Positions 1 through 64,000 of a stretch of DNA of 64,000 bases are shown one piece after another. This DNA is from Arcobacter nitrofigilis DSM 7299. Its GTDB lineage: Bacteria > Campylobacterota > Campylobacteria > Campylobacterales > Arcobacteraceae. Numbering within the stretch: position 1 is the first letter of the stretch; every line of letters begins with the position of its first letter. Where the stretch lies: assembly GCF_000092245.1 (NCBI RefSeq), contig NC_014166.1:2728001-2792000 (forward strand). Direction: 5' to 3'. The notes beneath the pieces were generated by a model. That model was not told the origin of the DNA. It ran no database searches and saw only the letters and a program-made list of their open reading frames with translations. The translations under genes and the position numbers were made by a program.

Positions 1-1
1 T

Positions 2-382
2 CCTATTCATTTACTTTCTAGATTCCCCCACCAACTTTCAGGTGGCCAAAAAGCAAGAGTAGGAATAGCAAGAGCAATATCAGTAAATCCAAAGATATTG
101 ATTCTAGATGAGCCAACTTCTGCTCTTGATGTATCTGTTCAAGCTGTAGTTTTACAATTATTAGATAGATTAAAAAAAGAGTTAGGTATGAGTTATATCT
201 TTGTTTCACATGATTTAAATGTTGTAAAGCTATTATGTGAAAGGGTTATTGTGATGAATAGAGGTGAAATAGTTGAACAAGGAACTGTACATGATATTTT
301 AGAAAATCCACAAAAAGATTATACAAAAAAACTCATTGCATCGATTCCTCATTTTGAACCAAATAAACTAAAAATGGCTTAA
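2..382 (+). CDS. Peptide/nickel-type ABC transporter ATP-binding protein, C-terminal part (5' end outside window)
   Basis: The frame is open from base 2 and lacks its start, so the Walker A part lies upstream of the window. What remains carries the ABC signature LSGGQKARVGIARA (about bases 35-76), Walker B LILDEPTSALD (98-130), and the H-loop in FVSHDLNVVKLL. The tail DYTKKLIASIP is typical of Opp/Dpp-type importers (DppF/OppF). It would hydrolyse ATP on the cytoplasmic face to drive peptide or metal-chelate uptake. The TTG at 98 falls inside Walker B and is not the real start. Permease and binding-protein genes are presumably upstream. The ABC ATPase assignment is certain; the substrate is not. 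Confidence 0.85.
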   Translation, partial: PIHLLSRFPHQLSGGQKARVGIARAISVNPKILILDEPTSALDVSVQAVVLQLLDRLKKELGMSYIFVSHDLNVVKLLCERVIVMNRGEIVEQGTVHDILENPQKDYTKKLIASIPHFEPNKLKMA

Positions 383-415
383 TTTGCAAAGAAGAAGAAT
401 AGGATATAATTTCAT

Positions 416-1096
416 ATGAAAAATATATTGAAATACCTTACTGTACTATATGTTGAAGATGATAATGAAGTAAGAGAAAATATCACAAACACTATTTCAA
501 ATATTGTTAAAAAAGTCTATTCAGCTTCAAACGCAAAAGAGGCTTTAGAGATATATGATGATATAAAACCTGATATTATCTTCACAGATATTGATATGGA
601 AGGTATGAATGGACTAGAACTTATCAAAGAGATAAGAGAAGAAGATAGCCAAATTCCAGTTGTAGTGCTAACAGCTTATAAAACAGAGAGCTTTCTTATG
701 GAAGCTGTCTCTTTACATCTAGAATCTTATATCATAAAACCTATCTCTTATACCTCTTTAAAAGAGGCTTTATTTACTTGTTCTCAAAAACTACTAGAAA
801 GAAATAGATTCGAAATAACATTCCCAAATGGCTCTAGATATAACTTACATAGCCATATATTTACAAACAATGCAAATGAAATAGAAAAACTACAAAATAA
901 AGAGAGACTTCTTTTAGAAACGTTAATTGAGTATAAAAATGAACTTGTTTTTTATGATATTATAGAAGAAAATGTTTGGGAAGGAGACCTTCTAAATAAA
1001 GGAACACTAAAAGTATTAATTGGAAAACTTCGTCAAAAAATTGGGAAAGAGAGTATTTTAAATGAAAATGAACAGGGTTATAGGCTTTTAACTTGA
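416..1096 (+). CDS. Two-component response regulator with winged-helix output domain
   Basis: 226 residues. An N-terminal receiver domain has the acidic pocket E14-D15-D16, the phospho-acceptor D58 (FTDID), T86 and K108 (IIKP). After a linker (about 120-160) comes an OmpR-type winged helix (about 165-225) with VWEGDL and GKLRQKIG, ending in GYRLLT. It should bind DNA once phosphorylated by the kinase encoded immediately downstream, whose TTG start overlaps this stop codon by four bases (TTGA), indicating translational coupling. The output domain resembles that of the regulator at 49996-50643, which shares the VWEGDL motif, so the two are probably paralogous. Target genes are unknown. Confidence 0.88.
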   Translation: MKNILKYLTVLYVEDDNEVRENITNTISNIVKKVYSASNAKEALEIYDDIKPDIIFTDIDMEGMNGLELIKEIREEDSQIPVVVLTAYKTESFLMEAVSLHLESYIIKPISYTSLKEALFTCSQKLLERNRFEITFPNGSRYNLHSHIFTNNANEIEKLQNKERLLLETLIEYKNELVFYDIIEENVWEGDLLNKGTLKVLIGKLRQKIGKESILNENEQGYRLLT

Positions 1097-2796
1097 TAGG
1101 AAATAAATATAAACTACATGTATCTTCCATAATAATTATTGGACTATTTTTATCCATATCTATTAGTTATCTTATTAATAATATTGAAGAAAAAAATATA
1201 CAAAGTAGATTTCAAAATATAGTCGATGATAAAATGAAATCTTTTTATAGGGAAATTTTAATAAATCTTGAAACTCTTTATACCCTATCAATTCTTTATA
1301 ATAATGACCAAATACCAAGTAGAGAAGAATTTTCAATAGAAGCAAAAAAGATTATAAAAAGACATAGTGCTATTCATGCTTTAGAGTGGATTCCAATAGT
1401 TTCAAATGAGAAAAGAAAACTTTTTGAAAAGAACTTCTTTTTTACAGAAGAGTCAAAAAACAATAATATGGTAAAAGTTGGGAAAAAAGATGAATATTTT
1501 CCTGTATATTATGTGGAACCCTTTAAAAATAATGAAAAGGCCTTAGGCTTTGATTTATCAAGTGATGAAAATAGATATAAAACCATAAAAAAAGCTTTAG
1601 AAACAAAAAGCCCACAAGTTACTCAAGCAATAGAGTTGGTACAAAAAAAGAATAAAAAAGGTTTTTTAGCTTTTTTACCTATTTTTGATGAAAATCAAAA
1701 TATCAAAAGTTTTGTTCTTGGTGTTTTTGTTATAGAAGATATATTTAAAAAATCAATTTTAGAAGAGGACAAAACCTCAAATGAAATAAATTTTAAAATA
1801 TTTGATACTACTAATAATATAAATGAAGAGATTTATTCTCACAACTCTTTAAACAAAATATACAAACACCTAAAATATAAAAAAGACCTACCAGTTATTT
1901 GGTCTAGACAATGGACCTTTGAGGCAATTCCTAGTTTAAAATATATAAATGAAAGAAGAAGTTTTGTTACAGAACTAAGTCTGTTTATCGGAATTCTTTT
2001 GACAATCATAGTTTCATATAGAATCAATAAATTTTATAACTTGAAATATGAATCAATACAAGAACTTAAAAATAAAGATGAGATTTTGTATATCCAATCT
2101 CGTTATGCCACAATTGGTGAGACCCTATCAAATATCGAACATCAATGGAGAAGTCCCTTATCAAAAGTATCTTCAAATATCATATCCCTACAAAGTGAGA
2201 TAGAGTTTAAAGGTATGCCATCCCAAGAAAAGCTCCAAAGTTCACTTAATAATATGCAAAATACTTTAGTGTATATGAGTAATCTTGTAGATGAATTTAA
2301 AAATTTCCATATTCAAGATAAAATCAAAACTAACTTCTTATTTGATGATACTTTAGATATCGCCCTAAAACTTTTAGAACACGATTTTACAAAATTAGAA
2401 TTAAGAGTTAAAAGGGATAATAAAAAGAATCAAGTAAGAATATATGGTTATCAAAATGAGTTTTCCCAAGTACTTATTAATATCTTATCTAATTGTAGAG
2501 ATGCCTTTATAGAAAGAAGAGTAAATAAGCCTTTAGTGGAAATATTTACCTATGAAAAAGATAATAAAAAGTTTATAACAATAAGAGACAATGCAGGTGG
2601 AATAGATGAAAAACATATCGAAAATATATTTGAACAATTTTTTACTACAAAACAAAGTTCAGGTATAGGATTGCACTTATGTAAAATGATTATAACTGAA
2701 CATATGAATGGAAAAATAAGTGTAAAAAATGGCACCTTTTATATAAATAAAGAGAAGTGTACTGGTGCTATATTTACAATTGAGCTTCCAGTTTAG
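1093..2796 (+). CDS. Membrane sensor histidine kinase with CHASE-type periplasmic domain
   Basis: 567 residues starting at TTG inside the stop of the upstream regulator gene. TM helix 1 (about 10-27) is followed by a periplasmic CHASE-like region (about 45-270, including ALEWIP), TM helix 2 (about 293-313), then the phospho-acceptor H350 in the motif EHQWRSPL. The HATPase domain has an N-box NILSNCRDAF, the G1 box DNAGGI and the G2 box SSGIGLHLCKMI. It probably phosphorylates the regulator encoded just upstream. CHASE domains bind small extracellular molecules, but no ligand can be read from the sequence. The HQW motif recurs in the two other kinases of this window. Confidence 0.85.
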   Translation: MIGNKYKLHVSSIIIIGLFLSISISYLINNIEEKNIQSRFQNIVDDKMKSFYREILINLETLYTLSILYNNDQIPSREEFSIEAKKIIKRHSAIHALEWIPIVSNEKRKLFEKNFFFTEESKNNNMVKVGKKDEYFPVYYVEPFKNNEKALGFDLSSDENRYKTIKKALETKSPQVTQAIELVQKKNKKGFLAFLPIFDENQNIKSFVLGVFVIEDIFKKSILEEDKTSNEINFKIFDTTNNINEEIYSHNSLNKIYKHLKYKKDLPVIWSRQWTFEAIPSLKYINERRSFVTELSLFIGILLTIIVSYRINKFYNLKYESIQELKNKDEILYIQSRYATIGETLSNIEHQWRSPLSKVSSNIISLQSEIEFKGMPSQEKLQSSLNNMQNTLVYMSNLVDEFKNFHIQDKIKTNFLFDDTLDIALKLLEHDFTKLELRVKRDNKKNQVRIYGYQNEFSQVLINILSNCRDAFIERRVNKPLVEIFTYEKDNKKFITIRDNAGGIDEKHIENIFEQFFTTKQSSGIGLHLCKMIITEHMNGKISVKNGTFYINKEKCTGAIFTIELPV

Positions 2797-2851
2797 AAGT
2801 TAGGGAACAAATCTTGTATTGGCAATATGAAAGTCAATAAAAGGATTCAAA

Positions 2852-2944
2852 ATGTTCTCTTTTCTAAAAAAATTTATAAGTAAAACCTTTGTACCAAAAT
2901 CTAGAAGTATCTATATTTTTTACAAAGAGGACTCCACTTTTTAA
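2852..2944 (+). CDS. Possible 30-residue small protein
   Basis: ATG at 2852 follows AAAAGGATTCAAA, a good ribosome binding site about six bases away. The frame encodes a short basic peptide beginning MFSFLKKFISKTF and ends at 2944, overlapping the convergent recQ stop by four bases. There is no family recognition and the length alone proves nothing. It may be a small membrane-active or regulatory peptide, or chance. The rest of the 144-base gap between the kinase gene and recQ shows nothing else. Confidence 0.2.
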   Translation: MFSFLKKFISKTFVPKSRSIYIFYKEDSTF

Positions 2945-5049
2945 TTATTCTCTTTTTTCATATAATCATAGAGATATAAGTATTGTCTTAACTCTTTTAG
3001 AGTTTCATATTTTAAACCTTGTTCAATCCATTGTTTTATTTCAAAGGGTATTTCAAGGGGTTTTAAAAGCTCTTCTTTTTTCTCTTTTGATATTTTTTCA
3101 TGCTCACTTAAAACTGAAACATGTGATAAAATAGAAGTCAAACCCAAATCTCTTATTTGTGCTATCTCTTCTACTGTTTTCCCATCTTGAATTAACTCAA
3201 AAGTCTCTAAATAGGTTTTCGTAAGTTTTTTAAGTGGAGCTTTATTTTCTAGTTTTTCACTAAACTCCTCTTTTATACTTTTACATAAAGTTAAAAAACT
3301 CTCACCATATTTTTCATATTTTACAAGACCTACTCCATTGATATCTAATATCTCTTCTTTTGTAAGGGGAAGTTTTGAAGCTAACTCTTTTAGAGTTTTA
3401 TCCCCAAATATCACATATGCTGGTACTTCACTCTCTTGGGCTATCTCTCTTCTTAAAGTTCTAAATTTCTCATATAACTCTTCATCAAAACTCAGTTCCG
3501 TAACTTCTTCTTCAATCTTTTGAGCAATACCAAGTTTATCACTATCTATTAGAACTTTTTCATTTCCTTTTAGTATCTCCATACCAAGGGTACTGATTTT
3601 TAATGCTCTAAATTCACCTAAATTTAAAGCTTGTATATCTATAAGTTTATCAGCAATAGCCACCCACTCATTTTTACTTTTATCTGCTCCCAAACCATAA
3701 ACACTAAGTTTATCATGTGCAAACTCCAAAAGCTTTTGATTTTTTGAACCCCTTAAAATATCTATAATATGATTTACTCCAAATCTTTGACCACTTCTAT
3801 AAACAGCACTTAAAAACTTTTGAACATCTATACTCACATCAACTTGTTCAATATCACCTTTTGTACAGTTATCACACAAGGTTTTACAATCTTCACACTC
3901 ATCTTCAAAATAGTTTGCGATAATTTTATGACGACAATTATTTGATACACAATATCGATACATAGCTTCTAGTTTGTCAAGTCCTGTTTGCTTATATCCT
4001 GTATCTATAGCATCTTCTATTTGTATTTTTCTTTTTACCTCATCGGATTTTGAATAAAGTAAATATACATAAGACATATCCCCATCTCGCCCTGCTCTAC
4101 CTATCTCTTGGTAATAATTTTCAAGTGTTTTTGGTAAGCTTGTATGAATAACAAATCTTATATTTGATTTATCAATTCCCATACCAAAAGCAATAGTTGC
4201 CACAACAATATCTATCTTCTCATAAACAAAATCATCATAAACTTCATCTTTAACAGCTGGTGATAATCCAGCATGATAAGCCTTAGCTGTATATCCATTT
4301 TCACATAAAAATTGTGCCGTACTTTCTGCTTCTTTTCGAGTAAAAGTATAGATAATCCCACACAAGCCTTTATGTGCTTTTAGAAAACTTAATATCTGTT
4401 TTTTACCATTTGAAATTCGAGGTTCAACTTTTATATCAAGGTTATTCCTAATTGTTTTTGCCCTAAAGTGTTTTGCCCCTTGTAAGTTTAGATTTGAAGC
4501 AATATCAGCTTCCACCTTTTTAGTTGCAGTTGCAGTAAATGCAGCTATAGCAGTATCAGGAAAAAGTCTTTTTAGTTTATCAAGATTTCTATACTCAGCT
4601 CTAAACTCATGTCCCCAAGCAGATACACAGTGAGCTTCATCTATTACAAAATAGTTGATATTGATTCGTTGTAACACTCCTACAAAATCATTGGAAGTAA
4701 ATCGCTCAGGTGCTACATAGATAAACTTCAACTCCCCTCGTAAAAGCTTCTGCATAGTAAAGCCATTTTCATCATTTGTTTGTGATGAGCTTATCATATC
4801 AGCTTTTATATCCAAGTCATTGAGTGCTTTTATCTGGTCTTGCATAAGAGCAATAAGTGGAGAGATTACGACTGTCGTTCCAGACATAAGAAGAGTTGGG
4901 AGTTGATAACAAAGTGATTTACCACCACCAGTTGGTAAGATGGTCAATACATCTTGTTTATTAATGATACTATCTACAACTTCCTCTTGGAAGCTTCGAA
5001 AGTGTTCATGCCCGAAAATATCTTTTAGTATTTTGTGTTTATTATTCAT
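2941..5049 (-). CDS. recQ: ATP-dependent DNA helicase RecQ
   Basis: 702 residues, longer than E. coli RecQ (about 610). It has Walker A TGGGKS (40-45), the DEAH box VIDEAHCVSAWGHEFR (about 135-150), TATAT (motif III), and GIDKSNIRFVIH and QEIGRAGRDG of the second RecA lobe. A zinc-binding RQC region follows (YCVSNNCRH...CEDCKTLCDNC), then an HRDC-like segment with LPLTKEEILDINGVG, and a further lysine/glutamate-rich tail. It unwinds DNA 3' to 5' during recombination and fork repair. The gene stands alone; a convergent small ORF may overlap its stop. Confidence 0.95.
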   Translation of the reverse strand: MNNKHKILKDIFGHEHFRSFQEEVVDSIINKQDVLTILPTGGGKSLCYQLPTLLMSGTTVVISPLIALMQDQIKALNDLDIKADMISSSQTNDENGFTMQKLLRGELKFIYVAPERFTSNDFVGVLQRININYFVIDEAHCVSAWGHEFRAEYRNLDKLKRLFPDTAIAAFTATATKKVEADIASNLNLQGAKHFRAKTIRNNLDIKVEPRISNGKKQILSFLKAHKGLCGIIYTFTRKEAESTAQFLCENGYTAKAYHAGLSPAVKDEVYDDFVYEKIDIVVATIAFGMGIDKSNIRFVIHTSLPKTLENYYQEIGRAGRDGDMSYVYLLYSKSDEVKRKIQIEDAIDTGYKQTGLDKLEAMYRYCVSNNCRHKIIANYFEDECEDCKTLCDNCTKGDIEQVDVSIDVQKFLSAVYRSGQRFGVNHIIDILRGSKNQKLLEFAHDKLSVYGLGADKSKNEWVAIADKLIDIQALNLGEFRALKISTLGMEILKGNEKVLIDSDKLGIAQKIEEEVTELSFDEELYEKFRTLRREIAQESEVPAYVIFGDKTLKELASKLPLTKEEILDINGVGLVKYEKYGESFLTLCKSIKEEFSEKLENKAPLKKLTKTYLETFELIQDGKTVEEIAQIRDLGLTSILSHVSVLSEHEKISKEKKEELLKPLEIPFEIKQWIEQGLKYETLKELRQYLYLYDYMKKENN

Positions 5050-5158
5050 TTTGTGATGGTAGCATAGTTTGAATTAGGTGTATATGAATAGTAGGATATT
5101 TTTAGTTATAAGCATGTTTAATATAAAATGAAGTATTACAAAATATTTAAGGTAAATA

Positions 5159-5752
5159 ATGACCCCAGAAGAACTTGGAAAAAAATACAGCAAAATTTCA
5201 AAAATCTATCGTGATGAAACAAAAGATTCAAAATATGGGATTGTTCAAATTCAACGAGCTATATCATACTCAGAAAAAAAAGGAATTGCTTTAGATGTTG
5301 GTTGCGGGGCAGGTGGAAGAATTATTAATGAACTAACTTCTAATAATATAAATGTTCACGGAATAGATATATCTACTTCAATGATAGAACTAGCAAGAAA
5401 AGCTCATCCTAATTGTACATTTGAAATTGCAGACATTTGTGAATACAAAACAGATGAAAAATTTGAGTTAATTGTGGCATGGGATAGTATTTTTCATATT
5501 CCATTAAATAGACACAAAAAAGTTCTTGCGAGTTTAGCTAAAATGCTCAAACCAAAGGGTATTCTCATCTATACTTTTGGAGATGACAAGGGAGAACATA
5601 CTGATATTTGGCATGATGATACTTTTTACTATAGTTCTATTGGGATTAACGAGAATTTAAGCACGTTAATTAACTCAGACTTAATAATTAAACATATTGA
5701 ACTTGATCAATATCCTCAAAATCACGTATATATTATTGCCCAAAAGTATTAA
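5159..5752 (+). CDS. Class I SAM-dependent methyltransferase
   Basis: 197 residues. The SAM-binding motif I LDVGCGAG is at 45-52, the acidic residue after beta-2 is in GIDIST, and motif II is near EIADICEY. The post-motif region IVAWDSIFHIP and GILIYTFGDD fits a Methyltransf_11/25-type small-molecule methyltransferase. It starts at ATG 5159 after TTAAGGTAAAT. It is not obviously co-transcribed with anything: recQ is divergent upstream and a repeat region follows. The substrate cannot be inferred. Confidence 0.85.
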   Translation: MTPEELGKKYSKISKIYRDETKDSKYGIVQIQRAISYSEKKGIALDVGCGAGGRIINELTSNNINVHGIDISTSMIELARKAHPNCTFEIADICEYKTDEKFELIVAWDSIFHIPLNRHKKVLASLAKMLKPKGILIYTFGDDKGEHTDIWHDDTFYYSSIGINENLSTLINSDLIIKHIELDQYPQNHVYIIAQKY

Positions 5753-5840
5753 TAAATTTTCATACTACAAGCTCATAACACTTAAAGATCTCGTATAATA
5801 AAATTAATAAATATATAGATGATATATCGTCTAATTGTTT

Positions 5841-6064
5841 ATTCTCTTAAAGAACAAGTTCTTCGCTTCTCTTACTTTTGTATTGACGAAAAGTAAGCAA
5901 AAACAACTACGGCTTCGGAGGCAAAGCTTCCCTCATTTATTATTTATCTTTTCTGACTTGTAAAACTCACATAAAAATATGCTCTTTAGCATATTTGTTC
6001 TGTTCAAACAGTTACAAGTCTTTTTCGAAAAGAGAAATAAACATTCGGCTCCTGCAGATGTAGC
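5841..6064 (+). repeat. Structured interspersed repeat, copy A
   Basis: Non-coding element of about 220 bases sharing ordered blocks with copies B (6130-6345, inverted) and C (35145-35378). Shared blocks include TCTCTTAAAGA, CTTCGCTTCTCTTACTTTT, a GGCTTCGGAGGCAAAGCTTCC-like segment, TTTCTG...AAAACTCA, and AAATAAACATTCGGCTCCTG. Its centre folds well: an outer stem ACTTGTAA/TTACAAGT encloses a perfect hairpin AAATATGCT/AGCATATTT and a small hairpin CTGTT/AACAG. No transposase or long ORF is present. Confidence 0.6.
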
Positions 6065-6129
6065 AATATCGTTTGGTGTCTATATATTACTTTATAAACT
6101 AGCAGTTAAAACTATTGTTTTTCTTTCTG

Positions 6130-6345
6130 CCTTTGATGAAGCTGGAAGTTAAATGTTTATTTTTGGTAAAGCCCGAAACTGTTCGAACGTTAAAAAATGA
6201 CCTAAATGGTCATTTTAGTGAGTTTTGCAGGGCAGAAAATAAATATATAACTGGAAGGAAGCTTCGCCTTCATCAACTCGGCAGTCTTTTTTGCTTACTT
6301 TTTCGAGACCAAAAAGTAAGAGAAGCGAAGACCGTCAGGTGTTCA
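6130..6345 (-). repeat. Structured interspersed repeat, copy B (inverted relative to A)
   Basis: Read on the minus strand this element begins CTTCGCTTCTCTTACTTTTT, nearly identical to the start of copy A, and runs through AAGTAAGCAAAAAAGACTGC, GCGAAGCTTCC, TTTCTG, AAAACTCA and AAATAAACATT in the same order. The central hairpin is preserved with a different sequence: AAAATGACC/GGTCATTTT, enclosed by GCCC/GGGC. With copy A it forms a large inverted pair filling the otherwise gene-free gap 5753-6365. A 77-codon ORF on the plus strand inside it looks spurious. Confidence 0.6.
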
Positions 6346-6365
6346 TGAGAGAGAGAATAGAAATA

Positions 6366-7427
6366 TTATAACACTACTACTTTATTTCTCCCCTCTTCTT
6401 TAGCCCTATATAAAGCCTTATCTGCCCTTGATATTAAACTTTTTATAGTATCCCCTTCACAATAAAGAGTGATACCAAAACTTGCTGTTTTATTACCTAC
6501 AATAGAAAAACTATTATTTTCAATTATATATCTTAACTCCTCTGCAAGTTTTTTTATACCTTCTATATCCGTTTGGGGACAAATAATTACAAACTCTTCT
6601 CCACCCCAACGTCCAACTATATCTGTTACTCTTGTTTTTGTTTTTAATATGGTTGCAAACTCTTCAAGTACTTTATCTCCTACATTATGTCCATATATAT
6701 CATTAGTAGATTTAAAATGATCAATATCCATTATAATCACTCCAAAAATATGATTAAATCTACTTGCCCTATTGATTTCACTCTCCAAAAAATCGTTAAG
6801 TTTTCCACGGTTGAGAAGTTTAGTTAAGACATCTGTAGAAGCTAGCTTTTCAAGTTTTTTATTTGATATTTCAAGTTCTTTAGTTCGCTCTTTTACAATA
6901 TTTTCCAACTCCTCATTTATACTCTTAAACGTCATGATTTCATAATACCTATAAAAATAAAGAAGATAAGATACCATTAAATAAGCTACACAAAAAAATA
7001 AAAATGAATATTTATTATAAGGAAGTAAAAATAGTGTAAATATTGATATAAAAATACTAAGTAGCACAATAGACCATAATATCCCTTCTTTAGGACCTCG
7101 TATAGAAAATGAAGCTATGGGATAAAGTAAAACAAAAACCATACTATTAATCTCTTGATTTCCATCTAAAAATCCAATAATAAATAAAATACTAATAGTA
7201 ATCATAAAAAATCTAGAATTATATATATATTTATTAGCTTTCTTACTATTAATAAATAAATATACCATTAGTACTGAAAAAATATTTAATGAAATAGCTA
7301 AGTAGTTTATACCCATTTTGTAATATATTGGTGATAATAATACAGAAGTTACAAATCCTATAAGAAGATACTTTTTTAAAAGTTCATTTCTATATTTATA
7401 TTGGTCAAACAAATTATTTCCTAGCAT
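6366..7427 (-). CDS. Membrane diguanylate cyclase (GGDEF domain)
   Basis: 353 residues. The N-terminal half (about 20-160) is a run of hydrophobic helices forming a multi-span membrane sensor with little periplasmic loop. A short coiled coil (NEELENIVKERTKELEISNK) leads to a GGDEF domain. The active site reads GGEEF, and an RxxD inhibitory (I) site, RVTD, lies exactly five residues before it. The enzyme should therefore make cyclic di-GMP and be feedback-inhibited by it. LLNRGKLNDFL and DIDHFKSTNDIYGH are the expected conserved segments. The gene appears monocistronic, facing the inverted repeat pair. Confidence 0.92.
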   Translation of the reverse strand: MLGNNLFDQYKYRNELLKKYLLIGFVTSVLLSPIYYKMGINYLAISLNIFSVLMVYLFINSKKANKYIYNSRFFMITISILFIIGFLDGNQEINSMVFVLLYPIASFSIRGPKEGILWSIVLLSIFISIFTLFLLPYNKYSFLFFCVAYLMVSYLLYFYRYYEIMTFKSINEELENIVKERTKELEISNKKLEKLASTDVLTKLLNRGKLNDFLESEINRASRFNHIFGVIIMDIDHFKSTNDIYGHNVGDKVLEEFATILKTKTRVTDIVGRWGGEEFVIICPQTDIEGIKKLAEELRYIIENNSFSIVGNKTASFGITLYCEGDTIKSLISRADKALYRAKEEGRNKVVVL

Positions 7428-7557
7428 AAATTTTCACAAAATTTAGTTAGTTTATCAAAATAAATATAAATATATTTAGAATTTTTTAAATAGGTTTATT
7501 TTTTAAATTTATATATAAAAAGCTTGAAGAGAGTTGTTTTAGATTTTAAACTTGCCG

Positions 7558-8091
7558 CTAATTACTACTATTTAACTCAGTCAATATAGTTTTTAACTCA
7601 TGAACTAATACTTTATCAGTTACCATACCCTTATCATTAATCTTTTTATTCACCATTGGTACAGTTAAAATCAAATTTTCATTTATAGTTCCTGTTAAAA
7701 CTTTTATCAAGTTCACAAGAACTGTATTTGCTTTATCTCCACCCATAGCTGAAGTTGAAGCACTGATTACTGCTACTGGTTTATTTACAATATCAGCACT
7801 TGAGACTAACCAATCAAGAGCATTTTTTAAAACACCAGATATTTCAAAGGCATACTCAGGAGTACTAATTATTATTGCATCATGTGTTGCGATATTTTTT
7901 CTTAACTCTTTAATTAATTGTGGTGAATCATCTTTTTGTAATGTATGATTATCAATATCAGGGTTAAAAAATGGAAGTTTCCCCAAATCTTTATATATAT
8001 TTATATTTGAATCTATATCTTTTAGAGCATGAAGTATTGCTGTGTTATATGATTTTTCTCTAAGAGAACCAGATATTGCTAAAATTTTCAT
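7558..8091 (-). CDS. NAD(P)H-dependent FMN reductase family protein
   Basis: 177 residues with a flavodoxin-like fold. The N-terminal ISGSLREKSYNTAIL is the FMN-phosphate loop of the NADPH-dependent FMN reductase family, STPEYAFEISGVLKNALDW is the second conserved flavin/dimer segment, and SASTSAMGG follows. It probably transfers hydride from NAD(P)H to FMN or a quinone or azo-type substrate. Its ATG overlaps the stop of the HxlR regulator gene upstream (8088-8091), so the two are translated together. That arrangement is typical of redox-stress-inducible reductases. Confidence 0.85.
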   Translation of the reverse strand: MKILAISGSLREKSYNTAILHALKDIDSNINIYKDLGKLPFFNPDIDNHTLQKDDSPQLIKELRKNIATHDAIIISTPEYAFEISGVLKNALDWLVSSADIVNKPVAVISASTSAMGGDKANTVLVNLIKVLTGTINENLILTVPMVNKKINDKGMVTDKVLVHELKTILTELNSSN

Positions 8092-8441
8092 TTTAAATCC
8101 TCACTTATTGTTTCTCCAAAAGTTTTTGCATATGTTTGTGACCAAATCAATATCTCATCAATTACAGGTTTTAAATTATTCCCATATTCAGTTAATGAAT
8201 ATTCTACTTTTGGTGGAACATCAGCAAATGCTTTTCTATGGATAAGGTTTAATTGTTCCAACTCTTTTAATTTTATTGTTAATGTTTTTTTCGTAATAGG
8301 TTGTAGATATTCAAAAAGTTCTTTAAATCTAAGGGTACTATTTTTTAAATACCAAATAATCATAAGTTTTAATCTATCATTAAATATATCAAAAAATATT
8401 TCTGAGGATGAACTATATTCTTTATTATTAAATTTTATCAT
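8088..8441 (-). CDS. HxlR-family winged-helix transcriptional regulator
   Basis: 117 residues with the HxlR core: FNDRLKLMIIWYLKNSTLRFKELFEYL, then ITKKTLTIKLKELEQLNLIHRKAF, the beta wing (VPPKVEYSLTEYGNNL), and a C-terminal dimer helix. Family members often sense electrophiles or quinones. It has no conserved cysteine in the DNA-binding half, so a thiol switch is not obvious. It overlaps the flavin reductase gene by four bases and most likely regulates that operon. Confidence 0.88.
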   Translation of the reverse strand: MIKFNNKEYSSSSEIFFDIFNDRLKLMIIWYLKNSTLRFKELFEYLQPITKKTLTIKLKELEQLNLIHRKAFADVPPKVEYSLTEYGNNLKPVIDEILIWSQTYAKTFGETISEDLK

Positions 8442-8502
8442 AAAAAAATTATAACTATAAGTTTATTTAAATACCCTTAGTATATTTTAGTAAACTTTTA
8501 TT

Positions 8503-9330
8503 TTATACTAAAGGAATATAAATCTCCGTTCTTAAATCCTCAGGTTTACAAGTAATGGGATTCTTATTCAAGTACTTTTCAACAATAGGCAAATCCCTTA
8601 ATTCAACACCACTTTCTACAATCCAATCAGATACTCCATCATAAGTATTGATTAGTTCTGTATAAGAACCTTTATGTAAAAACATAGCATATTTTCCACC
8701 ATCGATTATTTTACGTTGAATTTCACCCTCTGATTTAATATTTTTATTCACCCATGAAACACAAGCATCATATCTTAGTTTGTCTGCATCTGTAATACGG
8801 GGATTATCATGCCCTATTCCAAACATCATTACATCATCTCTTATAAAATACTCTGTGCCCACAAAGTTTATAAGAGTTTCCCATGCTTCAATACTACATT
8901 TTGTATATTCACCTGTTTTTCTTACATACAAGATCTCTATATCTTCTAGCTTTACTATTTTTGGCTCTAACATCTTATTTCCTCTTTTTAATTTTGCATT
9001 TTTTGCAAACTCTTTGGGAGTTATTCCAAAATGCTTTTTAAAAGCTTTTGAAAAAGAAGCATTGGTTTCATAACCACTATTCATGGCTATTTGAGTGATT
9101 TTCTGATTTGTTTTAAACTGTAAAGTAGTACTTTGAAGTCTCACTCTTCTAATATAATCAACCATACTCTCGCCAACAATTGATTTAAAAATACGGTGAA
9201 AATGGTACTTAGAAAAACTGGCAATCTTTGATAACTCATCAAGGGTTAAATCACTATTATAATTTTGCTCAATATATAAAATTACTCTACATACACTTTG
9301 AACATAATCATCTTTTGTACTCTTACTCAT
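8503..9330 (-). CDS. AraC-family regulator with C-terminal GyrI-like effector domain
   Basis: 275 residues. Residues about 10-105 form the double HTH of AraC/XylS regulators (LDELSKIASFSKYHFHRIFK, then QIAMNSGYETNASFSKAFKKHFGITPKEF). A GyrI-like/BmrR-type small-molecule-binding domain follows (about 120-275, IVKLEDIEILYVRKTGEY ... AMFLHKGSYTELINTYDGV). This Rob-like layout usually senses hydrophobic compounds and controls efflux genes. It sits upstream of the hxlR-reductase pair in the same direction with a 61-base gap and could control it, though this is only inferred from position. Confidence 0.9.
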   Translation of the reverse strand: MSKSTKDDYVQSVCRVILYIEQNYNSDLTLDELSKIASFSKYHFHRIFKSIVGESMVDYIRRVRLQSTTLQFKTNQKITQIAMNSGYETNASFSKAFKKHFGITPKEFAKNAKLKRGNKMLEPKIVKLEDIEILYVRKTGEYTKCSIEAWETLINFVGTEYFIRDDVMMFGIGHDNPRITDADKLRYDACVSWVNKNIKSEGEIQRKIIDGGKYAMFLHKGSYTELINTYDGVSDWIVESGVELRDLPIVEKYLNKNPITCKPEDLRTEIYIPLV

Positions 9331-9475
9331 CCGCTCTCTTTCAAACTCTTTTATGTGGAAATTGTATTAAGATTTAGAAATTAAAACTACTCCAAGATTG
9401 CTATTATATTCTATAACTTCTAAAATAAAAAGGAAAGGAAAGTCTCTTTGGAAACTAGATTTAAAGATAGTTTTG

Positions 9476-9505
9476 TGCCTAATCTTAGAGTATTAAGATT
9501 AGGCA
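9476..9505 (-). terminator. Hairpin downstream of the symporter genes
   Basis: Perfect 12-bp inverted repeat (TGCCTAATCTTA / TAAGATTAGGCA) with a six-base loop, 17 bases after the stop of the second symporter gene. There is no good U-tract on the minus strand, so it may act as an RNA 3'-end stabiliser or a weak terminator. Confidence 0.5.
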
Positions 9506-9522
9506 TATTAGAATATTAAATT

Positions 9523-10443
9523 CTATTTTTGATTTTTTTCTTCTTGTTTTGCCCAAAAAGAAGCAATAAGTGATCCTGAGATATTATGCCAAATACTAAA
9601 AATAGCACCTGGTAAGGCACTTAAAGGAGTAAAATACTTACTAGCAAGGGCAACTGCTAGACCTGAATTTTGCATTCCTACTTCTATGGCAACAGTTTTA
9701 CACTCTTTTTTATTATATCCAAATAGTTTTGCTGTATAGAAACCACCAACTAATCCTGTTAAATTATGTAGCATAATTCCAACTAACAAATATAACCCTA
9801 TAGTATCAATTCTTGAATGATTTAATCCAACAACTATCGCAATAATAAAAACAATCGAAACTATTGATAAGACAGCAAAAATATCATTATTTTTATCAAT
9901 AAACTTATGGAAAATATAATTTACAATAACCCCTAAAACAACTGGTGCTAAAACTATTTTTAATATACTTAATAACATACTTAAAGCAGGCACTGGTACA
10001 GTTTGCCCAACATAAAGCAAGGTTAAATAAGGTGTAACTACAATAGATAATAGTGTAGAAACTATTGTCATAGTAATTGATAAAGCAACATCTGCTTTTG
10101 CCAAATAAGAAATTACATTTGATGCTGTTCCCCCAGAAACTGCTCCAACTAATATCATTCCAACTAAAAGTTCTGTTGAAAAATTAAACGCTTTTGAGAT
10201 AACAAAAGCTGCTAATGGCATTAATAAAAACTGTAAAATAACCGTCATAGCTATAATTTTAGGTTTTTTTACAACCCTTTTAAAATCTTCAACCTTTAAA
10301 GTAACTCCCATACAAAACATTATTAAAACAAGTAAAGGAACTATCCAACTTTTAAAATCAACAACCATACTTGATTCATAATATGCAAAGATTGATGCTA
10401 GTATTGCCCATAAAGGGAAGAGAAGCGTAAATTTTTTTATCAT
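9523..10443 (-). CDS. Bile acid:sodium symporter (BASS) family transporter, copy 2
   Basis: 306 residues from the ATG at 10443, chosen over an upstream in-frame start at 10479 because it follows AAAGGATAATT and matches the start of the paralogue (MIKK...LFPLWA). About nine to ten hydrophobic helices, with family motifs CMGVTL(K), GAVSGGTASNVISYLAKADVALS and EVGMQNSGLAVALA. BASS proteins import organic anions with Na+; bacterial members include bile acid and pantothenate-precursor carriers. The product is closely similar along its length to the protein encoded just upstream, indicating a tandem duplication. It may be co-transcribed from the FMN riboswitch leader at 12.3 kb. Confidence 0.88.
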   Translation of the reverse strand: MIKKFTLLFPLWAILASIFAYYESSMVVDFKSWIVPLLVLIMFCMGVTLKVEDFKRVVKKPKIIAMTVILQFLLMPLAAFVISKAFNFSTELLVGMILVGAVSGGTASNVISYLAKADVALSITMTIVSTLLSIVVTPYLTLLYVGQTVPVPALSMLLSILKIVLAPVVLGVIVNYIFHKFIDKNNDIFAVLSIVSIVFIIAIVVGLNHSRIDTIGLYLLVGIMLHNLTGLVGGFYTAKLFGYNKKECKTVAIEVGMQNSGLAVALASKYFTPLSALPGAIFSIWHNISGSLIASFWAKQEEKNQK

Positions 10444-10529
10444 AATTATCCTTTTGAAAAAGTTTGTTATTCTACTCAAAAAGTATTAAAATAATTTAAA
10501 TGCAAATAAATAGTTCTACTCTTTCACTT

Positions 10530-11441
10530 TTATGATTCTTCTTGTTTTGACCAAATACCTGCAAGAATAGAACCTGAAATATTATGCCAAATACTAAATA
10601 TAGCCCCAGGAAGTGCACTTAAAGCAGAAAAATACTTCATAGCTAGAACAACTGCTAACCCAGAATTTTGCATACCAACTTCTATGGCTACTGTTTTACA
10701 TACAGTTTTATCATATCCAAACATTTTCGCAAAATAATATCCAGTAAGTAATCCCAAAAGATTATGGCAAATTATTGCTAACATCAATGATAAAGCAATA
10801 GTAGAGATTTTACTCTCATTTATACCTATTATAATTCCTATAATAAATACAATAGAAATAATAGATAAAAGGGCAAAGATATCATGTCTTTTTTCAATAT
10901 ATTTATTAAAAATTTGATTTAATATAAGCCCTACAATTACAGGTATAAATACTATTTTTAATATACTAAGAAGCATACTAAGAGCTGGTACTGGTACTGT
11001 TTGTCCCACATAAAGAAGTGTTAAATATGGAGTAATAATTATTGATAAAAGAGTTGATACAATTGTCATGGTAATAGAGAGTGCCACATCAGCTTTTGCT
11101 AAAAATGCTATTACATTTGAAGCAGTTCCACCTGAAACTGCTCCTACAAGTACCATTCCCACAAGTAATTCATCGGATAAATTAAATACCTTAGATACTA
11201 TAAAAGCAAATAAAGGCATAAATAAAAACTGCAACACCACAGTCAAAGCTATGATTTTAGGTCTTTTAAATACCCTTTTAAAATCATCAATTTTTAAAGT
11301 AATCCCCATACAAAACATTATAAGAATCAAAAGTGGAATAATCCAAGATTTAAAACCAACCACTAAACTTGGTTGAGAATATGCAAGGAGAGAAAATAGT
11401 ACTGCCCATAAGGGAAACAGTATAGAAATCTTTTTTATCAT
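10530..11441 (-). CDS. Bile acid:sodium symporter (BASS) family transporter, copy 1
   Basis: 303 residues, same family and motifs as its neighbour (CMGITLKIDDFKRV, GAVSGGTASNVIAFLAKADV, EVGMQNSGLAVVLAMKYF, LPGAIFSIWHNISGS). It lies 45 bases downstream of ribB with no terminator-like hairpin between, and 86 bases upstream of copy 2, again without a hairpin. Transcription from the riboswitch-controlled ribB promoter through both transporter genes is therefore plausible. The two copies diverge most at the termini and in the helix around position 100. The substrate is unknown; the position suggests a link to riboflavin or a precursor. Confidence 0.88.
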   Translation of the reverse strand: MIKKISILFPLWAVLFSLLAYSQPSLVVGFKSWIIPLLILIMFCMGITLKIDDFKRVFKRPKIIALTVVLQFLFMPLFAFIVSKVFNLSDELLVGMVLVGAVSGGTASNVIAFLAKADVALSITMTIVSTLLSIIITPYLTLLYVGQTVPVPALSMLLSILKIVFIPVIVGLILNQIFNKYIEKRHDIFALLSIISIVFIIGIIIGINESKISTIALSLMLAIICHNLLGLLTGYYFAKMFGYDKTVCKTVAIEVGMQNSGLAVVLAMKYFSALSALPGAIFSIWHNISGSILAGIWSKQEES

Positions 11442-11486
11442 AAGCTATCCAATAGTTTTTCTTATTCTACAAAAATAAATTTAAAT

Positions 11487-12119
11487 TTACTTTTCTAAGT
11501 ATTCTATATATTCTATAATCTCACAAATACTAATAATTGGCATATCATATTTTTGTGAAAATAGATCTATTTGATTCCCTTTTGCCATGGTTCCATCTTC
11601 ATTTGTCAATTCACATAAGACAGCATAAGGTTCTAGTTTTGCAAGTTTCATTAAATCAACACTAGCTTCTGTGTGACCCTCTCTACCCAATACCCCTTTT
11701 TCATTTGCACTTAAAGGAAATACATGTCCAGGAGATACAATTTTAGACTTTCCATTAGAAGAGATAGCAGCTTTTATAGTTGTAACTCTATCTTTTGCAG
11801 AAACACCTGTTGTAACACCCTCTTTTGCCTCTATTGAAATAGTAAAGGGTGTTTGATAAGCAGAGTTATTTTTTTCTACCATCATAGGTAATTCTAATTC
11901 ATGAACTTTTTGTTTTGGCAAGCATAAGCAGACGATTCCACTACACTCTCTTATTAATAATCCCATTTGTTCTTGAGTGAGATTTTGTGCAGAAAAAATT
12001 AAATCAGCTTCATTTTCACGATCGTAAGCATCTAAAACAATTACACCCTTACCTTTTTGTAAGGAGTGAAGTACTTTTTCCATTTGAGGGAATCTTTTAG
12101 TAGTCATTATTTGATTCAT
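11487..12119 (-). CDS. ribB: 3,4-dihydroxy-2-butanone-4-phosphate synthase
   Basis: 210 residues, the length of monofunctional RibB (no GTP cyclohydrolase II domain). It converts ribulose 5-phosphate to dihydroxybutanone phosphate plus formate in riboflavin synthesis. Visible active-site segments are [15 protein letters not shown] (metal-binding acidic loop), [17 protein letters not shown] and [17 protein letters not shown]. The start at 12119 follows AAAAGGTATAAC. An FMN riboswitch lies about 95 bases upstream on the same strand, so expression should fall when FMN is plentiful. Two BASS transporter genes follow. Confidence 0.95.
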
Positions 12120-12212
12120 TGTTATACCTTTTATATTTAAGTAAACCTATGAATCAGGGCAGTGCATATAGCAATATACTCCTAATTGTGTAACAATAAA
12201 AGTTATATTATA

Positions 12213-12345
12213 TTCTCTTCCATCCAGACTTTAACTGTTGGTTTTGGATTTGCACCAAATCTGCTGACCTTTATAAAATAAAGCGCTCGTGGACTTCTAT
12301 TAAGTATAGTTACCACCAGTAAGGAATTTCACCTTGCCCTGAGAA
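12213..12345 (-). promoter_or_regulatory. FMN riboswitch (RFN element)
   Basis: On the minus strand the segment contains the RFN signature blocks in order: TCAGGGCAAGGTGAAATTCC, TTACTGGTGGTAA, GTCCACGAGCGC, GGTCAGCAGATTTGGTG, AAATCCAAAACC and GTCTGGATGGAAGAGAA. These match the conserved strands of the six-stem FMN aptamer. It controls ribB. A heptamer GCCCTGA in the spacer (plus-strand 12154-12160) is exactly complementary to TCAGGGC at the aptamer's 5' edge, a likely part of the switching structure. Confidence 0.95.
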
Positions 12346-12398
12346 ATAAATTTGAAAAATGCTATCAAAATAAAAATTAAGTACTTCTAAAATGAATT

Positions 12399-12944
12399 TT
12401 AATCAGAAACTATCTCTGAACAACTTACCATCTTCGCATAAGTACCTTCAAGTGCTGCCATAAAAGAGTTATGTACTGATTTTGCAGGAACAATTTCTCC
12501 TAAAAATTCTAAATCTCTTGTCGTACAAGCGTCATGAACAACTGTACAACCATATCCCATATCACTAGCAGCTCTAGTCGTGGCATCTACACACATATGA
12601 CTCATCATTCCACATATTACTAACTCTTTTATTTCTCTTATTTGTAACTCATACTCTAAAGATGTATCTAAAAAACTATTTGGAAAGTTTTTTTCTATAA
12701 TTGTCTCATCTTCCCGTGGATTTAGATTTTCATGTATCTTCATTCCATACGTATCTGGTAAAAAGAATGTTGCTCCTTCATATAAACTTGTATGTTGTAC
12801 ATGAAGTACTGGCATTTTTTTCTCTCTAAAATATTCTAATAACTCTTTTGCTTTTAAACTTGCCTCTTGGGCACCTACTAATTCGCAAGCTCCACCTTCA
12901 AAATAATCATTTTGAATATCTATAATTACCAATGCTTTACTCAT
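12399..12944 (-). CDS. Isochorismatase-family cysteine hydrolase
   Basis: 181 residues. The catalytic Asp is in VIIDIQNDYF near the N-terminus, and the nucleophile Cys is in GMMSHMCVDATTRAA with a cis-peptide-type MM preceding it. HDACTTRDLEFLG is also typical. Members hydrolyse amides or enol ethers (nicotinamide, isochorismate, ureidoacrylate and others), and the substrate here is not evident. Last gene of a four-gene operon, 10 bases after the dehydrogenase gene, behind the TetR-type promoter at 15.7 kb. The FMN riboswitch begins just downstream. Confidence 0.88.
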   Translation of the reverse strand: MSKALVIIDIQNDYFEGGACELVGAQEASLKAKELLEYFREKKMPVLHVQHTSLYEGATFFLPDTYGMKIHENLNPREDETIIEKNFPNSFLDTSLEYELQIREIKELVICGMMSHMCVDATTRAASDMGYGCTVVHDACTTRDLEFLGEIVPAKSVHNSFMAALEGTYAKMVSCSEIVSD

Positions 12945-12954
12945 CTTTTCTCCT

Positions 12955-13884
12955 TTATTTATTTAAAAAATCTTTTATATTTTGTGCAACTTTTTTCATA
13001 AGTCTATTTCTTGATTCACTTGAGCCCCAACCAATATGTGGAGTTAAAAGTAGTCTTTCTTTATTTACAACTTTTAATAATGGATTAGTACGCTCAATTG
13101 GCTCTTTTGCAAATACATCAATACCACAATAAATTTTTTCTTCATCTATAATTTTAGCTAAATCATCTTCATTTATGATTCCACCACGACCAAGATTTAA
13201 TAAAATAGCACCTTTTTTTATATTTTTCATATTCTCATAAGTCAATAAATTTTTTGTATTTTCATTTAAAGGCGCATGGACAGATATAATATCGCAGCTT
13301 TGTAAAAGCTCGTCTAGTTCAACTCTTTTATAGTTTGAATTAGAGTTTTTTCCACTAGTTGAATAATAAACAACTTCACAACCAAAAGCCTCTACTTTTT
13401 TTGCTAAGTCAACTCCAATATCACCAAAGCCTATAATCCCTACTCTTTTTTTATCCAATTCAAAAAAGATATCATCTGCATCATTGAAAGCTGGTACTTT
13501 TCCCCAATTTCCATTATTAAGATACTCTTGATAATAATTTAATTTTTGAATAAAATAAAATATCATCCCAAAAGTAACTTGAACTACACTAGAAGTAGAA
13601 TATCCAGCTACATTTTTCACTTCTATATTTTTACTTTTTGCATACTCTAAATCAATATTATCAGTTCCCGTTGCCGTTATACAAATAAGTTTTATAGAAG
13701 AATCATCCATTTGTTCTTTTCCCAAAACTACTTTATTTGTAATAACTATATCTGCATCTTTTGTTCTCTCTTTTGACTCTTTTTCACTTGTTGTAGTATA
13801 AGATACAACTTCCCCAAACTCTTTAAAAATATCTATATTTATATCTGATCCTAATGTTGCTCTATCTAAAATAACTATTTTCAT
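12955..13884 (-). CDS. D-isomer-specific 2-hydroxyacid dehydrogenase
   Basis: 309 residues. NAD-binding Rossmann motif VGIIGFGDIGVDLAKK, then HAPLNENTKNLL, NLGRGGIINEDDL and the catalytic His in LLTPHIGWGSSESR. The catalytic Arg lies in the loop preceding GIDVFAKEP. It would interconvert a 2-keto acid and a D-2-hydroxy acid with NAD(P)H (hydroxypyruvate or glycerate dehydrogenase type). Its start overlaps the stop of the upstream EamA gene by four bases. Operon context with two exporters and a hydrolase suggests detoxification or metabolite removal, but this is inference. Confidence 0.9.
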   Translation of the reverse strand: MKIVILDRATLGSDINIDIFKEFGEVVSYTTTSEKESKERTKDADIVITNKVVLGKEQMDDSSIKLICITATGTDNIDLEYAKSKNIEVKNVAGYSTSSVVQVTFGMIFYFIQKLNYYQEYLNNGNWGKVPAFNDADDIFFELDKKRVGIIGFGDIGVDLAKKVEAFGCEVVYYSTSGKNSNSNYKRVELDELLQSCDIISVHAPLNENTKNLLTYENMKNIKKGAILLNLGRGGIINEDDLAKIIDEEKIYCGIDVFAKEPIERTNPLLKVVNKERLLLTPHIGWGSSESRNRLMKKVAQNIKDFLNK

Positions 13885-14756
13885 TTTATTCCTTTCTTCT
13901 TTTTATTTATTAATACTATTCCAATTATTATAGTAAATATTCCTATGATTTCGCTAAATTCTATTTTGTCACCCAATAAAAAATATGAAACAATAGCAGC
14001 ACTAACGGGTACCAAATAAAAAATCGAAGATACCTTTGAAACCTCTCCATTTTTTATCATAATATATAAAAGTGACAAGGCACCAATACTCACTCCAACT
14101 GTCATATAAAGTAAAGCAATACTAAAATGAATATTCCAATTTATATGAGAATCTTCAAAAAGCAAAAATGGTAAAACTAAAATTGTGGAACTAAAAGTCT
14201 GTATTGCACCACCAGAATAAAGATTCATATGAGAACAATACTTTTTTTGATACAAACTTCCAATACTAAGACCCAATAATGAGATAAAAGCCCAAAACAG
14301 ACCAAGAGAGGAAAAGGAAGTTTCAAGTTTTGAAAAAACCACAAAACCTACTCCCACAAATCCTATTATTAGTCCTGCCCAAACTCTTATGTTAATATCT
14401 TCATTTAACAATTTTAAGGCTAAAACAGTTACAACAATTGGTTGTAAAGCTATTATCAAAGCATTTGTTGCCCCAGATATACCATAACTAACGGCTAAAA
14501 ATCCTCCTATTGAAAATGTTCCAACAGTTAAACTTCCAGCAATGGCTATATGGAAAACTTCTTTTTTAGTTTTTGGCATTGGTAGTTTAAATATAATAGT
14601 AATCAAAAATAAGATACAAAAAGCAATAAAAAACCGTACTTCTAAAAATGCCATTGGAGATGCATTTTGTAAACCATATTCACAAAAAATAAATCCACTT
14701 CCATATAAGAACATGAAAAAAAATGGCAAAATAGATTTTTGTATATAAAATTTCAT
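13881..14756 (-). CDS. EamA/DMT-family transporter, copy 2
   Basis: 291 residues, ten predicted membrane helices in two EamA repeats, starting with FFFMFLYGSGFIFCEYGL. Conserved family segments include the GISGATNALIIALQPIVV helix and GLIIGFVGVGFVVF. The C-terminal tail INKKKKGIK is basic and cytoplasmic. It is clearly paralogous to the protein encoded immediately upstream (shared YQKKYCS(H/N)MNL and VSKVSS(I/L)FYL segments). The pair may work as a heterodimer or reflect recent duplication. Probably a metabolite exporter; substrate unknown. Confidence 0.88.
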   Translation of the reverse strand: MKFYIQKSILPFFFMFLYGSGFIFCEYGLQNASPMAFLEVRFFIAFCILFLITIIFKLPMPKTKKEVFHIAIAGSLTVGTFSIGGFLAVSYGISGATNALIIALQPIVVTVLALKLLNEDINIRVWAGLIIGFVGVGFVVFSKLETSFSSLGLFWAFISLLGLSIGSLYQKKYCSHMNLYSGGAIQTFSSTILVLPFLLFEDSHINWNIHFSIALLYMTVGVSIGALSLLYIMIKNGEVSKVSSIFYLVPVSAAIVSYFLLGDKIEFSEIIGIFTIIIGIVLINKKKKGIK

Positions 14757-14758
14757 AC

Positions 14759-15652
14759 TTAGCCTTTATTTAATATAGTTTGAACTTGCTGTTTTTTATT
14801 AATCAAATTCATAGCAATAAGTACAATAACAATTCCTACAAACACATTTAACTCTAAATCTTTATTCAACACAAAATAAGCAATTATTGATGAGGAAACA
14901 GGTAAAAGGTAAAACAGTGAAGATACTTTTGACACCTCTTTATGTCTAATCATATAGTACAATAAAGACATAACTCCAATACTTACAACAACTGACATAT
15001 ATACTAAAGCAATAATAAATTCTGTAGTAAAATTAACTCTTATATCTTCAAAGTATAATAAGGGTAAAACAATAATTGCAGATGCAAAAGTCTGAATCAC
15101 TCCTCCTGTGACCAAATTCATATTTGAGCAATATTTTTTTTGATACAAACTTCCAAAGCTTCTACCTATTAAACCTAATATAGCTAATAAAACAGCTATT
15201 AATTGATTTTTATTAATTTCTCCATCAAGCCCTAAAACAAGAGCTACTCCAATAAATCCTAAAATTAATCCAATCCATGCTCTTTTACTTACATTTTCAT
15301 CTAAAAATTTCATAGCAAAAAATGAAACTACAATAGGCTGTAAAGATATAATCAATGAAAAAAAAGCAGGTGATAATCCATAGTTTATTGAATTAAAACT
15401 ACCTATAGAAAAAAGTCCTGAAGATAAAATTCCAGCAATACTTATATGAAAAATATCATTTAAATTTTTTGGAAATTTCATTTTAAATATAAATGCAATA
15501 AGTAGCAAAATAACAAAAGCAACTATATATCGTAATTCTAGAAAAACCATACTACTAGAATATTCTAAGCCCACTTTTATGCATACAAACCCAGAACCAG
15601 ATAGTATAATAAAAACAAGTGGTACAACATAAGGTTTTACTATTTTTAACAT
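14759..15652 (-). CDS. EamA/DMT-family transporter, copy 1
   Basis: 297 residues with ten hydrophobic helices and two EamA domains; SLIISLQPIVVSFFAMKFL and GLILGFIGVALVLGL are the conserved pieces. First gene of the TetR-controlled operon; the next EamA gene starts two bases after its stop. Its ribosome binding site AAGGAG lies in one arm of a 28-base palindrome directly before the ATG, so translation as well as transcription may be controlled there. Confidence 0.88.
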   Translation of the reverse strand: MLKIVKPYVVPLVFIILSGSGFVCIKVGLEYSSSMVFLELRYIVAFVILLLIAFIFKMKFPKNLNDIFHISIAGILSSGLFSIGSFNSINYGLSPAFFSLIISLQPIVVSFFAMKFLDENVSKRAWIGLILGFIGVALVLGLDGEINKNQLIAVLLAILGLIGRSFGSLYQKKYCSNMNLVTGGVIQTFASAIIVLPLLYFEDIRVNFTTEFIIALVYMSVVVSIGVMSLLYYMIRHKEVSKVSSLFYLLPVSSSIIAYFVLNKDLELNVFVGIVIVLIAMNLINKKQQVQTILNKG

Positions 15653-15655
15653 TTT

Positions 15656-15683
15656 TTCTCCTTGACTATTTAGTCAAGGAGAA
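15656..15683 (-). promoter_or_regulatory. TetR-type operator 1 overlapping the ribosome binding site
   Basis: Palindrome with 13-base arms (TTCTCCTTGACTA / TAGTCAAGGAGAA) separated by two bases, lying between the -10 box and the start codon of the first EamA gene. The core CTTGACTA/TAGTCAAG matches operator 2. In RNA the same sequence would form a hairpin burying the AAGGAG ribosome binding site. Confidence 0.75.
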
Positions 15684-15712
15684 GTATAGCAAAGTCTTGA
15701 CTATATAGTCAA
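15683..15712 (-). promoter_or_regulatory. Sigma70-type promoter of the EamA operon
   Basis: On the minus strand TTGACT (15712-15707) and TATACT (15688-15683) are separated by 18 bases. The -35 hexamer lies inside operator 2 and the -10 abuts operator 1, so repressor bound at either site would block RNA polymerase. Confidence 0.75.
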
Positions 15713-15715
15713 GAC
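15694..15715 (-). promoter_or_regulatory. TetR-type operator 2 overlapping the -35 box
   Basis: Perfect 22-base palindrome with half-site GTCTTGACTAT and its reverse complement. It shares the core CTTGACTA with operator 1 and lies 10 bases past the tetR stop codon. Spacing and symmetry fit a TetR dimer site. Confidence 0.78.
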
Positions 15716-15724
15716 TTTTGAAAC

Positions 15725-16291
15725 TTATTTTTTGAGTTTATTTAAAAAGAATTCTAATTGGAAAAGACAGTCTCGAAAAACTCGACCATCTTGAGATTTT
15801 TTTGCAGTTCCTAAACACCCTTCAAGTGAAGCTACGATAAAAATAGACATGTTTTTTGTATCTTGGCAATCTATCTCATTTTTTAATACTGCTTTATCTA
15901 ATACTTGTTTGATAATACTTTCAAAGTGAAGATATACATACTCTAAAGCCTCTTTAAAATCTTTATCCTTATAAGAGAGTTCTTGAACCAAATTATTAAG
16001 TTTGCATCCAAAATTAAAATCAAAGCCTTTTCTATCTTTTAAATAAGTTATCAACTCATCAATTATATTTTCTTCATATTCTAATAAATTACCATATTTC
16101 ATATCTATATATGAATAGATTCTCTCTTTTATAACTGCAAGAGCTAGCTCTTTTTTTGACTTAAAGAAGTGGTACATACTTCCTTTATTCATATTTGCTT
16201 GTTTTAAAATTTTGTCAACCGAAGTTGCATGATAGCCATTATGATATATTTCATCATAAGCTACATCTAAAAGTTTTTCTCTACTGTTCAT
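15725..16291 (-). CDS. TetR/AcrR-family transcriptional repressor
   Basis: 188 residues from the ATG at 16291 (MNSREKLLDVAYDEIYHNGY), the usual TetR N-terminus. A longer in-frame start at 16324 would overlap the upstream gene and add atypical residues. The HTH is YHATSVDKILKQANMNKGSMYHFFKSKKEL. The C-terminal helical domain resembles the TetR_C group found in YcdC/AcrR-like proteins. Two near-identical palindromes lie between its stop codon and the EamA operon promoter, so it very probably represses the four downstream genes. It starts one base after the HTH regulator's stop and is probably co-transcribed with it. Confidence 0.92.
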   Translation of the reverse strand: MNSREKLLDVAYDEIYHNGYHATSVDKILKQANMNKGSMYHFFKSKKELALAVIKERIYSYIDMKYGNLLEYEENIIDELITYLKDRKGFDFNFGCKLNNLVQELSYKDKDFKEALEYVYLHFESIIKQVLDKAVLKNEIDCQDTKNMSIFIVASLEGCLGTAKKSQDGRVFRDCLFQLEFFLNKLKK

Positions 16292-16292
16292 T

Positions 16293-17270
16293 TTAATTTC
16301 TTCTTTGCCCAGGCTTTGGTTCACTTACCTCTTTTTGTAAGTCCACACTTAGATTATTATAAAACAATTCACCATAATCTGTCAATCTATTTATTGTCTC
16401 ATATGCTTGTTTTATATCATTATTATATTTTAAAGCATCTTGCAAAATTTTTATAATTTTAACTGATTCTAAAAAGTTTACATGGCTAGGTGCTTCAATA
16501 GGAGAAGAATAATACTTATGCATACGCTCTACTAAGTTTTTATTTCTGATTTCAATAAAAACTGACTCAATTGGAGATTTGAAAAAAAGTACCTTTTGTT
16601 TAACATTGATAGAGATATAAGTTGTCTCCATACCATATATTTTTCGTGAAAAAGAATCAAACAAAAATAGCTTTTTATTGTAGTTATTATTAAACAATTC
16701 ATAAATAAGTTCAAGTATTTTTATCTTCTCTTCTTTTGTATAAAAGTTCCCAATACTTGCAAAACAAAATGAAAGAATAGACTTTATAGAGTACCACTCA
16801 GTTGTATCATAATCATATCTAAGCATTTGATTTATTCTATTTTGTTTAAGCATTTCTATTTCTGAACTTGTTTGAGTTCTATATGTTCTTTTTACTGCTG
16901 TATCTCTATACATAGGTCCTGGAAATTGTGCTTGAATTACAAATCTTCTATTCTCTTCTATTTCCATTATATATCTCATTCTTCCACAATAATCTTCATC
17001 GATTATTCTTACTTCTTTTTGTGGAATTTGAGTGATTGACTTTATAAATTCTTCATCATTACAAGCCTCTTCCCAAATATAATCTGGATATCTAAACAAT
17101 GCACAAATTTTATCTTTAACACTTGTTGATGGTTCAACATCTGTTACTCTATCAACCCAAGAAGTAACTGTTCTTCTATCTTTTTGAATTAATGATGCAA
17201 ATTTTGATATACTTAAATTAGATCTTTTATATATCTCTATTAGTTTATCTATACTTGTTTTATAAGACAT
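16293..17270 (-). CDS. Helix-turn-helix regulator divergent from the methylcitrate operon
   Basis: 325 residues. Residues about 1-50 hold an HTH resembling XRE or phage-repressor types (LSISKFASLIQKDRRTVTSWVDRV). The remainder (about 90-325) is of no family I recognise; it is mixed alpha/beta with several aromatic-rich segments (FVIQAQFPGPMYRDTAVK, LFLFDSFSRKIYGM). It lacks the sigma54-activation domain of classical PrpR and is not GntR-like. It is transcribed away from prpB across a 176-base gap containing repeated TTRTACAA motifs, so it is the best candidate for the propionate/methylcitrate regulator here. Function inferred from position only. Confidence 0.7.
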   Translation of the reverse strand: MSYKTSIDKLIEIYKRSNLSISKFASLIQKDRRTVTSWVDRVTDVEPSTSVKDKICALFRYPDYIWEEACNDEEFIKSITQIPQKEVRIIDEDYCGRMRYIMEIEENRRFVIQAQFPGPMYRDTAVKRTYRTQTSSEIEMLKQNRINQMLRYDYDTTEWYSIKSILSFCFASIGNFYTKEEKIKILELIYELFNNNYNKKLFLFDSFSRKIYGMETTYISINVKQKVLFFKSPIESVFIEIRNKNLVERMHKYYSSPIEAPSHVNFLESVKIIKILQDALKYNNDIKQAYETINRLTDYGELFYNNLSVDLQKEVSEPKPGQRRN

Positions 17271-17446
17271 TTCTTCCTCTTTTTATAATTTTAACTAAAA
17301 AATTGTACCATTTTTATACATAAAATCAAATATTGTACAAAATAATCCTATCTGTAAAGAACTTGTGTTTTTCTTTTCAACTATTATACAATACATACAT
17401 TTCACTATGATGTATACTAACAATATAAAACTACAAAAGGATTTAC
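17271..17446 (+). promoter_or_regulatory. Divergent promoter region of the prp operon and its putative regulator
   Basis: Contains a palindrome TTGTACAA (17333-17340), the related TTATACAAT (17384-17392) and ATTGTACC near 17302, plus TTTTATACATAAAA (17312-17325). A -10 like TATACT lies at 17413-17418 and a good ribosome binding site AAAAGGA precedes prpB. The repeated TTRTACAA units are candidate operator half-sites. Confidence 0.5.
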
Positions 17447-18331
17447 ATGAGCGCAGGAAAAAGATTTAGAGAAGCTCTTAAAGAAGAGAGACCATTACAA
17501 ATTGTTGGTACAATTAATGCTTATCAAGCCTTACAAGCTACAAAAGTAGGATTTAAAGCTATTTACCTTTCAGGTGGAGGTATAGCAAATGCTTCTTATG
17601 GTTTACCAGATTTAGGTATGACTATGATTGAAGATGTATGTATTGATATCAGAAGAGTAACTTCAATTTGTGATACTCCATTAATCGTTGATGCTGATAC
17701 AGGTTGGGGACATGCATTTAATGTAGCTAGAACTGTTAAAGAATTTATCAGATCTGGTGCTGCTGGATTACATATTGAAGATCAAGTTGCTGCAAAAAGA
17801 TGTGGACACAGACCAAATAAAGAGTTAGTTTCTACTGAAGAGATGTGTGACAGAATCAGAGCTGCTGTTGATGCTAAAATGGAATTAGATCCAGATTTTT
17901 ATATCATTGCAAGAACTGATGCACATGCTTCAGAGGGTCAAGAGGCTGCAGTTGCAAGAGCAAAAGCGTATGTTGAAGCTGGAGCAGATGCAATTTTTGC
18001 AGAAGCAGTTCATACATTAAAAGAGTACAAAGAATTTTGTGATCAAATGTCTGTACCTGTATTAGCAAACATTACTGAGTTTGGGGCAACTCCAATGTTT
18101 ACTACTGAAGAATTAGGAAGTGTAGGTATTGAAATGGTACTTTATCCATTATCAGCATTTAGAGCTATGAACAAAGCTGCTTTACATGTATACCAAGAAT
18201 TAAGAGATAAAGGTACTCAAGAAAGTACTTTAGACACTATGCAAACAAGAATGGAACTTTACGAAATGTTGGGGTATCACGAATATGAACAAAAAATGGA
18301 TTCATTATTCGCAAAAGGTAAAGCTAAATAA
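17447..18331 (+). CDS. prpB: 2-methylisocitrate lyase
   Basis: 294 residues, the normal PrpB length. It cleaves 2-methylisocitrate to pyruvate and succinate, the last step of the methylcitrate cycle for propionyl-CoA. Characteristic segments are [36 protein letters not shown], the lyase signature [19 protein letters not shown] (KRCGH, catalytic Cys) and [11 protein letters not shown]. It is first in the operon prpB-prpC-acnD-prpF. A hairpin overlaps its stop codon. Confidence 0.96.
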
Positions 18332-18342
18332 TTTAGCTTTAC
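18318..18342 (+). other. Intergenic hairpin prpB/prpC
   Basis: GTAAAGCTAA / TTAGCTTTAC inverted repeat spanning the prpB stop codon, with a five-base loop. There is no U-tract, so it is more likely an RNA-stability or processing element than a terminator. Confidence 0.5.
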
Positions 18343-18379
18343 TAAAATATAATAGATAACAAAAACAAAAGGAGACAAT

Positions 18380-19528
18380 ATGAGCACTACAACTACAGGA
18401 TTTAAGCCAAAAAAATCAGTTGCACTTTCGGGGACTGCTGCTGGAAATACAGCTATTTGTACAGTTGGTAAAACGGGGAATGATTTACATTATAGAGGGT
18501 ATGATATCTTAGAATTTGCAACTCAAGCCCAATTTGAAGAAATTGCATATTTAATTGTACATGAAAAATTACCAAATAAAGCAGAACTAAAAGCTTATAA
18601 AGAAAAACTGCAAGGAATGAGAGATCTTCCAGATGGTGTTAAAGTTGCACTAGAACAACTACCAAAAACTGCTCATCCAATGGATGTTATGAGAACAGGT
18701 TGTTCAGTTCTTGGAGCAATTATGTCAGAAGACGAATCTCATCCAAAAGAGGAAGCACAAAATATTATTGATAAATTAATGTCTTGTTTCCCTTCTATAT
18801 TATGTTACTGGTATCACTATGCATACAATGGAAAAAGAATTGAAGTTGTAACTGATGATGACACTATTGGTGGTCACTTCTTACACTTATTACATGGTGA
18901 AAAACCAAGAGAATCTTGGGTTAAAGCTATGCACGTATCTTTAATTTTATATGCTGAGCATGAATTCAATGCTTCAACATTTACTTCAAGAGTTATCTCT
19001 GGAACAAACTCAGATATATTCTCATGTATTACTGGGGCAATTGGAGCCTTAAGAGGTCCTAAACATGGTGGAGCGAATGAAGTTGCATTTAGAATTCAAG
19101 AAAGATACTCTTCAGCTGATGAAGCAGAAAAAGATATCAAAGAGAGAATGGCAAGAAAAGAGATTATCATCGGATTTGGACACCCTGTATATACTACAAG
19201 TGATCCAAGAAATGTAGTAATTAAAAAAGTTGCTGAAGATTTATCTAAAGAGAACAACGACATGTTAATGTACGATGTTGCTGAAAGAATTGAATCTGTA
19301 ATGTGGGAACAAAAGAAAATGTTCCCTAACTTAGACTGGTTCTCAGCAGTTTCTTATAACCAAATGGGAATTCCAACAGATATGTTTACTCCAATTTTCA
19401 TTATCTCAAGAGTTACTGGATGGGGAGCACATGCAATTGAACAAAGAGAAGATGGGAAAATCATTAGACCATCGGCTAATTATACAGGACCTGAAGGTTT
19501 AAAATTCGTTCCTTTAGAAGAAAGATAA
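18380..19528 (+). CDS. prpC: 2-methylcitrate synthase
   Basis: 382 residues. Citrate-synthase fold with the catalytic His in GGANEVAF (after GPKHGGAN), the second His/Asp region [16 protein letters not shown] and [21 protein letters not shown]. It condenses propionyl-CoA with oxaloacetate. The length and the HGGANE...GHPVY pattern fit the PrpC subgroup rather than the larger GltA. It begins after AAAAGGAGACAAT, an excellent ribosome binding site, 48 bases after prpB. Confidence 0.95.
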
Positions 19529-19566
19529 AACTAAAAAATATTCTAGTGCTACCTTTGGCAAACACT

Positions 19567-19594
19567 AAAAGGATAAGCCTTTGCTTATCCTTTT
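19567..19594 (+). other. Intergenic hairpin prpC/acnD
   Basis: Perfect 11-bp stem AAAAGGATAAG / CTTATCCTTTT with a six-base loop, ending in TTTT. It resembles an intrinsic terminator but lies within the operon, so it could cause partial termination or protect the upstream mRNA. Confidence 0.55.
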
Positions 19595-19619
19595 AAATTC
19601 AAACAAAATGGATATAAAA

Positions 19620-22214
19620 ATGACAAATGATAAATATCTTAAAAAACTAGAAGGTTTCGATACAAGCTATTATGATGTAAAAGCAGCTGTAGAAGATATA
19701 ACTCCTGGTTCTTTTGAGAAACTAAACTATACTTCAAGAGTATTAGCAGAAAACCTAATTAGAAAGTGTCCAAGTGTTGATTTAAAAGATTCACTTATTC
19801 AACTTATTGAAAAAAGAACTGACAAAGATTTCCCTTGGTTTCCAAGTCGTGTAATCTGTCATGATATCTTAGGACTTACAGCTTTTGTTGACCTTGCAGG
19901 TCTTAGAGAAGCAGTTGCAAGTAAAGGTGGAAATCCTGATAAAGTAAATCCAGTAGTTCCAACTCAATTAATCGTTGACCACTCACTAGCAGTTGAATGT
20001 GGTGGATTTGATCCAGACGCATTTCAAAAAAATAGAGATATCGAAGATAGAAGAAATGCAGATAGATTTCACTTCATAAACTGGACTAAAGAAGCATTTA
20101 ATAATGTTGATGTTATTCCTCCAGGTAATGGAATCATGCACCAAATCAACCTTGAAAAAATGTCTCCAGTTGTACACAATATTGATGGAATAGCATCTCC
20201 AGATACACTTGTAGGAACTGATTCACATACTCCTCATGTGGATGCACTTGGTGTAATTGCTGTTGGTGTTGGTGGATTAGAAGCTGAAAATGTAATGCTT
20301 GGAAATCCATCTTATATGAGAGTTCCAGAAATCATTGGTGTAGAAATTACAGGTGTTAGAGCTGAGGGAATTACAGCAACTGATATTGCACTTGCTATGA
20401 CTTCATTCTTAAGAGAAAACAATGTTATTTCTGCTTATTTAGAATTCTTTGGTTCAGGTGTTCAGTACTTAAACTTAGGAGATAGAGCAACAATTGCAAA
20501 TATGACTCCTGAATATGGTGCAAGTGCTGGTATCTTTGCTATTGATGAACAAACTATTGATTATCTAACAGTAACAGGTAGAGATGCTGCTCAAGTTAAA
20601 CTTGTGGAAGCTTATGCAAAAGCAAATGGATTATGGGCAGACCAATTTGACAATGCTACATATGCAAGAACAATAGAATTTGATTTATCAAAAGTTACAA
20701 GATCTTTAGCAGGTCCATCTAAACCACATAAATTAGTACCAACTTCAACTTTAAGAGCTGAAGGTATTGTAAAAGAGTGGAAACAAGATGGTGATAAAAT
20801 CCCTGATGGTGGTATCTTAATTGCTGCAATTACTTCATGTACTAATACTTCAAATCCAAGAAATGTTATCGCGGCTGGATTACTTGCTAAAAAAGCAAAT
20901 GAACTAGGGCTTACAAGAAAACCATGGGTTAAATCTTCATTGGCACCAGGATCTAAAGTAATTGAAGTTTATTTAAAAGAAGCTGGATTATTATCTGAAA
21001 TGGAAAAATTAGGATTTGGTGTTGTTGGATTTGCCTGTACTACTTGTAATGGTATGAGTGGAGCTTTAGACCCAGCTATTCAAAAAGAAGTTGTAGATAA
21101 TGATATTTACACTACTGCTGTATTATCAGGAAATAGAAACTTTGATGGAAGAATCCACCCATATGTAAAAGAAGCATTTTTGGCTTCACCTGCACTTGTT
21201 ATTGCATATGCATTAGCAGGAACAATTAGATTTGATATTGAAAATGATGTATTAGGAAAAGATAAAGAGGGTAATGATATTAGATTAAAAGATTTATGGC
21301 CAAGTGATGCAGAGATTAATGCTGTTGAAAAATCTTGTGTTAGACCTGAAATGTATAACAACATTTATGAACCAATGTTTAAAAGAGAACTATTAGATAG
21401 TATTAAAATTGATCCATTTTATAAATGGAACCCTAAATCTACATATATCAATAGACCTCCTTATTGGGAAGATGAATATATGCAAATGCCAGCACTAAAA
21501 GGTATGAGACCATTAGGTGTGTTCCCTGATAATATTACAACAGACCACCTATCGCCTTCAAATGCTATTTTACCAACTAGTGCATCTGGTGAGTATTGTT
21601 TAAAAATGGGATTACCTGTTGAAGATTTAAACTCATATGCAACACATAGAGGGGATCATCATACAGCAAGTCGAGCAACATTGGCAAATCCAAAACTATA
21701 TAATGAAATGGTTAAAAATGAAGATGGAACTGTTAAGCAAGGTTCATTGACAAAAATTATGCCAGAAGGTACTGAGTCAAGAATGTGGGAAGCTATTGAG
21801 ACATATACTCAAAGAAAACAACCACTAATCATCATTGCTGGTACTAATTACGGTCAAGGATCTTCAAGAGACTGGGCTGCAAAAGGAGTAAGACTTGCAG
21901 GTGTTGAAGTACTTATTGCTGAATCAATTGAAAGAATTCATAGAACTAACTTAGTTGGTATGGGTGTATTACCATTACAATTTAAAGATGGTGAGACAAG
22001 ACATACTTACAACATAGATGGAAGTGAAACTTTTGATATCGAAGGTAAAATTACTCCAAGATGTGATTTAACTGTAGTTATGACAAGAGCAAATGGTGAA
22101 GTTGTTAAATTTCCAGTATTATGTAGATTAGATACTTCTGCTGAAGTTGATGTTTACAAAAATGGTGGTATTTTACAAAAATTTGCTAAAGATGTTATAG
22201 CAGAAGGTAAATAA
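19620..22214 (+). CDS. acnD: Fe/S-dependent 2-methylisocitrate dehydratase
   Basis: 864 residues from the ATG at 19620, preceded by GGATATAAAA; in-frame starts at 19608 and 19581 exist but the latter lies inside a hairpin. Aconitase-family protein with the [4Fe-4S] cysteines in AITSCTNTSNPRNV and FACTTCNGMSGAL, substrate segments HQINLEKMSPVVH and DSHTPHVDALGV, and the swivel domain GTNYGQGSSRDWAAKG. It dehydrates 2-methylcitrate to 2-methylaconitate and works with the PrpF isomerase, which explains why prpF follows it and no prpD is present. Confidence 0.94.
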   Translation: MTNDKYLKKLEGFDTSYYDVKAAVEDITPGSFEKLNYTSRVLAENLIRKCPSVDLKDSLIQLIEKRTDKDFPWFPSRVICHDILGLTAFVDLAGLREAVASKGGNPDKVNPVVPTQLIVDHSLAVECGGFDPDAFQKNRDIEDRRNADRFHFINWTKEAFNNVDVIPPGNGIMHQINLEKMSPVVHNIDGIASPDTLVGTDSHTPHVDALGVIAVGVGGLEAENVMLGNPSYMRVPEIIGVEITGVRAEGITATDIALAMTSFLRENNVISAYLEFFGSGVQYLNLGDRATIANMTPEYGASAGIFAIDEQTIDYLTVTGRDAAQVKLVEAYAKANGLWADQFDNATYARTIEFDLSKVTRSLAGPSKPHKLVPTSTLRAEGIVKEWKQDGDKIPDGGILIAAITSCTNTSNPRNVIAAGLLAKKANELGLTRKPWVKSSLAPGSKVIEVYLKEAGLLSEMEKLGFGVVGFACTTCNGMSGALDPAIQKEVVDNDIYTTAVLSGNRNFDGRIHPYVKEAFLASPALVIAYALAGTIRFDIENDVLGKDKEGNDIRLKDLWPSDAEINAVEKSCVRPEMYNNIYEPMFKRELLDSIKIDPFYKWNPKSTYINRPPYWEDEYMQMPALKGMRPLGVFPDNITTDHLSPSNAILPTSASGEYCLKMGLPVEDLNSYATHRGDHHTASRATLANPKLYNEMVKNEDGTVKQGSLTKIMPEGTESRMWEAIETYTQRKQPLIIIAGTNYGQGSSRDWAAKGVRLAGVEVLIAESIERIHRTNLVGMGVLPLQFKDGETRHTYNIDGSETFDIEGKITPRCDLTVVMTRANGEVVKFPVLCRLDTSAEVDVYKNGGILQKFAKDVIAEGK

Positions 22215-22233
22215 ACATAAAGTATGTTTTACT

Positions 22234-22259
22234 ATTTTAAGGGCGTTTGCCCTTAAAAT
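22234..22259 (+). other. Intergenic hairpin acnD/prpF
   Basis: ATTTTAAGGGC / GCCCTTAAAAT, 11-bp perfect stem with a four-base loop GTTT. Third of the hairpins placed in each gap of the prp operon. Confidence 0.55.
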
Positions 22260-22319
22260 ATTTATTAATAAATCAACAGATTTTTTAATAAATATTTTAA
22301 ACTTAATAAAGGAAATCAA

Positions 22320-23498
22320 ATGGCTTATCAACCACAATTTAAAGTAAGAGCAACATATATGAGAGGTGGAACTTCAAAGGGAACATTTTTTAATATAACT
22401 GATTTACCTAAAGAGGCTCAAGAAAATCAAGAAGCAAAAAATAGACTTCTTCAAAGAATAGTTGGTTCGCCTGATGCTTATAAAAAACAAATAGATGGTA
22501 TGGGTGGAGCAACTTCTAGCACTTCTAAAACTGTACTTGTAGGAAAAAGTGAAGTTCCTAATCATGATGTTGATTATTACTTTGGTCAAGTTGCTATTGA
22601 TAAAGATTTTATGGATTGGAGTGGAAACTGTGGAAACTTATCAAGTGCAGTTGGTCCCTTTGCCATAAAAGAGGGTTTAGTTGATAATGTTCCTCAAGAT
22701 GGTGTTTGTTGTGTAAAGATTTGGCAAGCAAATATCAAAAAAACTATACTTTGTTATGTAACAATGGCAGATGGAATGGTTAAAGAAATAGGTGATTATG
22801 AAATCGATGGGGTTACTTTTCCAGCTGAAGAGATTAAATTAGAGTTTGTTGAACCTGTTGACCCAAGTGAAGAGTTATTTCCAACTGGTAACTTAGTAGA
22901 TGATTTAGAAGTTCCAGGTGTTGGTACTTTTAAAGCTACTATGATAACAGCTGGTATTCCTACAATTTTCTTAAATGCTGATGAGATTGGTTACACGGGA
23001 ACTGAACTTCAAGGAGATATCAACTCTGATGTTGAGGCATTAAAAAGATTTGAAACAATTAGAATAGCAGGTGCTATGAAAATGGGACTTATGAAAGATG
23101 CTAAAGATGCAGAGACTCAACAACATGTACCAAAAGTTGCTTTTGTTGCACCACCATCTGATTTTACAACATCTACTGGCAAAACAATAAAAGCAAATGA
23201 ACTTGATCTGCATGTTAGAGCTTTATCTATGCAACAACTACACCATGCCATGATGGGAACAGCCTCAGTTGCTATTGGAGTTGCAGCTTGTGTGCCTGGA
23301 ACATTAGTTAACTTAGCTGCTGGTGGCGGGCAAAAAGATGCTGTAAACTTTGGACACCCATCTGGAACTTTAAAAGTAGGAGCATCTTTAACTAACAAAG
23401 ATGGTAAATATAAAGTTGAAAAAGCAAGTATGAGTAGAAGTGCAAGAATTATCATGGAAGGTAATGTTTATGTACCTGCAGGAACTATGGAAAAATAA
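22320..23498 (+). CDS. prpF: 2-methylaconitate cis-trans isomerase
   Basis: 392 residues, the usual PrpF length. N-terminal MRGGTSKGTFF, the catalytic-lysine region in IDGMGGATSSTSKTVLVG, and SGNCGNLSSAVGPFAI are hallmark segments of the diaminopimelate-epimerase-like PrpF family. It isomerises the AcnD product to the form used for rehydration. Last gene of the operon, followed by a strong terminator. No propionyl-CoA synthetase gene (prpE) is in the window. Confidence 0.95.
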   Translation: MAYQPQFKVRATYMRGGTSKGTFFNITDLPKEAQENQEAKNRLLQRIVGSPDAYKKQIDGMGGATSSTSKTVLVGKSEVPNHDVDYYFGQVAIDKDFMDWSGNCGNLSSAVGPFAIKEGLVDNVPQDGVCCVKIWQANIKKTILCYVTMADGMVKEIGDYEIDGVTFPAEEIKLEFVEPVDPSEELFPTGNLVDDLEVPGVGTFKATMITAGIPTIFLNADEIGYTGTELQGDINSDVEALKRFETIRIAGAMKMGLMKDAKDAETQQHVPKVAFVAPPSDFTTSTGKTIKANELDLHVRALSMQQLHHAMMGTASVAIGVAACVPGTLVNLAAGGGQKDAVNFGHPSGTLKVGASLTNKDGKYKVEKASMSRSARIIMEGNVYVPAGTMEK

Positions 23499-23522
23499 AT
23501 AAAATTTCAATTTAATTACAAG

Positions 23523-23555
23523 AGGGGAAAAGATTAATTTCTTTTCCCCTTTTTT
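23523..23555 (+). terminator. Rho-independent terminator of the prp operon
   Basis: Perfect 11-bp stem AGGGGAAAAGA / TCTTTTCCCCT with a six-base loop followed by TTTTT, 25 bases after prpF. Confidence 0.9.
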
Positions 23556-23600
23556 AATTTTATTTTGGCAATAATACTTTTTTATAAAAAAAGGCTTATC

Positions 23601-24251
23601 ATGAAAACTTGGCAAGATGTTATTAATAAACAAAAAGAACAAGAATATTTTCAAAAACTAGAAAATGAAATTAATCATTTATATGAGACTACAACAATAT
23701 TTCCAGAAAAAAAGAATATATATAAGGCCTTTGATACAACTCCTTTAGATGAATTAAAAGTTGTAATTCTAGGACAAGATCCCTACCATGGAGCAGGTCA
23801 AGCACAAGGTTTGTCTTTCTCAACTCCAAAAGAGATAAAAAATCCACCCTCAATGGTAAATATTTTAAAAGAGATAAAAGATGATTTAAAAAGAGATTCT
23901 TCTTGCCTTGATGGAGATTTAACACCTTGGGCAAAACAAGGAGTTTTACTATTAAATACTATTCTAACAGTAGAAGAATCAAAACCAAAATCACATCACA
24001 AACTTGGTTGGGAAATATTTACAGATAATATTATCAAACATATCTCAGCAAACTGTGAAGATATAATATTCATACTATGGGGAGCCCCAGCTATTGCAAA
24101 AACAAAATTAATAGATAGTAATAAACATCATATAATAACAGCACCCCACCCTAGCCCCTTATCATCTTATAGAGGATTTTTTGGTTGTAAGCACTTTAGT
24201 AAAACTAATGAGATATTAGAATCATTGGGGAAAAAAGAGATTAATTGGTAA
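23601..24251 (+). CDS. ung: Uracil-DNA glycosylase (family 1)
   Basis: 216 residues from the ATG at 23601, which follows AAAAAAGGCTTATC; the upstream in-frame start at 23565 adds residues inside the terminator region. Catalytic motif VILGQDPYHGAGQAQGLSFS (water-activating Asp) and the leucine-loop motif APHPSPLSSYRGFFG are intact. It removes uracil from DNA. Its stop codon is part of a short terminator hairpin shared with the convergent hydrolase gene. Confidence 0.96.
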   Translation: MKTWQDVINKQKEQEYFQKLENEINHLYETTTIFPEKKNIYKAFDTTPLDELKVVILGQDPYHGAGQAQGLSFSTPKEIKNPPSMVNILKEIKDDLKRDSSCLDGDLTPWAKQGVLLLNTILTVEESKPKSHHKLGWEIFTDNIIKHISANCEDIIFILWGAPAIAKTKLIDSNKHHIITAPHPSPLSSYRGFFGCKHFSKTNEILESLGKKEINW

Positions 24252-24270
24252 AACACTTAAAAAGTGTTTT
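24250..24270. terminator. Bidirectional terminator between ung and the convergent hydrolase gene
   Basis: AAAACACTT / AAGTGTTTT with a three-base loop, flanked by A/T tracts on both strands, between convergent genes. Confidence 0.7.
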
Positions 24271-24271
24271 A

Positions 24272-24814
24272 CTATTTAACTAAGGCAGAGATACCTTTAA
24301 ATTGTGGATGTTTTGCATTTACTGTTAATTCAAATAAAAGTGACTCATAAGTTGTAGGGATTACACCTGATTGAATTAATCTTGCAATAGCTATATCTGT
24401 GTCATTTTGTTTTCTTGAAGTAACACAATCAGTTACTAAGATGACTTTATATCCAGAATGAAGTAAATCAATACAAGTTTGAAGTACACAAACATGAGTC
24501 TCGATTCCTGCAACAATGATTTGTTTTTTACCTAAAGCATTAATTGCAATCATTGTTTCTTCATTTTTGCAACAAGAGAAAGTCGTCTTTTCAAAGTGTG
24601 GATAATCATCAACTAGTTCTCTAAGACTTGGAATAGTCTCTCCAATACCTTTTTTATATTGTTCATTTACTATAAATGGAACTTCATGAAGTTGTAAACC
24701 TTTTACTAAAGTTAGTAGATTTTTTTCTACTTCATCTTTATTTGTCATATGTGGATAAAGTCTTTCTTGAACATCAACTAAACAAAATGCCACATTTTTT
24801 ACATCTATTCTCAT
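24272..24814 (-). CDS. Isochorismatase-family hydrolase (YcaC-like)
   Basis: 180 residues. Catalytic Asp in FCLVDVQERLYP, Lys region in HFEKTTFSCC, and nucleophile Cys in VAGIETHVCVLQTCIDLL, followed by VILVTDCVTSRKQNDTDIAI. The last segment and SGVIPTTYESLLFEL resemble YcaC-like hydrolases. The substrate is unknown. It is a single-gene unit starting after AAGGAGTAAAG. It differs in sequence from the other isochorismatase-fold protein at 12.4 kb, so the two are not a recent duplicate. Confidence 0.88.
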   Translation of the reverse strand: MRIDVKNVAFCLVDVQERLYPHMTNKDEVEKNLLTLVKGLQLHEVPFIVNEQYKKGIGETIPSLRELVDDYPHFEKTTFSCCKNEETMIAINALGKKQIIVAGIETHVCVLQTCIDLLHSGYKVILVTDCVTSRKQNDTDIAIARLIQSGVIPTTYESLLFELTVNAKHPQFKGISALVK

Positions 24815-24891
24815 CTTTACTCCTTATAAATATCACTTTTAATAAAATAGTCAACAATAATACTCAAGATTCGTAACAAAAGTCTAGCATT

Positions 24892-25830
24892 TTATTGAAA
24901 TGCGACTTTTTCAGCTCTTTCTAGTAATTCTTTTGCACCTTGGTCAATAAAAGTTTGAGCTAGAGCTTGTCCTGCAGTTTTATAATCATCAATATTAATT
25001 TTTATATCTTCTTGAACATATTCACTACCATCTGGCATTCCAACTATTGCTCTTACATCTACAGAGTTTTCATCTAAAATAGTTGCTTTTACTCCAATAG
25101 GAACTTGACAACCACCCTCTAAAGTGTGTACAAAACTTCTTTCAATAGTTGATTCAATCTCCGCATTTTTATCGTGTAAAACAGATAATATTTCTACTAA
25201 TTCTGGATTATCCAAGGTTTCAATACCTAAAGTTGCTTGTCCCATAGATGGAATCATCTCATCAATAGAAATAGGAGTAAAATATTTCACCTCATCTTCT
25301 ATTTGAAGTTTTTGTACACCAGTTGCTGCTAAAATAATAGCATCATATTCACCAGCTTTTAGTTTTGCAATTCTAGTATTGATGTTTCCTCTTAAATCTT
25401 TGAGTTCAATATCTGGTCTTAAAAGTTTTAACTCCATTCTTCGTCTTAAACTTGTAGTTCCTATTATTGCCCCATTTGGTAGGTCAGTAATACTTGCATA
25501 TTTTTCACTTAAAAAAGCATCTCTTGGATCAAATCTTTTTGTAAGTGCTGCTAATACAAAGCCTTCTTCAAACTCAACTGGAACATCTTTTAAAGAGTGT
25601 ACTGCTATATCTGCTTCTTTGTTTTCTAATGCTATTTCTAACTCTTTTGTAAAAAGTCCTTTTCCACCTATTTTTGCCAATGGTACATCTAATATCTTAT
25701 CAGCTTTTGTTGAAAATGTTTTTAGTTCAATAACCATGTCTGGATAGTGTTTTAAAAGCTCTGCTTTGATGTATTCACTTTGCCAAAGTGCTAATTTACT
25801 CTTTCTAGTTGCTATTACAATTTTCTTCAT
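24892..25830 (-). CDS. hemC: Porphobilinogen deaminase (hydroxymethylbilane synthase)
   Basis: 312 residues. RKSKLALWQSEYIK at the N-terminus, HSLKDVPVEFEEGF, GTTSLRRRMEL, DLRGNINTRIAKL and the cofactor-attachment Cys in EGGCQVPIGVKA are all present. It polymerises four porphobilinogens to hydroxymethylbilane in haem synthesis. Its start codon overlaps the stop of the thioredoxin-fold gene by one base, at the end of the operon murI-dnaX-dsb-hemC. Confidence 0.96.
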   Translation of the reverse strand: MKKIVIATRKSKLALWQSEYIKAELLKHYPDMVIELKTFSTKADKILDVPLAKIGGKGLFTKELEIALENKEADIAVHSLKDVPVEFEEGFVLAALTKRFDPRDAFLSEKYASITDLPNGAIIGTTSLRRRMELKLLRPDIELKDLRGNINTRIAKLKAGEYDAIILAATGVQKLQIEDEVKYFTPISIDEMIPSMGQATLGIETLDNPELVEILSVLHDKNAEIESTIERSFVHTLEGGCQVPIGVKATILDENSVDVRAIVGMPDGSEYVQEDIKINIDDYKTAGQALAQTFIDQGAKELLERAEKVAFQ

Positions 25831-26672
25831 TATTTACTTCCTAAAGTCTCATATTTTAATCTACTGTCATCTTTTTTACCATTTACAAAAATAGTTGGAG
25901 TTCCTTTTACCATAACATCATCACCCATCTTTACATCATCTAAAACTCTTGCCATCACTTCTGTAGAATTTATTTGTTCTTTTGTAATATTTGTTTTAAA
26001 CTCTTTGTTAAAGGCACTTAATATTTTATCTTCATCTTTTGAATCCACTGGAAAATATTTTTCCCAGTTTGTAGTATAAACTTTTCTCTCAACATCTTTT
26101 ATACCCATTTGTCTTGCCACATCTATAGCTTTTACCATAGTTGCAGATGCAGGATGAACTCTTAAAAGAGGAAAATTATAATAATAAAGTGCTATTTCAT
26201 CTTTATTATCTTTTACATGGTCAATCAAATCAGGAAGAGCTTCTATACAAAAAGGACATAAAGGATCAGAGAAAACTACTATTTTATCTTTTGCTTTTGC
26301 ATTTCCTGCTATTAAATGGTTTTCTTGATAATAGCTTGCATCAAGTTTTGGTTGTAATAAATCTTTATACGATGCTCCTGTTTTTAGATTTATCAATTCA
26401 GGAGCTACAATTTCTCCATTTGAGAAGATTATATCTTTTGCATTTATCTCTTTATCTTTTACTTTTGCACTTATATCTATAATAAAACCATACCAGTTTG
26501 TCATTGGCTCTGGCATTTTCTGTTTCACACTTATTTTTACATCTTTTATCTCAACTCTCGCATTATTGGAAAGTCTTTTTTTCTCAAAACTTATAACATC
26601 ATTATCAAAATTTGCAGCACTTAAACTAATAGTCATAATAGAAAAAATACATATTAATTTTTTATAATTCAT
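25830..26672 (-). CDS. Periplasmic thiol:disulfide interchange protein (DsbA/DsbG-like)
   Basis: 280 residues with a signal peptide (MNYKKLICIFSIMTISLSAA). A non-thioredoxin N-terminal region (about 25-115) precedes a thioredoxin fold with active site FSDPLCPFCIEALP (CPFC) at about 133-145. The cis-Pro loop is VKGTPTIFVNGKKD near the C-terminus. This resembles DsbC/DsbG layout and Campylobacterota homologues encoded near dnaX. It probably oxidises or isomerises periplasmic disulfides. It follows dnaX by 15 bases. Confidence 0.85.
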   Translation of the reverse strand: MNYKKLICIFSIMTISLSAANFDNDVISFEKKRLSNNARVEIKDVKISVKQKMPEPMTNWYGFIIDISAKVKDKEINAKDIIFSNGEIVAPELINLKTGASYKDLLQPKLDASYYQENHLIAGNAKAKDKIVVFSDPLCPFCIEALPDLIDHVKDNKDEIALYYYNFPLLRVHPASATMVKAIDVARQMGIKDVERKVYTTNWEKYFPVDSKDEDKILSAFNKEFKTNITKEQINSTEVMARVLDDVKMGDDVMVKGTPTIFVNGKKDDSRLKYETLGSK

Positions 26673-26687
26673 AATACCTCCTAAAAT

Positions 26688-28511
26688 TTATATTTTTGTT
26701 TTTACTGTTATTTTTTTTATATCAAATAACTCTTTTGCTTTATTAACCATAGAAGAGTTCAATAAATCTTCCATTTGAAGCTCTTTTTGTGAAGGTTTTG
26801 GATCAACTGTATCATGCATACTTCCAACACAACCAGCTCCCATTTCAACATCTTCTACCATTGAGCTTATTTCTTCTTGTTCTTCCTCATTTTCGTAATC
26901 TAAATTAACATCTTCTTCACTTATGTCATTTGTATTTGTTTCTACTTTTTTGGGAATTACATCATTTTTTTTTTGCTCTGGAATCTCACCTTTTTTAAAC
27001 TCTAAATCAATATTTACACCAAAAATATCTTTTGCAAATGTTTTAATAATACCAAAATATTTATATAAGAATTTTCTATCATCATCTTGGGCATAAGATA
27101 CTATATTTAAAATATTGTTTTCAAAACTTTCAAAAATAAAGTTTTTTTCAAAACACTCTCCCAAGTCATGATTTCTCTCATAAACTTTTTTTGTAAGTTC
27201 ACCATATAACTCAACATTTGGGTCTACTACTTCTTGTGGTTTTGCAACTTCTACTTGTACTTCTTCTTCAACAGTTTGTACATTTTGCTCTTGGGGAGTT
27301 TCTAAAACTTCTTTTTCTACTGGTGTTTGTGTTTGAGTATTTGGTAATTCTTCTTTTGCATGTTGTAATACTACTTTTTCATTAACTGCACTTGTCATTT
27401 TATTTGCACTTAATTGAGGTACTGGCTCTTTTATAGGAGAAGATTGTACCTCATCAATAATTTCATCCAATGTTTTTAAATTTGTAGCTTCACTCATTTT
27501 TGAAAGTGTTAAAATCAATACAAATGTTGGGTCAGAATTTAGTGATAAAAGATGTTTAGCATCACCTAAAATTCTAAAGAATCTATCGTATAAAAAGACA
27601 TTAAATTTTGGGTCTTTCCCATATAGCATTTTATTTTTTAAATAAATTGTCATCTCATCACAAACAGAACCAGCTTCATACTCTTCAAGTGTTTCAACTA
27701 TAGGAGTTATATCTCCACAAGATAAAATCACATCAAAAAGTTTGTCTAAAAACTCTGGGTCAATGAGTCCAAGCATATCAACAACAGCACTTGTAGTTAC
27801 TTTTCCTTTAGCAAAAATAATTGCTTGGTCTAGTAAAGTAAGTGTATCTCTTAAACTTCCTTGTCCACTTCTTGAAACAATTTCTAAAGCTTCTGTTTCA
27901 AACTCTATTTGCTCTTCATTTAAAATATGAGTTAAGTGATTCATTACATCTTTTTGAGAGATTTTTTTAAATCTAAAGTGTTGAGTTCTACTTAAAATTG
28001 TTGCAGGTAATTTTAAAGGGTCAGTTGTAGCTAAAATAAATTTTACAAATCCTGGAGGTTCTTCAAGTGTTTTTAAAAGGGCATTAAATGCTTGAGTTGT
28101 AAGCATATGAACCTCATCGATTATAAACACTTTAAATCTAGCACTGCTTGGTTTATATTTTGTATGTTCAATTAAATCTTTAATATCATCAATACCCCTA
28201 TTACTAGCAGCATCCATTTCTATAATATCTAAGTGACGATTAGTATTTGCACTTACACAGTTTTCACATACTTCACAAGGTTTTGAAGTAGGACCATTTG
28301 AACACAATAAAGCTTTTGCCATAATTCTAGCAGTTGAAGTTTTTCCACTTCCTCTAAGCCCTGAGAATAAATATGCATGTGATAGTCTATTTGAGTCTAA
28401 TGCTAATGATAGTGTTTGAGAAACTGTTCCTTGCCCAACTAAATCTTCAAATCTCTTTGGTCTATATTTTAAGGCTAAAACTCTTTTTTGTGAATTTTGA
28501 TTCTCACTCAT
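26688..28511 (-). CDS. dnaX: DNA polymerase III gamma/tau subunit
   Basis: 607 residues. AAA+ clamp-loader ATPase with Walker A GLRGSGKTSTAR, zinc-binding cysteines (LLCSNG...PCEVCENC), Walker B VFIIDEVHML, sensor ATTDPLKLPATILSRTQHF, and a glutamate-rich tau-specific tail. It loads the beta clamp and couples polymerases. Coding bases 26974-26965 (minus strand) are a run of ten A's (CAA AAA AAA AAT); gain of one A or a -1 slip gives an immediate TGA, which would yield a shortened gamma-like product of about 515 residues. It overlaps murI by eight bases. Confidence 0.95.
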   Translation of the reverse strand: MSENQNSQKRVLALKYRPKRFEDLVGQGTVSQTLSLALDSNRLSHAYLFSGLRGSGKTSTARIMAKALLCSNGPTSKPCEVCENCVSANTNRHLDIIEMDAASNRGIDDIKDLIEHTKYKPSSARFKVFIIDEVHMLTTQAFNALLKTLEEPPGFVKFILATTDPLKLPATILSRTQHFRFKKISQKDVMNHLTHILNEEQIEFETEALEIVSRSGQGSLRDTLTLLDQAIIFAKGKVTTSAVVDMLGLIDPEFLDKLFDVILSCGDITPIVETLEEYEAGSVCDEMTIYLKNKMLYGKDPKFNVFLYDRFFRILGDAKHLLSLNSDPTFVLILTLSKMSEATNLKTLDEIIDEVQSSPIKEPVPQLSANKMTSAVNEKVVLQHAKEELPNTQTQTPVEKEVLETPQEQNVQTVEEEVQVEVAKPQEVVDPNVELYGELTKKVYERNHDLGECFEKNFIFESFENNILNIVSYAQDDDRKFLYKYFGIIKTFAKDIFGVNIDLEFKKGEIPEQKKNDVIPKKVETNTNDISEEDVNLDYENEEEQEEISSMVEDVEMGAGCVGSMHDTVDPKPSQKELQMEDLLNSSMVNKAKELFDIKKITVKTKI

Positions 28512-29304
28512 TTATATTCCTTACCACTATTTTCCCACCGTTATTCCATGAATTTAATATTTTACTTATCATTGTCTCATTTATATCTGAAGTGAAGTAT
28601 ACATTTACTTTCAATACACCATCATTAAAATGTCCACAATTTTTAGATAAATCTTTTAATCTGTTTGCAATAGCATAACCTGTTTCTATTAGATTTGTAT
28701 TTTCGCCCATTATTTTTTTTATTACATTTCCAACTAAAGGATAATGGGTACATCCTAAAACTATAGTATCAACACCCTTTTCACTCATAGGCTTTAGCCA
28801 ATTTTTCAACATCTCAAATGTCTTTTCACCTTCAATATCACCATTTTCAATTTGTTGAACTAGCCCTGGACAAGCTTGCTCATATAAAGTGATATTTGAA
28901 CTTGCATTTGATAATTTATCCACAAGTAATTGATACTTTTCACCCTTCAAAGTTGCAGGTGTTGCTAAGATTCCTATTTTTCCATTTTTGCTCAAAGAGA
29001 TTGCTGGTTTTATACCAGGCTCTGTTCCCACAACAATTAGATTAGGAAACTCTTCTCTTAACTCTTTTATTGCAGCTGAAGTTGCCGTATTACAAGCAAC
29101 AACCAAAGCATCAATATTATGTGTTTTAACTAAATAATTTGCAATATTAAAACTATGTTTTAATATCTGTTCTTTTGATTTTTCCCCATAGGGTGCAAAC
29201 TTTGTATCTGCAATATAAAAAATCTCAGCACCTTTTAGTACTTCTGTTATGGCTTTTACAACTGTTAAACCACCAATTCCAGAATCAAATACGCCTACTT
29301 TCAA
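28504..29304 (-). CDS. murI: Glutamate racemase
   Basis: 266 residues. VGVFDSGIGGLTVVKA, the catalytic Cys in VACNTATSAAIKEL and the second Cys in LGCTHYPLVGNVI are intact. It makes D-glutamate for peptidoglycan. First gene of a compact operon with dnaX (8-base overlap), the dsb-like gene and hemC. Confidence 0.96.
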   Translation of the reverse strand: MKVGVFDSGIGGLTVVKAITEVLKGAEIFYIADTKFAPYGEKSKEQILKHSFNIANYLVKTHNIDALVVACNTATSAAIKELREEFPNLIVVGTEPGIKPAISLSKNGKIGILATPATLKGEKYQLLVDKLSNASSNITLYEQACPGLVQQIENGDIEGEKTFEMLKNWLKPMSEKGVDTIVLGCTHYPLVGNVIKKIMGENTNLIETGYAIANRLKDLSKNCGHFNDGVLKVNVYFTSDINETMISKILNSWNNGGKIVVRNINE

Positions 29305-29409
29305 GTTCTACCTTTTTAATAATAAGAAAATATTCTAACATAAGTTTTTATATAAAATCATTAGTAAAAAGAAATATAATTTGATATAATAAATGATCTG
29401 GAGATTAGT

Positions 29410-31287
29410 ATGAAAAATAAATTAAATATTTTAATATTTTCATCAATATTTTTAATATTAACGCTATTTAGTATATCTATTTATTTAGATATACAATACC
29501 AAAATGACCTCTTAAATAAACAACTAACTACCTTAGAGTCCTCAATAAAAAATGAATATAAACAAAGACTAAAAGAGTCTATAAATAGTACAATAGTATA
29601 TATCGACACTATGTATAAACATCTAATAAAAGAACAAAAGAACCATTTAAAATTAAATACTAAAAACAAAAGAATACTTATAGATGAGACTAGAAAATAT
29701 CTTTACAATAATATTCAAGACATGCTTAGATATACATGGATAAATAAAATCATAAACTATAAGGGTGGAGATAATTTTGCTATTAGACTTATTCATCCAA
29801 ACTTAAAACACACAGAAGGCTCATTCTTATCCACAAAAACAAAAGATATAAAAGGAAACTTGCCTTATCTTGAAGAATTAAATGGAATAAAAAAAGATAA
29901 AGAGATATATTACACATACTATTTCAAACAACTTAACACATTGGAAGCTACAGAGAAGTTATCTTATGCAAAACTTTATAAAAAAATGGACTGGATTATA
30001 GTAACAGGTATTCCTCTAAATAGTTTAAATGAACTAATAAAAAATGAAAAAGATTACTTAAAAAGAATACATAAAAAAGATACTTATACTCTTACTTTTT
30101 ATAGGGGTATAATTTTAGTTCTATTTATATTAATTCTTTTAATATTAAGAAAAAAATTAATACTTACTTTAAATGAAAATGAAAAATTAAATGAAAAATT
30201 AGAAAAAAAACTAAAAAATGTAGAAACAAACTTTAATAAGTTTTTTGAATTACCTATTAATATATTTTTAATCTCTGATTTAAAAGGAAAAATTCTCCAA
30301 ATAAACTCCGGTTGGGAGAAAATTTTAGGATATAAGGCAGAAGAACTTGTAAATACCAATTACTTAGATTTAGTTCATCCACATGACATTGATAAGACTC
30401 TTATAGCAATGAAAGAGCTTGAACAAGGACATGATCTTCTTTTTTTTGAAAATAGATACAAACATAAAAATGGTTCATACAAAACCCTTGCTTGGTCTGC
30501 GAATGTTCTTCAAGAAAATGGATTAATTTATGGTTCTGCTTTAAATATTACAGAATTAAAAGAAAAATCTGAAATAATATACCAACAATCAAAAATGGCA
30601 GCAATTGGTGAAATGACTGCAAATATTTCACACCAATGGAGACAACCATTAAGTGTCATCAGTACAGCTTCTTCTGGACTACTTTTAAAAAAATCAATTG
30701 ATGATTTAGATGATGAGTTTTTAATAAATACTTTAGAACAAATAACTCAATCAACTCAATACTTATCTGATACAATTGAAGATTTTAGAAATTTTTATAC
30801 CCCAACTAGAGAAAAAACCGAGTTTAAAATAGAACATGTAGTCAAAAAAACTCTAAACCTTGTAAAAAAAAGATATGAAAATGAAAATATAAAAATCATC
30901 AAAAATATCTCTGATATCACGATAGTTAATTTTGAAAATCAGTTTTTACAAGTACTTATTAACCTTTTAAATAATGCAAGAGATCAACTTTGTAAATCAA
31001 AAGATATAAATAAACTGATTTTTATAAATGCCTATAAAAAAGATACTAAAGTTATCTTCGAAATAATAGATAATGGAGGTGGAATAAAAGAAGACATAAT
31101 AGACAAAATATTTGAACCATATTTTACAACAAAAGATAAATCAATAGGTACAGGGATTGGTTTATATATGAGTGAAGAGATTATTGTAAAACATTTTGAA
31201 GGTCAAATAAAAGTTGAAAATCATACCTTTTCATATAAAGATAAAGAGTATGTAGGAGCTAAATTTACAATTGAATTTAATAATTAG
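29410..31287 (+). CDS. Orphan sensor histidine kinase with Cache and PAS domains
   Basis: 625 residues. TM1 (about 7-28), a periplasmic single-Cache-like region (about 35-225, with KGGDNFAIRLIHPNLKHTEG and KKMDWIIVTGIPL), TM2 (about 231-249), a coiled coil, a PAS domain (about 275-385, GKILQINSGWEKILGYKAEEL), H408 in SHQWRQPL and a HATPase domain (DNGGGI, TGIGLYMSEEI). No response regulator gene is adjacent, so the partner is encoded elsewhere. The Cache type often binds small carboxylates, but the ligand is unknown. Confidence 0.9.
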   Translation: MKNKLNILIFSSIFLILTLFSISIYLDIQYQNDLLNKQLTTLESSIKNEYKQRLKESINSTIVYIDTMYKHLIKEQKNHLKLNTKNKRILIDETRKYLYNNIQDMLRYTWINKIINYKGGDNFAIRLIHPNLKHTEGSFLSTKTKDIKGNLPYLEELNGIKKDKEIYYTYYFKQLNTLEATEKLSYAKLYKKMDWIIVTGIPLNSLNELIKNEKDYLKRIHKKDTYTLTFYRGIILVLFILILLILRKKLILTLNENEKLNEKLEKKLKNVETNFNKFFELPINIFLISDLKGKILQINSGWEKILGYKAEELVNTNYLDLVHPHDIDKTLIAMKELEQGHDLLFFENRYKHKNGSYKTLAWSANVLQENGLIYGSALNITELKEKSEIIYQQSKMAAIGEMTANISHQWRQPLSVISTASSGLLLKKSIDDLDDEFLINTLEQITQSTQYLSDTIEDFRNFYTPTREKTEFKIEHVVKKTLNLVKKRYENENIKIIKNISDITIVNFENQFLQVLINLLNNARDQLCKSKDINKLIFINAYKKDTKVIFEIIDNGGGIKEDIIDKIFEPYFTTKDKSIGTGIGLYMSEEIIVKHFEGQIKVENHTFSYKDKEYVGAKFTIEFNN

Positions 31288-31293
31288 AAAGTA

Positions 31294-31320
31294 AAAAGAC
31301 TTGAAAATCAAGTCTTTTCT
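31294..31320. terminator. Bidirectional terminator between the kinase gene and metQ
   Basis: AAAAGACTTGA / TCAAGTCTTTT, 11-bp stem with a three-base loop between convergent genes, with T-rich sequence following on the plus strand and TTTAC on the minus strand. Confidence 0.8.
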
Positions 31321-31325
31321 TATAA

Positions 31326-32132
31326 TTAAAATGCAGGTATTATAGAACCTTTATATTTGTCAGTAATAAATTTTTTAACTTCTTTTGAGTTTAAAACTTC
31401 ATCTAAAGCTTTAATATAAGGTTTATTTTCATTACCCTCTTTTACAACTACAATATTTGCATATGGAGAGTCTATTGATTCAAGTACTAAGGCATCTTGA
31501 ATTGGATTTAACCCAGCTGGTAAAGCATAGTTTGTATTGATAATCGCTGCATCAACTTCATCAAGTACTCTTGGTAATTGTGGAGCATCTATCTCTTTGA
31601 TTTTAAGATTTTTTGGATTTGTTTTTATGTCAACTACAGTTTTGAAATCAACATCATTAAATGTTAATAAACCTTGTTCTACTAACATATCTAAAGCTCT
31701 ACTCTCATTTGTAGGATCATTTGGAACTGCAATTGTTGCACCATCTTCTAACTCATCTAAAGATTTGACTTTTTTAGAATAAATTCCCATTGGTTCTAAA
31801 TGTACATTTACTGTTTTTACAAGGTGAGTATTTTTATTTTTATTAAACTCTTTTAAATATGGTAAGTGTTGGAAAAAGTTTGCATCTAGTTCACCCTCAT
31901 CAACTGCAATATTTGGAGTTACATAATCTGTAAATTCAACAATTTGCAAATCATAACCTTTTGCTTTTAATAATGGCTTTACAAACTCTAAAATTTCAGC
32001 ATGAGGTACAGGAGTAGCCCCTACTTTTATTACTGTTTTTTTCTCTACTTTTTCTTCTTTAGAATCTGTACAAGCTACAAATCCAAATACAACAACACCC
32101 AAAAGTGCAAATTTTAAAATATTTTTAATCAT
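31326..32132 (-). CDS. metQ: Methionine ABC transporter substrate-binding lipoprotein
   Basis: 268 residues from the ATG at 32132, which follows AAAAGGAAAAAA; a longer in-frame start at 32198 lies within metI. Signal peptide with lipobox FVAC, then KVGATPVPHAEILEF, EFTDYVTPNIAVDEGELDANFFQHLPYL and PNDPTNESRALDML, the NlpA/MetQ hallmark. It captures D- or L-methionine in the periplasm and delivers it to MetNI. Genes are ordered metN-metI-metQ on the minus strand. Confidence 0.92.
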   Translation of the reverse strand: MIKNILKFALLGVVVFGFVACTDSKEEKVEKKTVIKVGATPVPHAEILEFVKPLLKAKGYDLQIVEFTDYVTPNIAVDEGELDANFFQHLPYLKEFNKNKNTHLVKTVNVHLEPMGIYSKKVKSLDELEDGATIAVPNDPTNESRALDMLVEQGLLTFNDVDFKTVVDIKTNPKNLKIKEIDAPQLPRVLDEVDAAIINTNYALPAGLNPIQDALVLESIDSPYANIVVVKEGNENKPYIKALDEVLNSKEVKKFITDKYKGSIIPAF

Positions 32133-32151
32133 TTTTTTCCTTTTATAAATT

Positions 32152-32790
32152 TTATTTTTTAGTAATTTTGTATAAATAATCGCCCAAACTTTGAACACCT
32201 TGAACTAAGGCAATAAGTACAATAACTGTATAAATCATAGTATCACTTTGAAACCTATAATAACCATATTTTATGGCAACATCACCCAATCCTCCACCAC
32301 CAACAGCACCAGCCATTGCAGAAAAACCTATTACTGTAATTAGCGTTAACGTAATTGCTGAAATTATTGAAGGCAAAGCTTCTACACACATGACTTTAAA
32401 TATTATTTGCCAATCACTTGCCCCAAATGATTTTGCAGCTTCCACAACACCTGTATCAACCTCTTTTAAAGCACTCTCAATAAGTCTTGCAATAAAAGGA
32501 GCAGCACCTATTGTCAAAGGAATAATTGCAGCTGTAGTACCAATACTTTTCCCTATCAAAAACTTTGTCAGAGGGAAAAGTACAATCATCAAAATAATAA
32601 AAGGGAAAGATCGTAAAGTATTTATAATCACATCTAAGATTGAATATATTTTTTGATTTTCTCTTAATCCACCATTTGAAGTTAGTATCAAAATAATTGC
32701 TAAAATAAAACCAATAACAACTGCAAAGAGAGTAGATAATAAAGACATATAAATAGTTTCACCTAAAGCTGGTAATAAAATTTCAGTCAT
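32152..32790 (-). CDS. metI: Methionine ABC transporter permease
   Basis: 212 residues from the ATG at 32790, preceded by GGGAGGTATTATA and overlapping the metN stop by one base; an upstream in-frame start at 32805 is less well placed. Five membrane helices and the EAA loop (AAKSFGASDWQIIFKVM). LGETIYMSLLSTLFAVVIG and RSFPFIILMIVLFPLTKFLIG are typical of MetI. Confidence 0.93.
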   Translation of the reverse strand: MTEILLPALGETIYMSLLSTLFAVVIGFILAIILILTSNGGLRENQKIYSILDVIINTLRSFPFIILMIVLFPLTKFLIGKSIGTTAAIIPLTIGAAPFIARLIESALKEVDTGVVEAAKSFGASDWQIIFKVMCVEALPSIISAITLTLITVIGFSAMAGAVGGGGLGDVAIKYGYYRFQSDTMIYTVIVLIALVQGVQSLGDYLYKITKK

Positions 32791-33746
32791 TATAATACCT
32801 CCCAAACAATATCATGGACTTTTAGATAATTGATTACTGAATTTTTTTGTTCATCTTTTATATTTATAACCATGTTACCCACAATATGAGTGTTTATCTC
32901 TTCAAGTTTTCCCCAAACAATATCAAAATCCATATCAAGCTCTCTTGCCATTTTTGTAATAAATGATTGGAATACATTATCTTTGGGAAAATATATTTTT
33001 ATATTTACTCCTTCATTAGGTACAACTTCTGTCTCACCTAAGAAGTGTTTCATTTGCTCATCTGGTTTTAAAAATAGCTCTTCTGTATCATCAAAGCCAA
33101 TAATATTTCCATGTTCTAGTAATAAAGCTCTTTGGGCTATTTGTTTTACAACTTCCATCTCATGTGTTACAAGCACTATCGTGATATTTAGTTTATCATT
33201 AATCTCTTTTAATAAATTCAAAATCGACGTAGTAGTATTTGGGTCAAGAGCTGAAGTTGCTTCATCTGATAATAAAACATCAGGGTCTAAAGTCAAAGCT
33301 CTAGCAATAGCAACTCTTTGCTTTTGCCCTCCACTTAACTCATTTGGATAAGAATCAAGCTTTTCATCTAAACCTACAAGAGCTAATAATTCTTTTACTT
33401 TTTTTGTAATTTCAGCTTTTGTATAACCCCAAAGTTGCATCGGTAAAGCAACATTTTCAAATACAGTTTTTCTCTGAATTAGAGAGAAGTGTTGAAAAAT
33501 CATCCCGATATTTTTTCGAAAGGCTCTTAACTCTTCTTTTCCTAACTCTTTTATCTCTTTTCCATTTACTTGCAATGAACCATCACTATAATCTTCAAGT
33601 CCATTTATACATCTCATCAAAGTAGATTTCCCAGCACCACTGTGTCCAACGATGGCAAAAATCTCCCCTTTTTTTATATCAATAGAAATATTTTTTAAAA
33701 CTTGTGTATCACCATAGTATTTATTCAAGTTTTTTATACTTATCAT
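32790..33746 (-). CDS. metN: Methionine ABC transporter ATP-binding protein
   Basis: 318 residues. Walker [19 protein letters not shown], signature [15 protein letters not shown], Walker [14 protein letters not shown] and the H-loop [11 protein letters not shown]. The C-terminal 75 residues form the NIL/ACT-like domain that binds methionine and inhibits transport. No SAM riboswitch or other known leader element is visible in the 123 bases upstream. Confidence 0.94.
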
Positions 33747-33869
33747 TTATTTTCCTTATTGAGGTGCGAATGTTATAGAAAATTTCATAAAATACATGTT
33801 AAATTAAAAGTATAGTCTATTTAAAAGTTATTTTATAATAGTATATAACAAATAATATAAAGGCTATTT

Positions 33870-34526
33870 TTGTTTTTTCACTTTCATCCATACAAACCAT
33901 TTCTAAATCAAAATACAGAAAAAATCATAGTAGGAACTCTACCACCTCCAAGATTTTGTACTAAAGAGTTCAAAGAAAGAGATGTAGACTTCTGTTATGG
34001 CTCAAAAGATAATCTACTTTGGCAAGCTATAAATAAAATCTATAGCCTAAACCTAGCCTTTGAAAATACAAAAGAAGAGATAAACAAAAGAAAAGAGTTT
34101 TTACTAAAGCAAAAAATAGGTATCTGTGATATTGTAGAGTCATGCAATAGAGAAAAAATAGATGCAAGTGATATTGGCATGAGTGAAATAGTTCTAAGGG
34201 ATATTTTAGGATATATAAAAGAGTATAAAAATATCAAAACCATAATCTTCACAGGAGGATTATGTAAAAACTCCCCAGAATATTTTCTTAGACAAATCCT
34301 AAAAAAACAGAACATAAGCCTAGAAATAGTCTTAGATAAGATACCAAAAAAACATCAATTTGAATATGATAATAGAGTTATCCAAACCATAAGTCTAACT
34401 TCCCCATCAAATGCAGCAAATAGAAGTATAGGAGCAAATGCATATTATAAAAAGATGAAAAAAGAAAATCCAAACTACACAACCTTTGATTTTAGAGTTG
34501 AGCAGTATGAAAAAGTTTTTAAATAA
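33870..34526 (+). CDS. Uracil-DNA-glycosylase-superfamily protein
   Basis: 218 residues with a TTG start after AAAGGCTATT. N-terminal EKIIVGTLPPPRFC resembles the catalytic loop of Mug/UDG-fold proteins (G-x-x-P-P). LWQAINKIY and IIFTGGLCKNSPEYF occupy the expected positions, and LTSPSNAANRS could replace the HPSP-type leucine loop. It would remove damaged bases from DNA, but the family is diverse and the activity is untested. It ends directly against the convergent AraC-like gene with no gap. Confidence 0.6.
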   Translation: MFFHFHPYKPFLNQNTEKIIVGTLPPPRFCTKEFKERDVDFCYGSKDNLLWQAINKIYSLNLAFENTKEEINKRKEFLLKQKIGICDIVESCNREKIDASDIGMSEIVLRDILGYIKEYKNIKTIIFTGGLCKNSPEYFLRQILKKQNISLEIVLDKIPKKHQFEYDNRVIQTISLTSPSNAANRSIGANAYYKKMKKENPNYTTFDFRVEQYEKVFK

Positions 34527-35105
34527 CTATTGCAATATCTCTTTTCGAATACTTGCATAATTTTTAAGTGCAAGTCCAACATGCCACCTAAAAACCTTAT
34601 CAAAGATTTTCCTAGGCACATTTGCTATTCGCAACACCTCTTCCATATCATAATCACCAAGATTTTCTTCAAGCAACTCAATTATTCGCATAACACCAAA
34701 CTGAGATTTACTAGGCTTAAATCGATTTTGAAAATAAACATCCAACTCTTTTTCTACATCATCAAAAATACTCAAAATATCCTTTTGTAAATAAACAGGT
34801 TCTTTAGCATGGTGCATAAGTTCATCCATAAACTCCTCATAAAAAAAAGAAGCCCCCGCACCTTTAAATCTTATGACGGCTAAATTGATATTCTCAACAG
34901 ATTTTATAATCACAGATTCTTCATAAGCATTGATTAACATAGCTTGAAAACTATCCAAAATAAAAACTTCATCTTGAATAAGAACTTCATAATTAACATT
35001 TTGATTAATCAAAACTATCATTCCACCATTTGGTTTTAGTTCATAGGTATTTGTATTTTGTAATAAATCATAAGATTCTATATATTTTTGTAATTTTTTG
35101 TGCAT
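34527..35105 (-). CDS. AraC-like regulatory protein with a single degenerate HTH
   Basis: 192 residues. The N-terminal half is cupin-like beta sheet (ELKPNGGMIVLINQNVNYEVLI ... FILDSFQAMLINAY). The C-terminal part (about 130-190) resembles one AraC helix set, with MEEVLRIANVPRKIFDKVFRWHVGLALKNYASI aligning with the second AraC HTH. At this length it is shorter than standard AraC proteins (about 280). It may be a reduced DNA-binding regulator or a cofactor. It borders the repeat and helicase region. Confidence 0.5.
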   Translation of the reverse strand: MHKKLQKYIESYDLLQNTNTYELKPNGGMIVLINQNVNYEVLIQDEVFILDSFQAMLINAYEESVIIKSVENINLAVIRFKGAGASFFYEEFMDELMHHAKEPVYLQKDILSIFDDVEKELDVYFQNRFKPSKSQFGVMRIIELLEENLGDYDMEEVLRIANVPRKIFDKVFRWHVGLALKNYASIRKEILQ

Positions 35106-35144
35106 GGGAGTATTATATCAAATTATTTATTTTCAAAATAGTTT

Positions 35145-35378
35145 CTTCTCTCTTAAAGAGGTAAACCTCTTCGCTCTTTTCTTCTTTGATGGCAAAGAAG
35201 AAACAAGAAAGCCACCAACGGCTGCGAAGCCAAAGGTTCCCTCGCTTATTATTTTTATCTTTTCTGCTTGCTAAAACTCGTTTATTAAAACTTCCATTTA
35301 GGAATTTTTAAACACTCAGACAGTTACCAATCTTATTTAGAAAAGAAAAAATAAACGCTCGGCTTCTGTAGATGTTGG
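35145..35378 (+). repeat. Structured interspersed repeat, copy C
   Basis: Third and most diverged copy. Blocks shared in order with copy A are TCTCTTAAAGA, CTTCGCTCTTTTCTTC, GCAAAGAAGAAACAAGAAAG, ACGGCTGCGAAGCCAAAGG, TTCCCTCGCTTATTATTT, ATCTTTTCTGCTTG, AAAACTCG, a central imperfect hairpin AAAACTTCC/GGAATTTTT, CAGTTAC, and AAATAAACGCTCGGCTTCTG. It fills most of the gene-free gap 35106-35429 downstream of the helicase gene. No ORF of note. Confidence 0.55.
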
Positions 35379-35429
35379 GATTTAAGAATAAGGACATTTG
35401 ATTTCTTACTGTTTCAATACCTTTCATAT

Positions 35430-38400
35430 TTATCCAACTGCCATTTTTGCAATATTTTTCCAAAGGAAAGGAGGTATTTCTTCTTCTAATTCCCAATTTA
35501 TGCTCATTGGTTGACTACCATAATGTGATTTATAAAAGACTTTTCCTAAACAAATATAAGTCATTGTATTCTTGTTTTTATCATGATTAGATTCTCTTAC
35601 AAATAAGACTATGTTTTTGCCTTCTTTTTCATGATTTATATATGATTTTCCTTTAGGAGAATCAGGTTTTGTTGAGTTTTGGGATTGCCAATGAAAAAGC
35701 TTTTCACTAATTGCATAATCATCATACATAGTTGTAGGAGAGTATTTATCTTCTGTTTTTTCTAATGTAACAAATAATAGTTCTGTATTCTTTTCTTTTA
35801 TATTTAAAACACCTTCTCTACTGCTATATTGCTTAGTAAGTGTATTTAATCCAAATGCAGATAATATTTGTTCTCTTGTATATCTCGAATGGAGTTTAAT
35901 AGGAACATTATATGGAAGTACTATATCTTTCTCTATATAATTTATTTTATCAATTAAAATTTCAATAATCTCTTTCATTTCTTTTATTAGTACTTCATTG
36001 AGTGATATTTCTTTTATTGATTCTTCTAGATTATTGAATAACTTTGGTTTCTGCCAAAAATCATAATAAAACATCATTAACATCAATTTTTCATTTTCCG
36101 ATTTTAAAATTGATAAATCAAAATTATTCTCTATCAATTTTTTTATAAACTCAAAATAACTTAAAGAATTTGATAATAACCATTTTTTCAAAATTGTTCG
36201 TACAAACTCAATTTCATTTTTTCCATCATAATTTTTAATTACTCCTGCTTCAAAGCATAAAGAAGAAAAACTCCCTCTTTTGTATATTGCCTCTGCTTCT
36301 ATTTGATTGATTTGTAAAAAGTTACTAATATTCAAAGGTAAATGAGTATCGTTTTTGTAGTTTATAATTTTATTAATCAACTTGTTTTTACCTAAAATAG
36401 TGGCTTTTTTAATATTACTTAATATATGTTCTTTAGCTTTCTTTTCTAATATTATTGAACAACCTAATGGTAAATGTGGAAATTCATTTTCTATCTCTTC
36501 TTTAACAGAATTATTCGTTTTACCAATTATACTTCTAAATTTACCTTCAAAATCATATTCATCTCTCGCATTACCAACAAAATCTAAAACTGTTAAGCAC
36601 TCTTTGTTATCTGAAAATCTTAATCCCCGTCCCAATTGTTGTAAGAAAACAGTTAAACTCTCCGTTGGTCTTAAAAATAAAATTGTATCAATTTGAGGAA
36701 TATCAACTCCTTCATTAAAAATATCTACAACAAACAAATAGTTAATCTCTTTAGATACTAGACTTCTTTTTATATTATCTCTTATTTCTCTAGAGGTATC
36801 TCCACTAACTAAATAATTAGATTTTAATCCCACTTCATTAAATTTTTCACTCATAAATTTTGCATGTTCTTTTGATACACAAAAACCCAAAGCTATAACT
36901 TCATTAATATTTGTTAAATATTCTTCACATTTTGAAATAATTTCACCAACTCTATTTCCTTTATTGTAAGCTTCTGTCAATTCAGTTGGTGAATACTTTC
37001 CATTTTGCCATTTAATATTTTTTAAATCTATACTATCACTTATTCCAAAATATTGAAAAGGGCAAAGTAATTTCCTATTTAATGCCTCTGGAAGTCTAAT
37101 TTCAGACGCAATTACATCACAAAAATCCGATAAAATATTTTCATTATCCATTCTCTCAGGAGTTGCTGTTAATCCCAATAAAATTTTAGGATTAAATTTT
37201 TCTAATATAGGTCTATAACTATTTGCAGAGATATGATGAACTTCATCAATAATAATAAAATCATAATACTCTTTTGATAAATTTAAATTACCAATATTAT
37301 TTTGTAAAGTTTGAACAGAAACAAAAAGATGTTCATTTGATATTGCAGTTTCTCCATCAACCCAAAGCTCACCAAAATTGTTATCTCTTAAAACTCCTCG
37401 AAAAGTTGCTAATGCCTGTTTTAATATCTCTTTTCTATGAGCTACAAAAAGTAATTTTGCTTTAGAATTTAAATTTTTAAATCTTTTATAATCAAATGCA
37501 CTTATAACAGTTTTTCCTGTTCCTGTAGCTGCTACAATTAAATTTTTAAATCTATTATGTATCTTTCGTTGAGCTTCCAGTTGCTCTAAAATTTCCTCTT
37601 GATAATGAAAAGGTTTTAACTCAAAATAAGTACTAGCAATATTTTTGTCTTTTATTCCACTACTTTTAAGTGCTTGATGTAATTTAGTTGTATCTACTTT
37701 AGTAAATGTTTCAAATTCTTTATCTTCCCAATATGTATCAAAAGTTTTTTTGAATTTATCTATAACATGAGAAATTTCAGAAGTCGTTACTTTTAAATTC
37801 CATTCCAAGCCACTTGTTAATGCACTTTTTGAGATATTAGAAGAACCAATATATCCAGTATGAAATCCTGTGTCTCTAAAAAAGAGATATGATTTAGCAT
37901 GTAACCTTTCATTTGCCGTATTATATGAAACCTTAACTTCTGTATTTGGCAAACTGGATAAAAATTCAACTGCTTTTAAATCTGTTGCACCCATGTATGA
38001 AGTTGTGATTATCTTTAGTTTTTTACCTTGCGATGTAAATTCTCGTAACTCTTTTTCAAAGATTCTTATTCCCGCCCATTTAATAAAGGAAACTAAAAAA
38101 TATATTTCATTAGAAGATAGTATTTCCTTTCTTAATTCACTTTCTAAGGAAATTCCAGTATTGCTCCCTGTAAATAATTCACTTTGAGTTAATCCTGTAT
38201 AAGGAGTTATTTCTTTTAAATGCTTTTCAAAATCAACTATATTACTGTCAATTTTTGGAAGTATTGCAGTTAATAAAGAAGTATTAATATCCAAAATGTT
38301 TTCTGTAAAATCTTGTTTTTCAATTTCATTTTTAAGTAAATATATAATTTTATTTATCAACTGAATTTGATTTTCTATTGAATCTTCACCACTAATTGAA

Positions 38401-38564
38401 TTTAGAGAAAAATGTATAATTTTGGATAAGTACTGAGTTAAAATAAGTGAAGCTTCATTTTTCTCAATCTTTGAGGTTTTAATATAAAATTCTTCTTCTT
38501 TTATACTATTAAGTTTTTTTGAGATTAAATTATTTATTAATTGTTCATATACACCTGTCATCAT
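35430..38564 (-). CDS. PLD-nuclease / SF2 helicase / DUF3427 fusion protein
   Basis: 1044 residues. The N-terminal part has one PLD-type HKD motif (RLHAKSYLFFRDTGF then GYIGSSN, about 220-245). The SF2 helicase core has Walker A VAATGTGKTVISAF (about 344), motif II IIIDEVHHISANSYR, motif III LGLTATPERMD and motif VI FLQQLGRGLRFSD. The C-terminal about 160 residues match DUF3427 (TMYDDYAISEKLFHWQSQN, KGKSYINHEKEGKNIVLFVR). Nuclease-helicase fusions of this type occur in accessory and defence regions, but a defence role here is inference. A 58-codon gene ends eight bases upstream, and structured repeats flank the pair. Confidence 0.85.
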   Translation of the reverse strand: MMTGVYEQLINNLISKKLNSIKEEEFYIKTSKIEKNEASLILTQYLSKIIHFSLNSISGEDSIENQIQLINKIIYLLKNEIEKQDFTENILDINTSLLTAILPKIDSNIVDFEKHLKEITPYTGLTQSELFTGSNTGISLESELRKEILSSNEIYFLVSFIKWAGIRIFEKELREFTSQGKKLKIITTSYMGATDLKAVEFLSSLPNTEVKVSYNTANERLHAKSYLFFRDTGFHTGYIGSSNISKSALTSGLEWNLKVTTSEISHVIDKFKKTFDTYWEDKEFETFTKVDTTKLHQALKSSGIKDKNIASTYFELKPFHYQEEILEQLEAQRKIHNRFKNLIVAATGTGKTVISAFDYKRFKNLNSKAKLLFVAHRKEILKQALATFRGVLRDNNFGELWVDGETAISNEHLFVSVQTLQNNIGNLNLSKEYYDFIIIDEVHHISANSYRPILEKFNPKILLGLTATPERMDNENILSDFCDVIASEIRLPEALNRKLLCPFQYFGISDSIDLKNIKWQNGKYSPTELTEAYNKGNRVGEIISKCEEYLTNINEVIALGFCVSKEHAKFMSEKFNEVGLKSNYLVSGDTSREIRDNIKRSLVSKEINYLFVVDIFNEGVDIPQIDTILFLRPTESLTVFLQQLGRGLRFSDNKECLTVLDFVGNARDEYDFEGKFRSIIGKTNNSVKEEIENEFPHLPLGCSIILEKKAKEHILSNIKKATILGKNKLINKIINYKNDTHLPLNISNFLQINQIEAEAIYKRGSFSSLCFEAGVIKNYDGKNEIEFVRTILKKWLLSNSLSYFEFIKKLIENNFDLSILKSENEKLMLMMFYYDFWQKPKLFNNLEESIKEISLNEVLIKEMKEIIEILIDKINYIEKDIVLPYNVPIKLHSRYTREQILSAFGLNTLTKQYSSREGVLNIKEKNTELLFVTLEKTEDKYSPTTMYDDYAISEKLFHWQSQNSTKPDSPKGKSYINHEKEGKNIVLFVRESNHDKNKNTMTYICLGKVFYKSHYGSQPMSINWELEEEIPPFLWKNIAKMAVG

Positions 38565-38572
38565 ATGATTAC

Positions 38573-38749
38573 TTATACATTTTCAAGAAGAAACTCTTCT
38601 AATTCTTCTTTAGTATATTCTTTTGACTCATCAAGTTCAAATATTCCACCATCATGTGCTTTATATTCTGTATATTCTAATTTTCCATGTGAATTAATAA
38701 ATCCAACAATAAACTTATCATCTTTTTCAACATATATATTTTCACACAT
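38573..38749 (-). CDS. Small acidic protein upstream of the PLD-helicase gene
   Basis: 58 residues (MCENIYVEKDDKFIVGF...), 16 acidic against 6 lysines and no arginine, no transmembrane segment. The start ATG at 38749 follows AGAAGGTTGTATT, a strong ribosome binding site. It ends eight bases before the helicase start, so the two are almost certainly co-translated. Sequence looks like two beta strands (DKFIVGFIN, KLEYTEYK) followed by an acidic helix (YTKEELEEFLLENV). Family unknown. DNA-mimic, antitoxin-like or regulatory roles are all open. Confidence 0.7.
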   Translation of the reverse strand: MCENIYVEKDDKFIVGFINSHGKLEYTEYKAHDGGIFELDESKEYTKEELEEFLLENV

Positions 38750-38825
38750 AATACAACCTTCTTTAAATAATAAATAATTATATCAATTACAAACTTTTAT
38801 TATTAATAATAAAATGTTCTTAAGA

Positions 38826-38967
38826 AATAGCTTTAGAAAATTGGCTATTTTTTAAAAGTTCAAGGCAGTGTGGTAATTTTGAGAGGAGCATACAATTAGT
38901 ATGTGACGAGCAAAATTTCCGCGCTAACGCAGAAATTTTGAAAAAGAGACAAATTTATAAAGCTATT
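38826..38967 (-). ncRNA. Long structured element directly downstream of rho
   Basis: About 140 bases enclosed by a perfect 10-bp inverted repeat AATAGCTTTA / TAAAGCTATT whose inner copy includes the rho stop codon. Inside are nested stems: GGTAATTTTG with CAAAATTTCC (one mismatch), then CATAC-AATTA-GTATG, plus GTTCAAGG/GCAG...TTTTGAA flanks. It could be the 3' UTR/terminator of rho, a small RNA or an interspersed repeat. Identity not established. Confidence 0.45.
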
Positions 38968-40306
38968 CGTTCATTCCTGCGAAAAAGTCTTCATTATTCG
39001 CCGTCTTTAACATCTTACTATAAAGAAATTTCAACGCTTCTACTTCATCCATGCTAGCAATTGCATTTCTTAGTATCCATGTTTTTTGTAAGATATCTGG
39101 AGTAAGAAGAAGTTCTTCTTTTCTTGTACCTGATTTGATAATATCAACAGCTGGGTAAACTCTTTTGTTTGAAGCATCTCGGCTAAGTACAACTTCACTA
39201 TTTCCAGTTCCTTTGAACTCTTCGAAAATAACTTCGTCCATTTTTGAACCTGTATCTATAAGTGCAGTTGAGATGATAGTTAAACTTCCACCCTCTTCTA
39301 TATTTCTAGCAGCTCCGAAGAATCTTTTTGGTTTGTGTAGTGCATTTGCATCAACCCCACCTGAAAGTACTTTTCCGCTACTTGGAGTTACTGTATTGTA
39401 TGCTCTTGCTAATCTTGTGATTGAATCAAGTAAGATAACTACATCTTTTTTCATCTCAACCATTCTTTTTGCTTTTTCAATAACGATTTCCGCAACTCTT
39501 ACATGATTTTGTGCAGGTAAGTCAAAAGTAGAAGAGTAAACATCACCTTTTACACTTCTTTGCATATCTGTAACTTCTTCTGGTCTTTCATCTATTAATA
39601 AAACCATCAAGTGAGCTTCTGGGTGATTTCTTGAAATACCATGTGCTAGTTCTTTTAAAAGTTCTGTTTTACCAGTTTTTGGAGGAGCAACGATAAGTCC
39701 CCTTTGACCTTTACCCATAGGAGAGAATAAATCTAAGATTCTCCCTGTCATTTTATGTGATTCATATTCGAATTTAAACTTTTCAGTTGAGTATAAAGGT
39801 GTTAAGTTATCAAATAGTGGTCTGTTTTTTGATTCGTGGATTGGTAGGTAATTGATTGCTTCGATTTTAAGTAGAGCATAATATTTTTCACTCTCTTTAT
39901 TTGGAGGCCTAACTTGTCCAGTTACAATATCCCCAGTTCTTAGTGCAAACTTCTTAATTTGTGTTGCACTTACATAAGAATCATTAGATGTATCAGAAAA
40001 ATTTCCATCCATTGCTCTTAAAAAACCAAATCCACCATCTTTTATCTCTAAAATACCTGTGAAAAGTATAAATCCACCTTGGTCGATTTGAGTTTTCAAA
40101 ATTGAGAACATAAGTTCTTGTCTTTTAAGCTCTTGAGGGTTTTCAACATCGAGTTTTTTAGCTATTTGAAGTAGTTCTTCTAAAGGATATTCTCTTAGTT
40201 TTTCAATTGTATGCCCTTCTACAGGGATATGCGTCCTAGTTTTTCTGCCAGTAGAATTTCCTTTTGCAGGAGTATTCTTTTTAGTTTGAGTTGTTGTCTC
40301 TTCCAT
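38963..40306 (-). CDS. rho: Transcription termination factor Rho
   Basis: 447 residues. An N-terminal basic/threonine-rich segment, the Rho_N domain ([18 protein letters not shown]), the cold-shock-like RNA-binding domain (GFGFLRA), and the RecA-type ATPase with Walker [27 protein letters not shown] (Q-loop vicinity) and [13 protein letters not shown]. The secondary RNA-binding segment [20 protein letters not shown] is intact. Its 3' end is embedded in a long inverted repeat. Confidence 0.97.
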
Positions 40307-40430
40307 TTATATTTAGACCTTTGTCATTTTCAGTAAAGTGATTTTTTGTAGTTAATTCTTGTGAATAGAATTTTAAGTGGTGTTATTTTAGTCTTTATTT
40401 TATAAATTGTCAAATATTTTGATTTAAATA

Positions 40431-40464
40431 AAAAAAAGGTGCCAATTTCTTGGCACCTTTTTTT
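40431..40464 (-). terminator. Rho-independent terminator of the peroxiredoxin gene
   Basis: 15-bp perfect stem AAAAAAAGGTGCCAA / TTGGCACCTTTTTTT with a four-base loop, directly after the gene; symmetrical A and T tracts let it work in both directions. Confidence 0.92.
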
Positions 40465-40482
40465 AATAATCTAAATTAAATA

Positions 40483-41079
40483 TTATAATTTATCTGCATT
40501 TTTAGATAAATATTCAGCAACACCTTCAGTAGTATCTTTCATACCTTCGTCACCTTTTTGCCAACCAGCTGGACAAACTTCACCATGCTCATTTGTAAAT
40601 AACATTGTATCTACCATTCTAATCATTTCATCAATGTTTCTTCCTAATGGTAAGTCATTGATTACTGCATGTCTTACAGTTCCATCAGCATCAATTAAGA
40701 AAGAACCTCTTAATGCAACTGATTCACCAAATAATACATCAAAATCTTTTGAAATTTGTTTACTTAAGTCAGCAACTAATGGGAATTTAACTCTTCCAAT
40801 TCCACCATTTTCAATAGGAGTTTCTCTCCAAGCAAAGTGTGAGAATTGTGAATCAACAGAAACACCAATAATTGATACTCCTCTTTCTTTGAATTCATCA
40901 GCTCTTTTTGAGAATGCAATGATTTCAGAAGGACAAACAAATGTAAAGTCTAATGGGTAAAAAAATACAACTGCACCTTTTTCACCAATGTTTTCATATA
41001 AATTAAAATCCTCAACTATTTGACCGTCTGCAAGTACAGCTGTTGCTGTAAAATCTGGAGCTTTTTTTGTAACTAACAT
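40483..41079 (-). CDS. ahpC: 2-Cys peroxiredoxin (AhpC/TSA family)
   Basis: 198 residues, the usual AhpC/TsaA length in Campylobacterota. The peroxidatic Cys49 is in DFTFVCPSEI, the resolving Cys in GEVCPAGWQKG near residue 170, with Arg in RGSFLIDADG. It reduces hydrogen peroxide and organic peroxides. Single-gene unit with a strong terminator; a 445-base gap separates it from the divergent ferredoxin gene. Confidence 0.95.
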   Translation of the reverse strand: MLVTKKAPDFTATAVLADGQIVEDFNLYENIGEKGAVVFFYPLDFTFVCPSEIIAFSKRADEFKERGVSIIGVSVDSQFSHFAWRETPIENGGIGRVKFPLVADLSKQISKDFDVLFGESVALRGSFLIDADGTVRHAVINDLPLGRNIDEMIRMVDTMLFTNEHGEVCPAGWQKGDEGMKDTTEGVAEYLSKNADKL

Positions 41080-41524
41080 ATTTTATTCCTTTATTTAAGT
41101 TTTAAGTGATGTAATTATAATATAATAATCTAAAATGAACCATCAAATATTTTGTTTAATTTTATATTTAAGAAAAAATTTACTTTAGGATAAAAATTAT
41201 CCATAAGATAAACTATTGACTAATATTTATATATTATTACTAATGTATACAAACAATAAATTCACTACATATATATAATAAGTATAATAAATGTGTAAAA
41301 ATGACATACACTATTATAAGTATTTAAATTTACATTCTTTCAATTATAGAGCTGATTTTTACTATTTTTGATGAAAATAGACTAAATTTAATTAAAATTG
41401 TTTAATATTTTTAAAAATTTTGACTAAAATTCTCTATTTTTAATGAAAATTACTACAATAAATTTTAAAGTTATATTTATATTTGATGTGATAGAGTTAC
41501 TCAAAAATATATTAAGGAGATCAA
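41080..41524 (+). promoter_or_regulatory. Long AT-rich intergenic region between peroxiredoxin and ferredoxin genes
   Basis: No ORF, tRNA or strong hairpin seen. It carries a short imperfect direct repeat (CTATTTTTGATGAAAATAGA near 41360 and CTATTTTTAATGAAAATTA near 41434) and a ribosome binding site AAGGAG before the ferredoxin gene. It probably contains the divergent promoters of the two redox genes, and is a sensible place for a peroxide- or iron-responsive operator. Confidence 0.35.
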
Positions 41525-41785
41525 ATGGCAGTAGTAATTACTGATACATGTATAAGCTGTGATGCTTGCCTTGACGAATGTCCAGTTGAAGCTATAGTTG
41601 ATAATGACGAAAATCCTACAGGTGAAGATATTTATTATGTATATGAAGACAAATGTGTTGAGTGTATAGGTCATAATGACACACCAGCATGTGCTGATGC
41701 ATGTCCAACAGAAGGGTGTATTGTATGGGGTGAAAATCCTGATACAGAAGGCGTTGTTGCTGGTACACCTTGTGTAGAAGACTAA
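41525..41785 (+). CDS. 2[4Fe-4S] ferredoxin (YfhL/Allochromatium type)
   Basis: 86 residues. First cluster C9-x2-C12-x2-C15-x3-C19-P; second C44-x2-C47-x8-C56-x3-C60-P, the longer insertion typical of the Allochromatium vinosum-type ferredoxins. Carries low-potential electrons. Followed by its own terminator; upstream of ndk in an order I associate with Campylobacterota. Confidence 0.93.
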   Translation: MAVVITDTCISCDACLDECPVEAIVDNDENPTGEDIYYVYEDKCVECIGHNDTPACADACPTEGCIVWGENPDTEGVVAGTPCVED

Positions 41786-41810
41786 TTTAGAAATATTTTA
41801 AAACAATTTA

Positions 41811-41847
41811 AAAGGCAGGTGATTTTACAATTACTTGCCTTTTTTTA
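41811..41847 (+). terminator. Rho-independent terminator of the ferredoxin gene
   Basis: AAAGGCAGGT pairs with ACTTGCCTTT (one G-U pair) around a 12-base loop, followed by a T tract. Confidence 0.8.
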
Positions 41848-41897
41848 TTTTTTTAGATATAATCCGCGACTTGAAATTCAAAATAGGAAAATATCAT

Positions 41898-42311
41898 ATG
41901 GAACAAACGTTATCTATCATCAAACCTGATGCTGTTGCTAAAAATGTTGTAGGAAAAATCTTAGATAGATTTGAATCTGCGGGACTAAGAATTGCTGCTA
42001 CTAGAAAAATGCAATTAAGTAGAGCTGATGCTGAAGCTTTTTATGCTGTACACGCTGAGAGACCATTTTTTGGTGAATTAGTAGAATTTATGATTTCTGG
42101 ACCTGTTGTAGTTTCAGTTTTAGAAGGTGTTAATGCAATGTCTATCAACAGAGATTTAATGGGTGCTACTAATCCTAAAGAAGCTGCTGCTGGTACAATT
42201 AGAGCTGATTTTGCTGATTCTATTGATGCAAATGCAGTTCATGGTTCTGATTCTGTAGAGAATGCAGCTAATGAAATTAAATTTTTCTTTTCAGATAGAG
42301 AAATCTGTTAA
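41898..42311 (+). CDS. ndk: Nucleoside diphosphate kinase
   Basis: 137 residues from the ATG at 41898 ([17 protein letters not shown]), after AGGAAAATATC; the in-frame start at 41835 falls in the terminator and is unlikely. The catalytic His is in [12 protein letters not shown]. It transfers phosphate from ATP to other NDPs. Its stop is followed ten bases later by the DUF177 gene. Confidence 0.96.
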
Positions 42312-42320
42312 TAAATATTT

Positions 42321-42701
42321 ATGCAAATAGAATTTAGAAAAGTCCCTTTTACTGCAAAAGAGTTCAATGTTGAACTTGATTCAGTTAAATTAGAGGGTAC
42401 TTTTTGTAAAATGTCGCCTACATTGGCTAAGGTTGAAGCAACTTTAGTAGGTTCTACATCTGTAGATTGTTGTAGATGCGGGGCTGAATACACTATAAAC
42501 CTTAATGAAAATTTAGAATTTTTATTATCTAACAGAGTGTATGAAGATGAATCTGAGTTGGAAAACTTGGTAATTGAGATAGAAAACGATATGATTGACT
42601 TTGATGAAATAATCGAAAGTGAAATTTCATCTATAAGAAGTGATTATCACATATGTGCTCTTTGTTTAGAAAATAAAGATAGTATAGAAAAAGAATATTA
42701 A
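42321..42701 (+). CDS. DUF177 / YceD-family protein
   Basis: 126 residues. Conserved cysteine pairs DCCRCG (about 51-56) and HICALC (about 112-117), an acidic middle (EDESELENLVIEIENDMIDFDEI) and a position immediately before rpmF, all typical of YceD/DUF177 proteins linked to 23S rRNA and 50S assembly. Part of the unit ndk-DUF177-rpmF-plsX-fabH. Confidence 0.88.
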   Translation: MQIEFRKVPFTAKEFNVELDSVKLEGTFCKMSPTLAKVEATLVGSTSVDCCRCGAEYTINLNENLEFLLSNRVYEDESELENLVIEIENDMIDFDEIIESEISSIRSDYHICALCLENKDSIEKEY

Positions 42702-42713
42702 AAGGAGAATAAC

Positions 42714-42866
42714 ATGGCAGTACCAAAGAGAAGAGTATCACACTCAAGATCAGCGAAGAGAAGAACTCACTATAAAATTACATTAAAAAGACCTGTAAAA
42801 GATAGTGATGGAACTTGGAAAATGCCTCATACGGTAAATCCAAATACTGGCGAATATAAAAACTAA
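42714..42866 (+). CDS. rpmF: 50S ribosomal protein L32
   Basis: 50 residues, [20 protein letters not shown] at the N-terminus, exact L32 signature (the zinc-cysteine form is absent: no cysteine at all). The start follows AAAAGGAGAATAAC. It is translated with plsX, whose ATG overlaps the stop codon by one base (TAATG). Confidence 0.97.
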
Positions 42867-43867
42867 TGCTAAAAATAGCAATTGACGCGATGGGTGGGGA
42901 CTTCGGTCCCGAACCTATTATAGACGGCCTTATAGCCGCACTTAGAATAAACACAGCTTTTTCTGCAATTGCTGTAGGTAGAAAAGAAGAACTACTAAAA
43001 CTTATCCCACCTGAATACTTACGAAGAATAGAAATCCTTGATTGTAATGATGTTATATCTATGCAAGACCATGCAACTGATGCACTAAAAAGAAAAGATA
43101 GCTCTATTTATCAAGCTATTGAACTTGTAAAAAATGGTCAAGCAGATGCTGTTGTTTCAGCAGGACATTCTGGGGCTTCTATGTCTTTAGCAACGCTAAG
43201 AATCGGAAGAATTAAAGGTGTTACGAGACCTGCTATTGCAACACTTATGCCAACTAGTGAAAATCAAAATACTTTAGTATTAGATGTAGGAGCAAATGTT
43301 GATTGTGATGAAAAAAATCTTTTTGAATTTGCAGTTATGGGACAAATCTACGCTCAAGATGTTTTGAAACTTGATGAACCAATTATTGGATTACTAAGTA
43401 ATGGGGAAGAAGAATCAAAAGGTAACGAAGTTACTAGAGCAGCTTATGAATTATTAGCTAACTCACAAATTAAGAATTTTGCTGGAAATGTTGAAGGTAG
43501 TGATATCTTCAAAGGGACAGTAGATGTTGTAGTTTGTGATGGATTTATTGGAAATATTTTATTAAAAACAGCCGAAGGTGTAGCAGATACTATTGGTCAA
43601 ATATTGAAAAAAAATCTAAAAAGATCTCTAATCTCTATTGCAGGTGCTGTATTGATGAGAAAAGTCTTCAAATCGCTAAAAGTTAGAGTTGATTATGCAG
43701 AATATGGTGGAGCTCCTTTATTAGGTGTTAAAGCTCCAGTGATAATAGCCCATGGAAAATCAAATCCAAAAGCTATAAAAAATGCAATAAATCAAGCTAT
43801 AAGTGCAGCGAGTTCTAGACTAGAACAAGATATAGAAGATAAACTTGCAAAATATAGAAATTTTTAA
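42866..43867 (+). CDS. plsX: Phosphate acyltransferase PlsX
   Basis: 333 residues. [18 protein letters not shown] at the N-terminus and [32 protein letters not shown] near the C-terminus (in two segments) are PlsX hallmarks. It makes acyl-phosphate from acyl-ACP for phospholipid synthesis. Nine bases before fabH. Confidence 0.96.
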
Positions 43868-43876
43868 GGACTAAGA

Positions 43877-44875
43877 ATGGCTTACGCAGCTTTTAGATCA
43901 ATAGGTGCTTACATACCAGAAAAAATCATGACGAATGCAGATTTTGAAAAAATCATGGATACGTCAGATGAATGGATAACAAAAAGAACTGGTATAAAAG
44001 AAAGAAGGGTAGCAGCAAAGGATGAATTTCCATCTGATATGGGTGCAAATGCAGCCAGAATTGCTATTCAAAGAGCAGGAATAGACCAAGCTGACATAGA
44101 CCTGATTGTTTGTGCAACTGTAACTCCTGACTACCTTTGTATGCCCTCAACTGCTTGTGTACTAGCATCAAAATTAGGTTTAAGAGATGTACAAGCTTTC
44201 GACATAAGTGCTGCTTGTACAGGATTTATATATGCTTTATCTATTGCAAAAGCATTTATTGAATCTGGTATGAAAAAAAATGTACTTATTGTTGGTGCTG
44301 AAAAATATACTTCTATTTTAAATTATGAAGATAGAGGAACTGCTTTTATTTTTGGAGATGGTGCAGGTGCAGCTATTATATCTGCAACTGATAAAAAAGA
44401 AGAAGCAATAGTTGATGTAAAATGTTCTAGTGATGGTGATTATGATCACTTAATCATGACGCCAGGTGGAGGAAGTAGAAATCCTTGTTCTCCTAAAGTA
44501 GTAGAGCAAAAACTAGCATGTATCCAAATGAAAGGTGGCGAAACTTTTAAATTAGCAGTTAAAACTTTAACTTCTGATGTAAAAGAGATGTTTGAAAAAC
44601 ATAATCTAAATCCAGAAAATATTAACCACTTTATTCCTCATCAAGCAAACTATAGAATTATAAAAGCTGTTGGTGAAGCTTTAGGATTAAATGACGAGCA
44701 AACTGTTGTAACTGTACATAAATATGGAAATACTTCAGCAGCTTCTATTCCTATGGCTATGAACTATGCTTATGAACAAGGAAGAATAAAAGCTGGTGAT
44801 AATGTACTTTTTGATGCATTTGGAGCTGGACTTACTTGGGGAAGCGCTTTATTCCCATTCTCACCTAAAAAATAA
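43877..44875 (+). CDS. fabH: 3-oxoacyl-ACP synthase III
   Basis: 332 residues. Catalytic triad visible: Cys in ISAACTGFIYAL, His in FIPHQANYRI and Asn in KYGNTSAAS; KRTGIKERR is the substrate-entry segment. It condenses acetyl-CoA with malonyl-ACP to start fatty acid synthesis. Last gene of the ribosomal/lipid unit, followed by a terminator. Confidence 0.96.
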   Translation: MAYAAFRSIGAYIPEKIMTNADFEKIMDTSDEWITKRTGIKERRVAAKDEFPSDMGANAARIAIQRAGIDQADIDLIVCATVTPDYLCMPSTACVLASKLGLRDVQAFDISAACTGFIYALSIAKAFIESGMKKNVLIVGAEKYTSILNYEDRGTAFIFGDGAGAAIISATDKKEEAIVDVKCSSDGDYDHLIMTPGGGSRNPCSPKVVEQKLACIQMKGGETFKLAVKTLTSDVKEMFEKHNLNPENINHFIPHQANYRIIKAVGEALGLNDEQTVVTVHKYGNTSAASIPMAMNYAYEQGRIKAGDNVLFDAFGAGLTWGSALFPFSPKK

Positions 44876-44881
44876 ATTTAT

Positions 44882-44898
44882 AGAGGTCAAAAACCTCT
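44882..44898 (+). terminator. Terminator after fabH
   Basis: AGAGGT-CAAAA-ACCTCT hairpin followed within a few bases by TTTTTT, between the convergent fabH and SspB-like genes. Confidence 0.65.
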
Positions 44899-44915
44899 TA
44901 TAAATTTTTTCTCAC

Positions 44916-45359
44916 TTATTGAAATTTCTTATTATTTGGATTATTTTTAAATACATTTATTGATTTATGTAAAGAAGCTTTTGAACTTGTATTAAATTTT
45001 TCTACAGTTGCTACTGGATTTATCAATAATATTGACTCATCAATTACTATTTGAAAAACTGACTCTAAAGGAATTGTTACTGTCGATCCAAAGTTTTCAG
45101 ACCCAAAACCTGCTTCAAATGAGATAAAGTCATCTTCAATTTTTATAGTTGTATAAGTATAATTACTTAAAACAAAAAGTGAAAATTTGGCTAACTTTTT
45201 TTCTATGGCACTTGGTAAAGCAGGATCAAAAGTTGCTCCATTTACATTTACTGTTATTGCAAACTCACTATTTCTTTCTAATAAAAAAACTATCATATCT
45301 TTTACTTGTTTAGACATTAAATTCTTAAATTCAACACTCTGTATTACATCATTTACCAT
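44916..45359 (-). CDS. SspB-like protein (possible ClpXP adaptor)
   Basis: 147 residues. The order of segments resembles SspB: an N-terminal helix (MIVFLLERN), strand FAITVNVNGATFDPALP, FSLFVLSNYTYTTIKIEDDFISFEAGFGSENFGSTVTIPLESVFQIV, matching the SspB pattern of 'F-x-A-x-FGG...VPLAAV'. The C-terminal tail (INVFKNNPNNKKFQ) is basic and disordered-looking, as in SspB where the tail binds ClpX. SspB binds ssrA-tagged proteins. Homology is by eye only; an unrelated hypothetical is possible. Confidence 0.45.
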   Translation of the reverse strand: MVNDVIQSVEFKNLMSKQVKDMIVFLLERNSEFAITVNVNGATFDPALPSAIEKKLAKFSLFVLSNYTYTTIKIEDDFISFEAGFGSENFGSTVTIPLESVFQIVIDESILLINPVATVEKFNTSSKASLHKSINVFKNNPNNKKFQ

Positions 45360-45402
45360 ATTTTATTCCTTTTTTTAAAAATCCATGATAATATATAATC
45401 AC

Positions 45403-46041
45403 ATGAAAACAATTACATTTATTTTACTGATTTCAACATTAATATATGGTCATACTTTGCAGTTTACACAAGCTGACATAGCAAAGATAAAAACAGATCC
45501 AAATGAAAGTGCCATTATAAAAAGAGTACAAAACTATGAAGAGTTAGAAAAAAAGATAAAAAATTTCTCTACAATTAGAAAACTTGGTCATATAAATAGT
45601 TTTTACAATAGTATACTTCCAGAACAAGATAAACAAAAGTATGGAATAAGTGATTATTGGAGTACAAGAAAAGAGTTTCTAATTGCAGGGAGAGGTGATT
45701 GTGAAGATTATACTATTGCCAAATATTTTTCCCTTCTTGAAAATGGATTTTCAAAAGATAGTCTTTTTTTGGCAGTTGTAAAAGTTAAAGGATATACTAC
45801 AAACCACATGGTTTTATTTTATTTTAAATCAAGAGATGAGATTCCATATGTCTTAGATAATCTTAGTTTTAAAGTACTACCTTTAAATAAAAGACCAAGA
45901 TTACATGTAAAATTTATCTTCAATGAAAAGGAATCCTTCCTCATGAAAAATGATAAAATAAGTAAAAAGGTAAGAGTCAATTGGGGCAAAGATGATAAAT
46001 GGAATAATTTATTAAAAAGGGTTTATGTAAATAAGGAATAA
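45403..46041 (+). CDS. LapG-like transglutaminase-type cysteine protease, exported
   Basis: 212 residues from the ATG at 45403, chosen because it starts a signal peptide (MKTITFILLISTLIYGHT). Cys in AGRGDCEDYTIAKYF, His in GYTTNHMVLFYF and Asp in VLDNLSFKV form the BTLCP (DUF920) catalytic triad. Family member LapG cleaves large surface adhesins in the periplasm when c-di-GMP is low. No LapD or LapA-type gene is in the window. Confidence 0.85.
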   Translation: MKTITFILLISTLIYGHTLQFTQADIAKIKTDPNESAIIKRVQNYEELEKKIKNFSTIRKLGHINSFYNSILPEQDKQKYGISDYWSTRKEFLIAGRGDCEDYTIAKYFSLLENGFSKDSLFLAVVKVKGYTTNHMVLFYFKSRDEIPYVLDNLSFKVLPLNKRPRLHVKFIFNEKESFLMKNDKISKKVRVNWGKDDKWNNLLKRVYVNKE

Positions 46042-46059
46042 AATACTTCCTTTATTTAC
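46027..46059. terminator. Terminator between LapG-like and Cj0069-type genes
   Basis: GTAAATAAGGAA pairs with TTCCTTTATTTAC (one bulge) across the stop codon of the protease gene, between convergent genes. Confidence 0.6.
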
Positions 46060-46063
46060 ACAA

Positions 46064-47098
46064 CTATTTTTTCTTTTTTGAAATAAAAACTTCAGCTACA
46101 TTTTTTGCGTATTGAAGTTCACTTGTAATTCCTACACATGAGCAATTTATCTCTGATAAAATATATTTATCACTTCCATCTTCATTATAATCTAAAATAT
46201 AATCCATAGTCCAAAGCAAAGGGTAGTTTTGACCATTTAGATAGGGTTTCAAATCTTTTAATCCATTCATTGTAAGTTCTACTACCGCTTTCCATTTTGA
46301 TTCATTTGGTGATTCATATTTATATTTTGCACCTGAAAATAGTGTTGCAGAGAATTGTCCCTCTTGTGGCTTTTTATGAACAACTGAGATAGGCTTATCA
46401 TTTACAAGTAAAACTCTTATCTCTCCCTCACTTATTCGTTCTAAATACCTACACCCAACAAAGCCAGTTTTCCCCGTAAAATATGCGGCATATTCTGAAA
46501 CATTATCTTCAAACTTTGGTTCAAATTTATGTAAAAACTCATTGATATCATCATAATAAAACTTTTGATTATTCACAGCTTCCACAGAAAATATAGAACC
46601 GTCATCTTTTTTAGAGACCAAATAAACACCCTCACCTGTTGAACCATAATTTGTCTTTAAAACTCTTATTCCATGTTTATCTAAATCAGCTGGAAACCTT
46701 GTAGCAAAATCTGTAAAGGTGTGATAAAAGTAGCTTTCATCATCTCCTAATTGTGTTCCTTTTAATTTGGCTAAAATATCTTTAAAATCAAGATTTATCA
46801 TAACGTCTGGATGAGTATGTACTGTAATACCAGAATTTCCCAAAGCCTTTAAAAACTGAAAGTACTCATCTACTTCTTTTAAATTACCAGGATTGATTCT
46901 ACTTATTACTGCAACTGCTTTTTCTTTTAAATAATCTAATAAATCATATTTTCTATTTGGTCTATAAAATACAATTTCAGTCTTAAATTCTGTTACTTTT
47001 TCTATAGCATCTAGTATTGGTTTTGTATCTGGTCGAAAACCATCAAAGCCTTTATCACTTCCTTTTGCATATTCAATTATGAATATAGTATTTTTCAT
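46064..47098 (-). CDS. Cj0069-type conserved protein, ATP-grasp-like
   Basis: 344 residues from the ATG at 47098, which follows AAAAGGAGACAAA; an upstream in-frame start at 47119 includes that ribosome binding site. The length and overall sequence fit the Campylobacterota protein represented by C. jejuni Cj0069. The glycine-rich LKTNYGSTGEGVYLV and the metal-binding-like ILSEINCSCVGI suggest an ATP-grasp ligase fold, but the reaction is unknown. Single gene, convergent with the LapG-like gene. Confidence 0.7.
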   Translation of the reverse strand: MKNTIFIIEYAKGSDKGFDGFRPDTKPILDAIEKVTEFKTEIVFYRPNRKYDLLDYLKEKAVAVISRINPGNLKEVDEYFQFLKALGNSGITVHTHPDVMINLDFKDILAKLKGTQLGDDESYFYHTFTDFATRFPADLDKHGIRVLKTNYGSTGEGVYLVSKKDDGSIFSVEAVNNQKFYYDDINEFLHKFEPKFEDNVSEYAAYFTGKTGFVGCRYLERISEGEIRVLLVNDKPISVVHKKPQEGQFSATLFSGAKYKYESPNESKWKAVVELTMNGLKDLKPYLNGQNYPLLWTMDYILDYNEDGSDKYILSEINCSCVGITSELQYAKNVAEVFISKKKK

Positions 47099-47168
47099 TT
47101 TGTCTCCTTTTGTTGTCACACAAAAGGATTTTATATTAGAAAAAAAACTTTTTGATTACAATTAACTT

Positions 47169-47732
47169 TTAATAGATAAAAATAGGATTTTCTATAATAG
47201 TAAAATCAATCATTGCATTCATAAGTGCAAGTTTTGAAACTGATTTTAAATCTTCAATTGAAAGATCTTTTTCAATAATATCTTTTGACTCAAGATATCT
47301 TTGTCTTGTAGTACCATTTAATAAAGGTTTTTTAGGTGTATACCAATTAGAGCCATCATATAAGGCAATATTTGCAATAGAAGTGTCGGTTAATAAAAAG
47401 TTTTTAAAAATAATAATCTCATTAGCATCTTCTTTTTTTGCATAAAGTTCATCTAAAGAACTCCTATTAAGATACTTTTTTGAATACTCAATTTTATCAT
47501 CATAAACTATTTTAAAACTATTTATCTCTCTTTTTTTGTATTCATCATATCTTACATCTACTATTTCATCATCGTTATATATAACTTTGCATTTTAAAAG
47601 TTTACTATTTAAGGGATATATATATTCATTCAAATCTATATTTTTTCCTATAGTATTGGATATTCTTAAATTGTGAAAACTAAGATTAAATACCTCTTTA
47701 TCTTCACACTTGATTGTTTCAAAATATTCCAT
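47169..47732 (-). CDS. pabC: Aminotransferase class IV, probable aminodeoxychorismate lyase
   Basis: 187 residues, short for the fold-type IV family (usually 240-300). NEIIIFKNFLLTDTSIANIALYDG and WYTPKKPLLNGTTRQRYL are the conserved C-terminal half of PabC/IlvE-like enzymes. The PLP lysine is probably in the EYSKKYLNR region. It would release p-aminobenzoate for folate. In the same orientation pabB lies 2.9 kb away, with a two-component system on the other strand in between. Confidence 0.75.
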   Translation of the reverse strand: MEYFETIKCEDKEVFNLSFHNLRISNTIGKNIDLNEYIYPLNSKLLKCKVIYNDDEIVDVRYDEYKKREINSFKIVYDDKIEYSKKYLNRSSLDELYAKKEDANEIIIFKNFLLTDTSIANIALYDGSNWYTPKKPLLNGTTRQRYLESKDIIEKDLSIEDLKSVSKLALMNAMIDFTIIENPIFIY

Positions 47733-47822
47733 ATCTTTTGCCTAATTTTTTTATTATTTTATCAAAAAAAGTATTTTTAGTCTCTTTTTTGCTAAAATAA
47801 AAAAAATATCACTAGGTTATAA

Positions 47823-49994
47823 ATGAAATATCTTTTTTTTCTTCTTCTAATTTTTAATTCACTATTTGCAAATGCTCATAAAGAGATTCTACTTTTACAC
47901 TCATACAATGATGGATTAAAGTGGAGTGATGGAATAACAAATGGCTTAAAAAGTGTTATTTCTAGATATCCAGATTATGAACTTTCAATTGAATATATGG
48001 ACACTAAAAGAAACCATAATAAAGATTACTTTGATATTTTATCTTTACTTTATACCAAAAAGTATGCAGATAAAAAATTTGATTTAATTATCACTGCTGA
48101 TAATTATGCTTTTAATTTTGCACTTTCAAATAATAAAGAAATATTCCACAATACACCAATTATCTTTTGTGGACTTGAGAACTTTAATAAAATTAAAATA
48201 CCAAATAATATGAAAAATTCTATTACTGGTGTTATAGAATACAAAGAAATTAAAAAAAATATTCAACTTATAAATAATTCTATAAAAGACTTAAATACTT
48301 TGTATATAATAAGTGATAATACTCTCTCTTCAAAAGCAATAAGAAAACAAATACTTGATGCCATTGCAGAATATAAAGATAAAATCCATATCATATTTGA
48401 TACAAAAATTGATATAAAAACAATAAATCAAAAAATCAAAAAACTTCCCCCAAATAGTGCCATACTTTTTACAAGTTTGTATAAAGATATAAATGATAAA
48501 TTTCTCTATCCTAAAGATTTAAAAGATTTTTTTGAAAACTCAATCTATCCTGTTTTTGCTATCACAAAAATACACTTAGGGGAAGGTATAGTTGGTGGAA
48601 TTATGGTAGATCCATATGAGCAAGGAAAATTAGCAGGAAATATGGCTAATAATTTTTTAAATGGAACCCCTATTAAAGATATAGATATGTTAGTACCTAT
48701 TTCAAAACAGTATTCTGATTATGCCATATTAAAAAAATTTGATTTATTAGATTCAAATATTCAAAACCCATCAACAACTATAAATAAACCAAAAGACTTT
48801 TTTGAAGAGAATAGAAAGATGATAGATAGTACTTTTATTTTATTGCCTTTACTTTTTCTTTTGATTATTGGATTGATTGTTAATATTGTTAAAAAAGTCA
48901 ATTTAGAAATAAGACTACTTGAACAAGCTAAGTTAGATAATGTTTTGTTAAATAACATAAAAAGTATAATTTATTGGAAAAGTAAAGAAGGTATAATTTT
49001 AGGTTGTAATGATTCACTATGTAAGCTTTTAGATCTTTCTAAAGATAAAATAGTAGGTAAAGATTTAAATGATATCTTTCCAGAAATTTGCCAAAAAATT
49101 GATGATACTAAAGCATTTATAAGTGATCTTGAGACAACGTTGAGAAATAGAGATAATGAAATTATAAATGTTTTGATTAGACGAAAAAAATATTTAAATA
49201 AGAAGAATAAAGAAGCAGGAATTGTTACAATCATAAATGATATTACTGATTTAAAAAAACTAGAAAACCAAGGAAAAAAAGATGAACAATTTATGATACA
49301 ACGATCAAAGCTTTATGAAGTAGGAGAAATGATAACTTCTGTTGCTCACCAATGGAAAGCTCCTCTAATAGAGATATCAACTATAGCTCAAGAGTTACTT
49401 TATAAAAAAGATATTTCTAAAAATTCTAGTAAAGAGTTTGTTGATGAGATTATGACTCAAGTTAAATACATGACAAATACTATTGATGATTTTAGGGATT
49501 TTATAAGACCTTCAATTAAAAAAAGTGAATTTGAAATAAATTCTGCAATAAATCAACTTCTTAGAGTAATCGAACATAATACAAAATATAACTACATAAA
49601 TGTGGAAATAAATTATGAAGAGAATAAAATTTACACTATATATGGATATGCAAATGAGTTTAAACAAGCTATATTAAATATAATAAATAACTCAAAAGAT
49701 AGTATTTTAAAAAGAAGACAAATAGAAGAATTTCAAGCAAAAATCTCAATATCAATATCTTTAGAAGATGATTTATTATGTATTTCCATAAAAGATAATG
49801 GCATTGGAATAAAAGATGACAATCTAGAAAAAATATTTGAGCCATTTTTTACAAGTAAAAAAAATGGAGATGGATTTGGACTTTATATGGTAAAACTAAT
49901 CATTGAAGATAAAATGAATGGCATAATAAAAGCTTTGCCATGTAAAGAAGGAGCAAATATTTTTATCTGCATGAAAAATAGGACAGAAGAGTAA
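47823..49994 (+). CDS. Sensor histidine kinase with ABC-type substrate-binding periplasmic domain
   Basis: 723 residues. Signal/TM segment (1-17), a periplasmic domain resembling ABC_sub_bind proteins (about 22-315: HKEILLLHSYNDGLKWSDGI, ITADNYAFNFALSN, GGIMVDPYEQGKLAGNMAN), TM helix (about 338-360), a PAS-like domain (about 375-480), H509 in VAHQWKAPL, and a HATPase domain (DNGIGI, GDGFGLYMVKLI). It probably senses a small solute bound directly by the fused domain. It is followed after one base by its response regulator gene. Confidence 0.88.
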   Translation: MKYLFFLLLIFNSLFANAHKEILLLHSYNDGLKWSDGITNGLKSVISRYPDYELSIEYMDTKRNHNKDYFDILSLLYTKKYADKKFDLIITADNYAFNFALSNNKEIFHNTPIIFCGLENFNKIKIPNNMKNSITGVIEYKEIKKNIQLINNSIKDLNTLYIISDNTLSSKAIRKQILDAIAEYKDKIHIIFDTKIDIKTINQKIKKLPPNSAILFTSLYKDINDKFLYPKDLKDFFENSIYPVFAITKIHLGEGIVGGIMVDPYEQGKLAGNMANNFLNGTPIKDIDMLVPISKQYSDYAILKKFDLLDSNIQNPSTTINKPKDFFEENRKMIDSTFILLPLLFLLIIGLIVNIVKKVNLEIRLLEQAKLDNVLLNNIKSIIYWKSKEGIILGCNDSLCKLLDLSKDKIVGKDLNDIFPEICQKIDDTKAFISDLETTLRNRDNEIINVLIRRKKYLNKKNKEAGIVTIINDITDLKKLENQGKKDEQFMIQRSKLYEVGEMITSVAHQWKAPLIEISTIAQELLYKKDISKNSSKEFVDEIMTQVKYMTNTIDDFRDFIRPSIKKSEFEINSAINQLLRVIEHNTKYNYINVEINYEENKIYTIYGYANEFKQAILNIINNSKDSILKRRQIEEFQAKISISISLEDDLLCISIKDNGIGIKDDNLEKIFEPFFTSKKNGDGFGLYMVKLIIEDKMNGIIKALPCKEGANIFICMKNRTEE

Positions 49995-49995
49995 A

Positions 49996-50643
49996 ATGAA
50001 GATATTATTATTAGAAGACAATAAAAGATTATCAAAGCTTATCATTGAAGCCTTATCAGAAAAAAATTATAAAATAGATTGGTTTGAAGATGGAAGACAT
50101 GCTTTAAGTGCAGTTTATGATGGTTATGATTGTTTTATTTTAGATATAAATGTACCAGGAATAGATGGACTTAGTTTATTAAAAGAAATTAGAGTTATGG
50201 ATGAAAAAACACCCGCAATAATTATAAGTGCCAATGTTGAATTGGAGACTATAAAAGATGCTTATACTAATGGTTGTGATGAATATCTAAAAAAACCTTT
50301 TTATATCTATGAGTTAGAATTAAAGCTTGATAAATTTTGTAAGAAAGAAAAAGAAGTGATAAATCTACTTGAAAACTATACTTATAATATAAGTAGTGAA
50401 CTTTTGTATGATGAAAATAATCAAGAGATAAAACTAGCAAAAAAAGAGATTTTACTTTTAAATTTATTTATAAAAAACATAGACAAGATAGTTACCTTTG
50501 AACATATCGAACAATATGTTTGGGAAGGTGATTTAACTACAAATGAGAGTATTAGAACACTTGTAAAAAGACTAAGAAAGAAACTTCCAAAAGATACAAT
50601 AAGTTCACAAATTGGGATTGGTTATAAACTACATATTTCCTAA
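49996..50643 (+). CDS. OmpR-type response regulator
   Basis: 215 residues. Receiver domain with E7-D8, phospho-acceptor D50 (FILDINVPG), Ser in IIISANVE and Lys in YLKKPF. C-terminal winged helix with VWEGDLTTNESIRTLVKRLRKKL and GIGYKL. It is co-translated with the upstream kinase gene. Its last four bases overlap the convergent pabB stop. It resembles the regulator at 416-1096. Confidence 0.92.
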   Translation: MKILLLEDNKRLSKLIIEALSEKNYKIDWFEDGRHALSAVYDGYDCFILDINVPGIDGLSLLKEIRVMDEKTPAIIISANVELETIKDAYTNGCDEYLKKPFYIYELELKLDKFCKKEKEVINLLENYTYNISSELLYDENNQEIKLAKKEILLLNLFIKNIDKIVTFEHIEQYVWEGDLTTNESIRTLVKRLRKKLPKDTISSQIGIGYKLHIS

Positions 50644-51596
50644 AATGGTAAGTAAACTTTATCAATCATCTCTTGATACTCTAACTTAGCATTGCTATCA
50701 CAAGTAATCCCACCACCACTTTTGTAATATAGATTTTTATCCTTATCTTTTTGAATAAATCTAATCATAACAGAACTATCTAAACTCTTTCCATCAAAAA
50801 TCCCAAAAATACCCGTATAGTACTCCCTATCGTATCCTTCAATATCTTTGATTATTTCTACAGTTTTTCTTTTTGGTGTTCCAGTTATTGAACCAGCTGG
50901 AAGAAGTGAAAGTAAGATATCTCCTATTTTTTCATTCCAATTACTTTGTAATTGACCTGATATTTTAGAACTTACTTGAAGAAGTTTTTTATCACCTGCT
51001 TGTATTTCATCAATATATCTAAATCTATCTACTCTAACTTTATTTGAAACTATCCCCAAGTCATTACGAAGTAAATCTACTACCATCGTATGTTCAGCCA
51101 TCTCTTTCATATCACCTAAAATTTTGGCACTAGCATTTGGTAAACTTGCATCAATAGTGCCTTTCATAGGATAAGTATAGATTTTATCTTTTTTGATTTT
51201 TATAAATCTTTCGGGGGAGAAACAGACAAATTCATCTTTAAATTTTAGTTTAAATTTAGCCTTTGATTTTTCATAAATTTCATCTAAACTCAAATCACAC
51301 TTTATTTTTGTTTTAGCTGTTAGATTTAATAAATAACTGTTTCCTGAAGCTATTTGTTCTTGTATATATTCGAACTTCTTTTTATACTCTTCAAAACTCA
51401 TTGGATATTTTATCAAGGCTTCATTTTTTATTGAGTTTTTTTTCTCTTTAGCTGAAATCTCATATTTTATATCTTCTGGCAACTCTTTTAAAGGTTTTAA
51501 GAAGTAACTTTTTAAATCATAACTTATCATAAAAAAAAATGGCTCTTTAAAAGAGCCATAATTATTAAGTTGCTTTATTAATTCTTGATTATTCAA
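50640..51596 (-). CDS. pabB: Aminodeoxychorismate synthase component I
   Basis: 318 residues, the short PabB form lacking the N-terminal TrpE-like extension. Chorismate-binding core with PAGSITGTPKRKTVEII, GYDREYYTGIFGIFDG and YKSGGGITCDSNA (active-site Lys/Glu segments). Makes aminodeoxychorismate for folate. Annotated start is the TTG at 51596, without a good ribosome binding site. Codons 14-22 (GSFKEPFFF) coincide with a hairpin plus nine U's, an apparent intrinsic terminator inside the gene. A shorter start at 51530 (MISYDLKSYFLK) is possible but has no ribosome binding site. Confidence 0.9.
   Translation of the reverse strand: MNNQELIKQLNNYGSFKEPFFFMISYDLKSYFLKPLKELPEDIKYEISAKEKKNSIKNEALIKYPMSFEEYKKKFEYIQEQIASGNSYLLNLTAKTKIKCDLSLDEIYEKSKAKFKLKFKDEFVCFSPERFIKIKKDKIYTYPMKGTIDASLPNASAKILGDMKEMAEHTMVVDLLRNDLGIVSNKVRVDRFRYIDEIQAGDKKLLQVSSKISGQLQSNWNEKIGDILLSLLPAGSITGTPKRKTVEIIKDIEGYDREYYTGIFGIFDGKSLDSSVMIRFIQKDKDKNLYYKSGGGITCDSNAKLEYQEMIDKVYLPF
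51531..51559 (-). terminator. Terminator-like hairpin inside the 5' end of pabB
   Basis: On the minus strand ATGGCTCTT-TTA-AAGAGCCAT is followed directly by a run of T's. It lies 45 bases after the pyrB stop and would terminate pyrB transcripts or attenuate pabB. Confidence 0.75.
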
Positions 51597-51603
51597 ATAT
51601 ATA

Positions 51604-52485
51604 CTATTGAGAAAGTATTAGTTTTTTTAGTACTGCCATTCTAACTGCAACACCATTTTTAACTTGTTTTAGAACTTTTGACCTAGGATCTAATAACATT
51701 TCATCACTAATATCAACATTTCTATTTACAGGTCCTGGATGAAGAAGTAAAATATCTCTATCTCCCATAACTTCTTCTGTTATACAATAATCTTTTGCAT
51801 AGTCATTAAGTGATTGAAAATATATTTCATTGTGTCTTTCTAATTGTGTTCTTAAACTCATCACAACATCAACTTCATCAATTACTTCTAAAAGATTGTC
51901 ATATTGTTTGTGGTCATTACTTTCATGTTTAAAACAATCAGGTGCTACAAAACATACGTCTAAACCAAATCTTGGAAGAAGTTTTCTATTTGACCCAGCA
52001 ACCCTTGATGTTCTAACATCACCAACTATTGCAACTTTTTTTCCTTCAACTTTTCCATCAAAATGTTCCATCATAGTAAACAAGTCAAGTAAAGCTTGAG
52101 TAGGATGAGCATGTGTTCCATCCCCAGCATTGATAATTGGGCAATCTACATACTCAACCAAAGTTCCTGGTAACCCACATTCTGAATGTCTTATTATAAT
52201 AGCATCAGGACACATTGCATTGATGTTTGCAACAGTATCAAATATAGTTTCACCTTTACTACTAGAACTTGTTCCAACATCAAGTGAAACAACTTCTGCA
52301 CCTAATCTTTTTGCAGCTATTTCAAAAGCACTTCTTGTTCGTGTAGAATTTTCAAAAAATAGTGTAACTATTACTTTCCCTTTTAAAATATCCCTTGATT
52401 TCATATCTAAAAACAGTTTTGCATCATCAAATAATGAGATAATCTCTTCGTTTGTAAAGTCCGAAGTTCTTATGAGGTTTTGCAT
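51604..52485 (-). CDS. pyrB: Aspartate carbamoyltransferase catalytic subunit
   Basis: 293 residues. Carbamoyl-phosphate motif [51 protein letters not shown] and [11 protein letters not shown] are all present. It forms carbamoyl-aspartate in pyrimidine synthesis. It begins after AAGGATAATAG and is followed seven bases later by the pabB TTG start. Confidence 0.96.
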
Positions 52486-52573
52486 CTATTATCCTTGCCT
52501 TTTTAAAAACAAATTTTATCAAAAAAAAGATTAAATTGGTTATAATATTTTCCTATTCTCCATAAGGAATTTA

Positions 52574-54901
52574 ATGAAACTTTCACTTTATATAATATTT
52601 ACAATCATATTTTTACTTTCTAATGCAAATGCACAGTTCAATCAAAAAGTTTCCTTTGATAAAGTTAAAGAAAATATCTCTTATAAAAATGATATAAAAC
52701 CCATACTAGACAAAAGATGTGTAGTTTGTCACTCTTGCTATAATTCACCTTGCCAATTAAAAATGAGCTCCCTAGAAGGACTTTTGAGGGGAGCAACAAA
52801 AGAGCCTATTTATAAAAATAGACTAAAAGCTGGTGAAATGACAAGACTTTTTGTAGATGCAAGTACAACTGAACAATGGAGAGAAAAAGGTTTTTACCCA
52901 GTAAATGAAAAAATACCAAATCTAAATGCCTCTATCATGTCTTACTTATTGAATCAAAAACAGCAATTTCCAAAGGTAAAAGGAAGTTATGCACCAGAAG
53001 ATGATGAATTAACTTGTATAAAAGATAAAGATGAACTTGAAAAATATTTAAATGATAAGCCCTATCATGGTATGCCCTATGGTTTCCCAGCTTTAAAAAA
53101 GGAAGAGCACAATCTTCTTATGACTTGGCTTGATAAGGGAATAAAAAACACAGAAACCCTACAAAATAAAGAACCAAAAGAGATAAAAATCTTTGAAGAC
53201 TTTTTAAATAATCAAGATATAAAATATAAAGTAACAGCTAGATATATCTATGAACATCTTTTTTTAGCCCATATAAAATTCCCCGATAGTAATGATTATT
53301 ATGAACTAGTAAGATCTTATACAAAGCCAAATACAAGTGTCAAAATAATAGCCACAAGACTTCCTTTTGATAAAGTAAAAGAGCCATTTTATTATAGATT
53401 TGAGAAAATAAAATCAACTATTGTACATAAAACACATATGGTATATTATCTTGATGAAAGTAAATTAAAAAGATACAAAGACCTTTTTATAAACACAAAC
53501 TGGGAAGCAAAACCTAGCTTAGTAAGTTATGACCCAAAAATAGCAGCAAATCCATTAACAGCCTACGAACAAATACCTGCAACATCTAGATACAATTTTT
53601 TACTTGATAATATCCACTACTTTATTATGACATTTATAAGAGGTCCTGTTTGTAAAGGTCAAATTGCACTAAATGTAATAAATGACCATTTCTGGGTTGC
53701 CTTTAAAGATCCAAAATATGATGTAACTCTTCATGATAGTAACTTTATACATGATAATTTAAAAAAGCTAAGTGTACCAAATGAATATGGACCAAATGCT
53801 CCTATTTTAGATACTTTTGATTTTTATAATTATGACCAAGATACCATAGCTTATTATAAAAATAAAAATGAACTTTACAAAAAATATTATAAAAATGGAA
53901 TAGATATAAATAGTATTTGGAAGGGTAATAATAGCGAAGAAAAAAACAATGATGCCATCTTGACTATTTATAGACATTTTAACTCTGCTTCAGTTCAAAA
54001 AGGAGCCTTAGGTGATATTCCTAAAACTATGTGGGTTATTGACTATCCTTTATTAGAAAGACTCTATTATTCTCTTGTTGTAGGATTTGATGTATTTGGG
54101 AATACTCCCCATAAATTACTTGTAAGAAAATATATGGACAGACTAAGAATAGAAGGAGAAAGTAATTTCTTAGAATATCTTCCAAAAGATATAAGAAAAA
54201 CTCAATTTGACAAATGGTACTTAGGATACACTGCAAAATGGCTAATAACTTACACTCCCTCTCAAAATAACACCTTAGTAAAATATAAATCTAAACAATA
54301 CAAAAGAGAGTTGATTTTAGATATATTAAAATATACAAATACCCCAAAAGATGAAATGAATTTTATAGAAAAAGGGTATAAACAATCTCCTATATTAAAA
54401 CAATACAATACAAAAGCCCAAATCGAAAGAAGTCTTAAAGATATGACCTTAAAAAAGAATATGACTCTTTTTAGGGACTATTCAAGTAATAATTTTAATC
54501 TTTCATATTTAAGAATACAGATGAATAATGGAGATAATTATGTTTATTCAGTAGTAATAAATAAATGGCATGACAATGTTGCCTTTTTATTTAATGAAAG
54601 TGAAAGATTAGATCCTAGCAAAGATAGAATAAATATAGTAAGGGGATTTGTAGGCTCATATCCAAATTTATTTATTGTTGTTAAACAAGATGATTTAAGT
54701 ACATTCTTTAGTATTTTGGAAAATTATAAAAAGAATGATAATAAAAAATTAGCAAAATATTTTATAAGTAGAGAAAATAAAAATTTTTGGGAAGTGTATG
54801 ATTGGTTTCAAAATGAATTTGACAAAGAGCAACCTATAGACTCAGGAATTTTTGATTTAAATAGATATTTTAGAAAATCTATCCTTCCCGAAACTAATTA
54901 A
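52574..54901 (+). CDS. cti: Fatty acid cis/trans isomerase (periplasmic c-type haem protein)
   Basis: 775 residues. Signal peptide (to about residue 20, LLSNANA), haem c motif CVVCH at 49-53 (followed by SCYNSPCQLKMSSLEGLLRG), then the large Cti domain with GMPYGFPALKKEEHNLLMTWL, FFIMTFIRGPVCKGQIALNV and RKYMDRLRIEGESNFL. Cti converts cis to trans unsaturated fatty acids in membrane lipids without energy, stiffening the membrane under solvent or heat stress. Single-gene unit between pyrB (divergent) and argD. Confidence 0.88.
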   Translation: MKLSLYIIFTIIFLLSNANAQFNQKVSFDKVKENISYKNDIKPILDKRCVVCHSCYNSPCQLKMSSLEGLLRGATKEPIYKNRLKAGEMTRLFVDASTTEQWREKGFYPVNEKIPNLNASIMSYLLNQKQQFPKVKGSYAPEDDELTCIKDKDELEKYLNDKPYHGMPYGFPALKKEEHNLLMTWLDKGIKNTETLQNKEPKEIKIFEDFLNNQDIKYKVTARYIYEHLFLAHIKFPDSNDYYELVRSYTKPNTSVKIIATRLPFDKVKEPFYYRFEKIKSTIVHKTHMVYYLDESKLKRYKDLFINTNWEAKPSLVSYDPKIAANPLTAYEQIPATSRYNFLLDNIHYFIMTFIRGPVCKGQIALNVINDHFWVAFKDPKYDVTLHDSNFIHDNLKKLSVPNEYGPNAPILDTFDFYNYDQDTIAYYKNKNELYKKYYKNGIDINSIWKGNNSEEKNNDAILTIYRHFNSASVQKGALGDIPKTMWVIDYPLLERLYYSLVVGFDVFGNTPHKLLVRKYMDRLRIEGESNFLEYLPKDIRKTQFDKWYLGYTAKWLITYTPSQNNTLVKYKSKQYKRELILDILKYTNTPKDEMNFIEKGYKQSPILKQYNTKAQIERSLKDMTLKKNMTLFRDYSSNNFNLSYLRIQMNNGDNYVYSVVINKWHDNVAFLFNESERLDPSKDRINIVRGFVGSYPNLFIVVKQDDLSTFFSILENYKKNDNKKLAKYFISRENKNFWEVYDWFQNEFDKEQPIDSGIFDLNRYFRKSILPETN

Positions 54902-54948
54902 AAATATATTTTCGATATAATAAGCATATTTTTTTAGGAAGTTTAAAA

Positions 54949-56130
54949 ATGTTAGAACAATTAGATAAAGATTATGTATTAAATACTTATGCAAGAAATT
55001 ATGTTAATTTTAAAAGAGGAGAAAACGCTACTCTTTTTGATGACAAAGATAATAACTATATAGATTTTACTGCTGGTATTGGAGTTGTTAGTGTTGGTCA
55101 CGGGAATAAACAAGTAGCAGATGCTATTTATGAACAAGTTAGTAATATAACTCATATTTCAAACCTTTATGCAATAGAACCACAAGCTCTATTAGCTCAA
55201 AAAATCGCCCAACTTAGTGGTTATGATGTTGCAACATTTTTTGCAAATAGTGGTGCAGAAGCAAATGAAGGTGCAATAAAAATTGCAAGAAAATATGGGC
55301 AAACAAAATTTGCAAATAAGAAATATAAAGTGATAACTTTAGAGCACTCTTTTCATGGAAGAACTATCACAACAGTTAGAGCAACAGGTCAAGATAAATT
55401 TCATTCACCAAATTTTTCTCCATATCCTGAAGGTTTTTCATATAACAAACAAATCAATGACATCTATAACTCAATAGATGAAGAGACTGTTGCAGTTATG
55501 ATTGAACTTGTTCAAGGTGAAGGTGGAGTTCAACCTTTCGAAAAAGAAGAGATTCAAAAATTAGCTAAATTTTTAAAAGAAAAAGAAGTTTTATTTATCA
55601 TTGATGAAGTTCAAACAGGAATATTTAGAAGTGGTGAATTTTTAGCAAGTAACCTTTATGAAATAGAGCCAGATATTATCACAATCGCAAAAGGCTTAGG
55701 TGGTGGAGTTCCTATTGGAGCAGTTTTAACAAAACACAAAGATATCTTCTCACCAGGTGACCATGGTTCAACTTTTGGTGGTAATTATTTAGTTACAAGA
55801 GCATCTTTAGAAGTTTTAAAAATCTTAGATGAATACAAAAATAAAGGTGCTCTTGATGAAGCTATTATTTACTTTGAATCAAAACTTAGTGCTTTATTTG
55901 AGAAATATCCAAATATATTTATTTCAAAAGTTGGGTTAGGTCTTATGAGAGGACTTAGAGCAAAAGATGAAGCTACTTTAGCCGCAATTATTAAAAATGC
56001 TTTTGAACAAGGCGTTCTAGTATTAAAATCGGGAAGAAATACTTTAAGATTTTTGCCAGTATTAACTATCACAAAAGAAGAAATTGATGAAGGGTTCAAA
56101 AGGCTAGATGATGCAATTTCTAAGATTTAG
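54949..56130 (+). CDS. argD: Acetylornithine aminotransferase
   Basis: 393 residues. PLP enzyme of class III: ANSGAEANEGAIKIARKYG, HSFHGRTITTVRATGQ, IIDEVQTGIFRSG, and the PLP lysine in TIAKGLGGGVPIGA, followed by HGSTFGGNYLVTRAS. It makes N-acetylornithine for arginine and may also serve lysine synthesis. Its 3' end overlaps the TolC-like gene by 23 bases, so the two are co-transcribed. Confidence 0.94.
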   Translation: MLEQLDKDYVLNTYARNYVNFKRGENATLFDDKDNNYIDFTAGIGVVSVGHGNKQVADAIYEQVSNITHISNLYAIEPQALLAQKIAQLSGYDVATFFANSGAEANEGAIKIARKYGQTKFANKKYKVITLEHSFHGRTITTVRATGQDKFHSPNFSPYPEGFSYNKQINDIYNSIDEETVAVMIELVQGEGGVQPFEKEEIQKLAKFLKEKEVLFIIDEVQTGIFRSGEFLASNLYEIEPDIITIAKGLGGGVPIGAVLTKHKDIFSPGDHGSTFGGNYLVTRASLEVLKILDEYKNKGALDEAIIYFESKLSALFEKYPNIFISKVGLGLMRGLRAKDEATLAAIIKNAFEQGVLVLKSGRNTLRFLPVLTITKEEIDEGFKRLDDAISKI

Positions 56131-57304
56131 AGTATCTTTAGCAACTATTGTATTAGTTGCTAGTTCTTCATTTGCAGCACAAAGTGATAAGTTAGATGAA
56201 TCTATTCTTTCAAAAAAAAGATTAGAAATATTTGATTTATCAAAAGAGCAAATAGAAGAAGATAGTTCAAAACTTAAGAAAGATTGGATAAATCCAGTAA
56301 ATTATACCTATTCAAAAGTTTATGGAGATAAATATGATACTGAAAAATCTCTTATCTCTGTAGACCAACCCATATTTAAAACTGGTGGTATTTACAAAGC
56401 CATAAAATATGCAAATGCTCAAAGACTCTATTCACATTTAGATTTAGATTTACAAAAAAAAGCAATGATAAAAGATACTACAACTATTTTATTCAATATT
56501 CACAAATTAGAGTTACAAATAAAAAAACAAAAGCTTTTAGTAAAAAATGGTGAAATAGATATAAAAAGAAAAAAAGAGCAAGTACTTAATGGCTTTGCAG
56601 ATACTTCTTTGCTTGACAATGCCATACTTGATACAAATACAAGTAGAAATGCCTTGGCTGATTTAGTTTATCAAAAAGAAGAGTTAATAAACGAATTTAG
56701 CACTTATGCAAGTGGTGATTATGAAAGTTTTACTTTACCAAAATTTAAAATCATAGAAAAAGAAGATTTTCTAAAAGATAATCTAACTTTAAAAAAATCA
56801 AAAGCAGATATAAGTAGCAAAAAAGACTTTTCATGGATGACTATATCAAAATATCTTCCAACAGTAAGTGCAACCTTTGATTATACAAAATATCACTCAA
56901 CTAATAATCCTACAATTAACACAGGTGATGATGCCCAAAATTATGGAATAAAAATAACTATGCCACTTGATACAAGAACATTCAATGATATTCAAAGTAC
57001 AAGAATAGATTATCTAAAAGCAAAACTAGATTTTGATAATCAAATTTTAGAACAAGAAAATTATTTCAAAAGTAAACTATCAAAAATCAAAATGATAGAT
57101 TCAAAAATAGCTATTGCAAAAAATGATTATGTACTGTATAACTCCCTACTTGATGTAGTTGTAGAAGAGAAAGAAGCAGAACTAAAAACCCAAAGTGATG
57201 TGGACACCCTACTTAATTCTAAGAAAATAAGAGAATTAGACCTCAAAATTTATAATATCGATAAACAAATTGAATTATTAGATATTTATTCTAAAATAAG
57301 CTAA
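56108..57304 (+). CDS. TolC-family outer-membrane protein
   Basis: 398 residues (or 397 from the second ATG at 56111). Signal peptide (RVSLATIVLVASSSFAA), then long alpha-helical segments alternating with amphipathic strands (DDAQNYGIKITMPLDTRTFNDIQST is the second beta barrel entry). Shorter than E. coli TolC (about 470) and without a recognisable partner pump gene nearby. It may form an export channel together with pump proteins encoded elsewhere. Confidence 0.75.
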   Translation: MMQFLRFRVSLATIVLVASSSFAAQSDKLDESILSKKRLEIFDLSKEQIEEDSSKLKKDWINPVNYTYSKVYGDKYDTEKSLISVDQPIFKTGGIYKAIKYANAQRLYSHLDLDLQKKAMIKDTTTILFNIHKLELQIKKQKLLVKNGEIDIKRKKEQVLNGFADTSLLDNAILDTNTSRNALADLVYQKEELINEFSTYASGDYESFTLPKFKIIEKEDFLKDNLTLKKSKADISSKKDFSWMTISKYLPTVSATFDYTKYHSTNNPTINTGDDAQNYGIKITMPLDTRTFNDIQSTRIDYLKAKLDFDNQILEQENYFKSKLSKIKMIDSKIAIAKNDYVLYNSLLDVVVEEKEAELKTQSDVDTLLNSKKIRELDLKIYNIDKQIELLDIYSKIS

Positions 57305-57350
57305 GAGTGTACTAAAGAGTTCTATCTTATTATATCTTTTGAAAATCTAA

Positions 57351-57410
57351 CTATACTCCTAACTTCCCTTTATATTTTATCGGGAACTCTGGAAAATATA
57401 ATGGGGCATT
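57351..57410 (-). pseudogene. Remnant of a second immunity-like lipoprotein gene (3' tail)
   Basis: Just beyond the stop of the Sel1 lipoprotein gene, and in the same frame, the minus strand encodes NAPLYFPEFPIKYKGKLGV followed by a stop. It aligns with the functional C-terminus LTMPGLPRRYKGGI: the P-x-x-P-x-(R/K)-Y-K-G core is shared, as is DNA around CCAG..TTCC and ATATAAAGG. No start or upstream body remains. It looks like the tail of a lost tandem paralogue. Confidence 0.5.
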
Positions 57411-57416
57411 TCACAA

Positions 57417-58112
57417 TTAAATCCCACCTTTATATCTTCTTGGAAGGCCTGGCATTGTTAGTTGTAGTTCGTAGCCTTTTTTTATTGTTTCATCTGATAG
57501 ATTCCATTTTTCTTTTAGAAAGGAGATTGTTCTATCTTTTGTTTTTCCATATTCTATTAAATTTATCATATATGCACTTGCAGTTACATCATCCTTTAAA
57601 TTTTCATGGTATAGCCATGAAATATTTTTTATAGAACTTTCAATCGAACTCTCTCTCTCTATAGCTATCTTATAATATTTAATTGCATTTTGATAATCTT
57701 TTAATTTAGTGTGATATAAATAAGCAAGATTATAATATGACTCTATAATATTTTTTGATATAGCTTTTTTATACCATGTAAGCGCTTCTTTGTAATCTTT
57801 TAAATCACTATAAACAGACCCAATATTATTTAATGCATCAAGATAATTATTTTCATATGTTTTTTTAAACCAAAAAAGAGCTTCTTCATAATCTTTAATT
57901 TTTGTATGATACAACACGCCTAGGTTAAATGCAGCCTCAGGATAACTATCTGAATTCTCATACCACTCAACAGCCTCAGGATAAGCTTTAAGTCTTGGGT
58001 CCATATCTTTTGTTGATTTGATTACTACTTTCTCTCCTATAGGTTTTTCTTCACATCCTGTGACAAAGATTAAAAGTGCAAGTATTGCTAGTATTTTTAT
58101 TAGTTTAGTCAT
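57417..58112 (-). CDS. Sel1/TPR-repeat lipoprotein, candidate immunity protein
   Basis: 231 residues. Lipoprotein signal peptide with lipobox VTGC (Cys20). About four Sel1/TPR repeats (AAFNLGVLYHTKIKDYEEALFWF, ALNNIGSVYSDLKDYKEALTWY, SYYNLAYLYHTKLKDYQNAIKYY and a final weaker one), then MPGLPRRYKGGI. The start codon overlaps the stop of the 1320-residue PAAR-like gene by eight bases. Sel1 lipoproteins are known immunity proteins for several type VI effectors, so this is the likely partner that protects the periplasm. Immunity function is inferred. Confidence 0.78.
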   Translation of the reverse strand: MTKLIKILAILALLIFVTGCEEKPIGEKVVIKSTKDMDPRLKAYPEAVEWYENSDSYPEAAFNLGVLYHTKIKDYEEALFWFKKTYENNYLDALNNIGSVYSDLKDYKEALTWYKKAISKNIIESYYNLAYLYHTKLKDYQNAIKYYKIAIERESSIESSIKNISWLYHENLKDDVTASAYMINLIEYGKTKDRTISFLKEKWNLSDETIKKGYELQLTMPGLPRRYKGGI

Positions 58113-61100
58113 TTGTTATTGTTCCTATAAATTTTTCGTCTTCTTGATTTAAAAATGCTTCTTTAAAGTTTAGTACTGATACATATCCTATTTCTCTAGA
58201 AGAATATATATAATCATATTTTAATGATATATTTTCTGTTAATACTATGATTGAGTATTTTTTATTATTTAGCTCTGATATTTTTGAAGCTTCGATTATA
58301 TCATTATTTGATAAATCATAAGTATAGAAGTCTTCAAAAGGTACTCCTTCTTTTGGCATTATTTTATATTCATTTTTATCATTTTTTATAATAAGTTTAA
58401 ACTTACTATCATCAAATATTTGTTTTGGAATTTTAACTCTGGTTGCTTTATACAGTTTTGTTTCTTTATCTATTGAATATCTAGAACTAAATAACTCTAA
58501 ATCCAATCCAAAAAGTGTTTTTTTAAGAACTGATATCTCATTTAATAAAGCAGAATCTAGTATTCCTTTATTTTTATCATAATTATTTCCTATAAAGTTT
58601 TGAATATCTTTAAAAGTATTAAATTGTGGTATTTTTAAATCAGAGCCTTTTAGTGTTCTATGTAAGATTGTAGTTCTAAATTCAAAACCATCATCTGTTT
58701 TTGTTTTATACAGAAGGGATTTATTTATATAGTTTTCTATTGGACTATTTATTATATGGGTGAAGTTTATAATTAACTGATATGCCAATTCTGTTAAACC
58801 TGCTAATGCAAAGTCAACCCAAGTTGCTCTTAAGAGAAAGATTACTTGTAATCCCGTTGTTAGACCTGTTATTACTTGCCCATCTACATCTTCACCATCT
58901 AATTCTACAAATCTATTTACACCAGTTATTATAGTTATAAAGATATCTAATCTATATGCAAATATCCCTATATTTAGTTTTGCTTTATTTGCTGCTTGTG
59001 ATATCAAAGTTGTGGCTAGTTTTGCATTGTTTCTTGCTTTTTCTAATCCTTCTAAAGCTAAGATAGATAAGGTTGATACATCAGATGCAAAAGCAGTTAG
59101 ATTTGATAATTTTAATTTATCATAAGAGTTATAATAGTTTACTATTCCCATAAGTGCTACTACATTTGAGAGGGCTTTGGTTGAGGCTAGGGTTTTTTTG
59201 AATGAATTACTAGAAATAAAACTTTTGTCTTGTTTTCCATCTATATTGTATTCATCATAATTGTTTTTACCACCTAGCTTACTAATCTTAGATTGTTTTT
59301 CTTCTATTTTTTTTAGAATCTCATTTTGTCTTTTCTTTTTAATAGTTCGTCTTGTACTACTATCTTGTTTCATTTTCTTTATTTCATCACTTAAAACTTT
59401 ATTTTCTTCTTCTAAAGCTTTTATGTCTTCTAAGACTGAATTCACCTCATTTAATCTTTTTGTGAAACCATTTATTGCACTTAGTGTAGAATATAGAGCC
59501 TCTGCTGTATCTTGTGTTTTTTGAGCCATATCAAAATTAGTTGAGATAGGTGATTTATAGCTTTGATTTGGATTTTTCTTTTTTTCTTGGGAAAACTCAA
59601 AATCAATTTTTGTTTCAAGTCCATGAAGTTTTGAGATTGTATTTAAAAATGATAAAACATTTTTTTGTCTTTCATCAAACTTTTTATCCATATTATTTTG
59701 ACCATTTTGAATACAAGAATGAGTCACTATAGAGTTTATAACCATAGAATAGGTTTCAAAGAATTGTTTTTTCTTTTCTCTATATTCAGCCCATTTATCC
59801 ATATCTGTGATATTTTCTCTTGATTTTGCAAGCTCTTCCATAAATATCAGTACATCTTTTGACTGAGTATTAAAAATAGAAGAGATATTTAACTCTTCAT
59901 CTAAGAAAGCTATTATCTTTGCTAAATCATAGGATAAATTTAACATATTATAATGATATCTTATTTTTTCATCTTCATTATCAAACTCTTTTATATTTGC
60001 ATAGATAGTTAATAGTTTTGTTACTTCTGGACTTTGCGTTTGTTCTACAGTAAGCTTTAGCAACTTATCAGGGGATAATAAAAAATCATCAGTTTTAAAG
60101 GATGACAAGTTTTTACTTTTATATAAATCTTCAAATTCCAAAGCTGTTTGAATTTTTATTTTCTTAGCTTCTTTATAGGAAAAAGATACTTTTTTATGCA
60201 CATATTCTAGGTTATCAAATTGTGCTAGTAGTGTATTTTTATTTTTTAGCTCTTTTGTAAAAATAAACCCAACTTTTTTTGTACTTCCTTCAAATGTCTC
60301 TTTATATAAACTTTGATTTTTCATCATATAATTTACATCTTCAATATCATCTTCACTTATTGCAGGTAATGGTCTTAGATTTATAAGAAGATTGTAAAAC
60401 TCAAATTTTTTTTCTTCAATATCTGTCATAGTTCTTATTTCATCATCATAATCTCCAGAAAATAAAATAGAAAATACGACCAAAGCTAATAGCTTATTGG
60501 GATCTTCACGATACATTTTATAATCATTATGATAGTTTGAAAACTTCAAATATCCATGAGCAGTATGAATAGTTCTATTTATACCTATTTCTTCTGTATA
60601 TTTCTTAATATCATTATTTCTACTTTCTACTTCAGTACTTGAGATCTTTGGATTATAATAATAGTTTAATTGATTATTTACAAATTTTAACTGCCCATCA
60701 TATAGGTCAATTTTCGTATTTCTAAAAAATGATTTACTCAAAAATTCTATTTGTCTATAATAATTACTTGCCATATCAAAATTGGGAACTACAATATTTG
60801 CTAAATCAAGAGTGTCATCTTCAAATATAAGATTTGATAGCTTACCATATAAGATTTCTCTTACAAAAGTACTATAATATTTTCTTAATTTATTTAGATT
60901 TTTATTATATTTATTTTTTCTATCCTCTGGTACATAAAAATAATTAAGTTGATTTGCTACAGTATAAACATAAGCATTTTTATCTCTAATATCATCTATT
61001 ATTGTTTCATTATCAACAAAATTTTTCTTAAAAGAGAATTCATAATATTCTTTTAAATCTTCTAAAACTCCCAATTCATCATCAATGATAGCAATTATAT

Positions 61101-62067
61101 CTAATGGGTATATTTTAGTGTTTTTTTCATGTTTAGATAGTGGATCAAATTTCTTTTGTGTTTGTATATCTTCTTTTGTAATTTCATTTGAAGCTAGACT
61201 TTGTACATCTTTGATATAAAAGGCTTTTTCTTTTGTTGAAGCTAATGTTTTTGGATTTAGTTTAATGGCTTTGAACTTTGCAAAATCACTCGCTCTTTTT
61301 GATTGTGATTTTCTAAGTTTTACATTTGAATAAACTATTTCTACATCATCATCATTTTCTAAAGCTATATATTTTTTAAGAATATTTTTTTCATCTTTAT
61401 AAGATATTTCATCTAGATTTTCAGAACAAAGAGTTCCTCTTGATACAATTTTATATTCATCAATAGACTTCATTGTTTTTACATATATATAAGAGTCTAA
61501 CTCTGAATAAATCCTATCTTTTATTCTTGGATTTATATCTTTGTCTATAGAGAAAAAATTTTCTGTTTTTAAAAAAGTTCTGGTCGCTCTTAGAGGTTTA
61601 TATATATCTATATTTTTATTATCTTTTGTTGTTCTTATCAAATATAATTTATACTTTTCTTTTTCTTTTTTTTCTTCTGATTCTTTAATTGCCTCTTCTG
61701 TAGGTTCTTCAGCAATAATTTCTTGAGAAGAGAGAGAAGGAGGAGCAGATATTTTAGAAGTACCTTGTCCTGGATCCACTAAAATAACAGCTCTTCCTTT
61801 ATCTGTTTTAAATCCATCTGTCCTAAGAAGATATGTCAAGCCTGTGGCTGAGACATTTGTTTCTGTACCAGCAGTTGAATTACTAGCAACTTTCGTACAC
61901 TTATTCTTACTTCTTGGGCAAGCAACTGGTGCTCCTAAAATATCTTTTAGGTATAAAGGTTTTGCTCCTGCAATCTTTAGGTTTGGAACACTTGATGTTA
62001 GGGTTACTTTCCCTCCACAAGCGCATTTTATAAATCCTGATTCTATTACATTATATTCATTACCCAT
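58105..62067 (-). CDS. Large PAAR-like protein, putative type VI secretion effector
   Basis: 1320 residues, no signal peptide. The first 115 residues resemble PAAR-like/DUF4280-type domains (IESGFIKCACGGKVTL, cysteines at 15 and 17, GAPVACP, KGRAVILVDPGQG), which tip the type VI spike. A long alpha-helical middle follows, with a charged coiled coil (about 869-932). The final third (about 960-1110) has several hydrophobic helices (IVNYYNSYDKLKLSNLTAF, AYRLDIFITIITGV, LLRATWVDFALAGL), like pore-forming effectors such as VasX. No catalytic motif is recognised. No type VI structural gene lies in the window. Confidence 0.6.
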   Translation of the reverse strand: MGNEYNVIESGFIKCACGGKVTLTSSVPNLKIAGAKPLYLKDILGAPVACPRSKNKCTKVASNSTAGTETNVSATGLTYLLRTDGFKTDKGRAVILVDPGQGTSKISAPPSLSSQEIIAEEPTEEAIKESEEKKEKEKYKLYLIRTTKDNKNIDIYKPLRATRTFLKTENFFSIDKDINPRIKDRIYSELDSYIYVKTMKSIDEYKIVSRGTLCSENLDEISYKDEKNILKKYIALENDDDVEIVYSNVKLRKSQSKRASDFAKFKAIKLNPKTLASTKEKAFYIKDVQSLASNEITKEDIQTQKKFDPLSKHEKNTKIYPLDIIAIIDDELGVLEDLKEYYEFSFKKNFVDNETIIDDIRDKNAYVYTVANQLNYFYVPEDRKNKYNKNLNKLRKYYSTFVREILYGKLSNLIFEDDTLDLANIVVPNFDMASNYYRQIEFLSKSFFRNTKIDLYDGQLKFVNNQLNYYYNPKISSTEVESRNNDIKKYTEEIGINRTIHTAHGYLKFSNYHNDYKMYREDPNKLLALVVFSILFSGDYDDEIRTMTDIEEKKFEFYNLLINLRPLPAISEDDIEDVNYMMKNQSLYKETFEGSTKKVGFIFTKELKNKNTLLAQFDNLEYVHKKVSFSYKEAKKIKIQTALEFEDLYKSKNLSSFKTDDFLLSPDKLLKLTVEQTQSPEVTKLLTIYANIKEFDNEDEKIRYHYNMLNLSYDLAKIIAFLDEELNISSIFNTQSKDVLIFMEELAKSRENITDMDKWAEYREKKKQFFETYSMVINSIVTHSCIQNGQNNMDKKFDERQKNVLSFLNTISKLHGLETKIDFEFSQEKKKNPNQSYKSPISTNFDMAQKTQDTAEALYSTLSAINGFTKRLNEVNSVLEDIKALEEENKVLSDEIKKMKQDSSTRRTIKKKRQNEILKKIEEKQSKISKLGGKNNYDEYNIDGKQDKSFISSNSFKKTLASTKALSNVVALMGIVNYYNSYDKLKLSNLTAFASDVSTLSILALEGLEKARNNAKLATTLISQAANKAKLNIGIFAYRLDIFITIITGVNRFVELDGEDVDGQVITGLTTGLQVIFLLRATWVDFALAGLTELAYQLIINFTHIINSPIENYINKSLLYKTKTDDGFEFRTTILHRTLKGSDLKIPQFNTFKDIQNFIGNNYDKNKGILDSALLNEISVLKKTLFGLDLELFSSRYSIDKETKLYKATRVKIPKQIFDDSKFKLIIKNDKNEYKIMPKEGVPFEDFYTYDLSNNDIIEASKISELNNKKYSIIVLTENISLKYDYIYSSREIGYVSVLNFKEAFLNQEDEKFIGTITND

Positions 62068-62184
62068 AATTTATCCAATTATTTTTGCATATGATACTTA
62101 AAAGTAATTTAATAGTTTATTATTGTTACAGTAAAGTTATAAATTTGTAATATTTTATATAATCTTCTTGATAATTAGAGTAAG

Positions 62185-62215
62185 ACAAATAAGAAGATTA
62201 TTTCTTCTTATTTGT
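62185..62215 (-). terminator. Hairpin overlapping the pyk stop codon
   Basis: ACAAATAAGAAGA / TCTTCTTATTTGT, 13-bp perfect stem with a five-base loop that includes the last pyk codons. The following U-tract is weak. Confidence 0.6.
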
Positions 62216-63649
62216 AGGTAGATTTAAATAATATTCAATCTCACCTTCTGTTAGGATTTTGATAGTATTTGTACTTCCCGGTATCCCTGCTGGATATCCA
62301 ATAGTTGCTATATATGGTCCTGTTTTATCTAAAATATTTCTAGATTCTAGATTTTTTAACATCTTTTGAATCATTTTAGAAGCTTGTCCTTCTTTTATTA
62401 CTGTGATAGGATAAACACCCCAAATAGCACATAAAGAGTTTAAAGTTTTTCTTTTATGCGAAAATGCTAAAATTTTTGTTTTTGGTCTATATCTTGATAT
62501 TTTCATTGCTGATTTACCTGAGCTTGTAAGTGCTAAGATACCTTTTGCACCTAAATCATCTGCAAGTTTTGTAACTGTTCCTTGAATAACATCAAACTCA
62601 TCTAGGTAGCCTAATTTACCTTGCTTATCGAAGTTATAAATCTCTTCTGTTTTAGCAATAATATTACTCATTGTTTGCACTACATTAATAGGATCAGTTC
62701 CAACAGCACTCTCTTCAGAAAGCATTACAACATCAGTTCCATCTAAAACTGCATTTGCAACATCTGAGATTTCTGCTCTTGTTGCTCTTTCATTTTCTGT
62801 CATTGAAAGAAGCATTTGAGTTGCTGTTATTACTGGTTTACAAGCTGCATTTGCTTTTTTAATAAGTCTTTTTTGAATAGTTGGAACTTCATAATAAGGA
62901 ACTTCTATTCCTAAGTCTCCTCTAGCTACCATTAGTCCATCACTAGCTTCCATAATTTCATCTATGTTTTCAACTGCATCAAATTTTTCTATTTTTGCAA
63001 TTAGTTTTCCATGATAACCATTTAAAAGTTTTCTTGCATGTTCCATATCTTTTTTATTTTGCACAAAAGAGATTGCAAAATAATCAACTTTATTTTCAAC
63101 TCCCCAAGCGATATCTTTTTCATCTTTTTCAGTAATTACATCAATATCAATTATAGTATTAGGAAAGTTTACACCTTTTCGTGATCCTAATTTCCCATGA
63201 TTTTCTATTTCTGCTTTTACTTGAGCTCCTGTTTCTATTACTTTTGCTCTAATTGTTCCATCATACAAATAAATATATTCATCTTTTTTTACTTTATCAA
63301 GTAATTCTGGATAATTTAAAGAGGCTACATATTCAGTTTCACTCTCTTGATACCCTACTATATCATCTTTTACAAATCTTATAGTATCCCCTTTTCTCAA
63401 CTCAAAAGGCTCTTTTAAATCCCCTAATCTTACCTTTGGTCCTGAGATATCTTGTAAAACTGCAACAGTTGTATTTAAATTTTCCATTGCTTTTCTGATA
63501 TTATTTAAGGTATTTAAATGATATTCATGGCTTCCATGTGAAAAGTTCAGTCTAAACATATTTGCCCCAGCTTTTATCAATCCTTCTATTATTTCTATTG
63601 TATCACTTGCTGGGCCTAGCGTTGCTAATATTTTTGTTCTTTTATCCAT
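62198..63649 (-). CDS. pyk: Pyruvate kinase
   Basis: 483 residues. RTKILATLGPASDTIE and MFRLNFSHG at the N-terminus, VARGDLGIEVP (Mg2+/substrate loop), ITATQMLLSM and the B-domain insertion are all typical. The C-terminal allosteric domain contains TSSGKSAMKISRYRP. Converts phosphoenolpyruvate and ADP to pyruvate and ATP. Starts after AAAGGAATAATT. A hairpin covers its stop codon. Confidence 0.96.
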   Translation of the reverse strand: MDKRTKILATLGPASDTIEIIEGLIKAGANMFRLNFSHGSHEYHLNTLNNIRKAMENLNTTVAVLQDISGPKVRLGDLKEPFELRKGDTIRFVKDDIVGYQESETEYVASLNYPELLDKVKKDEYIYLYDGTIRAKVIETGAQVKAEIENHGKLGSRKGVNFPNTIIDIDVITEKDEKDIAWGVENKVDYFAISFVQNKKDMEHARKLLNGYHGKLIAKIEKFDAVENIDEIMEASDGLMVARGDLGIEVPYYEVPTIQKRLIKKANAACKPVITATQMLLSMTENERATRAEISDVANAVLDGTDVVMLSEESAVGTDPINVVQTMSNIIAKTEEIYNFDKQGKLGYLDEFDVIQGTVTKLADDLGAKGILALTSSGKSAMKISRYRPKTKILAFSHKRKTLNSLCAIWGVYPITVIKEGQASKMIQKMLKNLESRNILDKTGPYIATIGYPAGIPGSTNTIKILTEGEIEYYLNLPTNKKK

Positions 63650-63830
63650 AAATTATTCCTTTCATATTTAATAGAGGTGATTATACCATAATCCCAGTTA
63701 CACCCTAGTAACATTTTATATACAGCTTTTATTTTATGAATGCAAAATTTAGTGATTATTTTAACAATTAGATTTATAGAGAAAGAAGAAAAACATATAA
63801 ATACAAACAAAAACTATCTGAAGAAAGAAC

Positions 63831-63865
63831 AAAAAGGTGCCAAGAAAAAGGTAAAAACTTGGCAC
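63831..63865 (-). terminator. Terminator of the partial gene at the window end
   Basis: GTGCCAAG / CTTGGCAC with a 13-base loop, followed on the minus strand by CTTTTT, 21 bases after the stop codon at 63886. The stem core resembles the peroxiredoxin terminator (GGTGCCAA). Confidence 0.65.
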
Positions 63866-63885
63866 AATTTATAGTTTTTTGAGAC

Positions 63886-64000
63886 TTACCATTTAGTATT
63901 GGTTAAATCACATTGAATCATTTCTCCCCTATGTGCAGGAGTTCCTGGTTTTTCAGCTGATTCACAAAGTAAAGTAGTCCCATAATCATTTCTTTTATCA
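63886..64000 (-). CDS. C-terminal end of an unidentified protein (5' end outside window)
   Basis: An open frame of 38 codons runs from the window edge to TAA at 63886, with the sequence GTTLLCESAEKPGTPAHRGE followed by MIQCDLTNTKW. Two cysteines could form a disulfide in an exported protein. A good terminator follows. Family not recognised; the rest lies beyond 64000. Confidence 0.55.
   Translation of the reverse strand, partial: DKRNDYGTTLLCESAEKPGTPAHRGEMIQCDLTNTKW

Follow-up and report, generated by a model that had tools for sequence, protein, structure and literature searches.

The 72 nt that separate the stop codon of a tetR gene from the ATG of the first of two exporter genes in Arcobacter nitrofigilis DSM 7299 contain two palindromes, O1 and O2, which share one 16-bp core (minus strand). 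Judged from the sequence of the locus and of its relatives, they very probably serve as a pair of operators for the TetR repressor encoded immediately upstream, which would occlude the extended -10 promoter located between them. The features of this region are collected in Table 1, numbered according to their position in the window, i.e., the entire 64,000-nucleotide stretch of DNA that was analyzed.

Table 1. Features of the tetR-exporter region, with positions in the window
Feature	Position	Strand	Description	Proposed role
O1, candidate operator 1	15691-15718	-	Perfect 28-bp palindrome, 14-base arms, 0 spacer; 16-bp core at 15697-15712	
O2, candidate operator 2	15656-15683	-	13-base perfect arms, 2-nt centre; core at 15662-15677	
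TTGACT, -35-like hexamer	15707-15712	-	Within the O1 core	
Extended -10, TGCTATACT	15683-15691	-	TATACT 18 nt after TTGACT; -10 at 15688-15683	
Predicted transcription start	15674-15676	-	Within the 5' arm of O2; inferred, 7-9 nt past the -10	
AAGGAG Shine-Dalgarno	15663-15658	-	Inside O2; two bases common to the O2 core	
tetR gene	15725-16291	-	188 aa; TetR_N helix-turn-helix and LmrA/YxaF-like C-terminal domain	Presumed repressor
EamA-family exporter gene 1	14759-15652	-	PF00892, E 4.6e-32	First gene of the putatively regulated operon
EamA-family exporter gene 2	13881-14756	-	PF00892, E 9.1e-34	
D-2-hydroxyacid dehydrogenase gene	12955-13884	-	NF006263, 444.6 bits (cut-off 389)	
Isochorismatase-fold hydrolase gene	12399-12944	-	PF00857, E 2e-36	

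The genes of the locus are arranged on a single strand, with tetR upstream, followed by the two EamA exporters (the ATG of the first, at 15652-15650, lies downstream of the AAGGAG), the dehydrogenase and the hydrolase. The dehydrogenase gene shares 4 nt with the gene before it, and both it and the hydrolase gene probably belong to the same operon as the exporters. The tetR product scored above the curated cut-offs of Pfam PF00440 (TetR_N; E 3.8e-14, 52.6 bits, cut-off 24) and of PF21993 (the LmrA/YxaF-like C-terminal domain, TetR_C_13_2; E 2.1e-8, 34.8 bits, cut-off 27), and the relatives fetched with it were Arcobacter, Malaciobacter and related records. Its gene is probably transcribed from a perfect (12/12) sigma70 consensus, TTGACA-18-TATAAT, located at 16385-16356 on the minus strand, 94 nt 5' of the tetR ATG and within the terminal part of the ORF that precedes tetR; the match is likewise 12/12 in one congener (G032) and 11/12 in G033. 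The ORF directly upstream of tetR (325 aa; 16293-17270, minus strand) gave no match in Pfam or NCBIfam, and in several relatives a coding sequence resembling its C-terminus also precedes tetR.

Perfect arms of at least 13 bases were found five times in the window, O1 and O2 included, versus a mean of 0.0 in 20 randomizations of the same 64 kb by a first-order Markov model. A preliminary description of this DNA had reported two palindromes with a common core, and both are indeed present, with cores that are conserved in relatives. The second of them, with 13-base arms that include the AAGGAG of the first exporter gene, was borne out; the first, described as a perfect 22-mer over the -35 box, is perfect and has TTGACT in its core, but its length is 28 bp. 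The probability that the palindromes are products of chance, or terminators and nothing else, is close to nil. Elsewhere in the window, some long inverted repeats may be terminators, to judge from their location, but arms of this length do not arise in Markov sequence, a terminator scan found no terminator-like tail, and the deep conservation of the cores and their spacing already refutes such a reading.

In the 3.19-Mb genome, TTGACTANNTAGTCAA has exactly three occurrences, two of which constitute the O1/O2 locus. The long-core pattern CTTGACTANNNNNNTAGTCAAG, whose gap length is not that of the sites, had no matches genome-wide. The third exact copy, TTGACTAAATAGTCAA, is located elsewhere, at position 1001-1016 of locus L114 (G000:C1:1406045-1408060), just 5' of an ORF identified as cupin-like by reading of the sequence, and a LysE-like exporter ORF is divergent from the latter. 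The cupin-like gene is likely a further member of the regulon.

The distribution of the operator pair was analyzed within the context of the TetR relatives. At a threshold of E <= 1e-20, relatives of the protein were present in 53 of the 104 genomes of the family, and most of the orthologous loci have two cores downstream of the tetR stop codon. The two-site pattern, defined as TTGACYRNNYRGTCAA-N15-24-TTGACYRNNYRGTCAA, was detected in 27 of the 104 family genomes and, at the level of the class, in 28 of 397 genomes, with two other families represented, while the reversed pattern, used as a control, gave no match in the same family and class searches. Within the family, the paired cores were confined to genomes with a TetR match (27 of 53, versus none of the 51 without; Fisher p = 1.8e-10). 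In total, 59 loci were collected from the Arcobacteraceae and two further families of the Campylobacterales, with TTGACYRNNYRGTCAA pairs positioned around a -10 box, and the distance between the two sites was 33-35 bp in 51 of the 55 loci that have both. In the other families, tetR is usually divergent from an isochorismatase gene or another target gene, and the operator pair lies in between. The adjacent pair is absent in some orthologs (L058, L060), and one good site stands alone in L046 and L056.

In a few cases, the operator changes along with the recognition helix. The proteins of L049 and L054 carry the helix NASKSSMYY rather than NMNKGSMYH, and their loci contain TGGACTANN-type sites in pairs, at a distance of 35-36 bp. 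In L063/L064, whose TetR proteins are more distant (49% identity), a different, TTGACCTTAAGGTCAA-like palindrome is found, likewise before a transporter-like gene. The assignment of the palindromes as TetR operators, made in the preliminary description, is hence supported by conservation, by spacing, by co-occurrence with the TetR protein and by covariation of helix and operator.

Loci with 33-bp spacing possess a third copy of the operator, about 37-40 bp further on. In L040, L048, L055, L082 and L113, this copy is followed by a strongly hydrophobic ORF of about 30 aa, e.g., MKKIIGIVIFGFSMATLLVMMYTPGSIFYS, which may encode a small membrane protein.

The best-supported promoter element is the extended -10, TGCTATACT. 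The corresponding pattern, TGNT[AT]NNNT, precedes O2 in 46 of the 59 loci, and the -10 ends 3-5 nt (in one case 7) before O2. The sigma70 promoters of Campylobacter jejuni similarly feature an extended -10, TGxTATAAT, without a clear -35 box (PMC3656092). The TTGACT hexamer may be nothing more than operator sequence, since the same letters recur in the core of O2. The strong promoter formerly placed between the palindromes is retained with respect to its extended -10; its putative -35 box is accounted for by the operator, although it may serve as a -35 as well.

From this arrangement we infer a likely mechanism, in which two TetR dimers block the extended -10 promoter. In the ligand-free state, one dimer would occupy O1, covering the -35 and spacer region, and another would occupy O2, covering the transcription start, such that the promoter lying between them would be closed. 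A ligand, probably a toxic metabolite or an electrophile, would release TetR. Transcription from the freed promoter would then begin within O2 and produce an mRNA with a leader of only about 23-25 nt, in which the 5' half of the O2 palindrome would be missing and the AAGGAG would be accessible. According to this scheme, the contact between the Shine-Dalgarno sequence and the operator would reflect the shortness of the leader, and not a need to hide the ribosome-binding site.

The preliminary description had also proposed that the same element acts as an RNA hairpin that limits translation, so that O2 would work as an operator in the DNA and would also mask the AAGGAG as a hairpin in the mRNA of the operon itself. 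The complete O2 palindrome does fold strongly (-17.9 kcal/mol, z -7.1) and, if transcribed, would fully mask the AAGGAG. However, the predicted start lies inside its 5' arm; from there the RNA would fold at a mere -3 to -4 kcal/mol with a stem of 4-5 bp, and the Shine-Dalgarno would be unpaired at about 0.73, versus 0.00 in read-through RNA. The anti-Shine-Dalgarno segment (15681-15676) is at or upstream of the predicted +1 (~15675), and the masking bases would consequently not be transcribed from this promoter, owing to its predicted start within the arm.

Comparison of the loci points in the same direction. The operator-AAGG(A/G)G junction of the window, with its two-base overlap, recurs in 16 loci, several of them from another family. 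Among these, the outer arms were paired in 65.6% of cases versus 62.2% in shuffles (31/500), and slid versions scored about equally on covariation. The extended arm is absent from the congeners L024 and L027. At least three Watson-Crick pairs outside the O2 core were observed only in the window, L039, L046, L056, L063/L064 and L099, and in L046, L056 and L099 the Shine-Dalgarno sits further downstream of O2. Half-site variants at core positions 6/11 of O2 broke the RNA pairing in six loci and kept it in four; this lack of clear bias is as expected for DNA recognition. Core positions 7/10 were dropped as evidence of RNA pairing, since a centre of 2 nt precludes this pair in RNA. With the predicted start in the arm and the O2 outer arms at chance level, two layers of repression are unsupported for the native mRNA. 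The hairpin is probably missing from it, and a dual role of this kind is very improbable. Conservation of the arms in relatives was partial: the 16-bp cores are kept and the outer arms of O1 covary, as described below, but relatives do not retain the arm of O2 with which the Shine-Dalgarno would pair.

The full -17.9 kcal/mol hairpin could, according to the folding predictions, form only in transcripts that run through from tetR, and the two-layer idea is at best a local feature of such read-through RNA. O2 would then mask the Shine-Dalgarno solely in the long tetR transcripts, while those from the internal promoter would lack the 5' arm and be translated. Read-through is plausible, given that tetR is co-directional and preceded by a 12/12 consensus promoter; the folding predictions for the window have the Shine-Dalgarno completely paired in the long RNA and accessible in the short one, masking is also predicted in L039 and L050, and gene e of phage T4 provides a precedent (PMC3014915). 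Nevertheless, conservation of the masking arm does not extend across the genus. Moreover, among the 16 loci in which the Shine-Dalgarno abuts the operator, its masking in long transcripts did not differ between co-directional loci and the rest (Mann-Whitney p 0.87), although the latter are mostly divergent, an arrangement in which read-through from tetR would not occur. Insulation against read-through is an unlikely function of O2.

The outer arms of O1 presented an unexpected covariation, which hints that the upstream mRNA ends in a hairpin. Among co-directional loci whose sites are spaced 35-37 bp apart, pairing was seen in 85.8% of the outer-arm cells, versus 76.0% in shuffles; double-change cells numbered 11 versus 3.1, and the covariation score was reached by none of 500 shuffles, although these counts are inflated by the relatedness of the sequences. 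The pairs GTC/GAC, ATC/GAT, CAC/GTG, AAC/GTT and ATA/TAT occur in scattered parts of the TetR tree, and the arms are essentially absent in divergent loci. In L112, where the upstream co-directional gene is unrelated to tetR, the O1 arms comprise six pairs, counting G-U. Besides acting as an operator, O1 may form a hairpin in the 3'-terminal part of the tetR mRNA that terminates transcription weakly or protects the 3' end, a tentative proposal that we consider somewhat doubtful and that is compatible with the two-site operator explanation. On the other hand, a good U-tract is lacking, co-directional loci whose spacing is 33 bp do not have the arms, such that orientation and spacing are confounded, and template switching during replication, which perfects palindromes, could also yield symmetric arms. 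As a terminator proper, O1 was discarded on the basis of the negative terminator scan, while the covariation leaves room for a hairpin role. The covarying arms constitute a small, testable puzzle.

The two RNA proposals can be combined, with O1 ending or insulating the tetR transcript, O2 hiding the ribosome-binding site of the exporter in read-through RNA, and the internal promoter providing a short, translatable mRNA. This combination seems improbable; if true, repression would act on initiation as well as on leakage from the co-directional tetR.

Among known systems, the leaders of T4 gene e (lysozyme) and I-TevI have their promoter in the 5' arm of a palindrome, and the ribosome-binding site is hidden in long transcripts and not in short ones (PMC3014915). 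The present locus resembles that of gene e in its palindromic leader, and the position of its -10 predicts a start that would lie within the 5' arm. It differs in that the 5' arm is here primarily a repressor operator. Comparison of the O2 loci also revealed no masking hairpin that is kept in relatives. As a general check on claims of operators that hide a ribosome-binding site, the start site should be located first, because an operator positioned on the +1 loses half of its palindrome from the mRNA.

The best-scoring NCBIfam model for the protein was that of AcuR, the acrylate utilisation regulator (82.9 bits, E 1.8e-23), a score far under its curated equivalog cut-off of 247, and identity with AcuR was rejected on the basis of this model. 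The operator of RutR is TTGACCANNTGGTCAA, which resembles the C variant of the O1/O2 core; the RutR model, however, gave 24.4 bits versus an equivalog cut-off of 368, and this identity was rejected as well. In the literature searched, no description was found of this TetR operator motif or promoter architecture, nor anything relevant on TTGACTA operators, on the sequence of the RutR operator, on operators of the LmrA/YxaF type, on TetR regulators of Arcobacter or on TetR sites that overlap a Shine-Dalgarno sequence.

The locus is very probably an ordinary two-site repressor switch. Its analysis defines an operator motif and the promoter layout of a TetR regulator found widely across the Arcobacteraceae, with counterparts in other Campylobacterales, and whose targets include EamA exporters and isochorismatase-fold enzymes. 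The system is similar to the LmrA/YxaF-type TetR repressors, which share the TetR_N and TetR_C_13_2 domains and have palindromic operators overlapping the promoter of adjacent efflux or detoxification genes. It differs from them in its operator core, TTGACYRNNYRGTCAA, and in the position of the repressor gene, which lies upstream, in the orientation of its target, and is separated from the latter by both operators.
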